60,060 bases of DNA from contig JAKIHM010000014.1 of the NCBI GenBank assembly GCA_021608145.1, positions 1 through 60,060 on the forward strand, read 5' to 3'. Under the pieces are notes generated by a model, which saw only the letters and a list, made by a program, of their open reading frames with translations, did not search any database and was not told the origin of the DNA. Each line of letters begins with the position of its first letter. The stretch's first letter is position 1. Source of the stretch: Thermovorax subterraneus. GTDB lineage: Bacteria; Bacillota; Thermosediminibacteria; Thermosediminibacterales; Thermosediminibacteraceae. Made by a program: the position numbers and the translations under genes. Positions 1-60,060 of the stretch are shown in pieces.

Positions 1-18
1 TCGAATATTTAACATAAA

Positions 19-74
19 ACCTCACACTCCTTTTGGTGGTTTGTGTTGTGTTTTGGGTGGTGAGGTCTTTTTTT
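19..74 (+). terminator. Possible intrinsic terminator of a gene left of the window
   Basis: ACCTCAC at 19-25 pairs with GTGAGGT at 60-66 and is followed by a T-run. The loop is long (about 34 nt) but may fold internally. It would end a plus-strand gene lying outside the window. I see no convincing gene between 75 and 275. Confidence 0.45.
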
Positions 75-275
75 CTACATTTGCAAGCCTTCTTCCTTCT
101 TGTCACCTACTTAAATTTTACACTGCCGTCTTCGATAATATCGAATTGAAAATCAAGTGCGCCTTTGCAGTTATAATAGTTTTTCAAAGTTTTTAGTTAC
201 CTTTTGCGCCGTCGATATCCTTTGAATGACTAAATGTTATAGATAAAATGAAATGTAATAACCCCGGTAATGAAG

Positions 276-578
276 TCAAGAAAGAATGAGAACCCTCAAA
301 TTTATTGAATAAAATTCCAATGCGTTCAGAGAGAATATAAAGGCCATTATATAGATCAGTAATACCATGGGAATTTTAAACGCTTTTTTCAGCTGTTTAA
401 ATAAAGTTAAAAGGAAGAAGGCAGGAAAGGAAAAAAACAAAATAAAAAATGATGGAAGAAAAATCAGTATGGCAGTAATGTCCGTAAAAAGTGGAAACAT
501 ACTATTTTCATATTTGAGCCAAAAATTATAGACTAACAAGAAGCAAATTAAAACGGAAATGGCATATAGAAACTTCAT
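276..578 (-). CDS. Small hypothetical membrane protein
   Basis: A 100-residue protein with about three hydrophobic segments (roughly residues 3-20, 30-60 and 68-90) separated by short charged stretches such as KQLKKAFK. This fits a small integral membrane protein. The ATG is preceded by a purine-rich GAGGGA about six bases upstream. I do not recognise a family. It lies downstream of the acetyltransferase gene on the same strand with a 72-bp gap, so co-transcription is possible. It could also be a non-functional ORF. Confidence 0.5.
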   Translation of the reverse strand: MKFLYAISVLICFLLVYNFWLKYENSMFPLFTDITAILIFLPSFFILFFSFPAFFLLTLFKQLKKAFKIPMVLLIYIMAFIFSLNALEFYSINLRVLILS

Positions 579-650
579 GGGAATTCCCTCTTCAAAACTT
601 TATACATTTTTTATACCTTACAAGCAAAACATATTCCCCCAGGAGGTAGA

Positions 651-1115
651 TCAATTCCCTCTCTTAAATATACAGCTGAAAAATCCCAACAGTTCGTCAC
701 CGGAAATTTCGTACCTATATCTTTCATTTTCTTCCGAAACAATCCTAAATCCTAATCTGCGGTGAAGCCGAACCGAAGATTCGTTGTTTTTATGGGCAGA
801 GCTGAAAACCTTTTTTGGGCGATTAGACAACATTTCTCTGTAAGCTTGCCGGAATATAGCACGCAAAATTGAGCTTTTCTTGTATGCAGGATGTATCTGT
901 ATCGACATCACATTCCAGCAGTTATCGGAAACGGGCATATACTCGAGATAAGCCGCCAGAATGTCACCCCTCCGGACCAGAAAAAACCTGGCTCCCTTTT
1001 CAATTTCTCTTACAAGGTCGTTCTTTCGTCTCTCGGGATCAAACTCTATGCCCAACTCCTTCAAAATCGGGCTCATGTTTATCCTATCAAGCTCCACTAT
1101 CTTTTCCAGATCCAT
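651..1115 (-). CDS. GNAT-family N-acetyltransferase
   Basis: A 154-residue protein with the layout of a GCN5-related acetyltransferase, which transfers an acetyl group from acetyl-CoA to an amine. The central strand VMSIQIHPAYKKSSI and the C-terminal NNESSVRLHRRLGFRIVSE match the usual acetyl-CoA-binding region and the terminal 'N..s..ly.klGF' motif. The glycine-rich loop is degenerate (HPAYKKSS), so acetyl-CoA binding is likely but not certain. The ATG is preceded by GAGGGGG. The substrate is unknown. It sits upstream of the small membrane protein gene on the same strand. Confidence 0.7.
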   Translation of the reverse strand: MDLEKIVELDRINMSPILKELGIEFDPERRKNDLVREIEKGARFFLVRRGDILAAYLEYMPVSDNCWNVMSIQIHPAYKKSSILRAIFRQAYREMLSNRPKKVFSSAHKNNESSVRLHRRLGFRIVSEENERYRYEISGDELLGFFSCIFKRGN

Positions 1116-1261
1116 AAGGTAAAATCCCCCTCACTTATAAGTCCAGCTGCCGTTATTTAACAAACTCTTACTACCTTTGGGATAATTTTTTTATTTTACG
1201 AGGCATGCCGCAGCATACCGTGAATTATACCCCATGTTTGGCGAACGGAGATCCGACCATA

Positions 1262-2053
1262 TCAATCCGCCCTGAGAACGAACGTATTGCCTGTTTCGAA
1301 GTACTTAAGGCCTCGCGAAAAGACGACGCAACCGATGACGTTCAGGACTATCCCGAATCCCAGACTCCCCAGTATCCATAAGTAAGCCCGGTTATATATC
1401 ACCTGAACGGGGACGTAAGAGATGAAACCCGCAGGGATTACGGTGAATATTATCCATTTGGCCGCTCCCCTGAATATCCAGTTGGGGTACGTACTGAAGG
1501 TGATAAGGGCGTTGTATAATTCCGTGCCGATACCATCGGCGGACTTGAGGAAAAAGCCCAGGGAACCAAAGATGAGGAGAAAACCATGTATGATTCCCGC
1601 CGAGATCACCGACATTACTAAGAATAGAATGACCGCCGGCAGTTCCGGTTTCAGTATTATAAAGCTGATAAGCCATATAGTGGCTTCAACCAGATCCACC
1701 AGCCGCATCCTGGCGATTAAAAGGTGAAATAGCGCATTTCTAGGCTTTAGGAGGTAGTACTCCAACTTGCCCTCGTTAATAAGTTCCGAAATATTGTAGA
1801 CGTTGTAAAAAACGCTGACCAACGCCAAAGCAACGTTCAGAACGGCCCAAATGGTGAATAAATGGACGAACTGCCATTCGGAAATATTGGGGAACCTCTT
1901 GAAAAACACCCACCAGAAGACCAGCCAGATGGCACTGTTTAAGAGGGAGCCAAAAAGGGCTATAAGGCTGCTCACCTTGTATTCCAGAAGCCCTTTCGCG
2001 TTAATGTATAAGTAGCCCAGGAACAGCCCCAAGTATTTACCCACCGTTGACAT
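1262..2053 (-). CDS. ABC-2 type export permease (second subunit)
   Basis: A 263-residue integral membrane protein with about six hydrophobic segments, resembling the ABC-2/DUF990-like permeases encoded with a partner permease and an ATPase (COG3694-type). Together the three genes should form an exporter of unknown substrate, of the kind often linked to drug or lipid export. The start overlaps the end of the preceding permease gene by 17 bp, which indicates translational coupling. GGGGGTG about ten bases upstream of the ATG can serve as SD. It is the last gene of the exporter operon. Confidence 0.8.
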   Translation of the reverse strand: MSTVGKYLGLFLGYLYINAKGLLEYKVSSLIALFGSLLNSAIWLVFWWVFFKRFPNISEWQFVHLFTIWAVLNVALALVSVFYNVYNISELINEGKLEYYLLKPRNALFHLLIARMRLVDLVEATIWLISFIILKPELPAVILFLVMSVISAGIIHGFLLIFGSLGFFLKSADGIGTELYNALITFSTYPNWIFRGAAKWIIFTVIPAGFISYVPVQVIYNRAYLWILGSLGFGIVLNVIGCVVFSRGLKYFETGNTFVLRAD

Positions 2054-2837
2054 CCAGGCGTTTCACCCCCATCCGGTATATCGACATCCCGATAAGGAAC
2101 AGCAAAACGCATATAAAAATTTGTCCCGCCATAAGGCTCAAAGCTTGACTAATGTCACAATTTACAAATAATTTTGCAGGAGCATATACCATAAACCGGA
2201 ACGGAAGCCACTCCGACAGTTTACGGAGAAAAGGCGGAAACAAAGTAATGGGTACTATCATTCCCCCAAGCAGCATCTGCAGCCTGGAATACACCAGGAA
2301 AAAGGGCGATACGTCCTCCACCCAGAAAGCGAAAAACCCGATGGTAATCATTCCTATCAGGTCGGCAAGCATCGCTAGCACTACTGTTACCATAAGAAAA
2401 GGCAGTATGGATAAGCCGGGAAAGTACGGCCCCACCATAACGGCCATGACGGCGTAACCTACCAGAAGGGTTGATATAAACCGCACCATCCGCTCCCCTA
2501 AGCTAACGCTCAACTGAAATAATAGATAGTTATAAGGCCGGACAAGGGTGTAGCTAACAGTTCCTGTTCTGATATCCTCTTCCACTTTTAGATGCACCCT
2601 GGGGCGCGAAATAACGATGGACTCGGTGAAAACAAGGTACCAAAGCATTTGTCTGAGGTCAAATCCGGCGATAATTTCAGCGCCGGAGCGGCTGTAGGTG
2701 ACCGTCCATAAATTGACGAAAACGAACAGGATAACCACCAGAAACCCCGACCTGAAGATCACCTCGGAAGCATAACCCAGATAATTCTTTGCGCTCAAAG
2801 CGGCGGCAGCTAAGTATTTATCCATCGATTTGAGCAT
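2037..2837 (-). CDS. ABC-2 type export permease (first subunit)
   Basis: Membrane protein of about 266 residues with six or so hydrophobic helices, resembling COG4587-type ABC-2 permeases. I chose the ATG at 2837 (MLKSMDKYL) over an upstream in-frame start at 2867 because GGGAGG lies nine bases before it and the upstream extension is an arginine-rich read of the ATPase gene's end. It overlaps the ATPase gene upstream by 20 bp and the second permease gene downstream by 17 bp, so the three are tightly coupled. Confidence 0.8.
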   Translation of the reverse strand: MLKSMDKYLAAAALSAKNYLGYASEVIFRSGFLVVILFVFVNLWTVTYSRSGAEIIAGFDLRQMLWYLVFTESIVISRPRVHLKVEEDIRTGTVSYTLVRPYNYLLFQLSVSLGERMVRFISTLLVGYAVMAVMVGPYFPGLSILPFLMVTVVLAMLADLIGMITIGFFAFWVEDVSPFFLVYSRLQMLLGGMIVPITLFPPFLRKLSEWLPFRFMVYAPAKLFVNCDISQALSLMAGQIFICVLLFLIGMSIYRMGVKRLDVNGG

Positions 2838-3816
2838 TCTGCTCCGCCTCCCGCCCCGCCGGATCACCCGAAAGGTAGATATGCTGGATTATCGATTCCA
2901 GGGGTGGATCCTGAATGGTTATGTCCCGGACCGAATTTTGCGCAACTATCCGGCTCACCACTTCGTTTGCGTCCTGTACCTTTAAATTGACCTCCAGTTT
3001 GACCACCGGCCCGCTTCGTTCGATCACACTGACCCCCGGCGGCAGGTCCAGATCGGCGTGTTGTCCGGCAAATTCGATTTCGATGATCTTGGTGTGGAAA
3101 AAGTTCTTCCTCATCTCCCTGATATTCGACTCCAGCACGATTCTGCCCTCGTTTAGAACTATGACATCCTCGCATAGGCGCTCGATGTCGCCGGTGTCGT
3201 GGGATGTTAGAATTATGGTCACGTTTTTACGCTGGTTAAGGTCCTTTAAAATATCTATCACCATGGACCTAGCCACCACGTCCAGGCCGATAGTCGGTTC
3301 GTCCAGAAACAGTATCTTGGGATTATGGATGAGAGCTGCGGCAATCTCGCAGCGCATGCGCTGCCCCAGGGAAAGCTTGCGCACCGGTTGGTAGAGGAAG
3401 GAGCTAAGATCGAAAAGCTCGACCAGCTCCTTCATTCGCTTTTTCAGCTCTACCCGGTCTATGTCGTATATCCTTCCCAGCAAAAGAAAGGTATCGATGG
3501 GAGGCAGGTGGTACCATAATTGGGACCTCTGCCCGAATACGGAGGAAATATGGTACGCTAATTTGCTTCGGTCTTTAAAAGGGTCCATGCCGAGAACCCT
3601 TATGCTGCCTCGGGTGGGGCTTAAAATTCCGCAAAGCAGCTTTATCAACGTGGATTTACCCGCCCCATTCGGCCCGATCAGCGCGAGAGCCCGCCCGGGT
3701 TCCACTTTAAAAGAGACGTCCTTTACTGCCTCTATCACCTGTCGCTCTCTGCGCATCCACCCCTTGATCTTCCATAGGGTATAGTGTTTTGAAACGCGTT
3801 TAACCTCGATACACAA
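2818..3816 (-). CDS. ABC exporter ATP-binding protein
   Basis: A 332-residue ATPase of the COG4586 type. Walker A is GPNGAGKST, the signature is LSLGQRMRCE, Walker B is ILFLDEPTIGLD, and the H-loop is LTSHD. A C-terminal extension of about 80 residues follows. It should power the two downstream permeases. The only plausible start is TTG at 3814-3816, since an in-frame stop lies just upstream, and the bases immediately before it lack a good SD. The upstream sequence belongs to the IS607 element. Joining 3820 to 6311 restores AGGTGAGG just before this TTG, so the native ribosome site was probably displaced by the insertion. Confidence 0.85.
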   Translation of the reverse strand: MCIEVKRVSKHYTLWKIKGWMRRERQVIEAVKDVSFKVEPGRALALIGPNGAGKSTLIKLLCGILSPTRGSIRVLGMDPFKDRSKLAYHISSVFGQRSQLWYHLPPIDTFLLLGRIYDIDRVELKKRMKELVELFDLSSFLYQPVRKLSLGQRMRCEIAAALIHNPKILFLDEPTIGLDVVARSMVIDILKDLNQRKNVTIILTSHDTGDIERLCEDVIVLNEGRIVLESNIREMRKNFFHTKIIEIEFAGQHADLDLPPGVSVIERSGPVVKLEVNLKVQDANEVVSRIVAQNSVRDITIQDPPLESIIQHIYLSGDPAGREAEQNAQIDG

Positions 3817-3821
3817 AGGAG

Positions 3822-4165
3822 GTCAATTTTCCCTATACAAAGCTAAACAATCTATAACTTTGTTAGGTACTCATTGTCCAGATCCCAACGAGCACTATAC
3901 TGTTGGGACCGACGGCTACCTCCTTCACCGTCTGGCCAGCCCAGCACCCCTATTAAATAGGGGAGACCCATATTCCCCCGGCTTTAGGCCTCTGGCTGCC
4001 AGGCCGCTTCCCGGCGTTTTCCGTCCCTCGGGCTTTAGCCCTAAGGCACATACCGGGAGGGGGAGTTACCCCGCCTGCCTGCCGCCCCTTAACCCCCACC
4101 ACAGGGTGTTGCCGGACTCCCGGGAAGTTCGGCAGGGAAGAGCGGCAGGCTTAAAAGCTAAAACG
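3822..4165 (-). ncRNA. Candidate omega RNA (reRNA) of the TnpB element
   Basis: A 340-bp GC-rich non-coding stretch lies between the tnpB stop and the inferred element end, where TnpB guide RNAs are normally encoded. Near the end are several compact hairpins: TCCCAAC/GTTGGGA (3883-3908), GACGG/CCGTC (3911-3932) and CCCCTATT/AATAGGGG (3947-3963). In IS605/IS607 elements the guide is read from DNA just outside this end, which here is the 5' end of the ABC ATPase gene. No expression evidence can be seen, and the RNA's 5' end may lie inside tnpB. Confidence 0.6.
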
Positions 4166-5641
4166 TCAGCCCGTCCCGCTTAACATGAAGGACAGCCACT
4201 CTGTGGGCCCCCAGCCCCGAAAAATCTTGTCCTCTCTTATGGCCCGCTTTCGGGCGGCCTTATAGAGACCGAAAAGTTTGCCCCAGAGCCCGAAGGGCTT
4301 CCATCCTTCCTTAGGCGAAAGCCTCCTCAAGAGTTCCCGGGGCATCCTCTCCGCAAATCCTAATGCCCGGCGGGCTATCACAAGGGCCGCCGCCTGGTGA
4401 GCGGACAGCCCATAGGCTTCCGAATACTTGAAGTACCCGATAAGGGAAGTGAATTTGGCAGATACGGTAAAGACTGCGATACCCCTCTTCCTCAAAGCCA
4501 CGACAATCCGGTTGAAAAGGAGTTTCTTGCAGAAGTTGTGAGTTATCCGATTGAAGAGGCGGTTGGTGTCGTGGTCCTGGGCAAAGGACAGCTCTTCCAG
4601 GGCTACCTGCTTTATACCCAGCAATTCCAGCCATTCGGCTATGTCTTTAGCCAGGTTCCCGGCTATCCACTCCCGTTTTTCATGGGAAACGTAGACCAGT
4701 TCGGGACACCAGAAACAGCGTGAGATATGAAAATTGCCGTCCGGCAGGACCAAGGTTACGGCCACCACATCGGGGTTTAAGTCTATTCCTGCCATGGGCA
4801 AGTCTTTGTTTACAGGCACGTCATCGCCCAGGGGAAAGGAAATAAGGCAATCAAACCTTCCGTTCTTGCGGACTACCCTTACCGTATAGGCACCAGCTCT
4901 CAAAAGGTGCTGCAGGAATATGCTCCGGTAACGAACAGGTATTTCCAGGGGCACCGTAACCCAGTCTTCTTCTTTCCTCCGGCGGCCGTCTTTATTTTCC
5001 GGCTCCGGCGGTATGTAGACGTTGAGGCGGAAGGAACCGGTAACCTCGTCGAAGACCACTTCAGTGTTGGCATTGCCGTACTGGCCTTTCAGTCCCTTCT
5101 GGTTGGCCTGGCCTACGGAGTAAAAGGAGTTTGACCGTAATTCCCGCCACTCTTCTTTGGACAGTTTCCCTTCCTGGAGCAGGAGCAGGTTTCTTTTGCC
5201 CCCGAATACCGCTGGCGGGACTTCATCCCTCTCCAGGAAACCCTTCCAGTAGGCCAGTTTGCCGCGAAGCTTGTCTAGCCTTGCTAATATGCCCCGTCGA
5301 CGAAGTTTATCCTTAGTGCGTTCCAGCTTTTCCTCGGACTTCTCTATTTTTGCCTCCAGGTCGGCGACATGCATTTTGACCTGCTCTTTCTGGCTCTCAA
5401 TTGTGGCTTTAGCGTCCTCGACGGCCCACTGGCACCAGCGTGCGTTGGGGAAGAATTTATCGTAGAGGTCTTTTACTATTTCTCCGGGCCTTTCCCCCCG
5501 CCTCAGGGCCTGGTAGGTGGTGCGCTTGGCCGCCTGGAAACGTCGCATGAAGGAGACCAGCCTTTCCCGTGCGTCCTGATCGGGGTATATTCTGCCGGGT
5601 ATGGTCATCATGTCGGTAGGCTTATTCACCTTTTGCCGCAT
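4166..5641 (-). CDS. tnpB: TnpB-like RNA-guided nuclease homologue, zinc-ribbon-less variant
   Basis: A 491-residue OrfB/TnpB relative. A charged, probably coiled-coil region (about 75-135) precedes the RuvC-like core. The first acidic residue is D287 in GIDLNP and the second is E349 in ALEELSF. The usual C-terminal zinc ribbon (two CxxC pairs) and the DxNAA motif are absent. The corresponding stretch reads GLSAHQAAALVIARRALGF (411-429), a pattern I recall from a TnpB-related subfamily. It may be catalytically altered or inactive. Its start overlaps the recombinase gene by 20 bp, so the two are translationally coupled. Confidence 0.85.
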   Translation of the reverse strand: MRQKVNKPTDMMTIPGRIYPDQDARERLVSFMRRFQAAKRTTYQALRRGERPGEIVKDLYDKFFPNARWCQWAVEDAKATIESQKEQVKMHVADLEAKIEKSEEKLERTKDKLRRRGILARLDKLRGKLAYWKGFLERDEVPPAVFGGKRNLLLLQEGKLSKEEWRELRSNSFYSVGQANQKGLKGQYGNANTEVVFDEVTGSFRLNVYIPPEPENKDGRRRKEEDWVTVPLEIPVRYRSIFLQHLLRAGAYTVRVVRKNGRFDCLISFPLGDDVPVNKDLPMAGIDLNPDVVAVTLVLPDGNFHISRCFWCPELVYVSHEKREWIAGNLAKDIAEWLELLGIKQVALEELSFAQDHDTNRLFNRITHNFCKKLLFNRIVVALRKRGIAVFTVSAKFTSLIGYFKYSEAYGLSAHQAAALVIARRALGFAERMPRELLRRLSPKEGWKPFGLWGKLFGLYKAARKRAIREDKIFRGWGPTEWLSFMLSGTG

Positions 5642-6263
5642 CCACCATGGCCTCCCTTACTTTTTTGCGGAACTCCTTGCTTCGGGAACCGTAGAGCTTG
5701 GCGGAAAACACGGTAAGTATAGATAGCATGTCCTGTACCAGCTCTTCCTGAAGGGACCTCGGCTCTTCTCCGTTAACAACCTCTATCCTTACGCCGAAAG
5801 CGTTAAAGAAGCGTTCGATATAGGTGTAGCCGAAACGGGCCAAGCGGTCTTTAAACTCGATTACCACCAGATCCATTTTCCCTTCCCGGGCCATCCTGAA
5901 AAGCCTTGCGAGTCCTTTGCGCTTTTCGTTCAACCCCGAACCCTGCTCTGCGATTACCGCCACTATCTCGTAGCCCCTGGAGCCGCAGTACTCTTCCAGC
6001 CGTTGCCTCTGGCGCTCCAGGTTCCCCGCTCCGGCCTGTTTGGCCGATGAAACGCGTGCGTAGACGACGGCTCTCCTGCCGGAAGGGACGTTCTCCCCCA
6101 GTAGGCGCAGGATCTCGCTTCTGGGAAACCGCCTCTGGCCGGAAGGAGTCCGTATACAGTGGATTTTCCCCTCCTTCTCCCAGCGGCGCAGGGTTATCGG
6201 GTGGACGCCCAGTATCTCTGCAGCTTTGCGTAAAGGGTAATGTTCCTCAAGTTCAGGTTTCAT
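5622..6263 (-). CDS. tnpA: IS607 TnpA, MerR-headed serine recombinase
   Basis: A 213-residue recombinase. Residues 9-56 form a MerR-type winged helix (LRKAAEILGVHPITLRRWEKEGKI). A resolvase/invertase catalytic domain follows. The probable nucleophile is S72 in YARVSSAKQ, with supporting motifs ERQRQRLEEYC and EFKDRLARFGY. It catalyses strand exchange during excision and insertion of the element. The protein appears full length for IS607 TnpA. Transcription probably starts outside the element, from the captured promoter at 6386-6413. Confidence 0.9.
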   Translation of the reverse strand: MKPELEEHYPLRKAAEILGVHPITLRRWEKEGKIHCIRTPSGQRRFPRSEILRLLGENVPSGRRAVVYARVSSAKQAGAGNLERQRQRLEEYCGSRGYEIVAVIAEQGSGLNEKRKGLARLFRMAREGKMDLVVIEFKDRLARFGYTYIERFFNAFGVRIEVVNGEEPRSLQEELVQDMLSILTVFSAKLYGSRSKEFRKKVREAMVDAAKGE

Positions 6264-6385
6264 ACTTTAAGTATAGCATTGATTAAAAAATAAGGCAACT
6301 ATTGGTAGGACCTCACCTATCCTTATGCGTAAACCCACATGGACAAAATATAGAAATTAGCCGCCGTAAGATGAGATTTGACATT

Positions 6386-6413
6386 ATTTTATCGCAGCGC
6401 AAGGTTTTGTCAA
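6386..6413 (-). promoter_or_regulatory. SigmaA promoter, probably the original promoter of the ABC exporter
   Basis: On the minus strand TTGACA (6413-6408) is followed after 16 bp by TAAAAT (6391-6386). It points into the IS607 element and, beyond it, the ABC exporter operon. If the insertion model is right this was the exporter's promoter and now drives tnpA-tnpB first. The rest of 6414-6640 shows no gene. Confidence 0.6.
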
Positions 6414-6640
6414 TATTATCGGAACGAAAATGCTCAGAAATTATAGATTTTGAAAACTCGGTACCGCAAAGCTTACGTTCTACGGAGCCCGGGAACTCTC
6501 AATGTAATGGTGTCGACTCGGCTGACTAAATTTTTTTAAATAGTAGCCGTTGCGGTAGACTTTTAACCAATTGCTATCTAAACGTTGCATCTTGCTCATT
6601 TGCACACCGTAGTCCATTATTACACATCTATATTAACACT

Positions 6641-6747
6641 TGAACAATTATTCATATTTATATTGACATCATTAAATTTGCAGCATATAATAAAAATGTA
6701 ATATATAAATAGTTATTCAATTGTTTATATAATATACGAAAGGGGTG
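6641..6747 (+). promoter_or_regulatory. cad promoter with two operator-like dyads and RBS
   Basis: TTGACA (6663-6668), a 17-bp spacer and TATAAT (6686-6691) form a full-consensus promoter. Upstream, TGAACAATTATTCA (6641-6654) has the TGAA-N6-TTCA shape of SmtB/ArsR operators. Downstream, over the expected start site, lies the imperfect 26-bp palindrome TATAAAT...GTTTATA (6704-6729). AAAGGGGTG is the RBS for the repressor gene. Metal-released repression is the likely mode. Confidence 0.75.
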
Positions 6748-6752
6748 AAAAA

Positions 6753-7136
6753 ATGAAAGAAAGAGACGAATTGGATAGATGTGACTGCAACGTTATCCAT
6801 GAGGATGTTGTAAATGCCGTAAGGGAAAAAATGCCGTCGGAAGAAAACCTTTACGACCTTGCAGAGCTTTTTAAGGTTTTTGGTGATACCACCAGGGTCA
6901 AGATACTTTGGGCTTTAGATGAAGCAGAAATGTGTGTTTGTGATTTAGCAGTCCTCCTGAATATGACTCAATCTGCAATATCCCATCAGTTACGGGTATT
7001 AAAGCAGGCAAGGCTGGTGAAATATAGAAAAGAGGGTAAAATCGTGTATTACTCGCTGGACGATGAACATATAAAGAACATATTCGACCAGGGGTTAATC
7101 CACATAAACGAAAAGCATTGGAAAAGGGGGGTATAA
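6753..7136 (+). CDS. cadC: ArsR/SmtB-family metal-sensing repressor, CadC-like
   Basis: A 127-residue winged-helix repressor. Residues 35-105 match the ArsR fold (ELFKVFGDTTRVKILWAL, MTQSAISHQLRVLKQARLV). Cysteines in an N-terminal CDC motif (residues 9-11) and in MCVCDL of the alpha3 region match the Cd/Pb site of CadC-type sensors. DDEHIKNIFDQGLIHINEKH resembles the alpha5 Zn site. Metal binding would release the operators just upstream and derepress the operon. The efflux ATPase gene follows after one base, so the two are co-transcribed. Confidence 0.9.
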   Translation: MKERDELDRCDCNVIHEDVVNAVREKMPSEENLYDLAELFKVFGDTTRVKILWALDEAEMCVCDLAVLLNMTQSAISHQLRVLKQARLVKYRKEGKIVYYSLDDEHIKNIFDQGLIHINEKHWKRGV

Positions 7137-7137
7137 A

Positions 7138-9522
7138 ATGAGTAAAGAGACAACAATGGAGCTAATCCTTGAAGGATTGGAATGTGCAAACTGTGCTATG
7201 AAAATTGAAGCGAAGGTGAATGAACTAAAGGGTGTGAAGCAAGCAAGCCTAAACTTTGCTACGAAAGTATTATCCATTGAAGTGGATAATACAATTGACG
7301 CCAACGATATTTTTTCTTTGGTGAACAAAATAGTGAAAGATATTGAGCCAGACGTCATCGTTAAGGAAAAGAATATTACACGCTCAACCGAAAAAACGCT
7401 TATACTAATGGGGTTAGACTGTGTAAACTGTGCAGGAAAGATTGAAGCTGAAACGAGGAAAATTGCAGGGGTAAAGTCGGCAAGCCTGGATTTTATATCT
7501 AAAAAACTGCGATTGGAAGTTGAAAACAAGCATGAGTTAGACAGGATTATAAGCCATATAAAAAGGCTTGTCAAAGAAATTGAGCCAGAGGTTGAGGTTG
7601 TAGACGAAGAGGAACATGACATAAAGTGCGCCTGTGAGGATGATAGAAGTAACGCAGCTTCAAACATTGAAGCAAATAACAAGAAGTGTGCCGTGCGATT
7701 GGGAATATCGGCAGCATTTTTTGCCGCTGCCCTTCTGATTGAATTTCCTTACTGGGTTGAATTTTCGCTCTTTCTAATCAGCTATATCCTATCAGGCGGC
7801 GAAGTAGTGCTAAGAGCCGTTAAAAACATTACAAAAGGACAGGTGTTCGACGAAAATTTCTTACTGACCATTGCTACGATAGGTGCATTTATCATTCAGG
7901 AATTCCCCGAAGGTGTAGCTGTTATGCTGTTCTTCCAAGTCGGTATGTTCTTACAGAATATAGCTGTAAATCGTTCCAGAAAGTCTATTGCAGCACTTTT
8001 GGATATTCGTCCCGATTTTGCTAACCTAAAAGTGGGCGATGAAATTAGGAAAGTATCGCCCAAAGATGTTAAAGTTGGCGATATTATAGTAGTTAAGCCT
8101 GGTGAAAAAATACCTCTGGACGGTAAGATCATTGATGGAAGGTCAATGGTAGATACCTCCGCATTAACTGGCGAGTCTGTACCAAGAGAGGTCGAAGTCG
8201 GAAATGACGTTTTAGCAGGCTTTATCAATATAAACGGTCTTTTGACGATTGAAGTTTCCAAAGAGTTTGGTGAGTCTACCGTATCAAAAATACTTGATTT
8301 GGTACAGAATGCAAGCAGCAGGAAAGCCCCGACCGAAAACTTCATTACTAAATTTGCAAGGCGCTATACTCCTGTTGTGACGATGGCAGCAGCACTTATC
8401 GCTATCGTCCCCCCTCTTATTGTCCCAGGTGCTATCTTTACAGATTGGCTTTACAGGGCATTGGTATTTTTGGTAATCTCCTGCCCTTGTGCGTTGGTCG
8501 TTTCAATCCCGCTGGGTTTCTTTGGGGGTATCGGTGGAGCATCGAAAAATGGTGTGCTTGTGAAGGGCAGTAATTATCTTGAAGCGTTAAATGATGTTGA
8601 CACGGTTGTATTTGATAAAACTGGTACTTTGACAAAGGGTGTGTTTAAGGTAACACAGATAAACCCGCAAGGCAATGTTTCAAAGGACGAACTATTGGAA
8701 TACGCCGCTTTTGCCGAAAGCTTTTCAAACCACCCTATCGCCCTTTCGATTTTGAAGGCCTATGGTAAGGAAGTAGATAAAAATGAGATTGAAAATTATG
8801 AAGAAATTTCAGGTCACGGAATAAAGGCTAAGGTAAAAGGAAAGACAGTCCTTGTAGGAAATGCAAAGCTTATGGCAAGGGAAAATATCGCCTATGTTAA
8901 TACCGACGCTGTAGGAACAACCGTACACGTAGCGATAGACGGAGTATATGCTGGATTTATAGTAATTTCCGATGAAGTAAAAGAGGATTCTGCCAATGCC
9001 GTGAAAGGCTTAAAAAGCATCGGAGTAAGAAGGCTTGTCATGCTTACGGGTGACAGTAAAGCAGTAGCAGAAAAAATTGGCAAGCAGTTAGGGCTTGATG
9101 AAGTCTATGCCGAACTTCTCCCAGACCAAAAGGTCGAAAAGCTTGAAATGCTGGAAAAGCAAAAGTCGCCTAAAGGAAAGCTTGTATTCGTTGGGGATGG
9201 CATCAACGACGCCCCCGTGTTAGCCCGTGCGGATGTCGGCGTAGCAATGGGCGGTTTAGGCTCTGACGCAGCAATTGAAGCTGCCGACGTCGTACTAATG
9301 ACCGACGAACCTTCAAAGCTTGTAACTGCTATAAAGATTGCCAAAAGGACACGCCGTATTGTATGGCAGAACATTATATTTTCATTGGGTGTAAAGATTA
9401 TCGTACTGGCGTTAGGTGCTGGTGGTATCGCAACCATGTGGGAAGCGGTATTTGCCGATGTAGGCGTTGCACTTATTGCAATAGTCAATGCAATGCGTGT
9501 AATGAAAGTAGATAGAATTTGA
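7138..9522 (+). CDS. cadA: Heavy-metal (Cd/Zn/Pb) translocating P1B-type ATPase
   Basis: A 794-residue metal-exporting ATPase. Two heavy-metal-associated domains carry CxxC (C16/C19 and C95/C98), followed by an acidic Cys/His-rich linker (EEEHDIKCAC). The membrane CPC motif is at 449-451, TGESVP at 344-349, the phosphorylated aspartate is D493 in DKTGTLT, and NHPI and GDGINDAP complete the set. The CPC motif with a CadC-type repressor points to soft divalent cation export (Cd2+, Pb2+, Zn2+) rather than Cu+. It is full length and ends just before a strong terminator. Confidence 0.95.
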   Translation: MSKETTMELILEGLECANCAMKIEAKVNELKGVKQASLNFATKVLSIEVDNTIDANDIFSLVNKIVKDIEPDVIVKEKNITRSTEKTLILMGLDCVNCAGKIEAETRKIAGVKSASLDFISKKLRLEVENKHELDRIISHIKRLVKEIEPEVEVVDEEEHDIKCACEDDRSNAASNIEANNKKCAVRLGISAAFFAAALLIEFPYWVEFSLFLISYILSGGEVVLRAVKNITKGQVFDENFLLTIATIGAFIIQEFPEGVAVMLFFQVGMFLQNIAVNRSRKSIAALLDIRPDFANLKVGDEIRKVSPKDVKVGDIIVVKPGEKIPLDGKIIDGRSMVDTSALTGESVPREVEVGNDVLAGFININGLLTIEVSKEFGESTVSKILDLVQNASSRKAPTENFITKFARRYTPVVTMAAALIAIVPPLIVPGAIFTDWLYRALVFLVISCPCALVVSIPLGFFGGIGGASKNGVLVKGSNYLEALNDVDTVVFDKTGTLTKGVFKVTQINPQGNVSKDELLEYAAFAESFSNHPIALSILKAYGKEVDKNEIENYEEISGHGIKAKVKGKTVLVGNAKLMARENIAYVNTDAVGTTVHVAIDGVYAGFIVISDEVKEDSANAVKGLKSIGVRRLVMLTGDSKAVAEKIGKQLGLDEVYAELLPDQKVEKLEMLEKQKSPKGKLVFVGDGINDAPVLARADVGVAMGGLGSDAAIEAADVVLMTDEPSKLVTAIKIAKRTRRIVWQNIIFSLGVKIIVLALGAGGIATMWEAVFADVGVALIAIVNAMRVMKVDRI

Positions 9523-9545
9523 TATTATTCCAAAAGGAATTGATC

Positions 9546-9587
9546 CCCACCCTAGCTTAATTTAAAAAAAGCAAGGGTGGGTCTTTT
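9546..9587 (+). terminator. Intrinsic terminator of the cad operon
   Basis: CCCACCCT (9546-9553) pairs with AGGGTGGG (9574-9581) and is followed by TCTTTT. It closes the cadC-cadA transcript. Confidence 0.8.
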
Positions 9588-9599
9588 AAGCAATATCCT

Positions 9600-9770
9600 C
9601 TTCAATTCCGCCAGGCTGCGGCAAATAGGTTAGCAATGAATTGAGGACCATTATCCGTTCTTAACCTCGGCATTTGCATTCCTGGTTTAATACCACGCTT
9701 CTTTAAGGCGAGGTAGAGACTATATCCTTTCGCCACCCACCTTTTGGCAATTGCGACTTTGTCGGCTACT
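9600..9770 (-). pseudogene. IS3-family transposase (OrfB) remnant
   Basis: The minus strand reads in one frame VADKVAIAKRWVAKGYSLY, then LALKKRGIKPGMQ, then LRTDNGPQFIANLF before a stop. LRTDNGPQFIA contains the second aspartate of the rve/DDE integrase core of IS3-type OrfB. Only about 50 codons remain and there is no start, so this is a decayed fragment. It lies immediately downstream of yjbQ and differs from the IS3 remnant at 28.6-29.0 kb. Confidence 0.75.
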
Positions 9771-9805
9771 TATGAACCGATTCTTCATCCAACAACTTGA
9801 TTTTA

Positions 9806-10252
9806 TCAAGCCCATATTTTTTTCGCAACATCTCCAGAGTCAGACTGCTGCATAGTTTTGGAATTCAAGCACTTTACAAATACCTTCCTCTTCCTTGGTC
9901 CGTCGAATTCGCAGAAAAGCACGCCCTGCCAGGTGCCCAAAACGAGCCTTCCGTCTTCAATGGCCAGCAACACCGAGCTTCCCACGAGCGACGCCTTTAT
10001 GTGAGCATCGGAGTTTCCCTCGACGTGCCTGTAGTTACCCCTTTGCGGGATAAGCCTTTCCAGAGTGTTTATTATATCGGTCTTCACATCGTCATCGGCG
10101 TTTTCGTTAATTGTCACCCCTGCTGTGGTATGAGGTACGAAAATGAAGCATAGTCCGTCCTTCACCCCAGATTCCGATACGGCCTTTTTTACCTCGTCGG
10201 TTATATCCACCATCTGATTCCTAGCAGTTGTCTTCACTTCGATTTCTATCAT
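9806..10252 (-). CDS. yjbQ: YjbQ-family protein (UPF0047)
   Basis: A 148-residue protein matching YjbQ: FVPHTTAGVTINENADDDV, the internal NYRHVEGNSDAHIKASLVGSS and LGTWQGVLFCEFDGPRKR are the family's conserved blocks. Some members have weak thiamin-phosphate synthase activity, but the physiological role is unsettled. The last 20 or so residues (SKTMQQSDSGDVAKKIWA) look unlike the family and may come from readthrough at the adjacent IS3 remnant. The ATG has GGAGGG very close upstream. A structured leader RNA precedes the gene. Confidence 0.85.
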   Translation of the reverse strand: MIEIEVKTTARNQMVDITDEVKKAVSESGVKDGLCFIFVPHTTAGVTINENADDDVKTDIINTLERLIPQRGNYRHVEGNSDAHIKASLVGSSVLLAIEDGRLVLGTWQGVLFCEFDGPRKRKVFVKCLNSKTMQQSDSGDVAKKIWA

Positions 10253-10284
10253 AACCCTCCTTAATCATCTAAGCCGTATAAAAC

Positions 10285-10362
10285 TTTACAGCCCAGACGG
10301 CTGGGGTATTTATAGTCCGCCTTTCAGGTTGCCTCAGCCCCAGCAGGCGGTTTTTGAGGCAA
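10285..10362 (-). promoter_or_regulatory. Structured leader RNA of yjbQ (copy of a two-copy unknown motif)
   Basis: On the minus strand, stem TTGCCTCA/TGAGGCAA (10362-10355 with 10336-10329) has a loop containing CCGCC-T-GCTGGGG (10350-10338). CCGCC can pair with GGCGG (10321-10317). GCTGGGG can pair with CCCCAGC, which follows after a 10-nt spacer ACTATAAATA. CAGCC/GGCTG (10303-10299 with 10293-10289) is an alternative hairpin, though without a good T-run. The same architecture precedes ltaE at 17194-17273. Riboswitch-like control is inference. Confidence 0.6.
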
Positions 10363-10376
10363 ACATTGTGGATTAT

Positions 10377-10403
10377 GAAAAACCCCGCTTTATTCGCGGG
10401 GTT
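10377..10403 (-). terminator. Intrinsic terminator of the copper-amine-oxidase-N-like gene
   Basis: AACCCCGC/GCGGGGTT (10381-10388 with 10396-10403) is followed on the minus strand by a T-run. It terminates the gene ending at 10418 and separates it from the yjbQ leader. Confidence 0.85.
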
Positions 10404-10417
10404 CTATCTTTTGTTAT

Positions 10418-11146
10418 TTATTCCTGAAGGATTTCAGTTCCGGCTTCTTGGCCGGCCGTTCCCTCAGAAGTTTGCTGGTTTGAGGTACTCTCCTGAGTTA
10501 CATTCTCTTGTGTGACATCCTCTTGCACGACATTCTCTTGTCCATTTTCTACTTCCTGCGGTTCTTCAATGTCTATGTCTTCAGTAGCCGGATTGTAGTT
10601 TACCTTTTTGCCGAGAGTTTCACTGATGAACCTGAGCGGTACGAACGTCCTGTTGCTGATCAGCTGGGCTGGCACATCTATGGTTACAGGCTTGTCGTTG
10701 ACGTATACTGTGGTGCTTCCGATAACTATTGTGATTTTAACGTCCCCTTTTTCTATATACACAGCTTTTGTAACTTCATCCCAGCTTACCGTAGCCCCAA
10801 AACCGTTCATGATAGCCCGGATCGGTATTAACGTCCTTCCGTCTTTAATAACCGGCGGGACGTCAAATTTTATTTCCTTATTATTGATTCTAACCCTCCC
10901 CTTGAGTTGTTTCATGCTGCCCTGACTTACCTTAGCCTTCTCTTTTGTCCTGTTTTCGGCTTGCACCTGAAGCTTTTTTTCCTTCCCTGCATTGTTCAAT
11001 TTATTGTTTTCCTGGAGTTTAACTTCAGCTTTAGCTTTTACTTCTGCCCCCTTCCCTTTTGGATTGGGCGCTGCGAAGGCAATTGAGGAAATAACAAGAA
11101 GGAAAATCAGGCTGATGCTTAAAATTCTTACAGCTCTTCTCCTCAA
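10418..11146 (-). CDS. Secreted protein with copper-amine-oxidase-N-like (stalk) domain
   Basis: A 242-residue secreted protein. A signal peptide (RRRAVRILSISLIFLLVISSIAFAAP) is followed by a Lys/Glu-rich linker. A duplicated beta-rich domain at about 85-200 carries GRTLIPIRAIMNGFGATVSWDE and NRTFVPLRFISETLG, the standard 'Cu_amine_oxidN1' pattern of Gram-positive surface proteins. Despite the name, copper or oxidase function is not implied. The C-terminal tail is rich in repeated TQEN/VQED units. The start is TTG at 11146 with GGAGGGGG six bases upstream. Confidence 0.8.
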   Translation of the reverse strand: MRRRAVRILSISLIFLLVISSIAFAAPNPKGKGAEVKAKAEVKLQENNKLNNAGKEKKLQVQAENRTKEKAKVSQGSMKQLKGRVRINNKEIKFDVPPVIKDGRTLIPIRAIMNGFGATVSWDEVTKAVYIEKGDVKITIVIGSTTVYVNDKPVTIDVPAQLISNRTFVPLRFISETLGKKVNYNPATEDIDIEEPQEVENGQENVVQEDVTQENVTQESTSNQQTSEGTAGQEAGTEILQE

Positions 11147-11225
11147 CTCAATCCCCCTCCATAAGTTTTTATCCTTGTCTCAATTACAATATACGAAAAA
11201 TGAATTCTATTTTTTGGGGTAATTT

Positions 11226-11549
11226 TTACCATTCGCTGTGAGTTTCAATATTAGTTCCTTTGGTTTTTAAAAATTTCTTAATCGCCTTTATCTCTTGTCT
11301 TGCCGTTTCTATAGCTTTTTGCAATTTTTTTATATTAGTTGGTAACTCCCATTGTGGTAATGCCTTTACCCTCGCAATATCCACAGCACTTTCCCCGAAT
11401 ATATAGCTTATAGCAAGGATTACCAATTTCCAATATATGTCTTTATCCATATTAAGACCAAGGCCATCGCTTAAAACTATAAACACAGCAGTTGCTACCG
11501 CAATCCAAAATTTCCTGCTCATTAATTTTTCTTTTAAATTTTCTTTCAT
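11226..11549 (-). CDS. Holin-like small membrane protein
   Basis: A 107-residue protein with two hydrophobic segments near the N-terminus (about 12-28 and 39-52) and a charged, helical C-terminal half (KKLQKAIETARQEIKAIKKFLKTK). Position and shape match phage-type holins. It overlaps the amidase gene by one base (TAATG), typical of an endolysin-holin cassette. No other phage gene is visible nearby, so it could be a domesticated lysis module. Family assignment is by size, topology and context. Confidence 0.6.
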   Translation of the reverse strand: MKENLKEKLMSRKFWIAVATAVFIVLSDGLGLNMDKDIYWKLVILAISYIFGESAVDIARVKALPQWELPTNIKKLQKAIETARQEIKAIKKFLKTKGTNIETHSEW

Positions 11550-12199
11550 TACCTGCTCACCTCTACTTTCTTTTCTTTCTCATTCCAATATACTTTTAAG
11601 CCTAGGGCTTCACATAATTTTCTAACTTCAACATACGCTTTTCCATCTTTAATAAAACCATCCATTTCTCTTCCGTCAAACAAGACTTTAATCCTAACCA
11701 CGTCTTCCTCCCCTTTGCCTAGATCATTAAACAATCTATCCCAAGGGAACTTGGGTCCTGGACAGTTCGCCTTCCGAACACCGTCTATTTTATGATGTCC
11801 AATGATGTGCTCCTCGTCTATAGGTATTTCGAATCTCTTTACTAAAAATCTATGCAACATCAGCGATGCCTGATATTGCGCTTCTGTTAAACCTTCGTGA
11901 GGAAAACCTTCATGTTCTATCCCAATTGTATAGTAATTGGGATTTGATCCATCGTATAATTTCCAGCTAGGTTTTTTGACATTCCCGGCATGCCAAGCAG
12001 TATTTTCATCTTTAACTAATTGATATATACTCCCATCCCTCGTCACAAGATAATGAGCACTTGCTTTTGCTCGGGGATTGCACAACCAGTTTAGGCACCC
12101 GGGCATATATCCAGCTGTTATGTGATCTACGATAGCGATGATTTTTTTCCCATTTCTGCCTTTAGTAAAATTCGGCGAAGGAGTCCATTTTATATCCAC
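11549..12199 (-). CDS. N-acetylmuramoyl-L-alanine amidase (Ami_2) with C-terminal stalk-like domain
   Basis: A zinc amidase that cleaves the MurNAc-L-Ala bond of peptidoglycan. Expected ligands are the His of IVDHITAG, HHKIDG and the Cys of NCPGPKFPW. ASAHYLVTRDGSIYQLV and YYTIGIEHEG are typical Ami_2 blocks. The C-terminal 45 residues (IKVLFDGREMDGFIKDGKAYVEV) look like the stalk domain of the neighbouring secreted protein and may bind the wall. I prefer the GTG at 12199 to that at 12208, because AGGTGG sits five bases upstream of it. No signal peptide is seen, consistent with holin-dependent release. Confidence 0.85.
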   Translation of the reverse strand: MDIKWTPSPNFTKGRNGKKIIAIVDHITAGYMPGCLNWLCNPRAKASAHYLVTRDGSIYQLVKDENTAWHAGNVKKPSWKLYDGSNPNYYTIGIEHEGFPHEGLTEAQYQASLMLHRFLVKRFEIPIDEEHIIGHHKIDGVRKANCPGPKFPWDRLFNDLGKGEEDVVRIKVLFDGREMDGFIKDGKAYVEVRKLCEALGLKVYWNEKEKKVEVSR

Positions 12200-12292
12200 T
12201 TTGTCCACCTCTTTTTATTTTTATTAAATATTTTCTTAATTTGTATAATATGATTTAAACGTTTTACAGGACATTTTGACCCTCTGGAAGAG

Positions 12293-12321
12293 TAAAAAAT
12301 TAAGAGGCCTTAAAGCCTCTT
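12293..12321 (-). terminator. Intrinsic terminator after the ABC-class ATPase gene
   Basis: AAGAGGC/GCCTCTT (12302-12308 with 12315-12321) is followed on the minus strand by AATTTTTTA. Confidence 0.8.
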
Positions 12322-12324
12322 TAA

Positions 12325-14034
12325 TTATGTTTTAACTTTTAGTGCCCTGTACCTGTTAAGCCCGGCAGCTACCTCCTGGGGCCTGGGCAAGGCAAGGTTT
12401 CCAGGGTGTTTTCCGTAAAATGGTGAAATAATGTCAAGGCCGTATTTTTCAATATCGGCAAAGACCATTTCCACGATTTCCTTGAGCGTCCTCTTGCCGT
12501 CCACGTATTTTTCGACGGCGTACCTTATAATTTCTCCAACGGCACTGGTCTGGCTGCGGTCCACCAGTTGTTCCACATAATCCAATTCTATATATTCCCC
12601 ACCGTACTGAAGGGTATCCACGTCTTTAGACTTTATTTTTCTCTTTCCCCGAAGCTCAAGACCTTCTTTTAGAAGAACTCTTGGCGTTATAGTAATGGGC
12701 CCTTCTGTCCTTTCTATCATGCGGTTTGTTTTTATTTTATCGGCTATCCGCCGGGCTTCCTCCGTTACGTCGTACGGCCGGTAATCCTGCATCTTTATTA
12801 CGCAGTCGGCCACATCAAAATAATCCCCACTCCCACCCATGACGAGCACCGTTGAAATTCCAAGTTCCTCGTAAAGCTGCCTGACCCGGTCTATGAAGGG
12901 CGTAATCGGTTCCTTTTCTTTTGCGACGAGCTTCTGCATTCTCGCATCCCTTATCATAAAATTGGTAGCGCAGGTATCCTCGTCCAGCAAAAGAAGGCTC
13001 GTTCCTATTTCGACCGCTTCCATGATGTTGGCAGCCTGCGAAGTGCTACCGCTAGCGTTTTCGGTGCTGAACTTCCTGGTATCCTGCCCGTCGGGCAGAT
13101 TAGCAATAAACGGGCTTATGTCAACCTTTTCCACCCGGCGCCCGTCTTCGGCTCTGATTTTGACCGCATCCTTTACAGTTATCACGAATTCCCTGCCGTC
13201 GCCGGGGATGTGATTGTACACTCCCCTTTGCAAGGCCGAAAGTAAGGTGGTCTTGCCGTGGTAGCCGCCTCCCACGATAAGGGTTACTCCTTCGGGTATG
13301 CCCATCCCCTCAACGACGCCGGCGTTGGGGAGCTCAAAAGAAACTTTTAGACTTTCTGGGGACTTGAAGGGCACTACCTTGTCCCCTCTCATGGGCCTGT
13401 CACTTATCCCGCTTTCCCTAGGCAGAATCGAGCCGTCGGCGACGAAAGCCACAAGGCGCCTTTTTTTCAGCTCTTCCCTCAGGTATTCCTGGTCTTCGGC
13501 AAGCTCCACCCATTTTCTCGCGGATTCGGCATCTATATTCTGGTAAAGAAGGGCTTTTTCAGCTATCTGCGGCAGGTTTGAAAAAAGCAGCGTCTCGGCT
13601 CCGCTGCCGTTGATCCTGCGCCCGAAAGCCGGAAGTCCAATGCTGAGCCTTGCCTCCACATAATCATGGCATACCTTTACGGCGGTGCGCTTTAAAATCT
13701 CCTGCCCGCCTTTATCTATGTAAATTTCCCCGCTGCCGCCGGTGCCGTGTACCCGCGGCAGTTTGCGGATAACCGCCGCCACCTCTCTTGCTAGAAAATC
13801 CTCCAGGGCGGTAGTCCTGACGGGGGTTTTAAAGAGCTCCGCCGGAAACCCGGCCCGCTTCATATCTACCCTCAGCCTTACCCTCGAGGGCGCGGCGTAG
13901 GGGTCTCCTTGGACGTGGTCTATGTAAAGAATAAAATCGCCGAAATCGTAGTCCCCCTGTATTTCTTTGTAAGCCTTGTATCCCCTGCCGTTGATCCTCG
14001 CTATGATTTTTTTCAGGTCTTCTTTGGATCTCAT
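12325..14034 (-). CDS. Predicted ATPase of the ABC class (COG3044)
   Basis: A 569-residue cytosolic P-loop protein. The Walker A-like loop is VGGGYHGKTTLLSAL (about residues 254-268), and TSLLLLDEDTCATNFMIRD resembles a Walker B followed by conserved acidic residues. The N-terminal region (GDYDFGDFILYIDHVQGDPYA) is characteristic of COG3044. The biochemical role is unknown. The length is near the family's usual 560-580. The ATG is preceded by GAGGTGG. The gene stands alone, bounded by its own terminator. Confidence 0.8.
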   Translation of the reverse strand: MRSKEDLKKIIARINGRGYKAYKEIQGDYDFGDFILYIDHVQGDPYAAPSRVRLRVDMKRAGFPAELFKTPVRTTALEDFLAREVAAVIRKLPRVHGTGGSGEIYIDKGGQEILKRTAVKVCHDYVEARLSIGLPAFGRRINGSGAETLLFSNLPQIAEKALLYQNIDAESARKWVELAEDQEYLREELKKRRLVAFVADGSILPRESGISDRPMRGDKVVPFKSPESLKVSFELPNAGVVEGMGIPEGVTLIVGGGYHGKTTLLSALQRGVYNHIPGDGREFVITVKDAVKIRAEDGRRVEKVDISPFIANLPDGQDTRKFSTENASGSTSQAANIMEAVEIGTSLLLLDEDTCATNFMIRDARMQKLVAKEKEPITPFIDRVRQLYEELGISTVLVMGGSGDYFDVADCVIKMQDYRPYDVTEEARRIADKIKTNRMIERTEGPITITPRVLLKEGLELRGKRKIKSKDVDTLQYGGEYIELDYVEQLVDRSQTSAVGEIIRYAVEKYVDGKRTLKEIVEMVFADIEKYGLDIISPFYGKHPGNLALPRPQEVAAGLNRYRALKVKT

Positions 14035-14117
14035 TGTACCACCTCATCAATATGATAACCCAAAAGCTGAATTTATGCAAAAAAAAAGCCAGCGCTGCAA
14101 CAATCTAGCATATCACC

Positions 14118-14930
14118 CTAGGCATCAGGAAGTTGCTGCTTGACCGGCGCTCCAGGCTCTTTCTTCTCCATGTTCTCTTTTAAAGAAGCTTCGGCGTAGG
14201 CAAAGAGCTCCTCCCCGTCCTTCCCGTTGTCAGGGTACACCGCAATCCCGTAACTCCACGTCCCAGGCAGTAACCCCGCCAGTTTCGTTATTACTACCTG
14301 TGCGCCTTCTTTCCCCGTAAGGGGAAGGACCAGCGCCAGCGTATTTTTGCTTAGCTCTATGACGGTATCTATTTCGCGCAAGCGCCGCCGTGCCTGTATG
14401 GCACAATCCATTATTTTACCCTTACCCAGCCCTTCAGACCTGGCCAGGACCAAGGCTACCTTCAGGCCACCCCTGCTCGCCCGGTTGATTTCGCTTTTAA
14501 GTGCATTATGGAGCAATTCTACTGGCGTAACCACTCCTCTGGCACCCGCACCTATCAGTTTCTCTACTCGGCGCACCAGCTCCTCTGCCGAGTAAGGCTT
14601 GCAGAGGTAGTCCACTGCTCCCAGCTCTATAGCCCGCTTGACCACAGATGCGTGGCTATCAACTGTCATCACCATGACTGGCACGTACCGGTACTCTTGC
14701 ATGCGTTTAAGGTTCTCTAGCACAGACAGACCATCCATTCCCGGCAGGTGAATGTCGAGGATCACCAGGTCGTACGGTTCTCCTCTTTCCCTGGCCTTAG
14801 CCAGTGCCTCATGGCTGGTGGCAGCTTCGTCCACCAGGTATCCTTTCTCCTCCAGTGCCCTTTTGGCGAAAAATCTAGTGAGGTTTGAGTCTTCTACCAG
14901 TAATATGCTCTTTTCCGGCAAGGCTAGCAA
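14118..14930 (-). CDS. Response regulator: REC domain plus degenerate GGDEF-like domain
   Basis: A 270-residue protein. Residues 7-125 are a receiver domain with LLVEDSN, phospho-acceptor DIHLPGMDG (around D60) and the conserved lysine in CKPYSAEE. Residues 140-250 resemble a GGDEF fold (VALVLARSEGLGKGKIMDCAIQARRRLREIDTV, YGIAVYPDNGKDGEELFAYAEASL), but the GGDEF signature itself is missing, so diguanylate cyclase activity is unlikely. No histidine kinase gene lies nearby. The start is TTG at 14930 with AAAGGGGG about eight bases upstream. It may be co-transcribed with the Asp23-like gene. Confidence 0.75.
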   Translation of the reverse strand: MLALPEKSILLVEDSNLTRFFAKRALEEKGYLVDEAATSHEALAKARERGEPYDLVILDIHLPGMDGLSVLENLKRMQEYRYVPVMVMTVDSHASVVKRAIELGAVDYLCKPYSAEELVRRVEKLIGAGARGVVTPVELLHNALKSEINRASRGGLKVALVLARSEGLGKGKIMDCAIQARRRLREIDTVIELSKNTLALVLPLTGKEGAQVVITKLAGLLPGTWSYGIAVYPDNGKDGEELFAYAEASLKENMEKKEPGAPVKQQLPDA

Positions 14931-14957
14931 AGATTTTTGCCCCCTTTGGGACCATCC

Positions 14958-15359
14958 TCATAAATTGGCCTTTTCTTTTTTCTCTTCCTGAATTTCTTCG
15001 GGCTTTACAATTCTATCTATTACGATATCCACCTTCTCAACTTTGTATCCGGTCAGCGTCTCTACTTCGGTGATTATCTTTTCCCTTACTTTTTGGGCTA
15101 CTTCCGGTATCCTGACGCCGTACACCACGCTCAGCTTTACCTCAAAGGAAACGCCCCCCAGGCCCTCTTCGCCTTCCGCTGGCTCACTCTTTCTGACCGT
15201 AATCTGCGGGGCAAATCTCTCGGTAAAAATTCTGGTAAGTCCCGACAGGGCACTCTTGCGTTCCTCGCGGAAAACATCTTCAACTTTATGCATGGCTTCC
15301 CTGGCTATCTCGATAAATACGCTCTCGCTTATGTTGGTCCTACCCTCCACTATAACCAT
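14958..15359 (-). CDS. Asp23/Gls24-family envelope stress protein
   Basis: About 133 residues matching the Asp23/YloU fold: ISESVFIEIAREAMHKVEDV at the N-terminus, then VSFEVKLSVVYGVRIPEVAQKVREKI and LTGYKVEKVDIVIDRIV. In other Gram-positives such proteins associate with the membrane or respond to cell-wall stress. The exact role here is not shown. I start at the ATG at 15359 after GAGGAGG. A GTG three codons later has better SD spacing. The tail is charged (EEIQEEKKEKANL). Confidence 0.8.
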   Translation of the reverse strand: MVIVEGRTNISESVFIEIAREAMHKVEDVFREERKSALSGLTRIFTERFAPQITVRKSEPAEGEEGLGGVSFEVKLSVVYGVRIPEVAQKVREKIITEVETLTGYKVEKVDIVIDRIVKPEEIQEEKKEKANL

Positions 15360-15431
15360 CCCTCCTCTTTTTTTTTTGTATATAATTTTTGTATATAATT
15401 TTATATTCTTCACAACCAATGAAATTCCTGT

Positions 15432-16769
15432 TCAAATTTTATGTTTTTTCTTCAATTTTTCCAGGAACTCCTTTCGTTCCTTAAAACCCTTCTCCATGCC
15501 CTGATCAGTGGGGATGTAATACTCCCTGCCTCTTAAATTCTCGGGGAGGCAATCCATATCGGCTATTTTGTCCTCGTAATCGTGGGCGTATTTGTAGCCC
15601 CTGCCGTAACCCAGTTCCTCCATGAGCCTGGTGGGGGCGTTTCTGAGGTGCATCGGCACTCCTTGAGCTAGAGTTTCCAGAGCATCCTTTCTCGCCCTGT
15701 TATATCCCGTATAAAGGGAATTGGATTTCGGCGCAAGGGCAAGATACACCGCAGCCTGGGCAAGATTTACGCTGCATTCCGGCATACCTATAAAATGCGC
15801 AGCCTGGTATGCCGCTACAGCCTGCTCCAGTGCTTTGGGGTCCGCAAGGCCCACGTCTTCGGAAGCAAATCGAATCATGCGCCTTGCTACATACAAGGGG
15901 TCTTCCCCCGCCTCCAGCATCCGGGCAAGCCAGTACAACGCCGCATCGCTGTCGCTGTTTCTAAGGGATTTGTGGAAGGCAGAAATCAGGTTGTAATGTT
16001 CCTCTCCCTTTTTATCGTAAAGGAGAGCCTTTCTCTGAAATGCTTCTTTCAGCACCCCTTCGGTTATACATAAGGTCCCCTTTTCATCGGGCACCGCACT
16101 GAAAGCAGCGATTTCCAAGGTGTTCAAGGCAATCCGGGCATCGCCATCGGCAAAATTCGCTATTTTGTAGAGCAGTTGGTCTTCAATCAGTATTTTCAGT
16201 TTTCCAAGACCTCTTTCTTCATCAAAAAGGGCTCTCTTCAGCAATACCACTAAGTCATCGGGAGAAAGGGGGTTCAGGACAAATACTTTCATCCGGGAAA
16301 GGAGGGCGGAATTAAGTTCGAAGGAAGGGTTTTCCGTGGTAGCTCCGATTAAGATAATATCTCCCTTCTCCACATAGGGGAGAAAAGCATCCTGCTGGGA
16401 TTTGTTAAACCTGTGAATCTCATCTATAAAAATGAGGGTCCTCTGGCCATACCTTCGGCGCTCCTTTGCTTCTTTCATGATTTCCTTTACTTCATTGATC
16501 CCCGAAAGCACGGCGCTGAAATTTACAAATCTCGCTCCTGTTTTATTGGCTATCAGCATGGCCAATGTGGTCTTCCCCACCCCCGGCGGACCCCAGAGTA
16601 TCATGGAAGTGAGCTGGTCGCTTTCTATTAATTTTCTGAGTATCCTGCCTTTCCCTAAAAGGTGTTCCTGGCCCACGAATTCATCTAAGCTCCTCGGGCG
16701 CATCCTGTCGGCCAGAGGGGCGTTTTTTTTAATTTCACCGTCAAATAGCGAACCCTGTTCTAATTCCAT
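15432..16769 (-). CDS. rarA: Replication-associated recombination protein RarA (AAA+ ATPase)
   Basis: A 445-residue AAA+ ATPase of the MgsA/RarA family, a clamp-loader-related protein acting at stalled forks. [20 protein letters not shown] is the family's opening motif. Walker A is GPPGVGKTT, Walker B is [10 protein letters not shown], sensor 1 is [11 protein letters not shown], and the C-terminal tetramerisation region includes [18 protein letters not shown]. It is full length. The ATG has GAAGGTG upstream. The acylphosphatase gene precedes it by 19 bp, suggesting a short transcription unit. Confidence 0.93.
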
Positions 16770-16788
16770 CGTTATTCACCTTCCAAAT

Positions 16789-17064
16789 TTAAAATGCAAT
16801 TTCAAACCTCCTGTACTTCCCTTCCCAGTCTGACCATTCTAGCTCAACATTTTCCACCCTCGCCCATCTAATTCCCGTTTTTATGTATTCTATCAAATCA
16901 TTTATAAGTTCTTCTTCCCCTTCTGCTACCATTTCTACGCTACCGTCGGGGAGGTTTTTCACAAAACCTACAAGTCCAAGCTCCGAAGCCTTTTTTTGAA
17001 CCTGATATCTGAGGCCTACACCCTGCACAAGGCCGTAAATCATAGCCCGGACTTTTCTCTTCAT
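16789..17064 (-). CDS. acyP: Acylphosphatase
   Basis: A 91-residue enzyme that hydrolyses acyl phosphates. GLVQGVGLRYQVQKKASELGLVGFVKNLPDGSVEMVAEG contains the phosphate-binding loop, with the catalytic Arg in GLRYQ and the Asn in KNLPDG. The length matches the family. It lies just upstream of rarA on the same strand. Confidence 0.93.
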   Translation of the reverse strand: MKRKVRAMIYGLVQGVGLRYQVQKKASELGLVGFVKNLPDGSVEMVAEGEEELINDLIEYIKTGIRWARVENVELEWSDWEGKYRRFEIAF

Positions 17065-17193
17065 AAAATCCCTCCAAACATCTTTTTGTTTGATTATACA
17101 TAAAAGATTAACTTATTGCAAGGCAAGCAGGATTTATGCGCGAGTTATAGAATTATTATTTTTGCATCGAAAATAAAAATATCCAAACAAAAT

Positions 17194-17273
17194 GAGCACC
17201 TTAATACCGCCTGCTGGGAATAGGTGTTCATTCAAATGGCGGTTTATAAATATCCCAGCCTCGGGCTGTTTTT
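17194..17273 (+). promoter_or_regulatory. Structured leader RNA of ltaE with overlapping terminator (second copy of the unknown motif)
   Basis: Stem GAGCACCT/AGGTGTTC (17194-17201 with 17222-17229) has a loop holding CCGCC-T-GCTGGGA (17207-17219). CCGCC can pair with GGCGG (17238-17242). GCTGGGA can pair with TCCCAGC (17253-17259) after the 10-nt spacer TTTATAAATA. The 3' strand of that pairing is shared with the hairpin CAGCC-TCG-GGCTG followed by TTTTT (17256-17273), an intrinsic terminator. Pseudoknot formation would prevent termination, an ON-switch layout. The ligand is unknown. Confidence 0.65.
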
Positions 17274-17299
17274 GCAGCTTGAGCAAAAGGGAAAAAGAT

Positions 17300-18343
17300 A
17301 TGGAAAAGTTCATCGATCTCAGGAGCGATACCGTAACCCTTCCCACGCAGGAGATGCGCGAGGCCATGTACCGAGCCGAAGTGGGGGATGACGTCTACGG
17401 CGAAGACCCGACGGTAAAAAGGCTGGAGGAAATGGCTGCCGAAATCACCGGGAAGGAAGCGGCCATGTTTGTAACCAGCGGCACCCAGGGCAACCAGGTA
17501 TCGATAATGACCCACACCCATCCTGGCGATGAAATTATCTTGGAAGAAAAAAGCCACATCTTCACCTACGAAGTTGGGGGCATAGGTTACCTTGCGGGGG
17601 TGCAGGCCAGGACCATACAGGGGAAAAAGGGCGTCATGGACCCCTCCGACATAGAGGCCGCCATAAGGGAGGATGACATACATTTTCCGAAAACCAGTCT
17701 GATCTGCGTGGAAAACACCCACAACAGGGCGGGCGGTACCGTGATCCCCCTCGATGTTCTGAAAAGGACCTACGAAATTGCCCAAAATCACGGCATACCG
17801 GTTCACATGGACGGGGCCAGGATCTTCAATGCCGCTACTTACCTCGGCGTCCCCGTAAAGGAAATTGCAAAATACGCCGACAGCGTGATGTTTTGCCTTT
17901 CTAAAGGCCTCTGTGCCCCTGTAGGTTCCATCGTAGCTGGCAGCAGAGAATTTATAAAGAAAGCTAGAAAATTCAGGAAGATGCTGGGCGGCGGGCTGCG
18001 CCAGGCCGGGTTTCTCGCCGCCGCCGGGATAGTCGCCCTTGAAAAGATGGCGGGAAGGCTGAAAGAAGATCACGAAAACGCAATGCTCCTTGCCGAAGGC
18101 TTAAATGCCATTCCGGGCATTTTTATCGACATGGAAACAGTCCAGACCAATATCGTAATCTGCGACATATCCGGTCTTAAAATAAACGCCAGTGAGTTCG
18201 CAAAAAGGCTCTTAAAAAAGGGAATAAAAATTAACGGGGGTTCGGGATATTTAGTCCGGTTTGTCACTCATTACGGTATAGAAAAAGATGATATTTTAAG
18301 GACCATAAAGGCCGTAAAGGAAGTAGCCGAGGAAATTTTATAA
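17300..18343 (+). CDS. ltaE: Low-specificity L-threonine aldolase
   Basis: A PLP enzyme of about 347 residues that cleaves threonine or allo-threonine to glycine and acetaldehyde. [20 protein letters not shown] and [11 protein letters not shown] are the canonical N-terminus, ENTHNRAGG and [11 protein letters not shown] are active-site blocks, and the PLP lysine is in [13 protein letters not shown] start at the ATG at 17300. An upstream in-frame ATG at 17192 would place the leader hairpins inside the protein. A PP-loop gene follows after 14 bp, so they are probably co-transcribed. Confidence 0.92.
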
Positions 18344-18357
18344 TACGGGAGGAAGGC

Positions 18358-19083
18358 ATGAACAGGAACTTCGGAAAATGGTTTCTCACAAGGGTCAAAA
18401 AAGCCATCATCGATTACAACATGATAGAAAACGGCGACAGAATTGCTGTGGGAGTCTCCGGCGGCAAGGATTCGTCGGCTCTGCTCTTCATCCTAGACCT
18501 TTTGAGGAAATATTCGCCCTGGAAGTTCGACATAATTGCAGTAAACGTGGATCTAGGGTGGGAGATGGACCTTGCTCCGGTCATAGATTTCTGCAGGCAA
18601 AGGGATATTCCATTCGAAATGGTGAAGACTGACATAGCCCGGGTGGTCTTCGATATAAGAAAGGAACCAAATCCATGTTCTTTATGTTCCAGGATGAGGC
18701 GGGGCGCATTAGACAGCGCCGCTGTAGCATTGGGGTGTAACAAAGTGGCTCTCGCCCACCACGCCGACGACCTCATAGAGACCCTCTTTCTGAACCTGAT
18801 TTTTACCGGGCGCTTTGAAACGTTCGAGCCAAAGACATACTTGTCCCGCAAAAATGTCACTTTGATAAGGCCGCTGATTTATCTTAGCGAAAAAACCGTA
18901 AAGTCCATAGTCAAGTCCCAGAATCTTCCCATCATAGAAAGCTCCTGCCCGGCTTCGGGCAAAACAAAGCGCGAGGAGATGGGAAGGGTGCTAGACTTAA
19001 TGGACCAAATTTTTCCTAAAGCCAGGGAAAATATCCTCGCAGCCATAAGGCGTAGGGATTTTTTCCAGGAAAAAGCTGAATAA
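18358..19083 (+). CDS. TtcA-like PP-loop tRNA thiolation ATPase
   Basis: A 241-residue N-type ATP pyrophosphatase. The PP-loop is VGVSGGKDSSAL (about 32-43). Cysteines in NPCSLCSRMRRG (CxxC) and in SSCPASG match the Fe-S ligands of TtcA-type enzymes, which 2-thiolate cytidine 32 of tRNA. AHHADDLIETLFLN is the other conserved block. Assignment to TtcA rather than another TtcA/TtuA-type enzyme is by pattern only. A GGAGG lies just upstream of the ATG. The gene ends before a strong terminator. Confidence 0.8.
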   Translation: MNRNFGKWFLTRVKKAIIDYNMIENGDRIAVGVSGGKDSSALLFILDLLRKYSPWKFDIIAVNVDLGWEMDLAPVIDFCRQRDIPFEMVKTDIARVVFDIRKEPNPCSLCSRMRRGALDSAAVALGCNKVALAHHADDLIETLFLNLIFTGRFETFEPKTYLSRKNVTLIRPLIYLSEKTVKSIVKSQNLPIIESSCPASGKTKREEMGRVLDLMDQIFPKARENILAAIRRRDFFQEKAE

Positions 19084-19093
19084 GAAGCAGAAC

Positions 19094-19134
19094 AAAAACC
19101 GGCTGGCAGTAAAAATCGTCCCAGCCGGTTTTTA
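19094..19134 (+). terminator. Intrinsic terminator after the ttcA-like gene, probably bidirectional
   Basis: AAACCGGCTGG/CCAGCCGGTTT (19096-19106 with 19121-19131) with T-rich sequence on both strands. It sits between the plus-strand ltaE unit and the minus-strand opp operon end. Confidence 0.85.
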
Positions 19135-19152
19135 CTCTATTATATCAAGTTT

Positions 19153-20115
19153 TTAATAAAGGTGGCAAGCCACAAAGTGGTTTTTCTCCACTTCTTTGAA
19201 CTCCGGCTGCTTTTCGGTGCATACGGGCTTTGCGTGCCTGCACCTTTTTGCAAACCTGCAGCCCTCCGGAGGATTTATTGGACTCGGCACATCCCCTTCC
19301 AGCAGAATCCTCTTCTTCTTCCTTTCGGTTTCAGGGTCGGGAATCGGAATTGCCGAAAGCAGCGCCTGAGTGTACGGGTGAAGTGGGCTTTTGTGCAGGT
19401 CCTCAGACGTCGCGAGTTCCACCACCACACCCAGATACATGACCGCTATCCGGTCAGAGACGTACTTCACCATGCTGAGGTCGTGGGCTATGAAAAGATA
19501 CGTAAGCTTGAATTTTTGCTGCAGTTCCATGAGCAGGTTCACAACCTGCGCCTGTATCGAGACGTCCAGTGCGGAAATAGGCTCGTCGCAGACTATGAAC
19601 TTGGGTTCAACAGCAAGTGCCCTTGCGATACCTATTCTTTGCCTCTGCCCTCCGGAAAACTCGTGCGGGAATCTGTTAGCGTGCTCCTTGTTCAGCCCGA
19701 CCAGGTTCAAAAGCTCATATATCCTCTCGGTGCGCTCTCTGTTCTTGTAAAGGCCGTGGATGTCTATACCCTCACCTATTATGTCAGCCACAGTCATCCT
19801 GGGGTTCAACGATGCATAAGGGTCCTGGAAAATCATCTGGGCCTTGCGGTTGAACCCTCTTAGCTCCTGTCCCTGCAATTTATGCACGTTTTTTCCTTCA
19901 AAAAGCACCTCGCCTCCCGTAGGTTCGTAAAGCCTTATTACGGTCCTCCCCAATGTTGTCTTGCCGCAGCCGGACTCCCCTACGAGTCCCAGGGTTTCTC
20001 CTTCCATTATCTTAAGATTAACGTCGTCGACAGCCTTCAGCACCGCACCCCGCCCTACGTTGAAGTACTTTTTCAGATTATTTATTTCTATGAGGGCATT
20101 TTCTTGGCCTGTCAT
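19153..20115 (-). CDS. oppF: Oligopeptide ABC transporter ATP-binding protein OppF
   Basis: A 320-residue ATPase of a peptide/nickel-type ABC importer. Walker A is GESGCGKTT, the signature is [16 protein letters not shown], Walker B is [12 protein letters not shown]. The C-terminal extension contains [14 protein letters not shown], the cysteine-rich oligopeptide-ATPase domain. It partners OppD. The start overlaps the oppD stop as TAATG. Last gene of the opp operon. Substrate specificity (peptide versus other) cannot be fixed from the ATPase alone. Confidence 0.92.
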
Positions 20116-21131
20116 TATAAAGTCACCCCTTTTCCTACAGGAGGTTTAACTTTCGGAGCCATGGGATGAAGCAACCAGCAAGCAGCGCTGTGGCCGTCGC
20201 TCACCGGGAAGTCCTCGGGATACTTTTCGTAGCATATCCTCATGGCGTATTCGCACCTTGCCGCAAAGGCACAGCCTACCGGAGGTGCAAAGAGATCTGG
20301 CGGAGTGCCGTCAATAGATGCCAGTCTCTTGTTCTTGTCCAATTCCGGAGTCGGAACCGACATCAAAAGGCCCCACGTATACGGATGGCGTGGGTTATAA
20401 AATATTTCGTCGAGGCTGCCGCGTTCGATTATCTTACCAGCATACATGACCAGAACCCGCTGAGCCAGATTCGCAACAACACCCAGATTATGGGTGATAA
20501 TGATGATGGCTGTGTTCAATTTTTTCTGTAAATCCCTCATCAGGTCCAAAATCTGCGCCTGTATCGTGACATCCAGAGCCGTCGTCGGTTCATCGGCAAT
20601 AAGAAGTTTCGGGTTGCAGGCTAAGGCAATTGCTATCATAGCCCGCTGTCTCATCCCGCCGCTGAACTCATGGGGGTACTGATCCACGCGTTTTTCCGCA
20701 TTGGGGATGCCGACAAGTTTTAGCATTTCAATGGCCTTTTCTCTTGCTTTGCTCGGATGCATCTTCTGGTGCTTTATTAGACCTTCCGCGATCTGGGCTC
20801 CGACCTTCATCGTCGGATTCAAAGATGTCATGGGGTCTTGAAATACCATGCTTATTTCCGAACCCCTGATGTGTTCCATTTCTTTTTCCGAAAGCTTTGT
20901 TATATCCTTCCCGTCAAATATAATTGTACCGTTTTTGATGACTCCCGGAGGCATCGGTATGAGGCGCATTATGGCCTGCATTGTAACGCTTTTCCCGCAG
21001 CCGGACTCGCCGACTACAGCCACCGTTTCGCCCCTGTCCACGTGGAAGGAAACGCCCCTTACCGCCTTAACTTCCCCTGCATAAGTTTTGAACGAAACTT
21101 GCAGGTCCTTTACTTCCAGCAGTCTTTCCAC
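20115..21131 (-). CDS. oppD: Oligopeptide ABC transporter ATP-binding protein OppD
   Basis: A 338-residue ATPase. Walker A is GESGCGKSV, the signature is [16 protein letters not shown], Walker B is [12 protein letters not shown], and the H-loop is ITHNLG. The C-terminal oligopeptide extension includes [15 protein letters not shown]. It energises import with OppF through the OppB/OppC channel. It follows oppC by 16 bp. Confidence 0.92.
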
Positions 21132-21147
21132 CTTCTACACCTCCCAT

Positions 21148-22077
21148 CTAGCTGCGAAGTCTCGGGTCAAGAGCATCTCTTAAGCCGTCGCCAAGCAGGT
21201 TCAAAGAGAGCATGGTAGTGCTAATGAAAAATGCGGGAATGAAAAGCTGGTAAGGCCGTACCCTGAAACTTTGTATCCCGTAATAGGCCAGCTGCCCCCA
21301 GCTGGACTGCGGTGGCACAACCCCCAGTCCAATAAAGCTTAAAAACGCTTCGGTAAAGATCGCTGACGGAACCGACATGGTTAGGTTGACCAGAATTACC
21401 CCGAGGGCATTGGGTATCAGATGCTTAAAAATTATCCTGGCATGACTTGCGCCAAGCACTTTTGCCGCAAGCACGAATTCCTGCTCTTTGAGCTGCAATA
21501 TTTGACCTCGTACAAGCCTTGCCATATTAAGCCATCCTACAGCAATCATGGCGATTACCAAAGGCATAATCCCCTGGCCAAGGACCACCATCATCAGAAT
21601 AACGATAATCATATAAGGGATGGCATAGAGAATATCTATCGCCCTCATTATGACCATATCGACTTTGCCGCCAAAATAACCGGAAATTCCCCCTATTATA
21701 ACTCCAATTACGGCATTTAAAAAAGCGGCAAGAAAACCTATCGAAAGCGAAACCCTAGCACCCATCCATGTCCTGGCCCATAAATCCCTGCCAAGCGTGT
21801 CTGTGCCAAACCAGTGTTTCGCCGAAGGAGGTTGGTCTATTTCTTCCGTATTTGTGGTCCTGTAATCGTAGGGTGTCATATAAGGGCCCACTATGGCCAA
21901 AACGGTGTATAAAATTATTATAACAAGTCCCAGCATCGCCACCTTATTTTGCTTTAGTCTTCGCCACGCATCCTGCCAGTAGGTTATGCTGGGTCTTGCG
22001 ATAGCCTCCATCTGGCTTATATTTTTACCTACATGCTCAAACATTTCCCGGGTAATCGCATTATTAGATGTCTGCAC
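21148..22077 (-). CDS. oppC: Oligopeptide ABC transporter permease OppC
   Basis: A 309-residue permease. An N-terminal extension precedes the first TM segment (VAMLGLVIIILYTVLAIVGPYM). KHWFGTDTLGRDLWAR is the classic OppC/DppC motif before the transport domain, and the EAA loop reads AAKVLGASHARIIFKHLIPNA. It lies 12 bp after oppB. Confidence 0.92.
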   Translation of the reverse strand: MQTSNNAITREMFEHVGKNISQMEAIARPSITYWQDAWRRLKQNKVAMLGLVIIILYTVLAIVGPYMTPYDYRTTNTEEIDQPPSAKHWFGTDTLGRDLWARTWMGARVSLSIGFLAAFLNAVIGVIIGGISGYFGGKVDMVIMRAIDILYAIPYMIIVILMMVVLGQGIMPLVIAMIAVGWLNMARLVRGQILQLKEQEFVLAAKVLGASHARIIFKHLIPNALGVILVNLTMSVPSAIFTEAFLSFIGLGVVPPQSSWGQLAYYGIQSFRVRPYQLFIPAFFISTTMLSLNLLGDGLRDALDPRLRS

Positions 22078-22089
22078 CTTATCTCCTCC

Positions 22090-23007
22090 CTACTTTGCTA
22101 TTCTTATCCTAGGATCTATCAGCCCGTAAATAATATCTACGACAAAGTTTGCAGCAATCAAAAAAAGTCCATAGAAAGTAGTCATGCCGAGCACCAGCGA
22201 GTAGTCAAGATTCTGTATACCTAATACGTAGAACTTTCCAAGTCCGGGAATTGCAAAAATCTGCTCGACCACAAAAGTACCGGTGAGAAGCGTCGCGGTA
22301 ACCGGCCCTAGAACCGTGATTACCGGGAGTATTGCATTCCTCACTTGGTGCTTCCATATAATTTGAAATGGCGAAAGCCCCTTTGCTTTAGCTGTTTTTA
22401 TGAAGTCCTGGTTTACTACATCCAACATACTGGCCCTCATTAGCCTCGCCATTAACGCCAACGAACCTAAACTTAAGGCGAAGGTCGGCATAATCGTATA
22501 GGAAAAGCCCTTCCATTGGGAAACAGGTAGCAGGTTTAACTTTGTGGCAAAGACATACTGGAGAAGTGGCCCTATGACAAACGAAGGGACAGAGACTCCC
22601 ACGATTGCTATAAACATTGCAAGGTAATCCCATGTCCTGTTTCTGTTCAATGCCGCAATTATACCCAGAGTAACTCCAGCTATCGTGGCAAAAATAACCG
22701 CCCTTATCCCCAGGTCAGCCGAATAAGGAAATGCCTGCTTGATTACTTCATTGACGGTTCTGTTTTTATATCTCAACGAATAGCCGAAATCCCCTTTGAG
22801 CAAGTTCTGTAAAAATGTCACATATTGAATGTGAATGGGTTTATCTAATCCGTAATACCTCATCATATTGGCCTTTATTTCCGGTGTAACCTTTTCGCTT
22901 AAAAAAGGATCGCCGGGAAGAAGTCTAACGAGGAAAAATACTATGGTTACCAGCACCCATGCTGTTATTAATGAGACCAATAGGCGATTCAGAATATATT
23001 TGACCAA
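22090..23007 (-). CDS. oppB: Oligopeptide ABC transporter permease OppB
   Basis: A 305-residue permease with the OppB/DppB N-terminus (YILNRLLVSLITAWVLVTIVFFLVRLLPGDPF), multiple TM helices and an EAA loop (TAKAKGLSPFQIIWKHQVRNAILPV). First permease gene after the binding-protein gene, separated from it by about 135 bp that contain a hairpin. Confidence 0.92.
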   Translation of the reverse strand: MVKYILNRLLVSLITAWVLVTIVFFLVRLLPGDPFLSEKVTPEIKANMMRYYGLDKPIHIQYVTFLQNLLKGDFGYSLRYKNRTVNEVIKQAFPYSADLGIRAVIFATIAGVTLGIIAALNRNRTWDYLAMFIAIVGVSVPSFVIGPLLQYVFATKLNLLPVSQWKGFSYTIMPTFALSLGSLALMARLMRASMLDVVNQDFIKTAKAKGLSPFQIIWKHQVRNAILPVITVLGPVTATLLTGTFVVEQIFAIPGLGKFYVLGIQNLDYSLVLGMTTFYGLFLIAANFVVDIIYGLIDPRIRIAK

Positions 23008-23083
23008 ATACCTTGCACCCCCACTTCAATTTTTCTTAAATCGCATATATTTTTTTATATTTATGCATCGCCCATATTATGAT

Positions 23084-23121
23084 AATCGGAGGTATATGCA
23101 TAATCGCACATACCTCCGATT
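23084..23121 (-). terminator. Hairpin between oppA and oppB (attenuator or mRNA-stability element)
   Basis: A near-perfect inverted repeat of about 16 bp (23084-23099 with 23106-23121) directly follows the oppA stop codon. There is no good T-run, so partial termination or protection of the oppA 3' end, raising binding protein over permease, is more likely than full termination. Confidence 0.6.
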
Positions 23122-23142
23122 TATTAACTCTCAAGACTTAAT

Positions 23143-24783
23143 TTACTCTTGTACGTCAGCGTATACGAAATCGAAAGTTGCACCGATAAAGTCTGTTACT
23201 AAGCCCTTTATGCGGTCATTGCAGACCCAGGCTCTCTTTCTGAAGTATATCGGTACAATCGGCCCTTTTTCAAGTAAGAGTTTTTCGGCTTCAAACATGG
23301 CATCGGCACGCTTCTTGAAGTCAGTGGTGGTCTTGGCAAACTGTATAAGCTCGTCGTACTGCTTGTTGCTCCAACCGGTGTCGTTGTGTCTGCCGCCAGT
23401 TACCCACAGGTCAAGGTAAGTCATCGGGTCGTTGTAGTCCGGGCCCCATCCAGCAAATACCACGTCGTAATCCATCTTGGTCATGAGCTCAAGCCTCTGT
23501 TTGAATGGAACCTGCTTGACTGTCATGTTGATGCCAAGGTTTTTCTTAAGCTGGTCTTGTATAAACTCGGCAGTTAACTTGGCCCTTTGGGTATCGTCAG
23601 TCAGGTATTCAAAAGTCAGCTTAGAAGGATCGTTTATCTTAAGTTCCTTCATCGCTTTTTCAAGATATTCCTTGGCTTTTGCTACATCTGCATTCTTCGA
23701 ATAGAATTCATAAGGATATTCTTCTGCAAAGGTCTTTTCCAGGCCTGCAAGCTGCGGCAACACGTATCTTGTAGCAGGGTCAGAAACTCCCTTTAATACA
23801 GCTTTTATTAGCGCTTCGCGGTCTATTGCAAAACCTATTGCTCTCTGGAAATTCTCGTTAGCAAGCCACGGCTTACCTTCACGCTTTACGTTGAATTGCA
23901 GGTAGAATTCGGCGCCATCGTAGAAGTACTTGGCCTTTCCTTCCTTTTCCATCTGCTCTACCATTTCGGCAGGTATATATTCCCAGTCGGTCTCTCCGTT
24001 TTCAAACATCTGGAAAGCAGTGTTTGCGTCGTTTACCACGTATATGGTGACTTTATCAATCTTTACGGCATCTTTATTCCAGTAATTGGGGTTCTTCTCT
24101 AATACCAGCTCCTGTTCATGCTTCCATTCCTTCAAGATGAATGGGCCATTGTAAAGGAGCTTGTCGGCATCTGCTGCAAATTTTTCTCCCATCTGTTCCA
24201 CAAAGTCTTTTCTCACGGGCATGAAGGAAATGAAGCTGAGGAGGCTTTCAAAGTACTTAACCGGCACTTTCAATTTAATCTGGAGCGTCTTTTCGTCTAA
24301 GGCTTTTACTCCTATCTGGTTCGGATCGGTTATCTTTTTGGTATTATATTCTTCGCCGTTTACAATATAGTAACCCTGAAAAGCATATTCGGATGCTGTA
24401 TTCGGGTCCAGTAACCTCTTTATTGCATATTCGAAATCATAAGCGGTTACGGGTTTACCATCGCTCCACTTGGCATCCCTCAAGTGGAAGGTGTAGGTCG
24501 TCTTGTCTTCAGAGACTTCCCACTTTTCGGCCATACCGGGCTGTACCTGGCCGTTGTGTACTCTTACGAGACCTTCAAAAATATGGTGACCGACGAGAAT
24601 AGCGTAAGTGTCCGTCGCCTTTTGCGGGTCAAGGCTTGGCACTTCGGCACCAATCGTAAAAGCGATTTCCTTTGCCTTATTTTGCTGTCCTCCTTGCTGC
24701 TGGCTACCCTGCTGGCCGCATCCCGCTAGTAAGCCAGCAACCAGCACCAGCGCTAAAACTACTGCTAGACTTTTCTTAAGCAT
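23143..24783 (-). CDS. oppA: Oligopeptide ABC transporter substrate-binding lipoprotein OppA
   Basis: A 546-residue extracellular lipoprotein. The signal peptide ends in the lipobox LLAGC with C22, followed by a Gln/Gly-rich linker. The SBP_bac_5 fold is shown by GAEVPSLDPQKATDTYAILVGHHIFEGLV and SEDKTTYTFHLRDAKWSDGKPVTAYDFEYA. It captures oligopeptides for OppBCDF. First gene of the operon. The 260-bp upstream region is AT-rich with no promoter I can assign confidently. Confidence 0.92.
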   Translation of the reverse strand: MLKKSLAVVLALVLVAGLLAGCGQQGSQQQGGQQNKAKEIAFTIGAEVPSLDPQKATDTYAILVGHHIFEGLVRVHNGQVQPGMAEKWEVSEDKTTYTFHLRDAKWSDGKPVTAYDFEYAIKRLLDPNTASEYAFQGYYIVNGEEYNTKKITDPNQIGVKALDEKTLQIKLKVPVKYFESLLSFISFMPVRKDFVEQMGEKFAADADKLLYNGPFILKEWKHEQELVLEKNPNYWNKDAVKIDKVTIYVVNDANTAFQMFENGETDWEYIPAEMVEQMEKEGKAKYFYDGAEFYLQFNVKREGKPWLANENFQRAIGFAIDREALIKAVLKGVSDPATRYVLPQLAGLEKTFAEEYPYEFYSKNADVAKAKEYLEKAMKELKINDPSKLTFEYLTDDTQRAKLTAEFIQDQLKKNLGINMTVKQVPFKQRLELMTKMDYDVVFAGWGPDYNDPMTYLDLWVTGGRHNDTGWSNKQYDELIQFAKTTTDFKKRADAMFEAEKLLLEKGPIVPIYFRKRAWVCNDRIKGLVTDFIGATFDFVYADVQE

Positions 24784-25009
24784 TAAATCCCCTCCCAGAT
24801 TTGCCTACATTTTTTTAATTGAGCAAATTGCTTTTCCTATTTGGTTTTTCTTATTCCTCAACCCCCCCTTCAAAAACAATCAAAATTTTTTTAAATTACT
24901 CTTTCTATAAAAAGCCTTTTAGCCTCCGCTAGAATATATATTCTTCAACGAAAACAAAAATCCTTCTTTTTAGTGACAACCCGTTTACTCCAATTTTTAC
25001 AACTATTAT

Positions 25010-25038
25010 ATAAAGCCCCAGCCTTAAGGGCAGGGGCT
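25010..25038 (-). terminator. Probable terminator of gatCAB
   Basis: AGCCCC/GGGGCT (25014-25019 with 25033-25038), with further internal pairing, lies just after the gatB stop and is followed on the minus strand by TTTATATAA. The T-run is weak. Confidence 0.6.
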
Positions 25039-25043
25039 CACGG

Positions 25044-26471
25044 TCAACTCAAAAGTTCTTTTAATATTTTATTTACCAGCTGAGGATTTGCCTTGCCCCG
25101 GGTTTCTTTCATTATCTGCCCGACTAGGAATCCTAAAGCTTTTTCTTTGCCTTTTTTGTAGTCCTCCACCGATTTTGGATTTTCTTCAATAACCTTCCTT
25201 GCTATCTTTTCAAGTTCTGCCTCGTCCGAGATCTGGATCAAGCCTTTTTCCTTTACGATGACCTCCGGGTCCCTGCCGGTATCGAACATTTCCCTGAAAA
25301 CTTCTTTGGCTATCTTTCCGCTTATCGTACCGTTATCTATCATTTTCAGCATTTTTACGAGCTGTTCAGGTTTAAAAGGTATTTCATCAACTTCTCTGCC
25401 GGTCTCGTTTAATATTCCCAGCATTTCAGACATTACCCAGTTGCTGACGGTTTTGGGATCGTGGTATTGGGAAACGCATTCCTCAAAGAAATTTGCAAGG
25501 GCCTTCGAAGCCGTTATTACTTCAGCGTCATAAGCTGGCAGTCCGTACTCCTCCATATATCTTTTTTTCCGAACATCGGGTAGTTCAGGAAGTTCGGACT
25601 TAAGTTTTTCAACCCATTCTCTATCTATAACTATCGGCACCAAGTCGGGGTCCGGGAAGTACCTGTAGTCGTGGGCCTCTTCCTTGCTCCTTAGCGGAAT
25701 CGTAATACCCCTTGCCTCATCCCAGCGGCGAGTCTCTTGAACAATAGCCCCACCCGATTCCAAAATTTCCCTCTGGCGTTTTTCCTCATATTCAAGACTT
25801 CGCCTTACAGCTCTGAAAGACCCCAGGTTCTTGAGCTCTACCTTCGTCCCAAACTTGTCGGACCCCTTTGGCCTCAGTGAGATATTGGTATCGCATCTCA
25901 GAGATCCTTCTTCCATCTTGCAGTCGGAAACTTCAATATACTGGAGGATGGTCTTGAGCTTATTGAGGTAAAGCCACGCCTCTTCTGGAGTGCGTATATC
26001 TGGTTCAGAAACAATTTCTATCAATGGAACACCGGTGCGGTTTAGGTCCACAAGCGAATATGACTTACCTTCCTCGTGGATGAGCTTTCCCGCATCCTCT
26101 TCCAGGTGGATTCGGTTTATGCCTATGCGTTTTGTTTTGCCGCCTACTTCGATTTCGATGTAACCCTTTCTAGCAAGAGGCAAATCGTACTGCGAAATCT
26201 GGTATGCTTTAGGCAGGTCGGGGTAAAAGTAATTCTTTCTGTCGAATTTGGAAAACTCCGGTATCTCGCAGTTTAATGCCAAGGCTGCCTTTATGGCGTA
26301 TTCCACCGCTTTCTTATTCAGCACGGGCAAAACCCCCGGCATTCCAAGGCAAACGGGGCAACAGTGGGTATTAACCTCGCCGCCGAATTCGGTGGTGCAG
26401 CTGCAAAACACCTTGGATTTAGTAAGAAGTTCTACATGAACCTCAAGGCCTATTACCGTTTCGAATTCCAT
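25044..26471 (-). CDS. gatB: Aspartyl/glutamyl-tRNA(Asn/Gln) amidotransferase subunit B
   Basis: About 475 residues. [47 protein letters not shown] and the C-terminal YqeY-like tail ([24 protein letters not shown]) are diagnostic. GatB carries the kinase step and tRNA binding in converting Glu-tRNA(Gln) or Asp-tRNA(Asn). I start at ATG 26471, with GGGGGTG upstream, rather than the longer in-frame start at 26489. It follows gatA by 17 bp. Confidence 0.95.
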
Positions 26472-26488
26472 CTTTACACCCCCATCCA

Positions 26489-27937
26489 TTATAGTGCAGG
26501 TTTTTTGGTATGGAAATCGGTGGCCCGTTCAAAGGTATACGCCGCCCTTATTATCGTAGCTTCATCGAAGGGTTTCCCTATTATCTGAAGCCCTATCGGC
26601 AAACCGCCCGAAAATCCGCATGGAATCGATATTGCAGGAAGCCCCGCCATGTTAACCGGAATGGTGCAAACATCTGACATGTACATCTTTAATGGATCGC
26701 CGGTTTTTTCTCCTATCCTGAAAGCCGGAGTTGGCGCGGTTGGGGCAATAATCACGTCGTATTTTTCAAAAGCCTTATCAAAATCGGCCTTTACAAGGGT
26801 CCTGACCTTCTGAGCTTTAAGATAATATGCATCATAATAACCCGAACTCAAGGCATAAGTCCCCAGCATAATCCTGCGCTTTACTTCCCTGCCGAAACCT
26901 TCGCTTCGCGTTTTTTTGTATAGGTCTATGAGATCGTCGTAATCTATCGCCCTCACTCCGTATCTGATGCCGTCATAGCGAGCAAGGTTGGAACTGGCTT
27001 CCGCCGGCGCTATTATGTAATAGGCCCACAGGGCGTACTCCGTGTGCGGCAGCGATATTTCTTCAACACAAGCTCCCAGGTTTTCAAAAACGCCTGCCGC
27101 AGACAAAACGGCCTCCCTTACCTCCGGCTCTATCCCTTCTCCCAGATATTCCTTGGGGAGACCCATTTTCATGCCTTTGACATCTTCCACAAGGCTTTTC
27201 GTGAAGTCCGGCACCGGTAAATTAACGGAAGTGGAGTCCCTTTCATCCCACCCTGCTATGGCGTTCAACACCATGGCGCAGTCAGTCACATCCTTCGTTA
27301 TGGGGCCTATCTGGTCCAGGGAAGAGGCATAGGCCACGAGGCCGTATCTTGAAACCCTGCCGTAGGTCGGTTTAAGACCCACAACACCACAGTACGAAGC
27401 GGGCTGTCTTATGGAACCCCCGGTATCCGAACCTAAAGCGAATATGCATTCGTCCGCCGCCACTGCCGCCGCCGAACCGCCGGAGGAACCTCCCGGGACC
27501 CTGTCCACATCCCAGGGGTTTCTGGTCGCAAAAAAACCGGAATTTTCCGTGGACGAGCCCATCGCAAACTCGTCCATATTGGTCTTTCCTATTATTACCG
27601 CCTTTTCAGATTTTAATTTTTCGCAAACCGTAGCATCGTAAGGCGGCACAAAATTCGCGAGGATTTTGGACGCGCAGGTGGTTTTCAGGTCTTTAGTGCA
27701 TATATTGTCTTTTATGGCTACGGGGATTCCCGCCAGCGGACTTGAAAAATCCCCCTCTTTATCTACCTTCTTGCTTATTTCCAATGCTCTCTCTTTATCG
27801 ACAGTTAAAAAAGCCTTTATGTCTTCCTCCACCTTATCTATCCTATCTAACACAGCTTTCGTGAGCTCTTCGGACGAAATTTCCCTCTTTGAAAGGAGCT
27901 CATGCGCTTCATGGATGGTGAGTTTGCTCAAATTCAA
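26489..27937 (-). CDS. gatA: Aspartyl/glutamyl-tRNA(Asn/Gln) amidotransferase subunit A
   Basis: A 482-residue amidase-signature protein that supplies ammonia from glutamine. The Ser-cisSer-Lys triad lies in [21 protein letters not shown] and [17 protein letters not shown]...[17 protein letters not shown]. The start is TTG at 27937 with GGAGGT seven bases upstream. It is between gatC and gatB in the operon. Confidence 0.95.
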
Positions 27938-27957
27938 CGCTTCTACCTCCGTTTCCG

Positions 27958-28248
27958 TTAATCTTCTATAATTCTGGGTACTTTAAAGAAGCCCCGTTCT
28001 TTTTCGGGAGCGTTCTTCAATGCCTCCTCCCGCGGGAGGCTTTCCTTTACCACATCCTCGCGGAAGACGTTTTTAAGCGGGATAATATGGGCAGTCGGAG
28101 GCACATCGGTGGTATCAAGCTCGTTTAATTTGTCCATGTAATCCAAAATGGAACTGAGCGTATTTGCCATCTCGGCTTTCTCTTCCTCTGAAAGATAGAG
28201 CCTTGCAAGATTTGCCACGTGTTCCACAGTCTCTATGGTGATCTTCAC
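27958..28248 (-). CDS. gatC: Aspartyl/glutamyl-tRNA(Asn/Gln) amidotransferase subunit C
   Basis: A 96-residue Gat[48 protein letters not shown] is the typical sequence. It stabilises GatA-GatB. It starts with GTG, and is the first gene of the gatCAB operon. Confidence 0.93.
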
Positions 28249-28298
28249 GCTTTCACCCTCTTTTTAAAATTTACTTGTCCTTCTTTCTAACGGTTATA

Positions 28299-28327
28299 AT
28301 TTTATCATTTCGGGTTTAAATGCACAA
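28299..28327 (-). promoter_or_regulatory. Candidate gatCAB promoter
   Basis: On the minus strand TTGTGC (28327-28322), a 17-bp spacer and TAAAAT (28304-28299) lie about 50 bp before gatC. Between here and 28590 I see only AT-rich non-coding DNA. Confidence 0.5.
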
Positions 28328-28589
28328 CCTTTGGAAAAATATCTACATTGGAACCGATCGCATGGGGAAATATTAATCATTTGCAGTATATTGCCCTATA
28401 GGGTATAATCTTAATTAGAATATTTAGGAAAAGGATCGAGGTTGTAATGTGCCATAGTTTCGTTCAAAAGCTTTTTATTTCTGGTCAGGTTATCCCAGGG
28501 TAACGAAGAAATGTCAAAAAGTAAAGAAACGTAATTAGAAAGCTGATCCAAAACAACCACAGGCATAGAACCAATTGTGGTATGATAAA

Positions 28590-29011
28590 AGTGTACTGGA
28601 CTCCGATTATTTGGACTTAAACGACTAGTACTCCCCGACTCGCATTATTTCTTAAAATTTCTTCGTAGAATTTGCTTGGCGTCATATATTCTAGCGATTG
28701 ATGAGACCTTATAGTATTGTATTCCATCATAAACTTATCATGTTTATAAACGAGCCATAGCCGGCAAATTCATGAAGCTCAACAAACTCTTTCTTCAATA
28801 ATATCCTGAAAAATCACTCTATGTTCGGATTTCTCTCCGGTGATCTCACAGGTATTCGCTCGTGTAATGTACCCTGGCGTTTGCAAAACTCCTGAAATTC
28901 CTTGGATTTAAACTGTGGCCCATTATTTGTCCGGATCGTGAGATTTCCTTGAATACTCCTCGCGATTATGGATTTTAAAACTGTTTTTACAAAATCACGA
29001 CCTGTTAGCAA
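28590..29011 (-). pseudogene. IS3-family transposase (OrfB) remnant, 3' half
   Basis: On the minus strand, LTIRTNNGPQFKSKEFQEFC and HERIPVRSPERNPNIE match the rve integrase core of IS3 OrfB, followed in a shifted frame by EYNTIRSHQSLEYMTPSKFYEE, the usual C-terminus. A stop and frameshift separate the two parts and the 5' half is absent. The possible element end is near 28590. It abuts the start of the CdaR-type regulator gene and may have replaced that gene's original upstream region. Confidence 0.75.
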
Positions 29012-29092
29012 GTTTTTCTTCGAGGGTAAAGTTTTTATGAAGACCTATAAAAACTTTTGGCAATACCACGATACTGTTCTGGGGGAAGCTAT

Positions 29093-30344
29093 ATGATTCT
29101 AACACCTTCTTTAGCAACTGATATAGTTGAAAAAATAAAACAAATAATTGGATATGACATAAATATCATGGATAACATGGGAATTATTATTGCAAGTACA
29201 GATCCAAAAAGAGTAAACTCTTATCATAAAGGTGCTGAAAAAGTTATTAGGACAGGCAAAATTATAGAGATAACTGAGGAAGAGGCAAAAGTTTCTGAAG
29301 GTATTAAACCTGGAGTTAACCTCCCAGTTTCTTTCAATGACAAAATAGTTGGGGTTGTTGGAATAACTGGAGATCCATCTATAGTCAGACAATTCGGTGA
29401 AATAGTTAAAGCTATGGTAGAGTTAATGTTACAACAAACTTTTCTGATACAACAACTACACATGGAGTTAAGTGCAAAAGAGCGATTTTTATATGACCTA
29501 CTACATGGAAACTTCTATAATACTGATGATGATCAAATTATTATGCGTGGAAAGGTTTTTGGATTAGATCTAACAATCCCCCGGGTATGCGCTGTTTTTG
29601 AGATTGATTGTCTAAAAGAAAAAATAAATAAGAATGAAAAATCTGAGGAAAAGACTGGTATATCAAAATATTTCCATCAAACTTTAAATAAAAAGTTTGA
29701 AAACATCATCGAAGAATATATTAATAGAAATATGGATATAACTGTGACGCTAGGAAATAATAATTTTGCTATCCTTTTTGCCTTAAAAGATTCTAGAAAA
29801 TACAGACAAGAGGTAAAACAAATTGTCCGCTTATGCGAAAACATTATTAAAGAAATAAAAACAAAGTCTAGTGTCGAAATATATGCTGGCATTGGATCTA
29901 ATTACACTTCGGTTAGAGAGCTGACAAAGTCATTTAAAGAAGCTATAAAGGCAATCCAAATTGGCAAAGTTGTGAATAGTTATGGAATTTACATCAATTC
30001 TCAAAAAAAACAACGTGTTTTATATTGATGATCTAGGTTTATACCTCTTAATAGACAGTATTCCTGATGAAATTTCCAATAAATTTGTAGAAAAATATTT
30101 AGGAGTAAGTCATAATTTAAATGATCTGTTAGATCCAACATTAAGAGAAACATTATTTAAGTTTTTCAAATGCAACCTTAATGTCAGCAAAGCTTCAAAA
30201 GAACTTTATATTCATCGAAATACTTTACTATATAGGCTTGATAAAATTTACAGCCTCACTAACCGAGATCCGCGGATCTTTAGTGATGCCATTGACCTAA
30301 TAATCGGTGTATTAATTAGTGCTTTAAAAAAATATAAAGTATAA
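29093..30344 (+). pseudogene. CdaR-type transcriptional regulator, split by a frameshift
   Basis: Residues 1-130 are a sugar-diacid-recognition (Diacid_rec) domain (LATDIVEKIKQIIGYDINIMDNMGIIIAS, KPGVNLPVSFNDKIVGVVGITG). A GGDEF-like middle and a C-terminal PucR/CdaR HTH (NVSKASKELYIHRNTLLYRLDKI) follow. Reading frame is lost at an A8 run (30003-30010). With seven A's the protein would run through as INSQKNNVFYIDDLGLYLLI. It may be a real mutation, a sequencing error, or a slippery site. ATG at 29093 has GGGGGAA upstream. It converges on operon 1, of which it is a plausible activator. Confidence 0.8.
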
Positions 30345-30375
30345 AGTCTGATTGAAATTCAGACTTTATACTTTA
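30335..30375. terminator. Bidirectional terminator between cdaR and operon 1
   Basis: A perfect 17-bp stem (30335-30351 with 30359-30375) and a 7-nt loop overlap the end of the cdaR reading frame and lie 11 bp past the operon 1 stop codon. A/T-rich flanks on both sides suit termination in both directions. Confidence 0.75.
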
Positions 30376-30385
30376 TCATTTTCAA

Positions 30386-31369
30386 CTATTTTCTATTTTT
30401 TAACACATCTTTATTTACCAAATTTGGCGGTATCTCTCCTTTTAACCCCGCCACTAAATTTTCGGCGGCCATAATTGCCATCTTTGTCCTTGTCGCCACA
30501 CTGGCACTGCCTATATGTGGGAGGAGGACTACATTGTCAAGTCTTAATAGCGGATTATCCATACTAGGCGGTTCAGGATCCATCACATCCAGCCCTGCTC
30601 CAGCAATTCTATTGTTTACCAACGCTTCATAAAGAGCTTTTTCATCCACTATAGGACCCCTTGCAGTATTGATCAGAATGGCATTCTTCTTCATAAGGCT
30701 TAAGGTCTTTTCGTTGATAAGATGTCTTGTTTGAGGAGTTAGTGGCACGTGTATACTTACAAAATCCGATTCTTTCAATAGTTTTTCAAGAGTTACAAAC
30801 TCCAATCCTAACTCCTGTTCAGCTTTTTCGTTTCTCACCTGATCATAATACATAACTTTCATGTCAAATCCTTTTGCTCTTTTTGCTACAGCATACCCTA
30901 TTCTTCCTAAACCTATCAGCCCCAGAGTAGCCCCATATATATCCTGCCCCAACAGCAGCATAGGTCCCCATGTCTTCCACTTACCAGCTCTCACAAACTT
31001 ATCTCCTTCTACAATTCTCCTGGCAGTGGCCATTAGGAGGGCAAAGGTTAAATCTGCGGTTGTTTCTGTCAAAACTCCAGGAGTGTTTGTCACCATTATA
31101 CCCCTTTTTGTTGCTTCCTCTAAGTCTATATTATCATATCCTACGGCATAATTGCTAACAATCTTTAATTTTTTTGCTCTGTCCATTAATTCTGCATCAA
31201 TTTTATCTGTAAGAAGTGATAATAAACCGTCGACCTCTTCAACTTCTTTCAATAAAACCTCTCTTGGAGGCGGCAATTCTTCTTGCCATACTTTAATATC
31301 CGCCATTTCTCTCAAGATGTTTAATCCTTCTTCTGGGATAATCCTTGTAACAAAAACTTTTGATTTCAC
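30386..31369 (-). CDS. D-isomer 2-hydroxyacid dehydrogenase (glyoxylate/hydroxypyruvate reductase-like)
   Basis: A 327-residue NAD(P)-dependent dehydrogenase. The Rossmann motif is [17 protein letters not shown], the catalytic Arg is in [11 protein letters not shown], the Glu in MDPEPPS, and the His in LLPHIGSAS. Closest by pattern to glyoxylate/hydroxypyruvate reductases. In this operon it could reduce hydroxypyruvate or glyoxylate, or run toward glycerate for the kinase at 56.3 kb. GTG start after GGAG. Last gene of operon 1. Confidence 0.88.
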
Positions 31370-31406
31370 GTTTTATCTACTCCTTTCTTCAATTTACTTC
31401 AAAAAT

Positions 31407-32570
31407 TTATTTCAAACCATCCATAGCCTTTCTAAGTATTTTTATAAGGTCGTCTACAGTAGACTTCCTTGGATTTACCGCCACATTTCCGCTGGTATAG
31501 GCTTCTTCTGCAATCGGTTTTAAATCTTCTTCTTTTACACCAAAATCCTTTAAACCCTCCACTATGCCTATGTCTCTCATCAATTTTTTAATAGCCTCTA
31601 CAGCCTTCATTCCCGCTTCCATCCTAGAAAGACCTGTAATATTTTCCTCAAAAATTACAGCTATTTCAGTAAATTTTTCAGGCACAGCCATAACATTAAA
31701 TTCCATTACATGCGGTAAAACAATGGCATTCGCCAGCCCGTGCGGTATGTTGAAATGAGCACCTAGCGGAGAAGCAAGTGCATGGGCAAGACCTAACCTT
31801 GTAACGTTAAAAGCCAAAGCTGCTATGGTGCTCGCCATAATCATATCTTCTCTGGCATCAAGATCATCGCCGTTTGCCACCGCTTTTCTCAAGCTACGGG
31901 CTATTAACTTCATCGAATGTAATGCCAGTGCTTCTGAGATTGGCTGTGTCGCTTTGCAAACGTAAGACTCGAGCGCATGAGTTAATGCATCCATTCCAGT
32001 AATAGCAGTAACTTTAGGTGGGAGTGACTTAGTGAGAAGGGGATCAACTATTGCAACTGTGGGCATCAAGTACCAACTTCCTACACCAGTTTTAAATTTT
32101 GTCTTTTTATCAGTTAATACTGACCAGTAAGTAGCTTCACTACCAGTACCCGCCGTAGTAGGTATTGCGATGATAGGCAGCGCAGGTCTCTTAATTTTTC
32201 CTATCCCGATATAATCGAAAATCTTCCCTTCATTTGTAACCATAGCAGCTACAGCTTTTGCAGAATCCATAGAACTGCCGCCACCGACTCCTATGGTTAT
32301 TTCGCAACCTGACTTTTTGGCGATCTCAGTTGCCCTTTCAATCATATCAATACCCGGATCGGATTCTACTTCATCAAACAGAACGTATTCTATATTTTCT
32401 TTTTTTAATGATTCTATAATACCATTTAATAGGCCTGCGTTAACAACACCTTTGTCTGTAACTATAAAAGCTTTTTTTACATTTAACTCCTTTACCTTTT
32501 CTCCTACCTTTTCCGAAGCGCCTCTCCCCATAATAATTTCAGTAGGCATTTTGTATACCTTTATGTCCAT
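31407..32570 (-). CDS. Iron-containing alcohol dehydrogenase
   Basis: About 387 residues of the Fe-ADH family. GGGSSMDSAKAVA binds NAD(P). Metal ligands are expected in the aspartate region before MPTVAIVDPLL and in MDALTHALESYV and HFNIPHGLANAIVLPHV. It probably reduces a short aldehyde formed by aldol cleavage (glycolaldehyde, lactaldehyde or glyceraldehyde) or oxidises the alcohol. I start at ATG 32570 with AGGGGG nine bases upstream, not at the TTG two codons earlier. Confidence 0.88.
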   Translation of the reverse strand: MDIKVYKMPTEIIMGRGASEKVGEKVKELNVKKAFIVTDKGVVNAGLLNGIIESLKKENIEYVLFDEVESDPGIDMIERATEIAKKSGCEITIGVGGGSSMDSAKAVAAMVTNEGKIFDYIGIGKIKRPALPIIAIPTTAGTGSEATYWSVLTDKKTKFKTGVGSWYLMPTVAIVDPLLTKSLPPKVTAITGMDALTHALESYVCKATQPISEALALHSMKLIARSLRKAVANGDDLDAREDMIMASTIAALAFNVTRLGLAHALASPLGAHFNIPHGLANAIVLPHVMEFNVMAVPEKFTEIAVIFEENITGLSRMEAGMKAVEAIKKLMRDIGIVEGLKDFGVKEEDLKPIAEEAYTSGNVAVNPRKSTVDDLIKILRKAMDGLK

Positions 32571-32591
32571 CTTCAAAAACCCCCTAAAATT

Positions 32592-34430
32592 TTATACTAA
32601 TTCTAATTCTTTGAGTTTTGACTCTCTTGGGATTCCCTCTTCACTCCACCCACGATACTCATAATAATCGCTTAGCATTTTGCCTAATGGAGGCAAATTA
32701 ACTGTAATTCCTGGACCTTCTCTCTTTAAAGTAAGGAATCGCATTGGGAGTATATCATCTTTTCTGGAAATGCCGCATTTTACATTAAACATCCTTTTTA
32801 TATTGAAAATTCTCTCTCCGGTAGTCATCAATTCTTCAAAGGAATAATCTTCCCACCCTATTACATCTTTTATCCATTCAACGACTGTGCTTATTTTTAA
32901 ACCTCCTTGCAACATAAATTTGCAAAGTTTTAATGAATCGAAAACACCCATAAGATTTTGCATCTTTGCCACAAACTCGGCTTTTCCATCAACTAAAAGT
33001 CTATCATGGGGTTTGTCGTATCCCAATTCTGGCATAGCAAATACTCTCTCAAACCCATGAGTAAATCCCGCAAGATGACATGCTCCTCGATTTGATGTAG
33101 CATATGAAAGAGCTACCCCATTATACGCTCTCGGATCATGCGCAGGAGGCTCAAGCCCCTTAACATGGAGTGCATACTCTTCAGCAAGTCCACCAATTTC
33201 TTTTGCAGCCTTTCTCACACCCTCAGCTAAAATTCTACCTATACCACGCCTTTCTGCTATCATTTTTACCAATTCAACCATTGCTTCAGCATTGCCAAAT
33301 CTTAAATCCAGTCCTCCGGTATCCTGTTTTGTTATAATTCCCTTCTCATAAAGTTCCATCGCAAAAGCTATAACTCCACCAGTTGTTATAGTATCCATTC
33401 CGTAACGGTTGCATAGTTCATTTGCATAGGCTATTGCCTCAAGTTCATCTATAAGGCATAACCCCCCTAGAGTGCCAAGGGTCTCATATTCGGGTCCGGC
33501 TCCTTCGACTCCCTTGTAAGGCCCGTTTTCAATTTTCACCACTCTTCCGCAACCTATTATGCATCCTTTACAACGGTAATTTCCAACTAGGATAGTTTCT
33601 GCCATCCTTTGGCCGGAAATTTTTTCAGCTCCTTCTGGCCAACGTCCAACTTTCCAATTACCCAAAGGGAAGTTTCCGTAACTTTCATGACCAATAACGC
33701 CGCCGCCCGTTCCAAACTTTGTCATATTAACTGTAGCTTCTTTTATTCCCGGTGCTATATTCCTGATAGATTTAATCAATCTTTCTTTGTCATATACCTC
33801 AACATTTTTTGAACCCTTAACTGTGATAGCCTTTAGATTTTTTGCTCCCATTACAGCTCCTATTCCACATCTGCCCAGAGCCCGACCGTCTTTACCATCC
33901 GTCATGATTGCAGCAAACTTTACCAAATTTTCACCAGCAGGCCCAATGCTCATAACCTCTACATCTGCCGCCAATTCCTTTTTTAATAATTCATCAGTTT
34001 CATAAGTATCTTTACCCCAGATGTGTCTTGCATCTTTTATCTCTATCTTTGAATCTTCTATATATATGTAAACCGGACTTTCAGCTTTTCCTTCTATGAT
34101 TATACCGTCATATCCTGCTCTCTTTAATTCATATCCCCATGAACCTCCGACGTCTGATTCCGCAAAAATACCCGTTAAAGGTGATTTTGTAACAGCAGCA
34201 TGCCTTCCAGAAGTAGGTATATTCGTCCCGCAAAAAGGACCTGTTAAAAAGAATATTTTGTTTTCATGCCCAAGAGGGTCTATTCCAGGATTAACTTCAT
34301 CATACATTAATTTTGCCCCAAGGCCGCTTCCACCCAAATACTTTCTCCATAATTCCTCTTTAATAGTTTCTAGAGAATAGGTTTTATTAGTCAAATTTAT
34401 TCTTATTATTTTATTCCAGTAGCCGTACAT
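32592..34430 (-). CDS. Aldehyde:ferredoxin oxidoreductase (tungsten/molybdopterin)
   Basis: About 612 residues of the AOR family, which oxidises aldehydes to acids and reduces ferredoxin, using a W- or Mo-bispterin and one Fe4S4. GYWNKIIRINLTNKTYSLE and GPFCGTNIPTSGRHAAVTKSP are family N-terminal motifs. CKGCIIGC (CxxCxxxC) with a distal Cys in SLKLCKF are the cluster ligands. EYETLGTLGGLC and HVKGLEPPAHDPRA belong to the pterin-binding part. ATG at 34430 follows GGGAGGTC. A MoaD-like gene directly precedes it. The likely substrate is the aldehyde from the aldolase step. Confidence 0.93.
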   Translation of the reverse strand: MYGYWNKIIRINLTNKTYSLETIKEELWRKYLGGSGLGAKLMYDEVNPGIDPLGHENKIFFLTGPFCGTNIPTSGRHAAVTKSPLTGIFAESDVGGSWGYELKRAGYDGIIIEGKAESPVYIYIEDSKIEIKDARHIWGKDTYETDELLKKELAADVEVMSIGPAGENLVKFAAIMTDGKDGRALGRCGIGAVMGAKNLKAITVKGSKNVEVYDKERLIKSIRNIAPGIKEATVNMTKFGTGGGVIGHESYGNFPLGNWKVGRWPEGAEKISGQRMAETILVGNYRCKGCIIGCGRVVKIENGPYKGVEGAGPEYETLGTLGGLCLIDELEAIAYANELCNRYGMDTITTGGVIAFAMELYEKGIITKQDTGGLDLRFGNAEAMVELVKMIAERRGIGRILAEGVRKAAKEIGGLAEEYALHVKGLEPPAHDPRAYNGVALSYATSNRGACHLAGFTHGFERVFAMPELGYDKPHDRLLVDGKAEFVAKMQNLMGVFDSLKLCKFMLQGGLKISTVVEWIKDVIGWEDYSFEELMTTGERIFNIKRMFNVKCGISRKDDILPMRFLTLKREGPGITVNLPPLGKMLSDYYEYRGWSEEGIPRESKLKELELV

Positions 34431-34457
34431 TATTATTGACCTCCCTCCTCCTAACAT

Positions 34458-34736
34458 TTAGCCTCCACTTAAGGAACCAAAAAAATCTATCACATCGTTT
34501 TCAAAAATTTCTTCATTTAGAAAAATAACTTTGCCGTTTCTTACCGGAACTAGATTTCCATAAACTCTATCCCTATCCTCATCAGACGGCAGCAAATCCT
34601 TTACTTGAGGGTATTTTTTCATAAATTCTTTAAGTACATCTTTAAAACTTGCTGAAGTTCCCTCAACTTCTAAATTTATCTCTTTTTTGTTTAAAATAAT
34701 CGAATAAGGTGGAAATAAATTTATTTTTATTATCAT
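34458..34736 (-). CDS. MoaD/ThiS-like sulfur-carrier protein
   Basis: About 92 residues with a ubiquitin-like pattern ending in the GG tail (DVIDFFGSLSGG) used for adenylation and thiocarboxylation. MoaD donates sulfur to molybdopterin, the dithiolene that holds W or Mo in AOR. Its position directly before the AOR gene suggests a dedicated carrier. I start at ATG 34736, with AAAGGTG upstream, rather than the GTG four codons earlier. It lies two bases from the Ldh2-type gene. Confidence 0.85.
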   Translation of the reverse strand: MIIKINLFPPYSIILNKKEINLEVEGTSASFKDVLKEFMKKYPQVKDLLPSDEDRDRVYGNLVPVRNGKVIFLNEEIFENDVIDFFGSLSGG

Positions 34737-34750
34737 CTTTTTTATCACCT

Positions 34751-35818
34751 TTAATCAAATAGGTCTGTATTTACACTATAGCTTCTACCCAGTTCTTTTA
34801 GTTCTTCAATTACTGGTAATGTAAGCGGGATTCCTTTTTCTAGTCTCTCTTTTTGTGTTTTATACTCTATTTCTCCAGGCAGATATATTTCTTCGACATT
34901 TTTTGCTTTAGGCGAGTTTTTAATCTCTTCTATCATATTGTCAATGCGATGCTTAAATACCTCTACATCTACAAATTTTCTGATATCTATTGCCGCAAAA
35001 CAATGCCCTACATTTTGAGGTTCAACAAAATTTTCATAAAGATTGCCTATATAGGGTCCATAGGCGGCACCAGACAAAATCCCACATAATATGTCGAGTA
35101 ACAGCGATATGGCATACCCCTTGGGACCGCCGAAGGGAAGCACGGAACCTTCTAGAGCTTCCTTCGGATCTGTAGTTATTTCTCCTTCTTTATTAATTGC
35201 CCAACCTTCAGGAATTTTTTGGTTATTTTTTTCTGCTAATATTATTTTCCCTCTCGCTACAACACTTGTAGCCATATCTATTACGATCGGCAGCCTTTTT
35301 CCAGCAGGTATTGCAAAAGAAAAGGGATTTGTCCCAAAAAAGGGCTTAATTCCTCCCCATGGTGCCATTGTTGATGGAGCATTAGATGCGGCAAATCCTA
35401 TCATGTCATAATCTAAAGCCATCATGGAATAAAATGCAGCGGTACCAAAATGATTGGAATTATTAACTGCAACGAAAAAAATTCCCTTTTCTTTTGCAGC
35501 ATTAATTGCATATTTCATTGCATAATGTCCCACAACTGCACCCATGCTATTGCACCCATTTATTACTGCCACGCTTCCGGCTTTTTTTTCAAACTTTATA
35601 TTACATACTGGCTCAACCAGCTTAAGCTTTAATCGCTTCATATAAATGGGTATGCGGCTAACCCCGTGAGAATCAACCCCGCGAAGATTGGCTTGTACAA
35701 GGTTGTCGACAATAATCTCGGCCTCATTTGTGGGAACTCCTTCTCTTTCAAAAAGTTCAACTCCAAACTTTTTTATCAGCTTATGATCTATATACTTTAC
35801 GTTATCATTCAACTCCAT
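34751..35818 (-). CDS. Ldh2-family oxidoreductase (malate/L-lactate/2,3-diketogulonate reductase-like)
   Basis: A 355-residue NAD(P)-dependent enzyme of the Ldh_2 family. VQANLRGVDSHGVSRIPIYMKRL holds the conserved catalytic DSHG, and NNSNHFGTAAFYS, MAPWGGIKPFFGTNPFSFAIP and LEGSVLPFGGPKGYAISLLLDIL are family blocks. Relatives include YiaK, malate dehydrogenase and ureidoglycolate dehydrogenase. With TRAP, FGGY kinase and aldolase genes nearby, a YiaK-like role on a keto acid is plausible. Its start overlaps the RraA-like gene by 14 bp. Confidence 0.88.
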   Translation of the reverse strand: MELNDNVKYIDHKLIKKFGVELFEREGVPTNEAEIIVDNLVQANLRGVDSHGVSRIPIYMKRLKLKLVEPVCNIKFEKKAGSVAVINGCNSMGAVVGHYAMKYAINAAKEKGIFFVAVNNSNHFGTAAFYSMMALDYDMIGFAASNAPSTMAPWGGIKPFFGTNPFSFAIPAGKRLPIVIDMATSVVARGKIILAEKNNQKIPEGWAINKEGEITTDPKEALEGSVLPFGGPKGYAISLLLDILCGILSGAAYGPYIGNLYENFVEPQNVGHCFAAIDIRKFVDVEVFKHRIDNMIEEIKNSPKAKNVEEIYLPGEIEYKTQKERLEKGIPLTLPVIEELKELGRSYSVNTDLFD

Positions 35819-36500
35819 CGATTATTTCACATCCCCTTTCTCTAAGTGTTTTATCAATCCAGCTCCTGTCTAGAGTTCCTTTCTCAATTTGTTCAAACAT
35901 CAATTTTTCTTTTTCCACAATCTTTTTTGTATTTTCTAGTACGTTTTCAGCTTCTTCCGGTGGTACCACCACCACTCCGTCAGCATCACCAACCAAAATG
36001 TCACCGGGCCTTATAACAACTCCGCCACAAGAAATAGGAACATTTATTTCTCCAGGACCGTCTTTATAAGGCCCTTTAGGATTTGCACCTCTTGCAAAAA
36101 CGGGAAAATCTAACTCTCTTATTGCACTGGAATCTCTGATGCATCCATCAATTAAAAAGCCAGCCAGTTTTCTCTTCATAGCCAACCTGACCATTATTTC
36201 ACCTAGAATGGCATTGTTCATATCACCTGCCGCATCTACCACAATCACGTCCCCTGGCTTTGCTATTTCCAGAGCTTTGTGAACCATCAGATTATCCGCT
36301 ATTCGAGTTTTAACCGTCAGTGCGGTGCCAACCATCTTCAGATCTTTTTTCTCATTTATCATCTTTATTTCTGAAGCAACGCAAAAAAACCTGTTCATAT
36401 TGTCTGCAATATTCGGTGTGGAAAACTCTTTAAACTTTTCTACAAGTTCTCTTGGAGGTCTTTTTATGTTCATTATAACCCTAAAACCTACATTTGACAT
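35805..36500 (-). CDS. RraA-like / 4-hydroxy-4-methyl-2-oxoglutarate aldolase-like protein
   Basis: About 231 residues. TPNIADNMNR, GDVIVVDAAGDMNNAILGEIM, LAGFLIDGCIRDSSAI and FARGANPKGPYKDGPGEINVPISCGGVVIRPGDILVGDADGVVVVP are diagnostic. Enzymatic members cleave or decarboxylate 2-oxo acids using a divalent metal bound near G-x-R-D. RraA itself inhibits RNase E. The catabolic operon favours the aldolase/decarboxylase role. I use ATG 36500, with AGGAG eight bases upstream, rather than the overlapping GTG at 36509. A 120-bp gap precedes it. Confidence 0.85.
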   Translation of the reverse strand: MSNVGFRVIMNIKRPPRELVEKFKEFSTPNIADNMNRFFCVASEIKMINEKKDLKMVGTALTVKTRIADNLMVHKALEIAKPGDVIVVDAAGDMNNAILGEIMVRLAMKRKLAGFLIDGCIRDSSAIRELDFPVFARGANPKGPYKDGPGEINVPISCGGVVIRPGDILVGDADGVVVVPPEEAENVLENTKKIVEKEKLMFEQIEKGTLDRSWIDKTLRERGCEIIDGVE

Positions 36501-36632
36501 TATATTCACTCCTATTTTATTTTTTACAGTTCTCTGAGACTATTATAGTTTTCTTGATTTATTATAACTACCGGCAGTTTAAATAATGTTCTCTAATAAA
36601 GATACTGTATTTTTTGTAGAAAATGACCACAT

Positions 36633-37415
36633 TTAGTCCATATAAAGGCCGCCATTTATGTCAATTGTATATCCGGTTATAAACTCTGCAAAATCTGAGG
36701 CTAAATACGCTACAGCTTCAGAAACTTCTCTGCACGTCCCAATCCTCTTCATGGGTATTAGTTCGATGTGTTCTTTTAGCTGTTCTTCTGTTCTCCAGCG
36801 AATCATTTCTGTATCGATCATCGCTGGTGCTAAGGCATTAACGGTAATTTTATACTGTGCAAGCTGGTTTGCAAGAGCTTTTGTAAATCCTATTATCCCC
36901 GCCTTTGCAGCACAATAGTGTGCTCCTGCACCAATAGAACCGCTTTTTGCCACTGCAGAAGACATATTAATAATCCTTCCATATCTCATTTTTATCATAT
37001 GAGGCACTACAAATCTGCAGCAATTAAAAGTCCCTTTAAGATGAATATTTATCATCCTGTCCCAGTCTTCTTCGTTAATATCCAAGAAAAACCTTGGATC
37101 TGTAATTCCTGCGTTGTTAACCAGAATGTCTATTTTACCGAAATTATCGATAACATATTCAACCATATTATTAACTTCCTTTGAAACACTAACATCTGCT
37201 TTGTAAATTATAGCCTCTCCTCCTTTATCTTGTATTTCTTTTAAAACTTCCATTGCCTTGTCTTCACTTTTGGAGTAATTTATGACAACTTTAGCCCCCA
37301 GTTGCGCCAGTAGTAAAGCTATATCCCTTCCAATACCCTTTGAAGCGCCAGTAATCAGAGCAACTTTTTCTTTTAGGAAAGGCTCGCGCATTTTATCAAA
37401 AAAATTGATATTCAC
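36633..37415 (-). CDS. Short-chain dehydrogenase/reductase (SDR)
   Basis: A 260-residue classical SDR. The cofactor motif is TGASKGIG, then NNAG, and the active site is Ser in NMSSAVAKSG with YCAAKAG. It would oxidise or reduce a hydroxyl of the imported sugar derivative. It closely resembles the next SDR upstream in the operon (same INGGLYMD C-terminus), so the pair looks like a tandem duplication. GTG start after GAGAGGG. Confidence 0.88.
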   Translation of the reverse strand: MNINFFDKMREPFLKEKVALITGASKGIGRDIALLLAQLGAKVVINYSKSEDKAMEVLKEIQDKGGEAIIYKADVSVSKEVNNMVEYVIDNFGKIDILVNNAGITDPRFFLDINEEDWDRMINIHLKGTFNCCRFVVPHMIKMRYGRIINMSSAVAKSGSIGAGAHYCAAKAGIIGFTKALANQLAQYKITVNALAPAMIDTEMIRWRTEEQLKEHIELIPMKRIGTCREVSEAVAYLASDFAEFITGYTIDINGGLYMD

Positions 37416-37458
37416 GGCTATCGCCCTCTCACCAATTTTTTATTTAAGTTAAAGAAAA

Positions 37459-38208
37459 TTAATCCATATACAATCCCCCATTGACATCGATTGTTTCACC
37501 GGTTATATAGTCTGAACCTGAAGATGCCAGAAATACCACTGCAGCAGCTGTATCTTCCGGCCTCCCCATTCTTCCCATCGGTATTCGGGATATAATATAT
37601 CTTTTCTGTTCTTCACTTCTATCTTTAATTAATTCTGTCTCGGTGGTACCAGGAGCTACTGCGTTTACATTTATACCATATTTCGATATCTGTAGTGCGA
37701 GCTGCCTTGTTAAGGCCATTATTCCTCCTTTAGACGCACAGTAATCAACACCTGCATAAGGAAAGCCCATTTTCCCTCCAGCCGAAGCAATATTTATTAT
37801 CTTGCCATATCTTTGCCTAATCATATGTGGCACAACCGCACGGCAACAGTAAAATACTCCTGTCAAATTGACTCTTATTACCCTCTCCCATGTTTCATCA
37901 TCTATATCTGTGATTTGCGCGTCATGAAGGATTCCTGCATTATTTACAAGAATATCTATTTTGCCGTATTTTTCTAAAACCTCTTCCACCATTTTATTAA
38001 CGCTTTTGCTTACCGAAACGTCTACCTGGATAAATTCGACTTTTAATCCTTTTTGCTTAAGGCTCTTTTCCAGTTCCCGACCACTATTAGCATCTATATC
38101 CGCTATTACAGTTGTTGCTCCTACTGTGCCCAAAGCTAATACTATGCTTTTCCCTATTCCTTTAGCCCCTCCAGTTACTATGGCAATTCTCCCGTCCAGT
38201 GAAAACAT
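37459..38208 (-). CDS. Short-chain dehydrogenase/reductase (SDR), paralogue
   Basis: About 249 residues with TGGAKGIG, NNAG, IASAGGKMG and the YCASKGG active site, ending in VNGGLYMD like its neighbour. Substrate unknown. It may act on a different stereo-centre or oxidation step than its paralogue. I start at ATG 38208, with GGAGGG seven bases upstream, rather than the in-frame ATG at 38223. It lies just after the dctM gene of the TRAP set. Confidence 0.88.
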   Translation of the reverse strand: MFSLDGRIAIVTGGAKGIGKSIVLALGTVGATTVIADIDANSGRELEKSLKQKGLKVEFIQVDVSVSKSVNKMVEEVLEKYGKIDILVNNAGILHDAQITDIDDETWERVIRVNLTGVFYCCRAVVPHMIRQRYGKIINIASAGGKMGFPYAGVDYCASKGGIMALTRQLALQISKYGINVNAVAPGTTETELIKDRSEEQKRYIISRIPMGRMGRPEDTAAAVVFLASSGSDYITGETIDVNGGLYMD

Positions 38209-38232
38209 ATTATTACCCTCCATGTTTTTTAT

Positions 38233-39531
38233 TTATTTACCTAAAAGCAGATTAGGTAGCCACAAAGATATTTGTGGGAATATAGTAACTAAAATTAGGG
38301 CGACAAACAGAGGTATATAAAATGGAGCAACCGCCTTGACCATCTTATCAAAACTTATCTTTGCCACTCTTGCAACTGCATATAGACACATTCCAATAGG
38401 TGGTGTTAGAAGACCTATCATGAGATTTAACACCATAACAACTCCCATGTGAACCGGATTTATCCCAATAGCCCGTGCCAACGGCATCATAATGGGGGTC
38501 AATATCGTAATTGCGGCATTCGTTTCCATGAAGCATCCTACAATCAACCAGAATAAGTTTAAAATGAATAATATAATAAGGGGATTCTTACTTATATTGA
38601 ATATTTGCTCCATAAACATCATAGGCATTTGCGTTTTTATCAGCAGCCATCCATATAAAGAAGCGTTAGCAACTATAAACAATATGAGGGATGTTTCTTT
38701 TACTGTTTCATATACTATTCCCATGACATCTTTTATTTTCAGCTCGCGATAAATAAAAACCGATAAAATAAAGGCATAAAGCGACGCTACCGCCGCAGCT
38801 TCAGTGGCTGTGAAAACACCCAGTAAAATTCCACCAATTAAAATCACAGGTGTAAGCAAAGGCCAAAAAGCCTCATAAAAACTTTGTAAAACTTCTCTAA
38901 TCTTTGGAAAAGGTCTCCTGGGGTACCCTCTTTTAATGGCATAGTAATAAACCATTATCATCATACATAGTCCCATTAATAGACCGGGAACAATACCGGC
39001 TACTAAAAGTGCAGCAATAGAGACATCGCCCATAACCCCATACATAACCATCGGTATGCTGGGCGGGATTATGGGGCCTATGGTAGACGACGCTGCTGTT
39101 ACGGCCGCACTGAATTCTCTGTCATATCCTTCATCAAGCATTGCTTGCACTTCTATGGTTCCCAATCCAGCAGCATCTGCTACTGCCGAACCGCTCATTC
39201 CTGCAAAAATTATACTTACTACAATATTTGCGTGCCCCAAACCGCCAGGCAAATAACCTATTATGGTATTTGCAAATTTAAAAATCCTCTTGGTTATACC
39301 ACCGGTATTCATTAATTTTCCAGCCAACAAAAAGAACGGTATAGCTAGGAGGGTAAAATTATTTACGCCGTAAATTATCCTCTGAGCTATCATTTCGTAA
39401 GGTATACCCAAGATACCTCTTTCATAAATCAATACAGCAAGCGAAGTTAGCCCTATAGCATATGGCACGGGAAATCCTGTTACAAACAAAAATATCAAAA
39501 GACCTAAAAATATTAAAAGCATTACTGCCAT
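38233..39531 (-). CDS. TRAP transporter large permease (DctM)
   Basis: A 432-residue membrane protein with about 12 hydrophobic segments. FPVPYAIGLTSLAV, GMSGSAVADAAGLGTIEVQAMLDEGYDREFSAAVTAASSTIGPIIPPSIPMVMYG and MMPLARAIGINPVHMGVVMVLNLMIGLLTPPIG are DctM signatures. It couples Na+ (or H+) flow to uptake of an acidic sugar or carboxylate. It partners the DctQ and DctP genes immediately upstream. Start ATG after GAGGAA. Confidence 0.93.
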   Translation of the reverse strand: MAVMLLIFLGLLIFLFVTGFPVPYAIGLTSLAVLIYERGILGIPYEMIAQRIIYGVNNFTLLAIPFFLLAGKLMNTGGITKRIFKFANTIIGYLPGGLGHANIVVSIIFAGMSGSAVADAAGLGTIEVQAMLDEGYDREFSAAVTAASSTIGPIIPPSIPMVMYGVMGDVSIAALLVAGIVPGLLMGLCMMIMVYYYAIKRGYPRRPFPKIREVLQSFYEAFWPLLTPVILIGGILLGVFTATEAAAVASLYAFILSVFIYRELKIKDVMGIVYETVKETSLILFIVANASLYGWLLIKTQMPMMFMEQIFNISKNPLIILFILNLFWLIVGCFMETNAAITILTPIMMPLARAIGINPVHMGVVMVLNLMIGLLTPPIGMCLYAVARVAKISFDKMVKAVAPFYIPLFVALILVTIFPQISLWLPNLLLGK

Positions 39532-39543
39532 TGTTATTCCTCC

Positions 39544-40011
39544 TCAAATTTCTGTAAATTCTTTAAAGTCCTTTAGCTGATATACAATGAAAATAATTGC
39601 TAAAGGCACGGCAATTAATGGCGGGATATATATTATGCTCGTCTTTAAAAACGGCATTGATCCAAGCATTATATTGCTGGCTTGCGGCAACATTTTGAGA
39701 GAACCAATAAGAAAACTACCCAAAAATATTATTGCAAGTAAAGTAATGACGGTCTTCCATATCTTCTGGTAATTACTTTTCATTTTTGATACAAAATATG
39801 TTGTGGTGATCTGGGTGTTTTCGCTTTCTACCACCGCAATCCCAATTATAGTCAACCATATGGTAATTACTCTCGCAAGTTCCTCGGTCCAGGGTACCGA
39901 TATTTTCAAAACGTAGCGAAAAATAACTTGCATTAAAACACAAAAAACTAGTAATATTAAAAGGGCATTTCCTATAATTTTAACTAAGTCGTGAAGCCTT
40001 TTTCTAAACAT
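39544..40011 (-). CDS. TRAP transporter small permease (DctQ)
   Basis: About 155 residues and four TM helices. IFRYVLKISVPWTEELARVITIWLTIIGIAVV is the DctQ signature. I start at ATG 40011, with GGGAG eight bases upstream, rather than the GTG at 40020 that overlaps this SD. It lies between DctP and DctM genes. Confidence 0.88.
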   Translation of the reverse strand: MFRKRLHDLVKIIGNALLILLVFCVLMQVIFRYVLKISVPWTEELARVITIWLTIIGIAVVESENTQITTTYFVSKMKSNYQKIWKTVITLLAIIFLGSFLIGSLKMLPQASNIMLGSMPFLKTSIIYIPPLIAVPLAIIFIVYQLKDFKEFTEI

Positions 40012-40036
40012 TTTATTCACTCCCTTTTTGCATCAG

Positions 40037-40064
40037 AAGGAGGATTCAGAAATGAATCCTCCTT
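40037..40064 (-). terminator. Hairpin after the dctP gene of operon 1
   Basis: A perfect 11-bp stem (AAGGAGGATTC with GAATCCTCCTT) with a 6-nt loop fills the gap between dctP and dctQ. There is no strong T-run following on the minus strand. It probably stabilises or partly terminates the dctP message. Confidence 0.6.
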
Positions 40065-40078
40065 GCAAAAATCCTTAT

Positions 40079-41107
40079 TTATTCGCCGATATAACCCTTC
40101 ACTTCATCCCATACGCCGGGGGCCCAACCTTTTGCAACCTCTTTAATTCCGGCGATAGCCGCCTTGCGGAATGCTTCTTTATCAATTTCAATTATTTTCA
40201 TGCCCGCTTCTTGCATCTTCTGCTCTAGCTCCGCATCCCTTTTGTCCCTCTGCTCGTCTGCCCACTTTGTGGCTTCTTTAACTGCATCTAAAATAATCTG
40301 CTGATACTCGGGTTTGAGATTATTGAAGAAATCCTTGTTGACAACCCACTTGAACGTATTAAACAAATGCTCTGTTTTAATAATATACTTTTGAACTTCA
40401 TACAATTTAGCTGAATAAATATTTTCATACGGGTTTTCCTGCGCATCTACTACTTTTGTCTGTAATGCACTATAAACCTCATTCCAGGCTATAGGAGTCG
40501 GGAGTGCCCCCAAAGACTTCCATACAGTAATCCATGTCGGAATCTCAGGGACCCTTATCTTAATACCTTTTAAGTCTTCCGGTGTCTTTACTTCTTTATT
40601 TGTTGTTAAGTTTCTAGCTCCTCTTTTTATTTGACCTAACAGTATTACATTTCCTTTCTGTTCTAAAGCTTGTTTGATCTTTTCTCCAAAGGGGCCATTC
40701 CAATATTTATATACTGATTCCATGTCGGGGAAAATAAATGGAACAACAGTGGGGTCATATTCCGGTGCGTACATTGATGTAAGTATGTCACCAAAAATAC
40801 TCATCTGAATTTCGCCAGTTTTTATTTGTTCAATGTTGTCTTTTTCTCCTCCAAGTACTGCTCCGGGGAATAATTTGACGATTACGGCATTATTTGTTTT
40901 TTCCTCTACAGTTTTCTTAAACATTTCTGCAGCCTGATTTTCTATAGTTCCCGGGGGCGTATGAATTGCAAATGTTATTTCCACAGGCTTCTCTTCTTTT
41001 TGTTGCTGTCCACTGCTAGAGTCATTGCTGGCTTTTTGCTGGCCACAACCCACAACAAGCGAAACTGCTAAAATAGAGACTAACAACAAGGCCAACCATT
41101 TTTTCAT
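40079..41107 (-). CDS. TRAP transporter substrate-binding protein (DctP), lipoprotein
   Basis: A 342-residue extracytoplasmic binding protein. The lipobox VVGC with C21 follows a short signal peptide. The DctP fold is shown by ITFAIHTPPGTIENQAAEMFKKTVEEKTNN, LKGIKIRVPEIPTWITVWKSLGALPTPIAWNEVYSALQTKVVDAQENP, which includes the conserved Arg that binds the substrate carboxylate. Hence the ligand is probably a sugar acid or other carboxylate. First TRAP gene after the kinase gene. Confidence 0.93.
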   Translation of the reverse strand: MKKWLALLLVSILAVSLVVGCGQQKASNDSSSGQQQKEEKPVEITFAIHTPPGTIENQAAEMFKKTVEEKTNNAVIVKLFPGAVLGGEKDNIEQIKTGEIQMSIFGDILTSMYAPEYDPTVVPFIFPDMESVYKYWNGPFGEKIKQALEQKGNVILLGQIKRGARNLTTNKEVKTPEDLKGIKIRVPEIPTWITVWKSLGALPTPIAWNEVYSALQTKVVDAQENPYENIYSAKLYEVQKYIIKTEHLFNTFKWVVNKDFFNNLKPEYQQIILDAVKEATKWADEQRDKRDAELEQKMQEAGMKIIEIDKEAFRKAAIAGIKEVAKGWAPGVWDEVKGYIGE

Positions 41108-41124
41108 AAATATTCCTCCTCAAC

Positions 41125-42633
41125 TTAGTTTTTATAAATTTTTTCCCATATTTCTTTATACAATTTATACAACCTTTGGTAATTCTTTGTTTTTTCTACA
41201 TCAGGCTCTAACATCGTTTTGTTTGAATCTATCATATTTTCCGCTGCACTTGATAGGTCTTTATAAAAACCTACTCCAACACTAGTGATAACAGCACTTC
41301 CCAACATTTCGCTCTCAACTACTTTAGGTATTATCAGTCTCTTTCCTAATACATTTGCAATTATTTCACGCCAAATCTTGCTTAACATCCCCCCTCCTCC
41401 AGCATATATCTCTTTAGAGTTCAAGTTTAGCAAATTTTCTATTATATCTAAATTTAATTTCAGTGAAAAGGATACCCCTTCCATAATTGCTCTTATAAAA
41501 TCACTTTTCTTCGTATTAATAGTAATTCCTGTAAACGTTCCTTTAACATCAGTTTTCCATATGGGCGATCTCTCTCCAGTTAGGTACGGGAAATACATCA
41601 GACCCTTGCTTCCTGCTGGTGCTAATTCGGCTTCCATATCCAAAATTGAATATATATTTACTCCAGTATTATTAGATAAGGCCACTTCTTTTTCACAAAA
41701 GTTGTCCCTGAACCACCTCATGGAAAGGCCAGCCGCATTAACTGGCGCCATAATTAACCACGGAATATCCTTTGTAAAACACACATTCATAAATTGTTTA
41801 TCAAATTTCGGTATGTCTATTGGGTAGCATATCCTCCCCACTGTACCAACTATCAAATATGGATTATTTTTTTGCTTTACTCCTAGCCCCAGCCCGGCTG
41901 ACACGGTATCCATACAGCCTGCTATAACTGGTGTTCCTTCTTTTAAGCCTGTGATCTTTGCCGCCTCTTTGCTTACAAATCCTACTATTTCCTCTGGAAA
42001 AAACAAATCCGGCAATTTATCAGCATCAATTCCTAAGGCTTTGCATAGCTCTATGGACCAGTTGAGATTATAAATATCCATCAAAAGCGTTGTGCTGCCT
42101 CTTGTCACATCCATCGTAAACTTATTTGTAAGCTTATACACCAAATATCCGGTCGGTGTTAAAAACTTATAAATCTTCCTATATAACTCCGGAAAGCTAT
42201 TTTTTATCCATAATATTACCGGACCTGAATAAGAACCAGGAAAAATCCTATTTCCAGTTATACTGAAAATCTTGTCTTCCCCTACAATGTCTTTAATGTA
42301 ATCCACTTCATTATTCGCTCGCCTGTCTAATTGCATTATCGCATTAAGTAAAGGTTTCCCTTCTTTATCCACAGAAACAGTAGCATTAGTACAACTAATT
42401 CCAATGCCAATTATCGTCTCATTGCTTACCCCCAATTCTTTGCAAGTTATCACTTCCTTTATTCCTTCCACTATATTCTGCCACCATTCTTCGGGATCCT
42501 GCTCGGCTTGTCCAGGTTCACGAGTAATAAGGTTACAATTGCGATAACTTTGCTTAATCAATTTTCCCGTTGTATCGAAAAGTCCTATCTTACAACCTGT
42601 TGTACCAACGTCAATTCCTAAAATTTTTTCCAT
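41125..42633 (-). CDS. FGGY-family carbohydrate kinase
   Basis: About 502 residues. The N-terminal ATPase fold begins KILGIDVGTTGCKIGLFDTTGK. The FGGY C-terminal half includes MYFPYLTGERSPIWKTDVKGTFTGI and EIYAGGGGMLSKIWREI. It phosphorylates a keto-sugar or sugar acid, often the product of the adjacent dehydrogenase. Xylulokinase/gluconokinase/lyxulose-kinase types cannot be separated from sequence alone. I start at ATG 42633, with GGGAG upstream, rather than the in-frame ATG at 42666 which overlaps the preceding gene. Confidence 0.9.
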   Translation of the reverse strand: MEKILGIDVGTTGCKIGLFDTTGKLIKQSYRNCNLITREPGQAEQDPEEWWQNIVEGIKEVITCKELGVSNETIIGIGISCTNATVSVDKEGKPLLNAIMQLDRRANNEVDYIKDIVGEDKIFSITGNRIFPGSYSGPVILWIKNSFPELYRKIYKFLTPTGYLVYKLTNKFTMDVTRGSTTLLMDIYNLNWSIELCKALGIDADKLPDLFFPEEIVGFVSKEAAKITGLKEGTPVIAGCMDTVSAGLGLGVKQKNNPYLIVGTVGRICYPIDIPKFDKQFMNVCFTKDIPWLIMAPVNAAGLSMRWFRDNFCEKEVALSNNTGVNIYSILDMEAELAPAGSKGLMYFPYLTGERSPIWKTDVKGTFTGITINTKKSDFIRAIMEGVSFSLKLNLDIIENLLNLNSKEIYAGGGGMLSKIWREIIANVLGKRLIIPKVVESEMLGSAVITSVGVGFYKDLSSAAENMIDSNKTMLEPDVEKTKNYQRLYKLYKEIWEKIYKN

Positions 42634-42658
42634 AAAGCTCTCCCTTGTAAACACGAGA

Positions 42659-43711
42659 TTATTCAAATTTTATAAGAGTTTTTAGGGCTAGGTAATTTTC
42701 TTTCATTTCAAAAGCTTTTTTCCACTCATCTAGTGTTACTACTTCACTTAATAGTCTCCTGACATTAATTTTTTTCGAAGCAATCATATTTAGAACTTCC
42801 CATTGTTCCTCTGGAACAGCGGCGGAAGAACCGGTAAAATTGATTTCCCTGTAATGTATCCAATTGGGGTCAATGGATATTCTTGAGTTTTCAGGGGAAC
42901 CAGCGAAAAGCAACAGCGTTCCGCCTTTTTTTACGCATGTCAATGCTTCTTCTATAACGTTGGGGATACCAACGTCTACGATGACAACATCAACCCCTTC
43001 ACCGTCAGTAAAATCAAAAATCTCTTTTTTCGTATTCTTTAAAGCGGGATCAATTAGCAGGTCTGCTCCTAACTCTCTAGCCAGAACTCTTTTTTCTTCC
43101 TTAGGCTCAATCACAATAATGCTTTCAGGGCCAATCATCCGTGCCAGTTGAACATGACAAAGTCCGATAAAACCAGCCCCAAAAATAGCCAATTTTTGTC
43201 CGCCTTTTAAATTGCTTCTCTTAATGCCGTGATATGCAGCAGTCACAGGCTCTGACAGTGCCGCTTCCAGATAATCTATTTCTGCAGGCAATTTGATAAC
43301 ATTACCTTTTTCTATGGCATCTTTTGGAACTCTCACATATTCTGCAAAGCCCCCATCAATTTCATACCCGATGGTCTTTCGGTTCACACATATATTTTTC
43401 CTGTCATCCCTACAGCAGTAGCATTGCCCACATGATATCATTGGATAGACAGTTACCCGGTCTCCCACTTTAAATTGTCGAACTCTTTCTCCAACTCGTA
43501 CAATTTCACCGGAAAATTCATGGCCAATTATTTTCGGGCTAGGTATTTTTTTGGCCCCTTTATATATCCTTACATCGGTGCCGCAAACCCCCGCATATTT
43601 AACCTTAACCAAGATTTCCTCATCACTTATTTCAGGTACACATACTTCTTCTATTGATATATGACCTGGACCATGAAAAACCAGCGCTTTCATCTTTTTA
43701 TTTAACTCCAT
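42659..43711 (-). CDS. Zinc-dependent medium-chain alcohol/polyol dehydrogenase
   Basis: A 350-residue MDR protein of the sorbitol/threonine dehydrogenase type. Catalytic zinc ligands are in GVCGTDVRIY and IIGHEFSGEI. The structural zinc site is CGQCYCCRDDRKNIC. The Rossmann motif is AIFGAGFIGL. It probably oxidises a polyol or aldonate to the keto form used by the FGGY kinase. ATG at 43711 follows AAGGGTG. A second ATG six codons in fits family N-termini. A 13-base homopolymeric G tract lies directly before the ribosome site. Confidence 0.9.
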   Translation of the reverse strand: MELNKKMKALVFHGPGHISIEEVCVPEISDEEILVKVKYAGVCGTDVRIYKGAKKIPSPKIIGHEFSGEIVRVGERVRQFKVGDRVTVYPMISCGQCYCCRDDRKNICVNRKTIGYEIDGGFAEYVRVPKDAIEKGNVIKLPAEIDYLEAALSEPVTAAYHGIKRSNLKGGQKLAIFGAGFIGLCHVQLARMIGPESIIVIEPKEEKRVLARELGADLLIDPALKNTKKEIFDFTDGEGVDVVIVDVGIPNVIEEALTCVKKGGTLLLFAGSPENSRISIDPNWIHYREINFTGSSAAVPEEQWEVLNMIASKKINVRRLLSEVVTLDEWKKAFEMKENYLALKTLIKFE

Positions 43712-43726
43712 AAGTCACCCTTCCCT

Positions 43727-43739
43727 CCCCCCCCCCCCC
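43727..43739 (-). repeat. Homopolymeric G13 tract before the Zn-dehydrogenase gene
   Basis: Thirteen consecutive C's on the plus strand (G's on the sense strand) span the aldolase stop codon and abut the ribosome-binding region of the downstream dehydrogenase gene. Such tracts change length easily. Confidence 0.85.
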
Positions 43740-44383
43740 TAATTTTTTACACCTAATAACTCTTTTATACTTTCCTTAGGTAGAGGTTGCCCCTTACCAT
43801 TGAGTAAAATATGCAGTTTTGCGTTTGCCTCTATATCTTCCGCTATATTAAATGCTTCTTCTAAGTTTTGTCCAACTGTGATTAACCCGTGATTTTTCAA
43901 TATAACAGCTTTTTTACCCTTAATGGTTTCTGAAACTGTATCTGCTAATTCCTTTGAACCGGGTTTAAAATAAGGTACCAATGCCACCGAGCCAACCTTA
44001 CTCGCAAAGCCAGGAGTGTAAAAGGGTATAATTTCATTATTTTTCTCGGTTAAGATGCTAACACATATGGAATATAATGAATGGACATGGATTATAGCGT
44101 TTATTGACGGCATCTTTTTATAAATGCTGAGGTGCAAACCAATTTCTTTAGAGGGTTTTTCTCCTTCTATTAAATTTCCATCTAAATCCACTACTGATAT
44201 TTCATTTTCTTTAACACTACGTAGCGAATACCCCGTTGGTGTAATTAAAACTTTTTCATTTGCCCTTAAGCTTACATTTCCACCTGAACCTGTAACCATG
44301 CCCCTATTATATATATATCGACAATATTTGACCAATACCCTCTTATTTTTTTCTATATTACCCATTTTAATATTCATATTCAT
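43739..44383 (-). CDS. Class II aldolase/adducin-family protein (FucA/AraD-like)
   Basis: A 214-residue zinc aldolase or epimerase. YIYNRGMVTGSGGNVSLRANEKVLITPTG contains the phosphate-binding GSGGN. HVHSLYSICV carries the HxH zinc ligands, and VILKNHGLITVGQNLEEAF the third His. Members cleave sugar-1-phosphates to DHAP plus lactaldehyde or glycolaldehyde, or epimerise pentulose-5-phosphates. With a kinase and AOR in the same operon, the aldolase reaction is favoured. First gene of operon 1. GGAGAG precedes the ATG. Confidence 0.9.
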   Translation of the reverse strand: MNMNIKMGNIEKNKRVLVKYCRYIYNRGMVTGSGGNVSLRANEKVLITPTGYSLRSVKENEISVVDLDGNLIEGEKPSKEIGLHLSIYKKMPSINAIIHVHSLYSICVSILTEKNNEIIPFYTPGFASKVGSVALVPYFKPGSKELADTVSETIKGKKAVILKNHGLITVGQNLEEAFNIAEDIEANAKLHILLNGKGQPLPKESIKELLGVKN

Positions 44384-44593
44384 TTAGTATCTCTCCTTTT
44401 AATATCTCTCCTACTATTCAAATACAAATCCTAAACTGCTACATACTAATCCATCTTCCGTACTTTATGATGCTAGAAGCCTTGTAAAATCTAGGTTTGT
44501 TAAAAATTATGGAACATAAGTTGAAAATACTTCTTCTCTAGATCATTTCATGGTCCAAGGGATTGGAACGAGAAAAAAGTCGGCTTATCATTT

Positions 44594-44711
44594 CTTCATA
44601 AATTATTTCTCTTTTTTTGAAAAGATAACCTTGTATAATATATACAAATCTTTTTCAAATAATGTAATTTTCAATTATGCATTTTGTAGATCGAGTCCAA
44701 TTTTTTTGTGC
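44594..44711 (-). promoter_or_regulatory. Operon 1 upstream regulatory block with 17-bp dyad
   Basis: The 530-bp gap 44384-44915 has no gene. Within it, TTGTATAATATATACAA (44631-44647) is a dyad with perfect 7-bp arms. The 26-bp segment 44671-44696 recurs with two mismatches at 54105-54130 upstream of operon 2, and the dyad region recurs in weaker form at 53868-53966. Position and dyad shape suggest a shared operator or promoter. The cognate protein is unknown, with the CdaR-type regulator or an outside GntR-type protein as candidates. Confidence 0.5.
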
Positions 44712-44915
44712 AAAATCCCCTCTAGCTAGAATGAGGTGATAAAAGTTTAACTTATCGAAACTACTTTTTCTTTTACTTTTTTAGAGTTTTCTTTACGTCA
44801 CTCAAAGTATTCGGTCATATCCAAGTATTTTTTGCCAGAAGTCTATTTTTCAACCTTTTCAGCCCGTTGTGATAGTCGGAAACTACCAAATCTACACCGT
44901 TGTGGGTGCACAACA

Positions 44916-46427
44916 TCATAATTTTTTTATTGAAACGTTAGCAAGATCATGCAAAATTTCTTTTATGTGTGGATATATTTTTCTATACACATTAAAATAT
45001 CTTTCATATATTTCGTAATTACTGACATTTGGGTAAATTTCGTAAGAACTTTCCTTCCAGTAAGGTATTTCGCTGAAATTTTTGTAAATTCCAGTAGCAA
45101 TTCCTCCCATTAATGCAGCACCATAACATGATATATAATCTGAGCTTATAATATCATACTTTGTCCCTAACATATCAGCTTTTATCTGAAGGGCTAAGAG
45201 GCTCTTTGTTCCTCCTCCTACACACTTAATTGAATCAGGTTTTATATTCCATTTTTCTCTGGCTATTGAATAAATTTGTTTTATACCATATGCTACTCCT
45301 TCATAAGCCGCACGTACGAGGTCTTCCTTTCTAGTTTCCAAACTCATGCCAATAAATACTGCACGTGCCAGCGAATCAAAAATTGGACTTCTTTCACCTG
45401 AAAGATATGGGAGAAAAATCACTCCATTAGCTCCTGGAGAAGAACTTAGTGCTTTCCTTTCAAGTGCTTCTATAGATTCTTCTTCGGGAAATATATTATT
45501 TAGGAGCCACGAAAATGTTGCACCGGCGGTGGACATTGCTCCATGACATAACCATCTATTTGGTATTATATGACATCGATTCATGAAAGCTTTACTGAAA
45601 TCAGGTTTATCCAAACATACTGTGAACACCCCAGAGGTACCAAAACTTTCAAATATATCTCCGTTTTCACTCAATCCCAAAGCAAAAGCTGCAGCAGCTG
45701 TATCCGAACTGCCCAAAGCAACTGGGATTCCTTCTTTTAACCCTAAAATTTGAGACATTTCTCCATTTAATTCACCTATTTTATAGTAAGAAGGAAAAAT
45801 ACCCGGCAATTTTGACTTATCTATCCCCGAAATCTCAAGTAAATCATTATCCCAATTTGTCGGATTTCTTATATCAAATAGACCTGAAAATGATGCTATA
45901 GTCGGTTCCACTCCTATTTTTCCAGTTAACTTGGCAGCAACATAAGAATTCAAAAAACATATTTTGTTTGTTTTTTCCCAATTTTTAGGTTCATATTTTC
46001 TAATCCAATTTATAGCACCTACAACACATGTAGATGGACTAGGTAGATTGCCTGTTTTTAAGAAGAATTTTTCTTCTCCACCAATTTCATCCACATATGT
46101 CTGAACCTCTTTCACACTTCTGTTGTCGAGATAAAGTATACCAGGTCTTACAGGATCCATATTATTATCTATTAAAATCACCGTCGGAGACGTAACACTT
46201 AAGCCTATCGACTCAATGTATAAAGAATACTTAGATGCAATGCATTTTAAAGATGATATTAATGAATTCATTATATCTTCTATATCCAATTCGGCATAAA
46301 GAGGCTGCGGCTTTGAGATCTTTACATCTCCAGAAATCTTATCAACTATTTTTCCATTTGAACTTATTACACAAATTTTAATCTTGCTAGTACCTATATC
46401 TATCCCTAATAACAATGGCCCTTTCAT
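44916..46427 (-). CDS. FGGY-family carbohydrate kinase, second copy
   Basis: About 503 residues with LLLGIDIGTSKIKICVISSNGK at the N-terminus, GSSDTAAAAFALGL, GVIFLPYLSGERSPIFDSLARAVFIGM and IKCVGGGTKSLLALQIKADMLG. It resembles the operon 1 kinase and probably phosphorylates the product of the preceding dehydrogenase. ATG at 46427 overlaps the dehydrogenase stop as ATGA. A GTG further upstream is less likely. Last gene of operon 2. Confidence 0.9.
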   Translation of the reverse strand: MKGPLLLGIDIGTSKIKICVISSNGKIVDKISGDVKISKPQPLYAELDIEDIMNSLISSLKCIASKYSLYIESIGLSVTSPTVILIDNNMDPVRPGILYLDNRSVKEVQTYVDEIGGEEKFFLKTGNLPSPSTCVVGAINWIRKYEPKNWEKTNKICFLNSYVAAKLTGKIGVEPTIASFSGLFDIRNPTNWDNDLLEISGIDKSKLPGIFPSYYKIGELNGEMSQILGLKEGIPVALGSSDTAAAAFALGLSENGDIFESFGTSGVFTVCLDKPDFSKAFMNRCHIIPNRWLCHGAMSTAGATFSWLLNNIFPEEESIEALERKALSSSPGANGVIFLPYLSGERSPIFDSLARAVFIGMSLETRKEDLVRAAYEGVAYGIKQIYSIAREKWNIKPDSIKCVGGGTKSLLALQIKADMLGTKYDIISSDYISCYGAALMGGIATGIYKNFSEIPYWKESSYEIYPNVSNYEIYERYFNVYRKIYPHIKEILHDLANVSIKKL

Positions 46428-47461
46428 GGAATAATCGCCACCTTCATACACTCACCGCTTTCTGCTTTATTAAATGCTTCCACTGCGTTATCTAGTGAAT
46501 ATCTATGGGATATTAGCTTTGAAACATCTATCCTTTTGTTTTGAATAAGGTTTAATGCTAACTGATGATCCTTCCTTGTAGAAGCACTCGTACCAACAAT
46601 CTTTATCTCATTATAATGTATCTTGTTTACGTCAACTGGAGACATATCGCCTATAGAAAATCCAGCAAAAAGATTAATAGTACCTCCTTTTCTTACCAAA
46701 TCAATTGTCTGATTAACTAACGAAGAAATACCTATTGCCATTATTACAACATCTGCACCTATACCTTTAGTATAATCCATTACTATATCGTTTAATTTTT
46801 CAATTCTTGGATCAACCACGATATCAGCACCTAATTCCTTTGCTAGATTCCGTCTTATCTCATTGGGTTCACTAACTATCACTGTTCTTGCTCCGGATGC
46901 TTTGGCAAGCAACATATGTATAAGCCCTATGGGGCCAGCTCCTATAATTACAACCACATCACCCAACTTTATTGGTGAATTTCTCTGCCCATTTATACAG
47001 CACGCGATCGGTTCAGCGAAAGCTATATACTCAAATGGTACCTCTGCAGAAATATGGTATACATTACCTGTCTCAACAGCTACCTTAGGTATTCTAACAT
47101 ATTCTGCAAAGGCGCCATCATATTCATATCCAATTGCTGTTCTGTTAAGACACAAATTTTCATATCCATGCCTACAACTATAACAGGCGAGGCATGGAAT
47201 TACTGGTGCCACACTCACAGCATCACCAACTTTAAATCCATCAATCTTGCCACCAGTATCTACTATTACCCCTGAAAATTCATGACCCAAAATTGATGGT
47301 ATTCTGACACCCTTTGTCTTTTTCCCTCTGTATATCCGTATATCTGTACCACATATTAAACAGGCTTTTACCTCCACTAATATGTCTCCATCTTGAAGTT
47401 TTGGTGTGTTGACATTTTTAAAATTTATAATATTTGGACCTTCAAATATTAGAGCCTTCAT
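46424..47461 (-). CDS. Zinc-dependent medium-chain alcohol/polyol dehydrogenase, second copy
   Basis: About 345 residues. CLICGTDIRIY and ILGHEFSGVI carry catalytic zinc ligands, CLACYSCRHGYENLC is the structural zinc site, and VIIGAGPIGLIHMLLAKASGA is the Rossmann motif. Very like the operon 1 dehydrogenase. ATG 47461 follows a strong AAGGAGG. It is translationally coupled to the kinase gene by ATGA, so dehydrogenase and kinase probably act in sequence. Confidence 0.9.
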   Translation of the reverse strand: MKALIFEGPNIINFKNVNTPKLQDGDILVEVKACLICGTDIRIYRGKKTKGVRIPSILGHEFSGVIVDTGGKIDGFKVGDAVSVAPVIPCLACYSCRHGYENLCLNRTAIGYEYDGAFAEYVRIPKVAVETGNVYHISAEVPFEYIAFAEPIACCINGQRNSPIKLGDVVVIIGAGPIGLIHMLLAKASGARTVIVSEPNEIRRNLAKELGADIVVDPRIEKLNDIVMDYTKGIGADVVIMAIGISSLVNQTIDLVRKGGTINLFAGFSIGDMSPVDVNKIHYNEIKIVGTSASTRKDHQLALNLIQNKRIDVSKLISHRYSLDNAVEAFNKAESGECMKVAIIP

Positions 47462-47561
47462 TAAAAATTCCTCCTTCAAGTGTTATTCCAACTTATATAA
47501 CTCTTTACAATATGCTCTAAATGAGTATTTTCAAGTTTTTTAAAACCTTAAAAAGGTTGTT

Positions 47562-47604
47562 TGCCTCCTTATAGAATTAATAATATAGTATCTATAAGGA
47601 GGCA
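47562..47604 (-). terminator. Hairpin between the DhnA-type aldolase and dehydrogenase genes
   Basis: A 14-bp inverted repeat (47562-47575 with 47591-47604, TGCCTCCTTATAGA) lies in the 170-bp gap after the aldolase gene. No direct T-run follows, so processing or partial termination is more likely than full termination. Confidence 0.5.
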
Positions 47605-47634
47605 CCTAAAGTATTCAATAACAAACACACTAAT

Positions 47635-48432
47635 TTACTTATAACTCCTATATATCTCCATCGCTTCTTTAACAGTAGCATTATCATGCACTATTGCTTT
47701 CACTGCTGCTATAACTGCTGCAGGTTTCGGATCTTGCCAAACAAATCTACCATATGTTACACCAAAGATTCCAACCTGTACCCCTTCCCACGTCATTTTA
47801 AGATAAGATTCTAAATTATTTCCTGGTGAACCTCCTGCTATAACTACTTTTGCTGGACAAGCTTGCACAACTTTTTCAAACGTTTCAGGAGAACCGGTCC
47901 AGTTGGTTTTTATTATATCCACACCTAATTCTGCTCCTACCCGCACAGCATAAGCTACCATATCAGGATCATTCTGGTCTTTTATTTCAGAGCCTCTAGG
48001 ATATATGTGAGCTACTAAAGGCATGCCGTATTTTGAAGCTTCTTTGCTGATCCTCGCTAAGTGAGTTATTTGCTCTGCTTGCTCAGGTCCTCCTACAATT
48101 ACACCTACGGAAATAGCATCAGCTCCTAGCCTAACTGCTTCCTCTACATCAGCTGTAGAAGTATCATAATTTTTGTGGTAAGGTGAAAAAGTGGTAGCCT
48201 TTAAAATAAAAGGTATCTTTCCCGCATAAGGCCCATATAAGTTTTCTGCTATCCCTTTATGCATAGTTATAGCATCAGGTTTACCATCACAAATTTTACT
48301 TAAGGTTTCTTTTACATTTACTAAGCCAGGAAGTACACCTCTCGCCATTGCATGATCAATCGCAATAGCTACAAACCTGTTGGATTTAGGATTGATAAGC
48401 CTCCTTAAACGTACTTCTTTTCCCAATACCAT
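47635..48432 (-). CDS. DhnA/DeoC-type class I aldolase
   Basis: About 265 residues of the family containing DhnA-type fructose-bisphosphate aldolase, LsrF and related lyases. GKEVRLRRLINPKSNRFVAIAIDHAMARG is the N-terminal signature. The Schiff-base lysine is expected in GVDIIKTNWTG, and VVIAGGSPGN binds phosphate. It probably cleaves the phosphorylated keto-sugar made by the operon 2 kinase. I use ATG 48432, after GGAGAGG, instead of the ATG 16 codons upstream. Confidence 0.85.
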   Translation of the reverse strand: MVLGKEVRLRRLINPKSNRFVAIAIDHAMARGVLPGLVNVKETLSKICDGKPDAITMHKGIAENLYGPYAGKIPFILKATTFSPYHKNYDTSTADVEEAVRLGADAISVGVIVGGPEQAEQITHLARISKEASKYGMPLVAHIYPRGSEIKDQNDPDMVAYAVRVGAELGVDIIKTNWTGSPETFEKVVQACPAKVVIAGGSPGNNLESYLKMTWEGVQVGIFGVTYGRFVWQDPKPAAVIAAVKAIVHDNATVKEAMEIYRSYK

Positions 48433-48579
48433 ATCTCTAACCTCTCCTCTCGTAATTTTTTGTTTAAAACTTGTAAGCATTTTTGAGCAAGAAGCAAGAC
48501 CTATAAGAAAGAGAAAAAAAGCAGAAGTAGAATTTAGCAGAAAAGCAGCGCTTGTAGAACCAAAAGAAGGGTTGATAAT

Positions 48580-49875
48580 TTATTTACCATAAAAGAGATT
48601 AGGTAGGTAAGTTACAGTCTGGGGGAAGAATACTGTGATTAACATCACGACAATTAAAACGATGTAATAGGGGAGAGACTTTTTAACAATCTCTATATAG
48701 TCTACCCCGGTAACTTTCTGAACAACAAAGAGCAACATACCAAAAGGAGGTGTAAGCAACCCACATGATAGGACCAGAGTACCTACCACCCCGAAGTGTA
48801 CCGGATCAATACCAACACGAGGTGCTACTACTCCCATAATCGGAGCAAGCATTAATATTAAGGCTGTAAGATCCATAAAACAGCCTAGAATCAAAAATAC
48901 TAAAAGGATTAGAATAAAGATCATTTGAGTATTACTCGTAATTCCAAGAATCCACTCAATTATACCATCTGGGGCATGTGTGTACGCCATCATCCAACCA
49001 AAATAGCTTGAAACAGCTACAATAAAAAGGATTGCAGCACTATTTTTTGCAGTATCTATCATTATCTTAACGTGATCATTTAAACTCACTTTATATAGGA
49101 GAATACTAATAATAATTAGGTAACCAATAACAACAGCAGCAGCTTCCGTGGGAGTAAAGATACCCCCAAAAACTCCACCCCATAGAATAACAATAGCGAG
49201 TAAAGCAGGAATAGAGGCAATAAAATTATGCAAAAAGGCTCGAAGGCCGGGGAATTCGTCTCGTGGGTAATTTCTCTTCCGAGCTAAAATAGCGGTGACA
49301 ATCATAAATCCAATCAATAGAAGAATTCCCGGTATAATACTTCCTGCCCATAAACGCCCTATTGAAACATCTGCACTGCACCCCCAGAGTATAAGAGGGA
49401 TGCTGGGTGGAATTACTACCGACAGAATACTGGAAACCGCTGTGGCTGCGGCACTTGTTTCTTTATCGTATCCAGCTTCTACCGATATATTATAAATAGC
49501 GCGGCTTGGACCAGCCGCATCAGCCACAGCAGAACCGCTTAGTGCAGAAAAAGCGCCGCTGAAAAGCATGTTGAACTGAAGTAATCCTCCACGCCACCAC
49601 CCGACTGCTTGTCTGGTTACACCAAATACCGGCTTTGCTATTGCTGGATGGTTTATTAACTGGCCAATCCAAACAAACAACGGAATAGACAATACAGTAA
49701 AGGAATTCATACCATATACCATCTTTAGAGGTATGATCTTTATCCATTGGTCAGTAATTCCCGTTACAAACGCATAGAATATTGAGCTTACACCAACGCT
49801 AACTGCCACAGGAACTCTTAGGAATAAAAGTATGGTCATAATTAGGAATGTAACAAACACCCATAATATTAACAT
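48580..49875 (-). CDS. TRAP transporter large permease (DctM), second set
   Basis: A 431-residue permease with the DctM signatures VPVAVSVGVSSIFYAFV, GSAVADAAGPSRAIYNISVEAGYDKETSAAATAVSSILSVVIPPSIPLILWG and GIDPVHFGVVGTLVLSCGLLTPPFGMLLFVV. It imports a carboxylated substrate with its DctP/DctQ partners. Its ATG overlaps the dctQ end by 7 bp. Confidence 0.93.
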   Translation of the reverse strand: MLILWVFVTFLIMTILLFLRVPVAVSVGVSSIFYAFVTGITDQWIKIIPLKMVYGMNSFTVLSIPLFVWIGQLINHPAIAKPVFGVTRQAVGWWRGGLLQFNMLFSGAFSALSGSAVADAAGPSRAIYNISVEAGYDKETSAAATAVSSILSVVIPPSIPLILWGCSADVSIGRLWAGSIIPGILLLIGFMIVTAILARKRNYPRDEFPGLRAFLHNFIASIPALLAIVILWGGVFGGIFTPTEAAAVVIGYLIIISILLYKVSLNDHVKIMIDTAKNSAAILFIVAVSSYFGWMMAYTHAPDGIIEWILGITSNTQMIFILILLVFLILGCFMDLTALILMLAPIMGVVAPRVGIDPVHFGVVGTLVLSCGLLTPPFGMLLFVVQKVTGVDYIEIVKKSLPYYIVLIVVMLITVFFPQTVTYLPNLFYGK

Positions 49876-50360
49876 TCTTTTGTCACCTCTTTGCTTTTCT
49901 TCATCTTAAAAATATGTATACCATGGTAGACGAGAAGGATTATACTACAAATTGCTAAGGGAAGATAAAAAAATGTCATATTGATCCCTGCAGCAGGTGA
50001 AACTTTACCCGATTCTAATATAGACATTAGCGTAGCACCCCAAAAAACTATACCATAAAAACAACATTGGATTATATTACTAAAAACAAAAACGTACTTC
50101 TGGACTTTAGGAGATAGCCGTTGTACTAATGCATCTACACTTATGTGTCCATCGAGAAGATGAGCCCCTCCTATGAATGCAAGCCAAATATTTGTAAATC
50201 GGGCAATCTCTTCAGTCCAAGGAAAGTTTATACTGACAGGAAGATAACGCATTATTACCTGTAATAGAATGACTCCTACCATCACACTCAGAATTAGCAC
50301 CTCAAAAGCTTTGATTAGATTCTCCATATTAGTCTCAACGTTCTTCCGCTTTTCTTTCAC
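49869..50360 (-). CDS. TRAP transporter small permease (DctQ), second set
   Basis: A 163-residue protein with four TM helices. VIMRYLPVSINFPWTEEIARFTNIWLAFIGGAHLL is the DctQ signature. GTG start at 50360 with GGAGGG nine bases upstream. Confidence 0.88.
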   Translation of the reverse strand: MKEKRKNVETNMENLIKAFEVLILSVMVGVILLQVIMRYLPVSINFPWTEEIARFTNIWLAFIGGAHLLDGHISVDALVQRLSPKVQKYVFVFSNIIQCCFYGIVFWGATLMSILESGKVSPAAGINMTFFYLPLAICSIILLVYHGIHIFKMKKSKEVTKEC

Positions 50361-50518
50361 CTTTATAATCCCTCCAATGTCAATTTTTTCAGTTCACACC
50401 TATAGAGCCCTTACTTTGGATCAGTGATATTTCAGTTTCATTCCACAATAATACTGTGGCCTCTCCCACCGATGATATTTTATCTATTCATATTGCACCA
50501 TAGATAAAAATTGCGATT

Positions 50519-50539
50519 GGGGAGGAATGGAACCTCCCC
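50519..50539 (-). terminator. Hairpin after the dctP gene of operon 2
   Basis: GGGGAGG/CCTCCCC (50519-50525 with 50533-50539) lies about 50 bp past the dctP stop and is followed on the minus strand by AATCGCAATTTTTA. It occupies the 226-bp gap before dctQ, the counterpart of the hairpin in operon 1. Confidence 0.55.
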
Positions 50540-50586
50540 CTTTCAGCTGCCCACAAAGTGCCCTAACAGATTGCCTGAAAATCTAA

Positions 50587-51615
50587 TCATTCTTTAATAA
50601 TACCTTCTTTTACCAACCAATCTCTTACTTCTGGGCGTAGATACTTCTTCACTGCTTCTTTAACTGCTGGCATAGCTGCTTCACGAATGGCTTTTGCATC
50701 AGGTTTAATGACCTCCATTTTCTCTTCTAGGATTTTTAAAGTTTTCTCTTCATACTGTGGTGCCAATTCCATAGAACGTTTCTCCAATTCTAAGAAGGCT
50801 TCTTTTATTGCTTCTCTCTGTTCCTCTGGTAAGCTCATAAACCAATCCAAGTTAACACTCCAATCGCTGATCCAGTACATGTGGTTGCTTAATACTAGAT
50901 ACTTCTGAACTTCATGGAGCTTAGCTGAATATATAGTTGGAATAGGATTCTCTTGGGCATCAATTACTTTTTTCTGAAGCGCCTGATAGACCTCTGTGAA
51001 AGCCATAGGTGTAGGAATAACACCAAGTTTTTGCCATACATCTATCCATGCTGGAAATTCTGGAAGCCTAATTTTAAGACCTTTTAAGTCCTTGGGACCG
51101 TAAATTGGCTTGTTGCTCGTTATCTGCCTTGGACTCCTTATGGTCCATGCAAGTATATATAAATTATGTTTTGCCGCCTCTTTATTAATTTCATCTCTAA
51201 ATTCATTAATGAACTTCTGGACCTGCTCGGGGCTGTCAAAGAGAAACGGAATATTCATTGGCATCCACTCTGCAAGATAATTAGCAGATGGATACCCACC
51301 GGTTCTAGCAATCTTAAGTATTCCTTGCTCGATCTGCTCCGTCACATCTTTGTCCCCTCCAAGTGAGCCACCTATAGAGTGTTCAAAAGTAATAGCTCCT
51401 CCTGTCTTTTCCTCAATCATTTTTGCAACCATGTTCTGGAGGTCAACTTCATAGCCTGGTCCTTCTGCGTTAGCAAAAACTATCTTTCCCTTTTGTGTAG
51501 TTTCTTTTTGTGTAGTTTCCTTCTGAGCATTCTCCCTTCCACAACCAGTAATGAGAATGCTAAAGATAAAACTTATCAACACTAATGAAACAAGGCTTTT
51601 AATTTTTCTCTTCAT
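50587..51615 (-). CDS. TRAP transporter substrate-binding protein (DctP), second set
   Basis: A 342-residue lipoprotein with lipobox ITGC (C25). A short repeat of QKETT follows. LKGLKIRLPEFPAWIDVWQKLGVIPTPMAFTEVYQALQKKVIDAQENP is the DctP ligand region with the carboxylate-binding Arg. It parallels the operon 1 protein across its length (same REIP/QENP blocks), so the ligands are probably related sugar acids. Confidence 0.93.
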   Translation of the reverse strand: MKRKIKSLVSLVLISFIFSILITGCGRENAQKETTQKETTQKGKIVFANAEGPGYEVDLQNMVAKMIEEKTGGAITFEHSIGGSLGGDKDVTEQIEQGILKIARTGGYPSANYLAEWMPMNIPFLFDSPEQVQKFINEFRDEINKEAAKHNLYILAWTIRSPRQITSNKPIYGPKDLKGLKIRLPEFPAWIDVWQKLGVIPTPMAFTEVYQALQKKVIDAQENPIPTIYSAKLHEVQKYLVLSNHMYWISDWSVNLDWFMSLPEEQREAIKEAFLELEKRSMELAPQYEEKTLKILEEKMEVIKPDAKAIREAAMPAVKEAVKKYLRPEVRDWLVKEGIIKE

Positions 51616-51816
51616 AGAACTTCCTCCCTATAGTAATTTTCTCAGCTCAAATTTGCCGTTATTCATTTATCCGACTTTATAACCTCCTCTCATAACAATC
51701 CTCCCCCTCGTAGTTATATGCTTTAGAAATTATCACAGAACCCTTTTAGGTTCTTGAAAATTCTGCCCAATTAGAAAAGGGCATATTAGTTGTAATAATA
51801 GTAATTACCTATTTTA

Positions 51817-52833
51817 TCAGGGGACACTAATCAATGTCTTCAAATCATCAGTTCCCCTGTAGATTCTTTCGAAAGCTTCAACCACATTTTCCAAGGGATA
51901 AACAGCAGTAATAAAAGGTTCTACATCGATTAATCCCTTCTCAAGTAAGTCCTTAGCAGTTCTAAAAGCGTTATAGGTATAAACAAATGTACCCTTTAAG
52001 TCAATTTCCGAATAGACTATCTGCAACAGGTCAACCGAGACTTTATCGTGATAAAGAGCAACAATGTTTATCAAACCACCCTTCCTTACCAATTTAAGAG
52101 CAGTCTCAAAGGATGAAGGATGACCGACACAATCAATAACAACATCTGCCCCAACTTTATTAAAATTTTGCACTCTGCTTTTCAGATCTTCCTCATTGGG
52201 ATTTACTGCAACAAAGCCCATCTCCCGTGCTTTCTGTAATCTATATTCATTTATCTCACTAACGATAACACTGCTAGCACCCGAATAACGTAAAACCTGT
52301 GCTACTAATAAACCGATCGGGCCTCCTCCTAGCACTACTGCAGTATCACCAACTTTAAGTTTACATTTATTAACAACACTGACAGCAACAGCTAATGGTT
52401 CGGTTAAAGCCATTCTTTTAAGGTCGCAAGATTTTGATAATTTAATAACCTTATCAAGCTGAACCTTCACAAACTCAGCAAAACCTCCATCTACGTCACG
52501 TCCACACATCTGCACGTCATCACACAGGTTATATCTGCCAGTTTTGCAGTAAAAACAATTATGGCAGTTAAACATCGGTTCAACGACAACAAAGTCTCCG
52601 ATTTCTATATCAGTCTTCTTACTTGTCTTTATTTCCACTACTTCCCCTACAAACTCATGTCCCATAACAGTACCTGGGCGAATACGAGGGTGCTTTCCAG
52701 AGTACATTGTCATATCAGAACCACATATCCCACAATATCTCACTTTAATTAAAACTTCATCATTTTGTATCTCGGGTTTTGGTCTATCCATCAATCTTAC
52801 ATCTTTTGGTCCCCAATATACTAAAGCCTTCAT
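51817..52833 (-). CDS. Zinc-dependent medium-chain dehydrogenase, third copy
   Basis: A 338-residue MDR dehydrogenase. GICGSDMTMYSG and VMGHEFVGEV hold catalytic zinc ligands, CHNCFYCKTGRYNLC the structural zinc, and VLGGGPIGLLVAQVL the cofactor site. It probably performs the first oxidation of the imported compound. A 200-bp gap to dctP (51616-51816) shows no gene. Confidence 0.9.
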   Translation of the reverse strand: MKALVYWGPKDVRLMDRPKPEIQNDEVLIKVRYCGICGSDMTMYSGKHPRIRPGTVMGHEFVGEVVEIKTSKKTDIEIGDFVVVEPMFNCHNCFYCKTGRYNLCDDVQMCGRDVDGGFAEFVKVQLDKVIKLSKSCDLKRMALTEPLAVAVSVVNKCKLKVGDTAVVLGGGPIGLLVAQVLRYSGASSVIVSEINEYRLQKAREMGFVAVNPNEEDLKSRVQNFNKVGADVVIDCVGHPSSFETALKLVRKGGLINIVALYHDKVSVDLLQIVYSEIDLKGTFVYTYNAFRTAKDLLEKGLIDVEPFITAVYPLENVVEAFERIYRGTDDLKTLISVP

Positions 52834-52859
52834 GTAAATCTCTACTCCCTTCCTCTGTT

Positions 52860-53654
52860 TTATTTAATCTCTACAGCATCACCAGCAGTCCATCCACCAT
52901 CAACCACTATAGTCTGGCCGGTTATATAACTAGCTGCATCTGAGGCAAGGAACAGAATAACATCAGCAATTTCTTCTGGTTCAGCCGGTCTACCCAGTGG
53001 GGTTTTACTCCTGACAACATTATACCAAAACTCATCGTTCAAAACTTTTTCCGTCATAGGGGTCCTGACAAAACCGGGAGCAACAACGTTAACATTTATA
53101 TTATATTTAGCCCACTCTACTGCCATACTCTTAGTAACCTGTTTCAGTCCCCCTTTGCTGGCCGCATATGCCGCTCTAAGCGGCAAAACCATCTCTCCCT
53201 GTAAAGACCCTACATTAATTATTTTGCCGTACTTTTGATTAATCATCACCCTAGCCACTCTCTGAGAACAGAAAAAGGCCCCTTTTAAATTGATATTTAG
53301 CGTTTTATCCCACTCTTCTTCACTCACATATTCAGTAGGAGTGCTCTTAAAACTGATACCGGCTGCATTAACCAGTATATCAATCCTGCCAAATTTATTA
53401 ACAACTTCTTCGACCATTCTATCAATATCCTCTAGTTTAGAAACATCTGCCTGTATATAAATGGCTTTTCCTCCTTCCGAGCAAATCTCATCTGCAACTT
53501 TCTTACCTTTTTCCTCATTGCGGCTAACAACGACAACCTGGGCTCCGTTGGAAGCAAGTCTAAAAGCGCTAGCCTTGCCTATTCCGCTACTACCCCCTGT
53601 TACAATTGCTACTTTACCGTTCATGTTAACCCTACTTAAAAAATCGTTTTTCAC
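52860..53654 (-). CDS. Short-chain dehydrogenase/reductase (SDR), third copy
   Basis: About 264 residues with TGGSSGIGKASA, NAAG, NVGSLQGEM and the YAASKGG active site, ending VDGGWTAGDAVEIK. FabG/gluconate-5-dehydrogenase-like by pattern. I prefer GTG 53654, with AGGGGTG eight bases upstream, to GTG 53663. First gene of operon 2, directly upstream of the third Zn-dehydrogenase gene. Confidence 0.88.
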   Translation of the reverse strand: MKNDFLSRVNMNGKVAIVTGGSSGIGKASAFRLASNGAQVVVVSRNEEKGKKVADEICSEGGKAIYIQADVSKLEDIDRMVEEVVNKFGRIDILVNAAGISFKSTPTEYVSEEEWDKTLNINLKGAFFCSQRVARVMINQKYGKIINVGSLQGEMVLPLRAAYAASKGGLKQVTKSMAVEWAKYNINVNVVAPGFVRTPMTEKVLNDEFWYNVVRSKTPLGRPAEPEEIADVILFLASDAASYITGQTIVVDGGWTAGDAVEIK

Positions 53655-53700
53655 TAAAATCACACCCCTAACCTATATCATATTTTTTTGATTTAGTAGT

Positions 53701-53791
53701 TACTGCACCCGCAGGGCATGCCCCTACTCCTGGCCAACTCAAGGAGGGATATCCGTTGGCCCAGGTCATCTTTGCAGGCATCGATGTCAGC
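53701..53791 (+). mobile_element. IS110 element fragment (5' end only, inverted relative to the full copy)
   Basis: About 91 bp on the plus strand match, with three mismatches by eye, the minus strand of the intact element from 55984 to 55894. It covers one arm of the terminal inverted repeat, the SD and the first codons (MAQVIFAGIDVS) of the transposase, then stops matching. It lies just upstream of operon 2. Confidence 0.85.
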
Positions 53792-53867
53792 TGATTCTAG
53801 CCAGAAGGAATTTTACAGAAAAATTGGATTCGATACTGATGTCTATCGATGGATTTCAGTAATTTTT

Positions 53868-54130
53868 TGATAAACTATTCTCTTTTTCTGAAGAGTTAAC
53901 CTTGTGTAATATATATAATTTTTTTTTGAATAACCCAATTTTAAATTGTGCTTTATATACAAATCATTTTAGTGTAGAGACTCATTTTTAGAATCAACTT
54001 TTTCTGCCCTTTGACAATTTATAGACTAAGTATAACACACCCCATTCGCTGTGATATTTAGTTTTGCTCTTAATTTTACTATAAATGAGGTTTTTCCCCT
54101 AGAATCAATTATGCTTTTTGTATATCGAGT
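53868..54130 (-). promoter_or_regulatory. Operon 2 upstream regulatory block, related to that of operon 1
   Basis: In the gene-poor 53664-54694 region, 53868-53966 resembles 44594-44711, including TTGTGTAATATATATAA (53902-53918), a weaker form of the dyad. The 54105-54130 segment repeats 44671-44696 with two mismatches. Further right, 54300-54483 holds a short decayed reading frame of no recognised family. An inverted repeat AGTAAGT...ACTTACT flanks TGAGCTCA near 54478-54520. Confidence 0.45.
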
Positions 54131-54694
54131 GTAAAATTGTATAAAAAATAGTTTTTACAAGAAGATTTTTTTATGCATTTAATTAATTACATAAAAGTAC
54201 GTGTCTCAAGTATAATTAATCTTGCAGTTAGTTTTTCGTACCCTCAATTTAAAAAAAAACTCAAAGTAACTAAAAATAGAAAGTACAACAACTCTTTACT
54301 TACCGAAAAGCATTGGCTGATATTCAATTTATCAGATTCAGCAGCATGGAACTCTATTTTAAAAGGCAAAAGCATAAAAATGAGGCCGACCTGTTAAAGG
54401 ATAGACAGCAGAATACAGAATACATGTACTTTTACCGTATTAAAGTAGGCATAGAAGCCCCTGACATCAAAGCTCTAGAGTAAGTAAAAAAGCAGATGAG
54501 CTCATTTTTACTGACTTACTAACATATTCGACTCATACGATGTTAAATCTACGTATAAAAGACTCACGGTAATATGTCAATACCCTAAAACTGGAAAATA
54601 AAATTATTGGGGCAAAAAAAGACAATAATATCCCTAGCCAATTATCATGGAAAAAATTGGCACAAAAGAGGTCAAATAAGTTTTAATAACAAAA

Positions 54695-55929
54695 TTAACT
54701 CCTCACCGTCCCTTTGTAAATTTGGCCTTTGCTCAGCAGCGCAAAGACCAGCCTAACAAATTTGCGGGCAGTCAATACCAGCGCTCTCTTATGCTGGTGC
54801 TTTTGCACCTCCTGATACTTGGTCTGGTAATAGGCCTTGTATTCCTCGTTGTGCACCCGCAACGAGTTTGCGGCCATGACCAAGTAATAGCGGAGGTATT
54901 TATTCCCGTTCTTTGTCAAACGACGCTCTTCAGCGTCAAAATCGCCCGACTGATACCGGGTCCAGGTGAGGCCAGCATACTGAGCAAGAGAGGCTTCGTT
55001 CTTAAAACGCTTAATATCGCCTATTTCAGCGATTATCCCTGCAGCTGACACATCACCTAAACCCTTAACCGTAGTGAGAGTTTGAGGAATAGCTTTAAGC
55101 TCTCTGGAAATGACCTTATCAAGGCTTTTGATCTGCCTTTTGAGATGCTCAATGTTTTGAAGAGTAAGAGAAAGAGCTATCTCGCAGGCCTGCTGCATTT
55201 TAGAGTTTAGGCGGTAAGCGCGCCTTGCGGCTTGCTTTAAGGCACTGGCTATCTCCTCAGAATTAGCGAACCTGTTTTTCCGTGGGACTGAATAAACTCC
55301 GCCAATTCTTCTACGGATATTTGAGCTATCTCATCAGGGGTAAACTCTTTCAAGACCTCAATAGAAGCCTTGCCGAAGGCGTTGCTGAAAGGGTTATCCT
55401 GTTTGTAATTAGAAAACCTCAAAAAGAGGAGATTCAAAGCCCGATTTTTCTCCTCCACCAGGAGGTCGACAAGGTGCAATCTGAGTCTTGTAAGCTGGCG
55501 CAAAGGTGCTGTAATAGAAGCTTCATGGCTGTAGGGAGTAAGATGTCCAAAGCGAAGCCTTTCTGCGATTATATAAGCGTCGATCGCATCGGTTTTAGGG
55601 AGTCTTGAGCCAAAAGCCTTTTTAAAGCCGGCCACGAGGGAAGGATTAATTTCATACACCTGGACCGAAAAAGGCTTTAACTGAGGGGCCTCCATAAGGA
55701 AATCTCGGAGTGGGACACTGAAGATGGAAGTAGCTTCTAATCCGAGATTAAGCTGGGAGACATTGGACTTAGCTGCTAGGGAAACTACAGCGTTTATCAA
55801 CTCATTTGCGCCCTCGGCGTTATTAGGGAAAGACCTAGCGGGAGAAAGCTGATTACCATTTTCATCGATGCAAACGATGTCCAGCTTAGAGGCGCTGACA
55901 TCGATGCCTGCAAAGATGACCTGAGCCAA
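54695..55929 (-). pseudogene. IS110-family transposase with a one-base frameshift
   Basis: The N-terminal DEDD catalytic domain reads FAGIDVSASKLDIVCIDENG, NLGLEATSIF and LPKTDAIDAYIIAERL. The C-terminal Transposase_20 domain reads LTTVKGLGDVSAAGIIAEIGDIKRFKN and RLTKNGNKYLRYYLVMAANS, with the conserved serine region. The frame breaks near 55249-55265 at an A5 run. One more A would give GKNRFANSEEIASALKQAARRAY and a continuous protein of about 410 residues. The start is TTG at 55929 with AGGAGG upstream. It is probably inactive unless slippage or a sequencing error explains the break. Confidence 0.88.
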
Positions 55930-56200
55930 CGGATATCCCTCCTTGAGTTGGCCAGGATTAGGGGCGTGCCCTGCGGGTGCAGTACCTGACAGCCTCGCGG
56001 GCGATAAGAGCTTGACAGAGCGACCGGGGGTGCACCCCTGGGCTGCTGACTCCAGGGGCCGGAAGGCCTGCTGGCTCGGCTCACGAGTAAGAAACTAGTA
56101 CTGCACCGCAAGGGTCTCACTCTTTCTTGAGTAGTCCACAATTGTGGGCTACAGGGGGATGCAAGAGTGACCCCAGACCAACCCAAATTAATTTTCGCAA
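55930..56200 (-). ncRNA. Candidate IS110 bridge RNA (5' non-coding end)
   Basis: GC-rich non-coding DNA between the element's 5' end and the transposase. A near-perfect 17-bp inverted repeat (56098-56114 with 55969-55985) encloses about 112 nt with further hairpins such as GGGGTGCACCCC and GGCC-GGAA-GGCC. IS110-family elements encode a bridge RNA in such an end, which specifies target and donor. The assignment here rests on position and structure only. Confidence 0.5.
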
Positions 56201-56325
56201 AGGCACACCTTATTATCAAGAAGCTATAAAAACTTCTTGATAATTTCTAAAACATATTATACGAGGGATGCGAAATAAGTTAGGAAACTTTTAGTACTTA
56301 AGTTAATCTTAAGGGGGATTATTTC

Positions 56326-57474
56326 ATGAAAGTGGTAATTGCACCAGATTCTTTCAAAGAAAGCCTTACTTCAAAAGAAGTTGCCGATGCCATCGAAAGA
56401 GGAATAAAAAAAGTTTTAAAGAATAATATTGAAATTATTAAGGTTCCAATGGCTGACGGTGGAGAAGGTACTGTAGAAACACTAATTTCAGTAGTCGGAG
56501 GAAAAATTGTTGAAACAAAAGTTATCGGCCCCTTGGGAGAAGAAGTCAATTCGTTTTTCGGAATTCTTGATGATGAGAAGACAGCTGTTATTGCAGTGGC
56601 TGATGCTTCGGGTCTTGCGTTGGTACCTCCTGAAAAAAGAAATCCTTTAATCACTACCTCATATGGAACTGGACAGTTGATTAAAAAAGCACTAGATTTG
56701 GGATGTGAGAAGATTATTATCGGCCTGGGCGGCAGTGCTACAAATGATGGTGGAGTTGGAATGGCTCAGGCGTTAGGAATAAAATTCTTAGATGAAAAAG
56801 GAGAAGAAATAGGTTTTGGTGGAGGCCAACTTAACAGAATTGTAAGAATAGATATGAGTAACTTAGATGAAAGAATAAAGGCAACAAAAATAGAAGTAGC
56901 ATGTGATGTCAATAATCCGTTGTGTGGCCCGAACGGGGCGTCACGCATTTACGGCCCTCAAAAAGGTGCAGATGCAAAAATGATTGAAATACTCGATAAA
57001 AATCTTGAGCACTTGGCTAATGTAATTAAAGATAATTTAGGTATAGACATTAAAGATTTTCCTGGAGCAGGTGCCGCAGGAGGACTGGGAGCCGGTCTTG
57101 TGGCCTTTTTAAATGCCGAATTAAAAAGGGGTATTGACATAATTATCGATATTACACAACTGGAAAAGTACATTAAAGACGCATCCCTATTAATAACCGG
57201 TGAGGGACGCATTGATAAACAGATTTTAAATGGTAAAACTATTTATGGCATATCTAAGATTGCTAAAAAACACGGGGTGCCTGTTGTGGCCATTGTTGGA
57301 AGTATTCACGAGGATGCCTATGAGCTTTTCGATGAAGGAATAATAGACGGTATAGAGTGTATCATAGAAAAACCTATGTCACTAGAAGAAGCCTTTATAA
57401 AGGCAGACATCCTCGTAGAAAGAGCTGCTGAGCGAGTGATGAGAATAATTTTGATAGATATAAAAAACGTATAA
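56326..57474 (+). CDS. Glycerate 2-kinase (GlxK/GarK type)
   Basis: A 382-residue glycerate kinase, ATP plus D-glycerate giving 2-phosphoglycerate. MKVVIAPDSFKESLTSKEVADAIERGIKK is the family N-terminus, and MADGGEGTVETL, IIGLGGSATNDGGVGMAQALG, ACDVNNPLCGPNGAS and PGAGAAGGLGAGLVAFLNAEL are conserved blocks. It would feed glycerate from the operon 1 pathway (AOR or hydroxypyruvate reductase product) into glycolysis. ATG follows AAGGGGG. Monocistronic, on the opposite strand to the two operons. Confidence 0.93.
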   Translation: MKVVIAPDSFKESLTSKEVADAIERGIKKVLKNNIEIIKVPMADGGEGTVETLISVVGGKIVETKVIGPLGEEVNSFFGILDDEKTAVIAVADASGLALVPPEKRNPLITTSYGTGQLIKKALDLGCEKIIIGLGGSATNDGGVGMAQALGIKFLDEKGEEIGFGGGQLNRIVRIDMSNLDERIKATKIEVACDVNNPLCGPNGASRIYGPQKGADAKMIEILDKNLEHLANVIKDNLGIDIKDFPGAGAAGGLGAGLVAFLNAELKRGIDIIIDITQLEKYIKDASLLITGEGRIDKQILNGKTIYGISKIAKKHGVPVVAIVGSIHEDAYELFDEGIIDGIECIIEKPMSLEEAFIKADILVERAAERVMRIILIDIKNV

Positions 57475-57571
57475 TCTATTCTAGGGTGAGACTTTTTATT
57501 CTTCTTTGCTAAAGAATTCACATTCAGTAAACTGAGTAGGATTACAGTCCCTCGCGCTGCCCCGTTTTTAT

Positions 57572-57597
57572 AAAAAAGGGCGGGATTTTCCCGCCCT
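57572..57597 (-). terminator. Intrinsic terminator of thiC-thiM
   Basis: GGGCGGGA/TCCCGCCC (57578-57585 with 57589-57596) is followed on the minus strand by TTTTTT. It directly abuts the thiM stop codon. Confidence 0.9.
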
Positions 57598-57598
57598 C

Positions 57599-58396
57599 TT
57601 ATGTTAGTGTATATTTCATCCCCGCTCGTATCTTTTCTTCCGATAGATTGTAAAGCTCGTCGAAGAAGCACACCTTGAAGCTTGCAGGTCCCCGAATTTC
57701 CGGTCTACTCGCTGCTAGTTCCCCGGCTAGGCCAAAAGTAACCAGGGCCGCAACGGAAGCTTTGAAGTAATCCCTTTCAACGCCGCAGAAGCTGCCGATA
57801 ACCGACGCCAGCATGCACCCCGTGCCGGTTATCGTTCCCATCCACGGGTGGCCGTTGTCCACGAAAGCCACCCTTTCCCCATCTGTCACCACATCTCTGG
57901 CGCCGGATATCACCACGGTTGCTCCAAGGTTTTTCGCCATGTCTTTTGCAGCCGCCAAAAGATTCTCGCTGCTGCCGACAGCCTCGACCCCGCGGATCTC
58001 ACCCCCTGCACCGGCAAGCACTCCTATTTCGGCGCTGTTTCCCTTTACTACGGATACTTTGACCTCTCCCAGTATCCTTTTTGCGCTTTCGGTCCTGAGG
58101 GGCGTGGCTCCAGCCCCCACCGGGTCCAGCACCACTGGTATTCCGAACTCATTCGCCTTTTTGCCGGCTTTTATCATGGACTCCACCTGTTTAGGCGTAA
58201 GAGTTCCTATATTCAGCACGAGGCCCGACGCCGCCTTCACCATGTCCTCCACTTCTTCTAGGGCATGTGCCATAACCGGCAGGGCTCCGATTGCCAGCGT
58301 TACATTGGCGCAGTCGTTTACTGTCACGATATTGGTGATGTGATGTACTAACGGCTTTTGATTCCTTACCTTATCAAGCAAACCTTCTATCATCAA
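57599..58396 (-). CDS. thiM: Hydroxyethylthiazole kinase
   Basis: A 265-residue ribokinase-fold enzyme that phosphorylates 4-methyl-5-(2-hydroxyethyl)thiazole for thiamin salvage. [38 protein letters not shown] is the N-terminal signature, [16 protein letters not shown] and [11 protein letters not shown] are conserved, and [13 protein letters not shown] contains the catalytic Cys region. It follows thiC by about 20 bp under the same riboswitch. Confidence 0.95.
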
Positions 58397-58416
58397 AAAT
58401 CACTCCTCTAATTTTA

Positions 58417-59715
58417 TTAACAATTAATCTTTTCCGTACCCAGGAATTTGGCTACCACGTCCATGGCGCAGAAATTTCCGCACATGGTGCAGGTCTTGGT
58501 ATCCGAAGTGTTCCTTTTTTCCCTGTATCTCCCGGCCTTTACCGGGTCGATGGCAAGTTTAATCTGGGCCTCCCAGTCTAGGTTTTTTCGCGCTTTTGCC
58601 ATTTCGAGGTCCCATTTTCTTGCTCCAGAGACGCCTTTGACGATATCGGCGGCGTGGGCTGCTATCCTTGAAGCTATAACCCCTTCCCTCACATCTTCCA
58701 CAGTAGGAAGCCCCAGGTGTTCCGCGGGAGTTACGTAGCAAAGGAAGTCTGCACCGGCCGCCGCGGCAATTGCTCCGCCTATGGCCGCCGCTATGTGGTC
58801 GTAGCCCGCCGCCACGTCGGTAACCAGCGGCCCCAGCACGTAGAAGGGCGCACCGTGGCAGATTCTCTTTTGAAGCTTCACATTCGCCTCAATCTGGTCC
58901 ATCGGAACGTGACCCGGCCCTTCCACCATAACCTGCACCCCATGCTTTCTCGCTTCTTGCACCAGTTCACCAAGAACGATAAGCTCCTGGACCTGCGCCC
59001 TGTCGGTAGCGTCGGCAAGACATCCGGGCCGCAGGCCGTCCCCCAGGCTTAAAGTAATATCGTACTTCCGAGCTATCTCAAGAAGCTTGTCGAATTTTTC
59101 GTAGAGGGGATTTTGCCTGCCGTTTTTCAGCATCCAGCCTGTCAGGAACGCACCGCCCCTGCTCACTATGTCCGTAATCCTTCCTTCCCTGCGAAGCCTT
59201 TCCACGGCCTCCAGCGTGACGCCGCAGTGGACGGTCATGAAATCCACACCCTGTTCGGCTTGTTCTTCGATGACTTCAAAAAGTTCTTCTTCTGTAAACT
59301 CGACGACGCTGCCCCGTTCTTTCCTGGCCCGCACTCCAACTTCGTATATAGGGACAGTCCCCAGCGGCACGTGGATTTCTGCAAGTATGATCTTCCGAAT
59401 TGCTGCGATATCCCCACCGGTGGAAAGGTCCATGATGGCATCGGCACCTGCCTCAATTGCCGCTTTTGCCTTTAAGAGCTCTTCTTCAAGGTCAGCATAA
59501 GCTTCAGAAGTTCCGATATTGGCGTTGACCTTGGTCCTCAGGCCTCTTCCTATGCCGCAGGGTTTCAGGCCCCTGTGGTTCTTGTTGCACGGGATAACCG
59601 CAGTTCCATCAGCAATTGCTCTTCTTACCTCTTCGGCATCCACTCGTTCTCGTTCGGCCACCTCTTTCATCTCATCGGTAATTATGCCCTGCCGGGCGGC
59701 TTCCAACTGCGTCAT
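58417..59715 (-). CDS. thiC: Phosphomethylpyrimidine (HMP-P) synthase
   Basis: A radical-SAM enzyme of about 432 residues that converts AIR to [24 protein letters not shown] is the short-form N-terminus. [37 protein letters not shown] and [16 protein letters not shown] are conserved, and the C-terminal cluster motif is CTMCGNFC. I start at ATG 59715, after GGGGGAG, rather than an in-frame ATG at 59739, which falls in the riboswitch terminator region. Confidence 0.96.
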
Positions 59716-59740
59716 AAAAAACTCCCCCTTTAAAAACAAA

Positions 59741-59870
59741 AAATCGTACCCAGGGGTACGAACTCAAAAAGCAACCGACTACCCTCCCTACGCTGGCATT
59801 ACCCAAACAGGTTCAAGGGTTCGGGAAAAATTCCCGTCTCAGCCGCTTTTCGCAGCACCCCCGGTAGTCT
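59741..59870 (-). promoter_or_regulatory. TPP riboswitch with intrinsic terminator
   Basis: On the minus strand the aptamer (59870-59775) carries GGGGGTGC, GCGGCTGAGACGGG, ACCCTTGAACCTG and GGTAATGCCAGCGTAGGGA, the THI-box consensus. P1 is formed by AGACTACC with GGTAGTC. After it, CGTACCC/GGGTACG (59760-59745) followed by ATTTTTTG is a terminator. TPP should repress thiC-thiM by premature termination. Confidence 0.95.
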
Positions 59871-59888
59871 ATATTAAGTTTTGCTAAA

Positions 59889-59917
59889 ATTATATACAAA
59901 ATAATACTTAAAGTCAA
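59889..59917 (-). promoter_or_regulatory. thiC-thiM promoter
   Basis: On the minus strand TTGACT (59917-59912), a 17-bp spacer and TATAAT (59894-59889) stand about 20 bp upstream of the TPP aptamer. The remaining 59918-60060 is AT-rich without a recognisable gene. Confidence 0.8.
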
Positions 59918-60060
59918 CGAAAATAATTATAAAGTCTGTGTCAAGAGGTTGTAGGTAAAAAATTTTTTAAGCTGACCTTCACCACTATTTAAGTTCAGGT
60001 GACATAAATTTGATGTATTATATTGCCATTTATGTAAAATAATTACTGCATAAGTTGACA

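Follow-up and report, generated by a model that had tools for sequence, protein, structure and literature searches.

The leader of ltaE in the window, that is, in the whole 60,060-nucleotide stretch of Thermovorax subterraneus DNA analyzed here, contains a genuine structured RNA that lies outside Rfam. Probably it stems from the right end of an IS607 TnpB transposon, whose (omega/re)RNA scaffold remained in place time and again after the rest was lost and now serves as an mRNA leader acting in cis. At the level of sequence, comparison across genomes demonstrates an origin in the IS607 TnpB right end, insertion at Shine-Dalgarno sequences, loss of tnpB and a fold that is retained where the leaders precede orthologous genes. 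The transposon origin is well supported, and we infer a role in cis in initiation or mRNA stability. The name ltaE follows the initial annotation and what we take the sequence to encode. The parts of this leader and of a second one upstream of yjbQ are:

17191–17201, plus strand: P1 5’ strand of the ltaE leader, core GAGCACCT at 17194–17201 (sequence read)
17207–17211, plus strand: PK1 5’ strand CCGCC, ltaE leader (sequence; partner co-changes in other copies)
17213–17219, plus strand: PK2 5’ strand GCTGGGA, ltaE leader (sequence; replaced elsewhere with matching partners)
17222–17232, plus strand: P1 3’ strand AGGTGTTCATT, ltaE leader, core AGGTGTTC at 17222–17229 (sequence and covariation)
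17238–17242, plus strand: PK1 3’ strand GGCGG, ltaE leader (sequence and pairing analysis)
17243–17252, plus strand: A/T-rich linker TTTATAAATA, ltaE leader (sequence; AAAT invariant in alignment A1)
17253–17259, plus strand: PK2 3’ strand TCCCAGC, ltaE leader (sequence and pairing analysis)
17260–17283, plus strand: P4 hairpin CTCGGGCTGT..GCAGCTTGAG, ltaE leader, with the T-run of the initial annotation in its loop (sequence, covariation, folding energy)
17300–18343, plus strand: coding region of ltaE, threonine aldolase (open reading frame; ATG at 17300)
10266–10362, minus strand: yjbQ leader, second copy in the window (pattern search; model R1 99.7 bits, E 3.5e-25)
10362–10355/10336–10329, minus strand: P1 of the yjbQ leader (sequence)
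10350–10346/10321–10317, minus strand: PK1 of the yjbQ leader (sequence)
10344–10338/10306–10300, minus strand: PK2 of the yjbQ leader (sequence)
10299–10287/10278–10266, minus strand: P4 of the yjbQ leader (sequence)
10255–10262, minus strand: Shine-Dalgarno sequence AAGGAGGG immediately 3’ of the yjbQ-leader P4 (sequence; yjbQ ATG at 10252)

The initial annotation had described a stem, two further pairings and a 10-nt spacer upstream of ltaE, and reading the sequence located all of these segments, spacer included, where it had placed them. The stem is indeed present at 17194–17201/17222–17229 but had been drawn too short, as P1 can be extended to 11 bp (AATGAGCACCT/AGGTGTTCATT). The segment had been ended at 17273, which falls inside P4; the element extends to 17283, 16 nt upstream of the ltaE ATG (17300). 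The second copy with the same layout was found upstream of yjbQ at 10266–10362 on the minus strand. The pattern GCTGGGR..GGCGG..YCCCAGC occurs twice in the window versus 0 times in 100 shuffles, and a stricter pattern gave 15 matches in the 2.45-Mb genome versus 0 in the reversed control. The count of two copies therefore holds for the window, as determined by pattern search, but not for the genome with its at least 15 strict copies.

The element consists of four helices: P1, the pseudoknot helices PK1 and PK2, and the 3’ hairpin P4. From 5’ to 3’ the order is P1 5’ strand, an AAUA-type loop, PK1 5’ strand (CCGCC), one base, PK2 5’ strand (GCUGGG plus one nucleotide), P1 3’ strand, an A-rich joint, PK1 3’ strand (GGCGG), an AUAAAUA-type linker, PK2 3’ strand (CCCAGC), P4 and the start codon; P1, PK1 and PK2 are mutually crossing in an ABCABC topology. 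All four helices are supported by compensatory changes. Among 35 distinct sequences changes on both sides were observed in 8 of 8 P1 pairs and 7 of 10 P4 pairs, and the covariation score of 0.293 compares with 0.129 in shuffles, none of 500 reaching 0.293, and with values of 0.12 or less when partners were slid. PK2 is swapped wholesale across clades (GCUGGG/CCCAGC, GCCGGG/CCCGGC, GCAGAC/GUCUGC, ACAGGG/CCCUGU, GUUGGG/CCCAAC), while PK1 co-changes across copies as UCGCC/GGCGA, GCGCC/GGCGC and CCGCU/AGCGG. Alignment A2, built with the covariance model, misplaces PK2 in G418, and pairing of PK2 was redone on ungapped sequence: PK2 cells were paired in 98% versus a shuffle maximum of 90% (2000 shuffles, partners picked within a 4-nt slide), PK1 cells in 100% versus a maximum of 97.7% (2000 shuffles). 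The compensatory change proposed earlier for the seventh PK2 pair is confirmed as G-C in yjbQ and A-U in ltaE, but this position is unpaired in 15 of the 35 sequences; the remaining six pairs are solid. The initial annotation had named an Rfam hit to a known class, copies lacking compensatory changes, or a lack of further copies in related genomes, as grounds against its proposal; no such hit was obtained, the compensatory changes are present and many copies were found.

In agreement with the earlier statement that no known class fits, no Rfam 15 family matched the element, whether gathering scores or E values up to 10 were applied, and its relatives likewise had no match at gathering scores. 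Identity with RAGATH-18 was rejected, as the Rfam model matches neither the element nor its relatives, and no Rfam match to a group I or group II intron or an IStron was obtained in 13 loci around copies. Known riboswitches were seen elsewhere: a TPP riboswitch (74.4 bits) at 59767–59872 of the window (minus strand), upstream of thiC-like (58417–59739) and thiM-like (57599–58396) genes, and a c-di-AMP riboswitch (105 bits; L006 2391–2565) about 800 nt downstream of a G000 copy.

The transposon right end lies directly upstream in 7 of the 15 copies of this genome. Six of these follow a TnpB reading frame; at the seventh (L011) the contig breaks off within the transposon tail, 87 nt upstream. 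The RNA is found about 50 nt behind the TnpB frame in this genome, in Thermoanaerobacter, in Caldanaerobacter and in other genera, and P4 of the ltaE leader is the counterpart of the right-end hairpin in the transposon copies. TnpB was assigned by NCBIfam models (TIGR01766, 65 bits, cut-off 32; TIGR01765, 87–88 bits, cut-off 47). The linked proteins are 480–517 aa long, belong to the TIGR01765 branch and show an incomplete Pfam TNB/zinc-ribbon match; a PDB sequence search with TnpB gave no match. A complete element in G056 encodes TnpA with a Resolvase domain (88.9 bits) and a MerR-type helix-turn-helix, followed by TnpB and then the RNA, which is the IS607 arrangement. A Pfam scan of the G056 TnpB gave no family at E 0.001. 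The genes flanking this element are presumably pyrD and pyrF.

At the left ends the element is preceded by GGAGG in five of six cases and by GGCGG in one, and the right ends of linked copies close with ACCAGG. GGAGG is as expected, since published IS607 TnpBs recognize the TAMs AGGAG or GAGGG (PMC11061315) and IS607 elements cross over at a GG dinucleotide (PMC10711439). Insertion right after a Shine-Dalgarno GGAGG thus places the RNA before the start codon, with the right end as the new leader. With regard to membership among IS607 TnpB right-end RNAs, a position behind tnpB with a serine recombinase TnpA applies to the linked copies only, the ltaE and yjbQ copies of the window having no adjacent tnpB; a G-rich TAM with GG junctions and a conserved pseudoknot were both found.

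Two further loci were noticed while mapping. A second IS607-type pair is located at 4166–6263 of the window (minus strand), with a serine recombinase-like TnpA carrying a helix-turn-helix (5622–6263) and a TnpB-like protein of 491 aa (4166–5641) that matches TIGR01765 and TIGR01766 weakly. Model R1 gave no match behind this pair; the 200 nt past the stop of the TnpB-like gene are rich in GC and contain inverted repeats, which may represent a right-end RNA of another kind. At L013 (G000:C33, about position 79000) a TnpB copy lies directly before a frame (VHLHVGDGP...) that looks like isoaspartyl dipeptidase reduced to its C-terminal two thirds. As no N-terminal part was found upstream, the insertion apparently either disrupted the gene or came with a rearrangement.

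The remaining copies of this genome, including both window copies, have no tnpB, and some of them retain a decaying transposon tail. Together the copies form a series from an intact tail via a partial tail (L006, L060, L072, L005, L076) to the core only. At selD, for instance, part of the tail survives upstream of the leader in Fervidicola (G003, L076), while the copy of the window genome (L012) has none. Leaders at orthologous genes were found for ltaE in 5 genomes, AMMECR/MEMO in 8, yjbQ in G000, G004 and G007, a GH2 gene in 7 Thermoanaerobacter genomes, and htpX in 5 and hsp20 in 4 Aquificales genomes, the names of these genes being our presumed assignments. Mean identity within such sets is 80–95% for the core, 27–72% for the 80 nt upstream (random 28%) and 70–91% for the coding region, core identity being at or above the level of the coding region. 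For AMMECR/MEMO the core reaches 0.80 versus 0.36 for the upstream flank, for yjbQ 0.85 versus 0.35 (random 0.28). Among the ltaE leaders P1 occurs as GAGCACCU/AGGUGUUC, GAGCACCU/AGGUGCUC, GGAGCGCCU/GGGCGCUC and GAGCGCUU/GGGCGCUC, pairing being kept despite the changes. Near-identical repeats are present within G000, G418 and G431; with many such copies per genome, part of the conservation in G418 and G431 reflects recent copying.

Model R1 detected copies in 21 of 398 genomes of the phylum, thermophilic Clostridia among the hosts, and in 62 of 81 Aquificales genomes, with a maximum of 35 copies (G431). Copies are also present in Thermodesulfobacteriaceae, Desulfofervidaceae and 3 of 7 genomes of a small phylum, and those named hosts that the model confirms are, as far as known, thermophiles. 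Pattern matches in Streptomyces and other GC-rich genomes were dismissed as chance, since they gave no score with the model. A draft genome elsewhere in the phylum (G042; L041, L051, L059, L065, L105) has strict copies with one common core near that of the window yjbQ copy, mostly at contig ends; either the element was horizontally transferred or bins were mixed. In an Aquificaceae genome (L371, G412:C61) two copies at 31901–31993 and 32625–32722 lie 0.6 kb apart before two paralogous small genes, one of transposon type (PK1 GCGCC/GGCGC, end ATCAGG) and one of long-resident type (CCGCC/GGCGG).

Of 192 distinct copies 185 (96%) are located 5–120 nt upstream of the start of an ORF of at least 60 aa, versus 29% of random sites. 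The genes behind these leaders presumably include rpoA, fusA, infC, rplU, rpsM, acpP, hfq, ftsH, mreB, grpE, hsp20, rho, ilvC, glyA and metE. Compared with other ORFs, and with crude start calls, Shine-Dalgarno sequences of leader genes are weaker in Thermosediminibacteraceae and stronger in Aquificales. The idea that the leader replaces the Shine-Dalgarno sequence was dropped because of these opposite signs in the two clades, and we make no such claim. Nine copy-bearing genomes with 1–23 copies each had no TIGR01766 match (G006, G008, G409, G411, G414, G415, G418, G425, G455), a result of one HMM on genomes some of which are drafts; G006 and G425 are single contigs. Judged by this one HMM and these partly draft genomes, a resident TnpB of this kind cannot be what maintains the RNA there. 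In G418 the core is kept, the upstream sequence is degraded, and PK2 varies together with its partner among copies. Two G418 copies (L360, L365) are reduced to CCGCU-U-GCUGGG-UUA-AGCGG-AAUAUAAAUA-UCCCAGC, a bare H-type pseudoknot lacking P1 and P4 directly upstream of cutA-like and acpP genes.

The explanation we favor starts from an IS607-type transposon whose TnpA is a serine recombinase and whose TnpB, from the TIGR01765 branch, is an RNA-guided nuclease. As the sequences show, this transposon lands directly after a Shine-Dalgarno sequence (GGAGG), whereby its right end (P1, PK1, PK2, P4 and the terminal ACCAGG) becomes the 5’ leader of the downstream gene. They also show that tnpA and tnpB were lost repeatedly, while the end of 80–100 nt was retained with compensatory changes at orthologous genes. 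The retained copy most likely acts in cis, the knotted leader and hairpin keeping the initiation region accessible or stabilizing the mRNA, and may stand in for the leader displaced by the insertion. The ltaE and yjbQ copies would be two old cases without tnpB.

The direction of events could also be reversed: an IS607 transposon might have captured an old independent class of mRNA leaders to form its right end, which would spare the downstream gene from silencing when the transposon inserts into a Shine-Dalgarno sequence. Stand-alone copies are spread more widely than the transposon, occurring in 62 of 81 Aquificales genomes and in TnpB-free genomes with 18–23 copies; this and the minimal pseudoknots of L360 and L365 would fit such a capture. 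We nevertheless consider it unlikely, as several stand-alone leaders carry a decaying transposon tail, the G418 copies have a common degraded upstream sequence and an ACCAGG end, and copies group with the transposon type of their own genome. Alternatively the stand-alone copies could serve as guide RNAs in trans, with a TnpB from elsewhere binding the leader and the first codons of the downstream gene acting as guide. TnpB reRNAs do use the sequence just beyond the right end as guide (PMC10711439), the copies retain the right-end architecture, and TnpB coexists with stand-alone copies in G000, G003 and G412. This function is rather improbable given the nine copy-bearing genomes without detectable TnpB and the loss of the ACCAGG junction in old leaders that keep P1, PK1, PK2 and P4; by reasoning, moreover, the sole match of such a guide would be the locus it comes from, and the target there would have no adjacent TAM unless a new Shine-Dalgarno sequence arose. 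That the copies are functionless transposon debris, their structure visible only through recent insertion, is suggested by the near-identical repeats in G000, G418 and G431, but is highly doubtful in view of the fold kept in orthologous leaders across species, where the upstream flank is at or near random level, and of the compensatory P1 changes among ltaE leaders.

A metabolite riboswitch controlling termination or translation, the kind of reading given by the initial annotation, is the least likely among the rivals and in our view very improbable. preQ1 and SAM-II riboswitches have an H-type pseudoknot with an A-rich loop near the start codon, and the compact double pseudoknot with its A-rich linker before the start codon resembles such aptamers in outline; the missing Rfam assignment would also suit a new class. 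Unlike them, however, the element has a well-supported transposon origin, no Rfam match and downstream genes without a common pathway (rpoA, fusA, ribosomal proteins, hfq, acpP, ftsH, rho, radA, selD, ltaE, yjbQ and others). The specific layout put forward, a switch in which aptamer folding blocks termination, is not supported, given this lack of a common metabolite, a terminator weaker than P4, and the TnpB linkage that it leaves unexplained. A CAGCC/GGCTG hairpin with T-run was matched by a consensus terminator scan, but it reaches only −6.1 kcal/mol and competes with the longer P4 (CUCGGGCUGU/GCAGCUUGAG), which in the ltaE leader folds at −13.9 kcal/mol and draws the T-run into its loop. 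P4, and not CAGCC/GGCTG, is the conserved hairpin, and the GGCTG strand is missing in most other copies; attenuation is therefore unlikely as a general mechanism. Some copies have no P4, with the start codon only about 20 nt past the end of PK2.

Right-end RNAs of TnpB elements are already known. The proposed transposon-derived leader resembles the IS607 TnpB reRNA of the RAGATH-18 systems (ISFba1 and relatives, PMC11061315) in being a non-coding RNA with pseudoknots behind an IS607 TnpB, in the G-rich TAM AGGAG/GAGGG that equals a Shine-Dalgarno sequence, and in copies away from TnpB, about a third of RAGATH-18 copies having no neighboring TnpB (PMC11061315). It differs in being unmatched by the RAGATH-18 model, in the linked TnpB (480–517 aa, TIGR01765 branch) and in copies that genomes free of TnpB have conserved as leaders of many genes. 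With the reRNAs of ISXfa1 (IS607, PMC10711439) and ISDra2 it shares a right-end position, stem-loops and a pseudoknot that is essential in those systems, and with ISXfa1 also insertion at a GG dinucleotide (PMC10711439). In those reRNAs an apical loop pairs with guide-flanking nucleotides, whereas here P4 separates the double pseudoknot from the junction, and pairwise crossing is seen among P1, PK1 and PK2. TldRs, TnpB-derived RNA-guided repressors (mentioned in PMC13418256), likewise represent a part of a TnpB system exapted for host gene control; they keep protein and guide, whereas here the protein is lost and the RNA scaffold stays in cis. In the open-access literature we found no account of this RNA, nor of any right-end RNA that genomes without TnpB conserve as the leader of many genes.

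In its widest form the proposal is that thermophilic bacteria possess a widespread class of double-pseudoknot leaders, spread by TnpB transposons that target Shine-Dalgarno sequences and kept by the host, which would act in cis, without the protein nuclease, to determine how dozens of housekeeping mRNAs are translated or how stable they are; we see the chances of this as evenly balanced. The RNA family, absent from Rfam 15, can be modelled from the present copies. If the proposal is true, it would be a case of RNA-first exaptation from TnpB systems, in which the scaffold RNA outlives the nuclease and, in thermophiles that are phylogenetically far apart, comes to serve core genes (rpoA, fusA, hfq, acpP and those for ribosomal proteins) as their 5’ leader. 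As a consequence of the Shine-Dalgarno-like TAM each insertion would exchange the leader of a gene, and a transposon guide-RNA scaffold would have been turned into a general element of gene expression.
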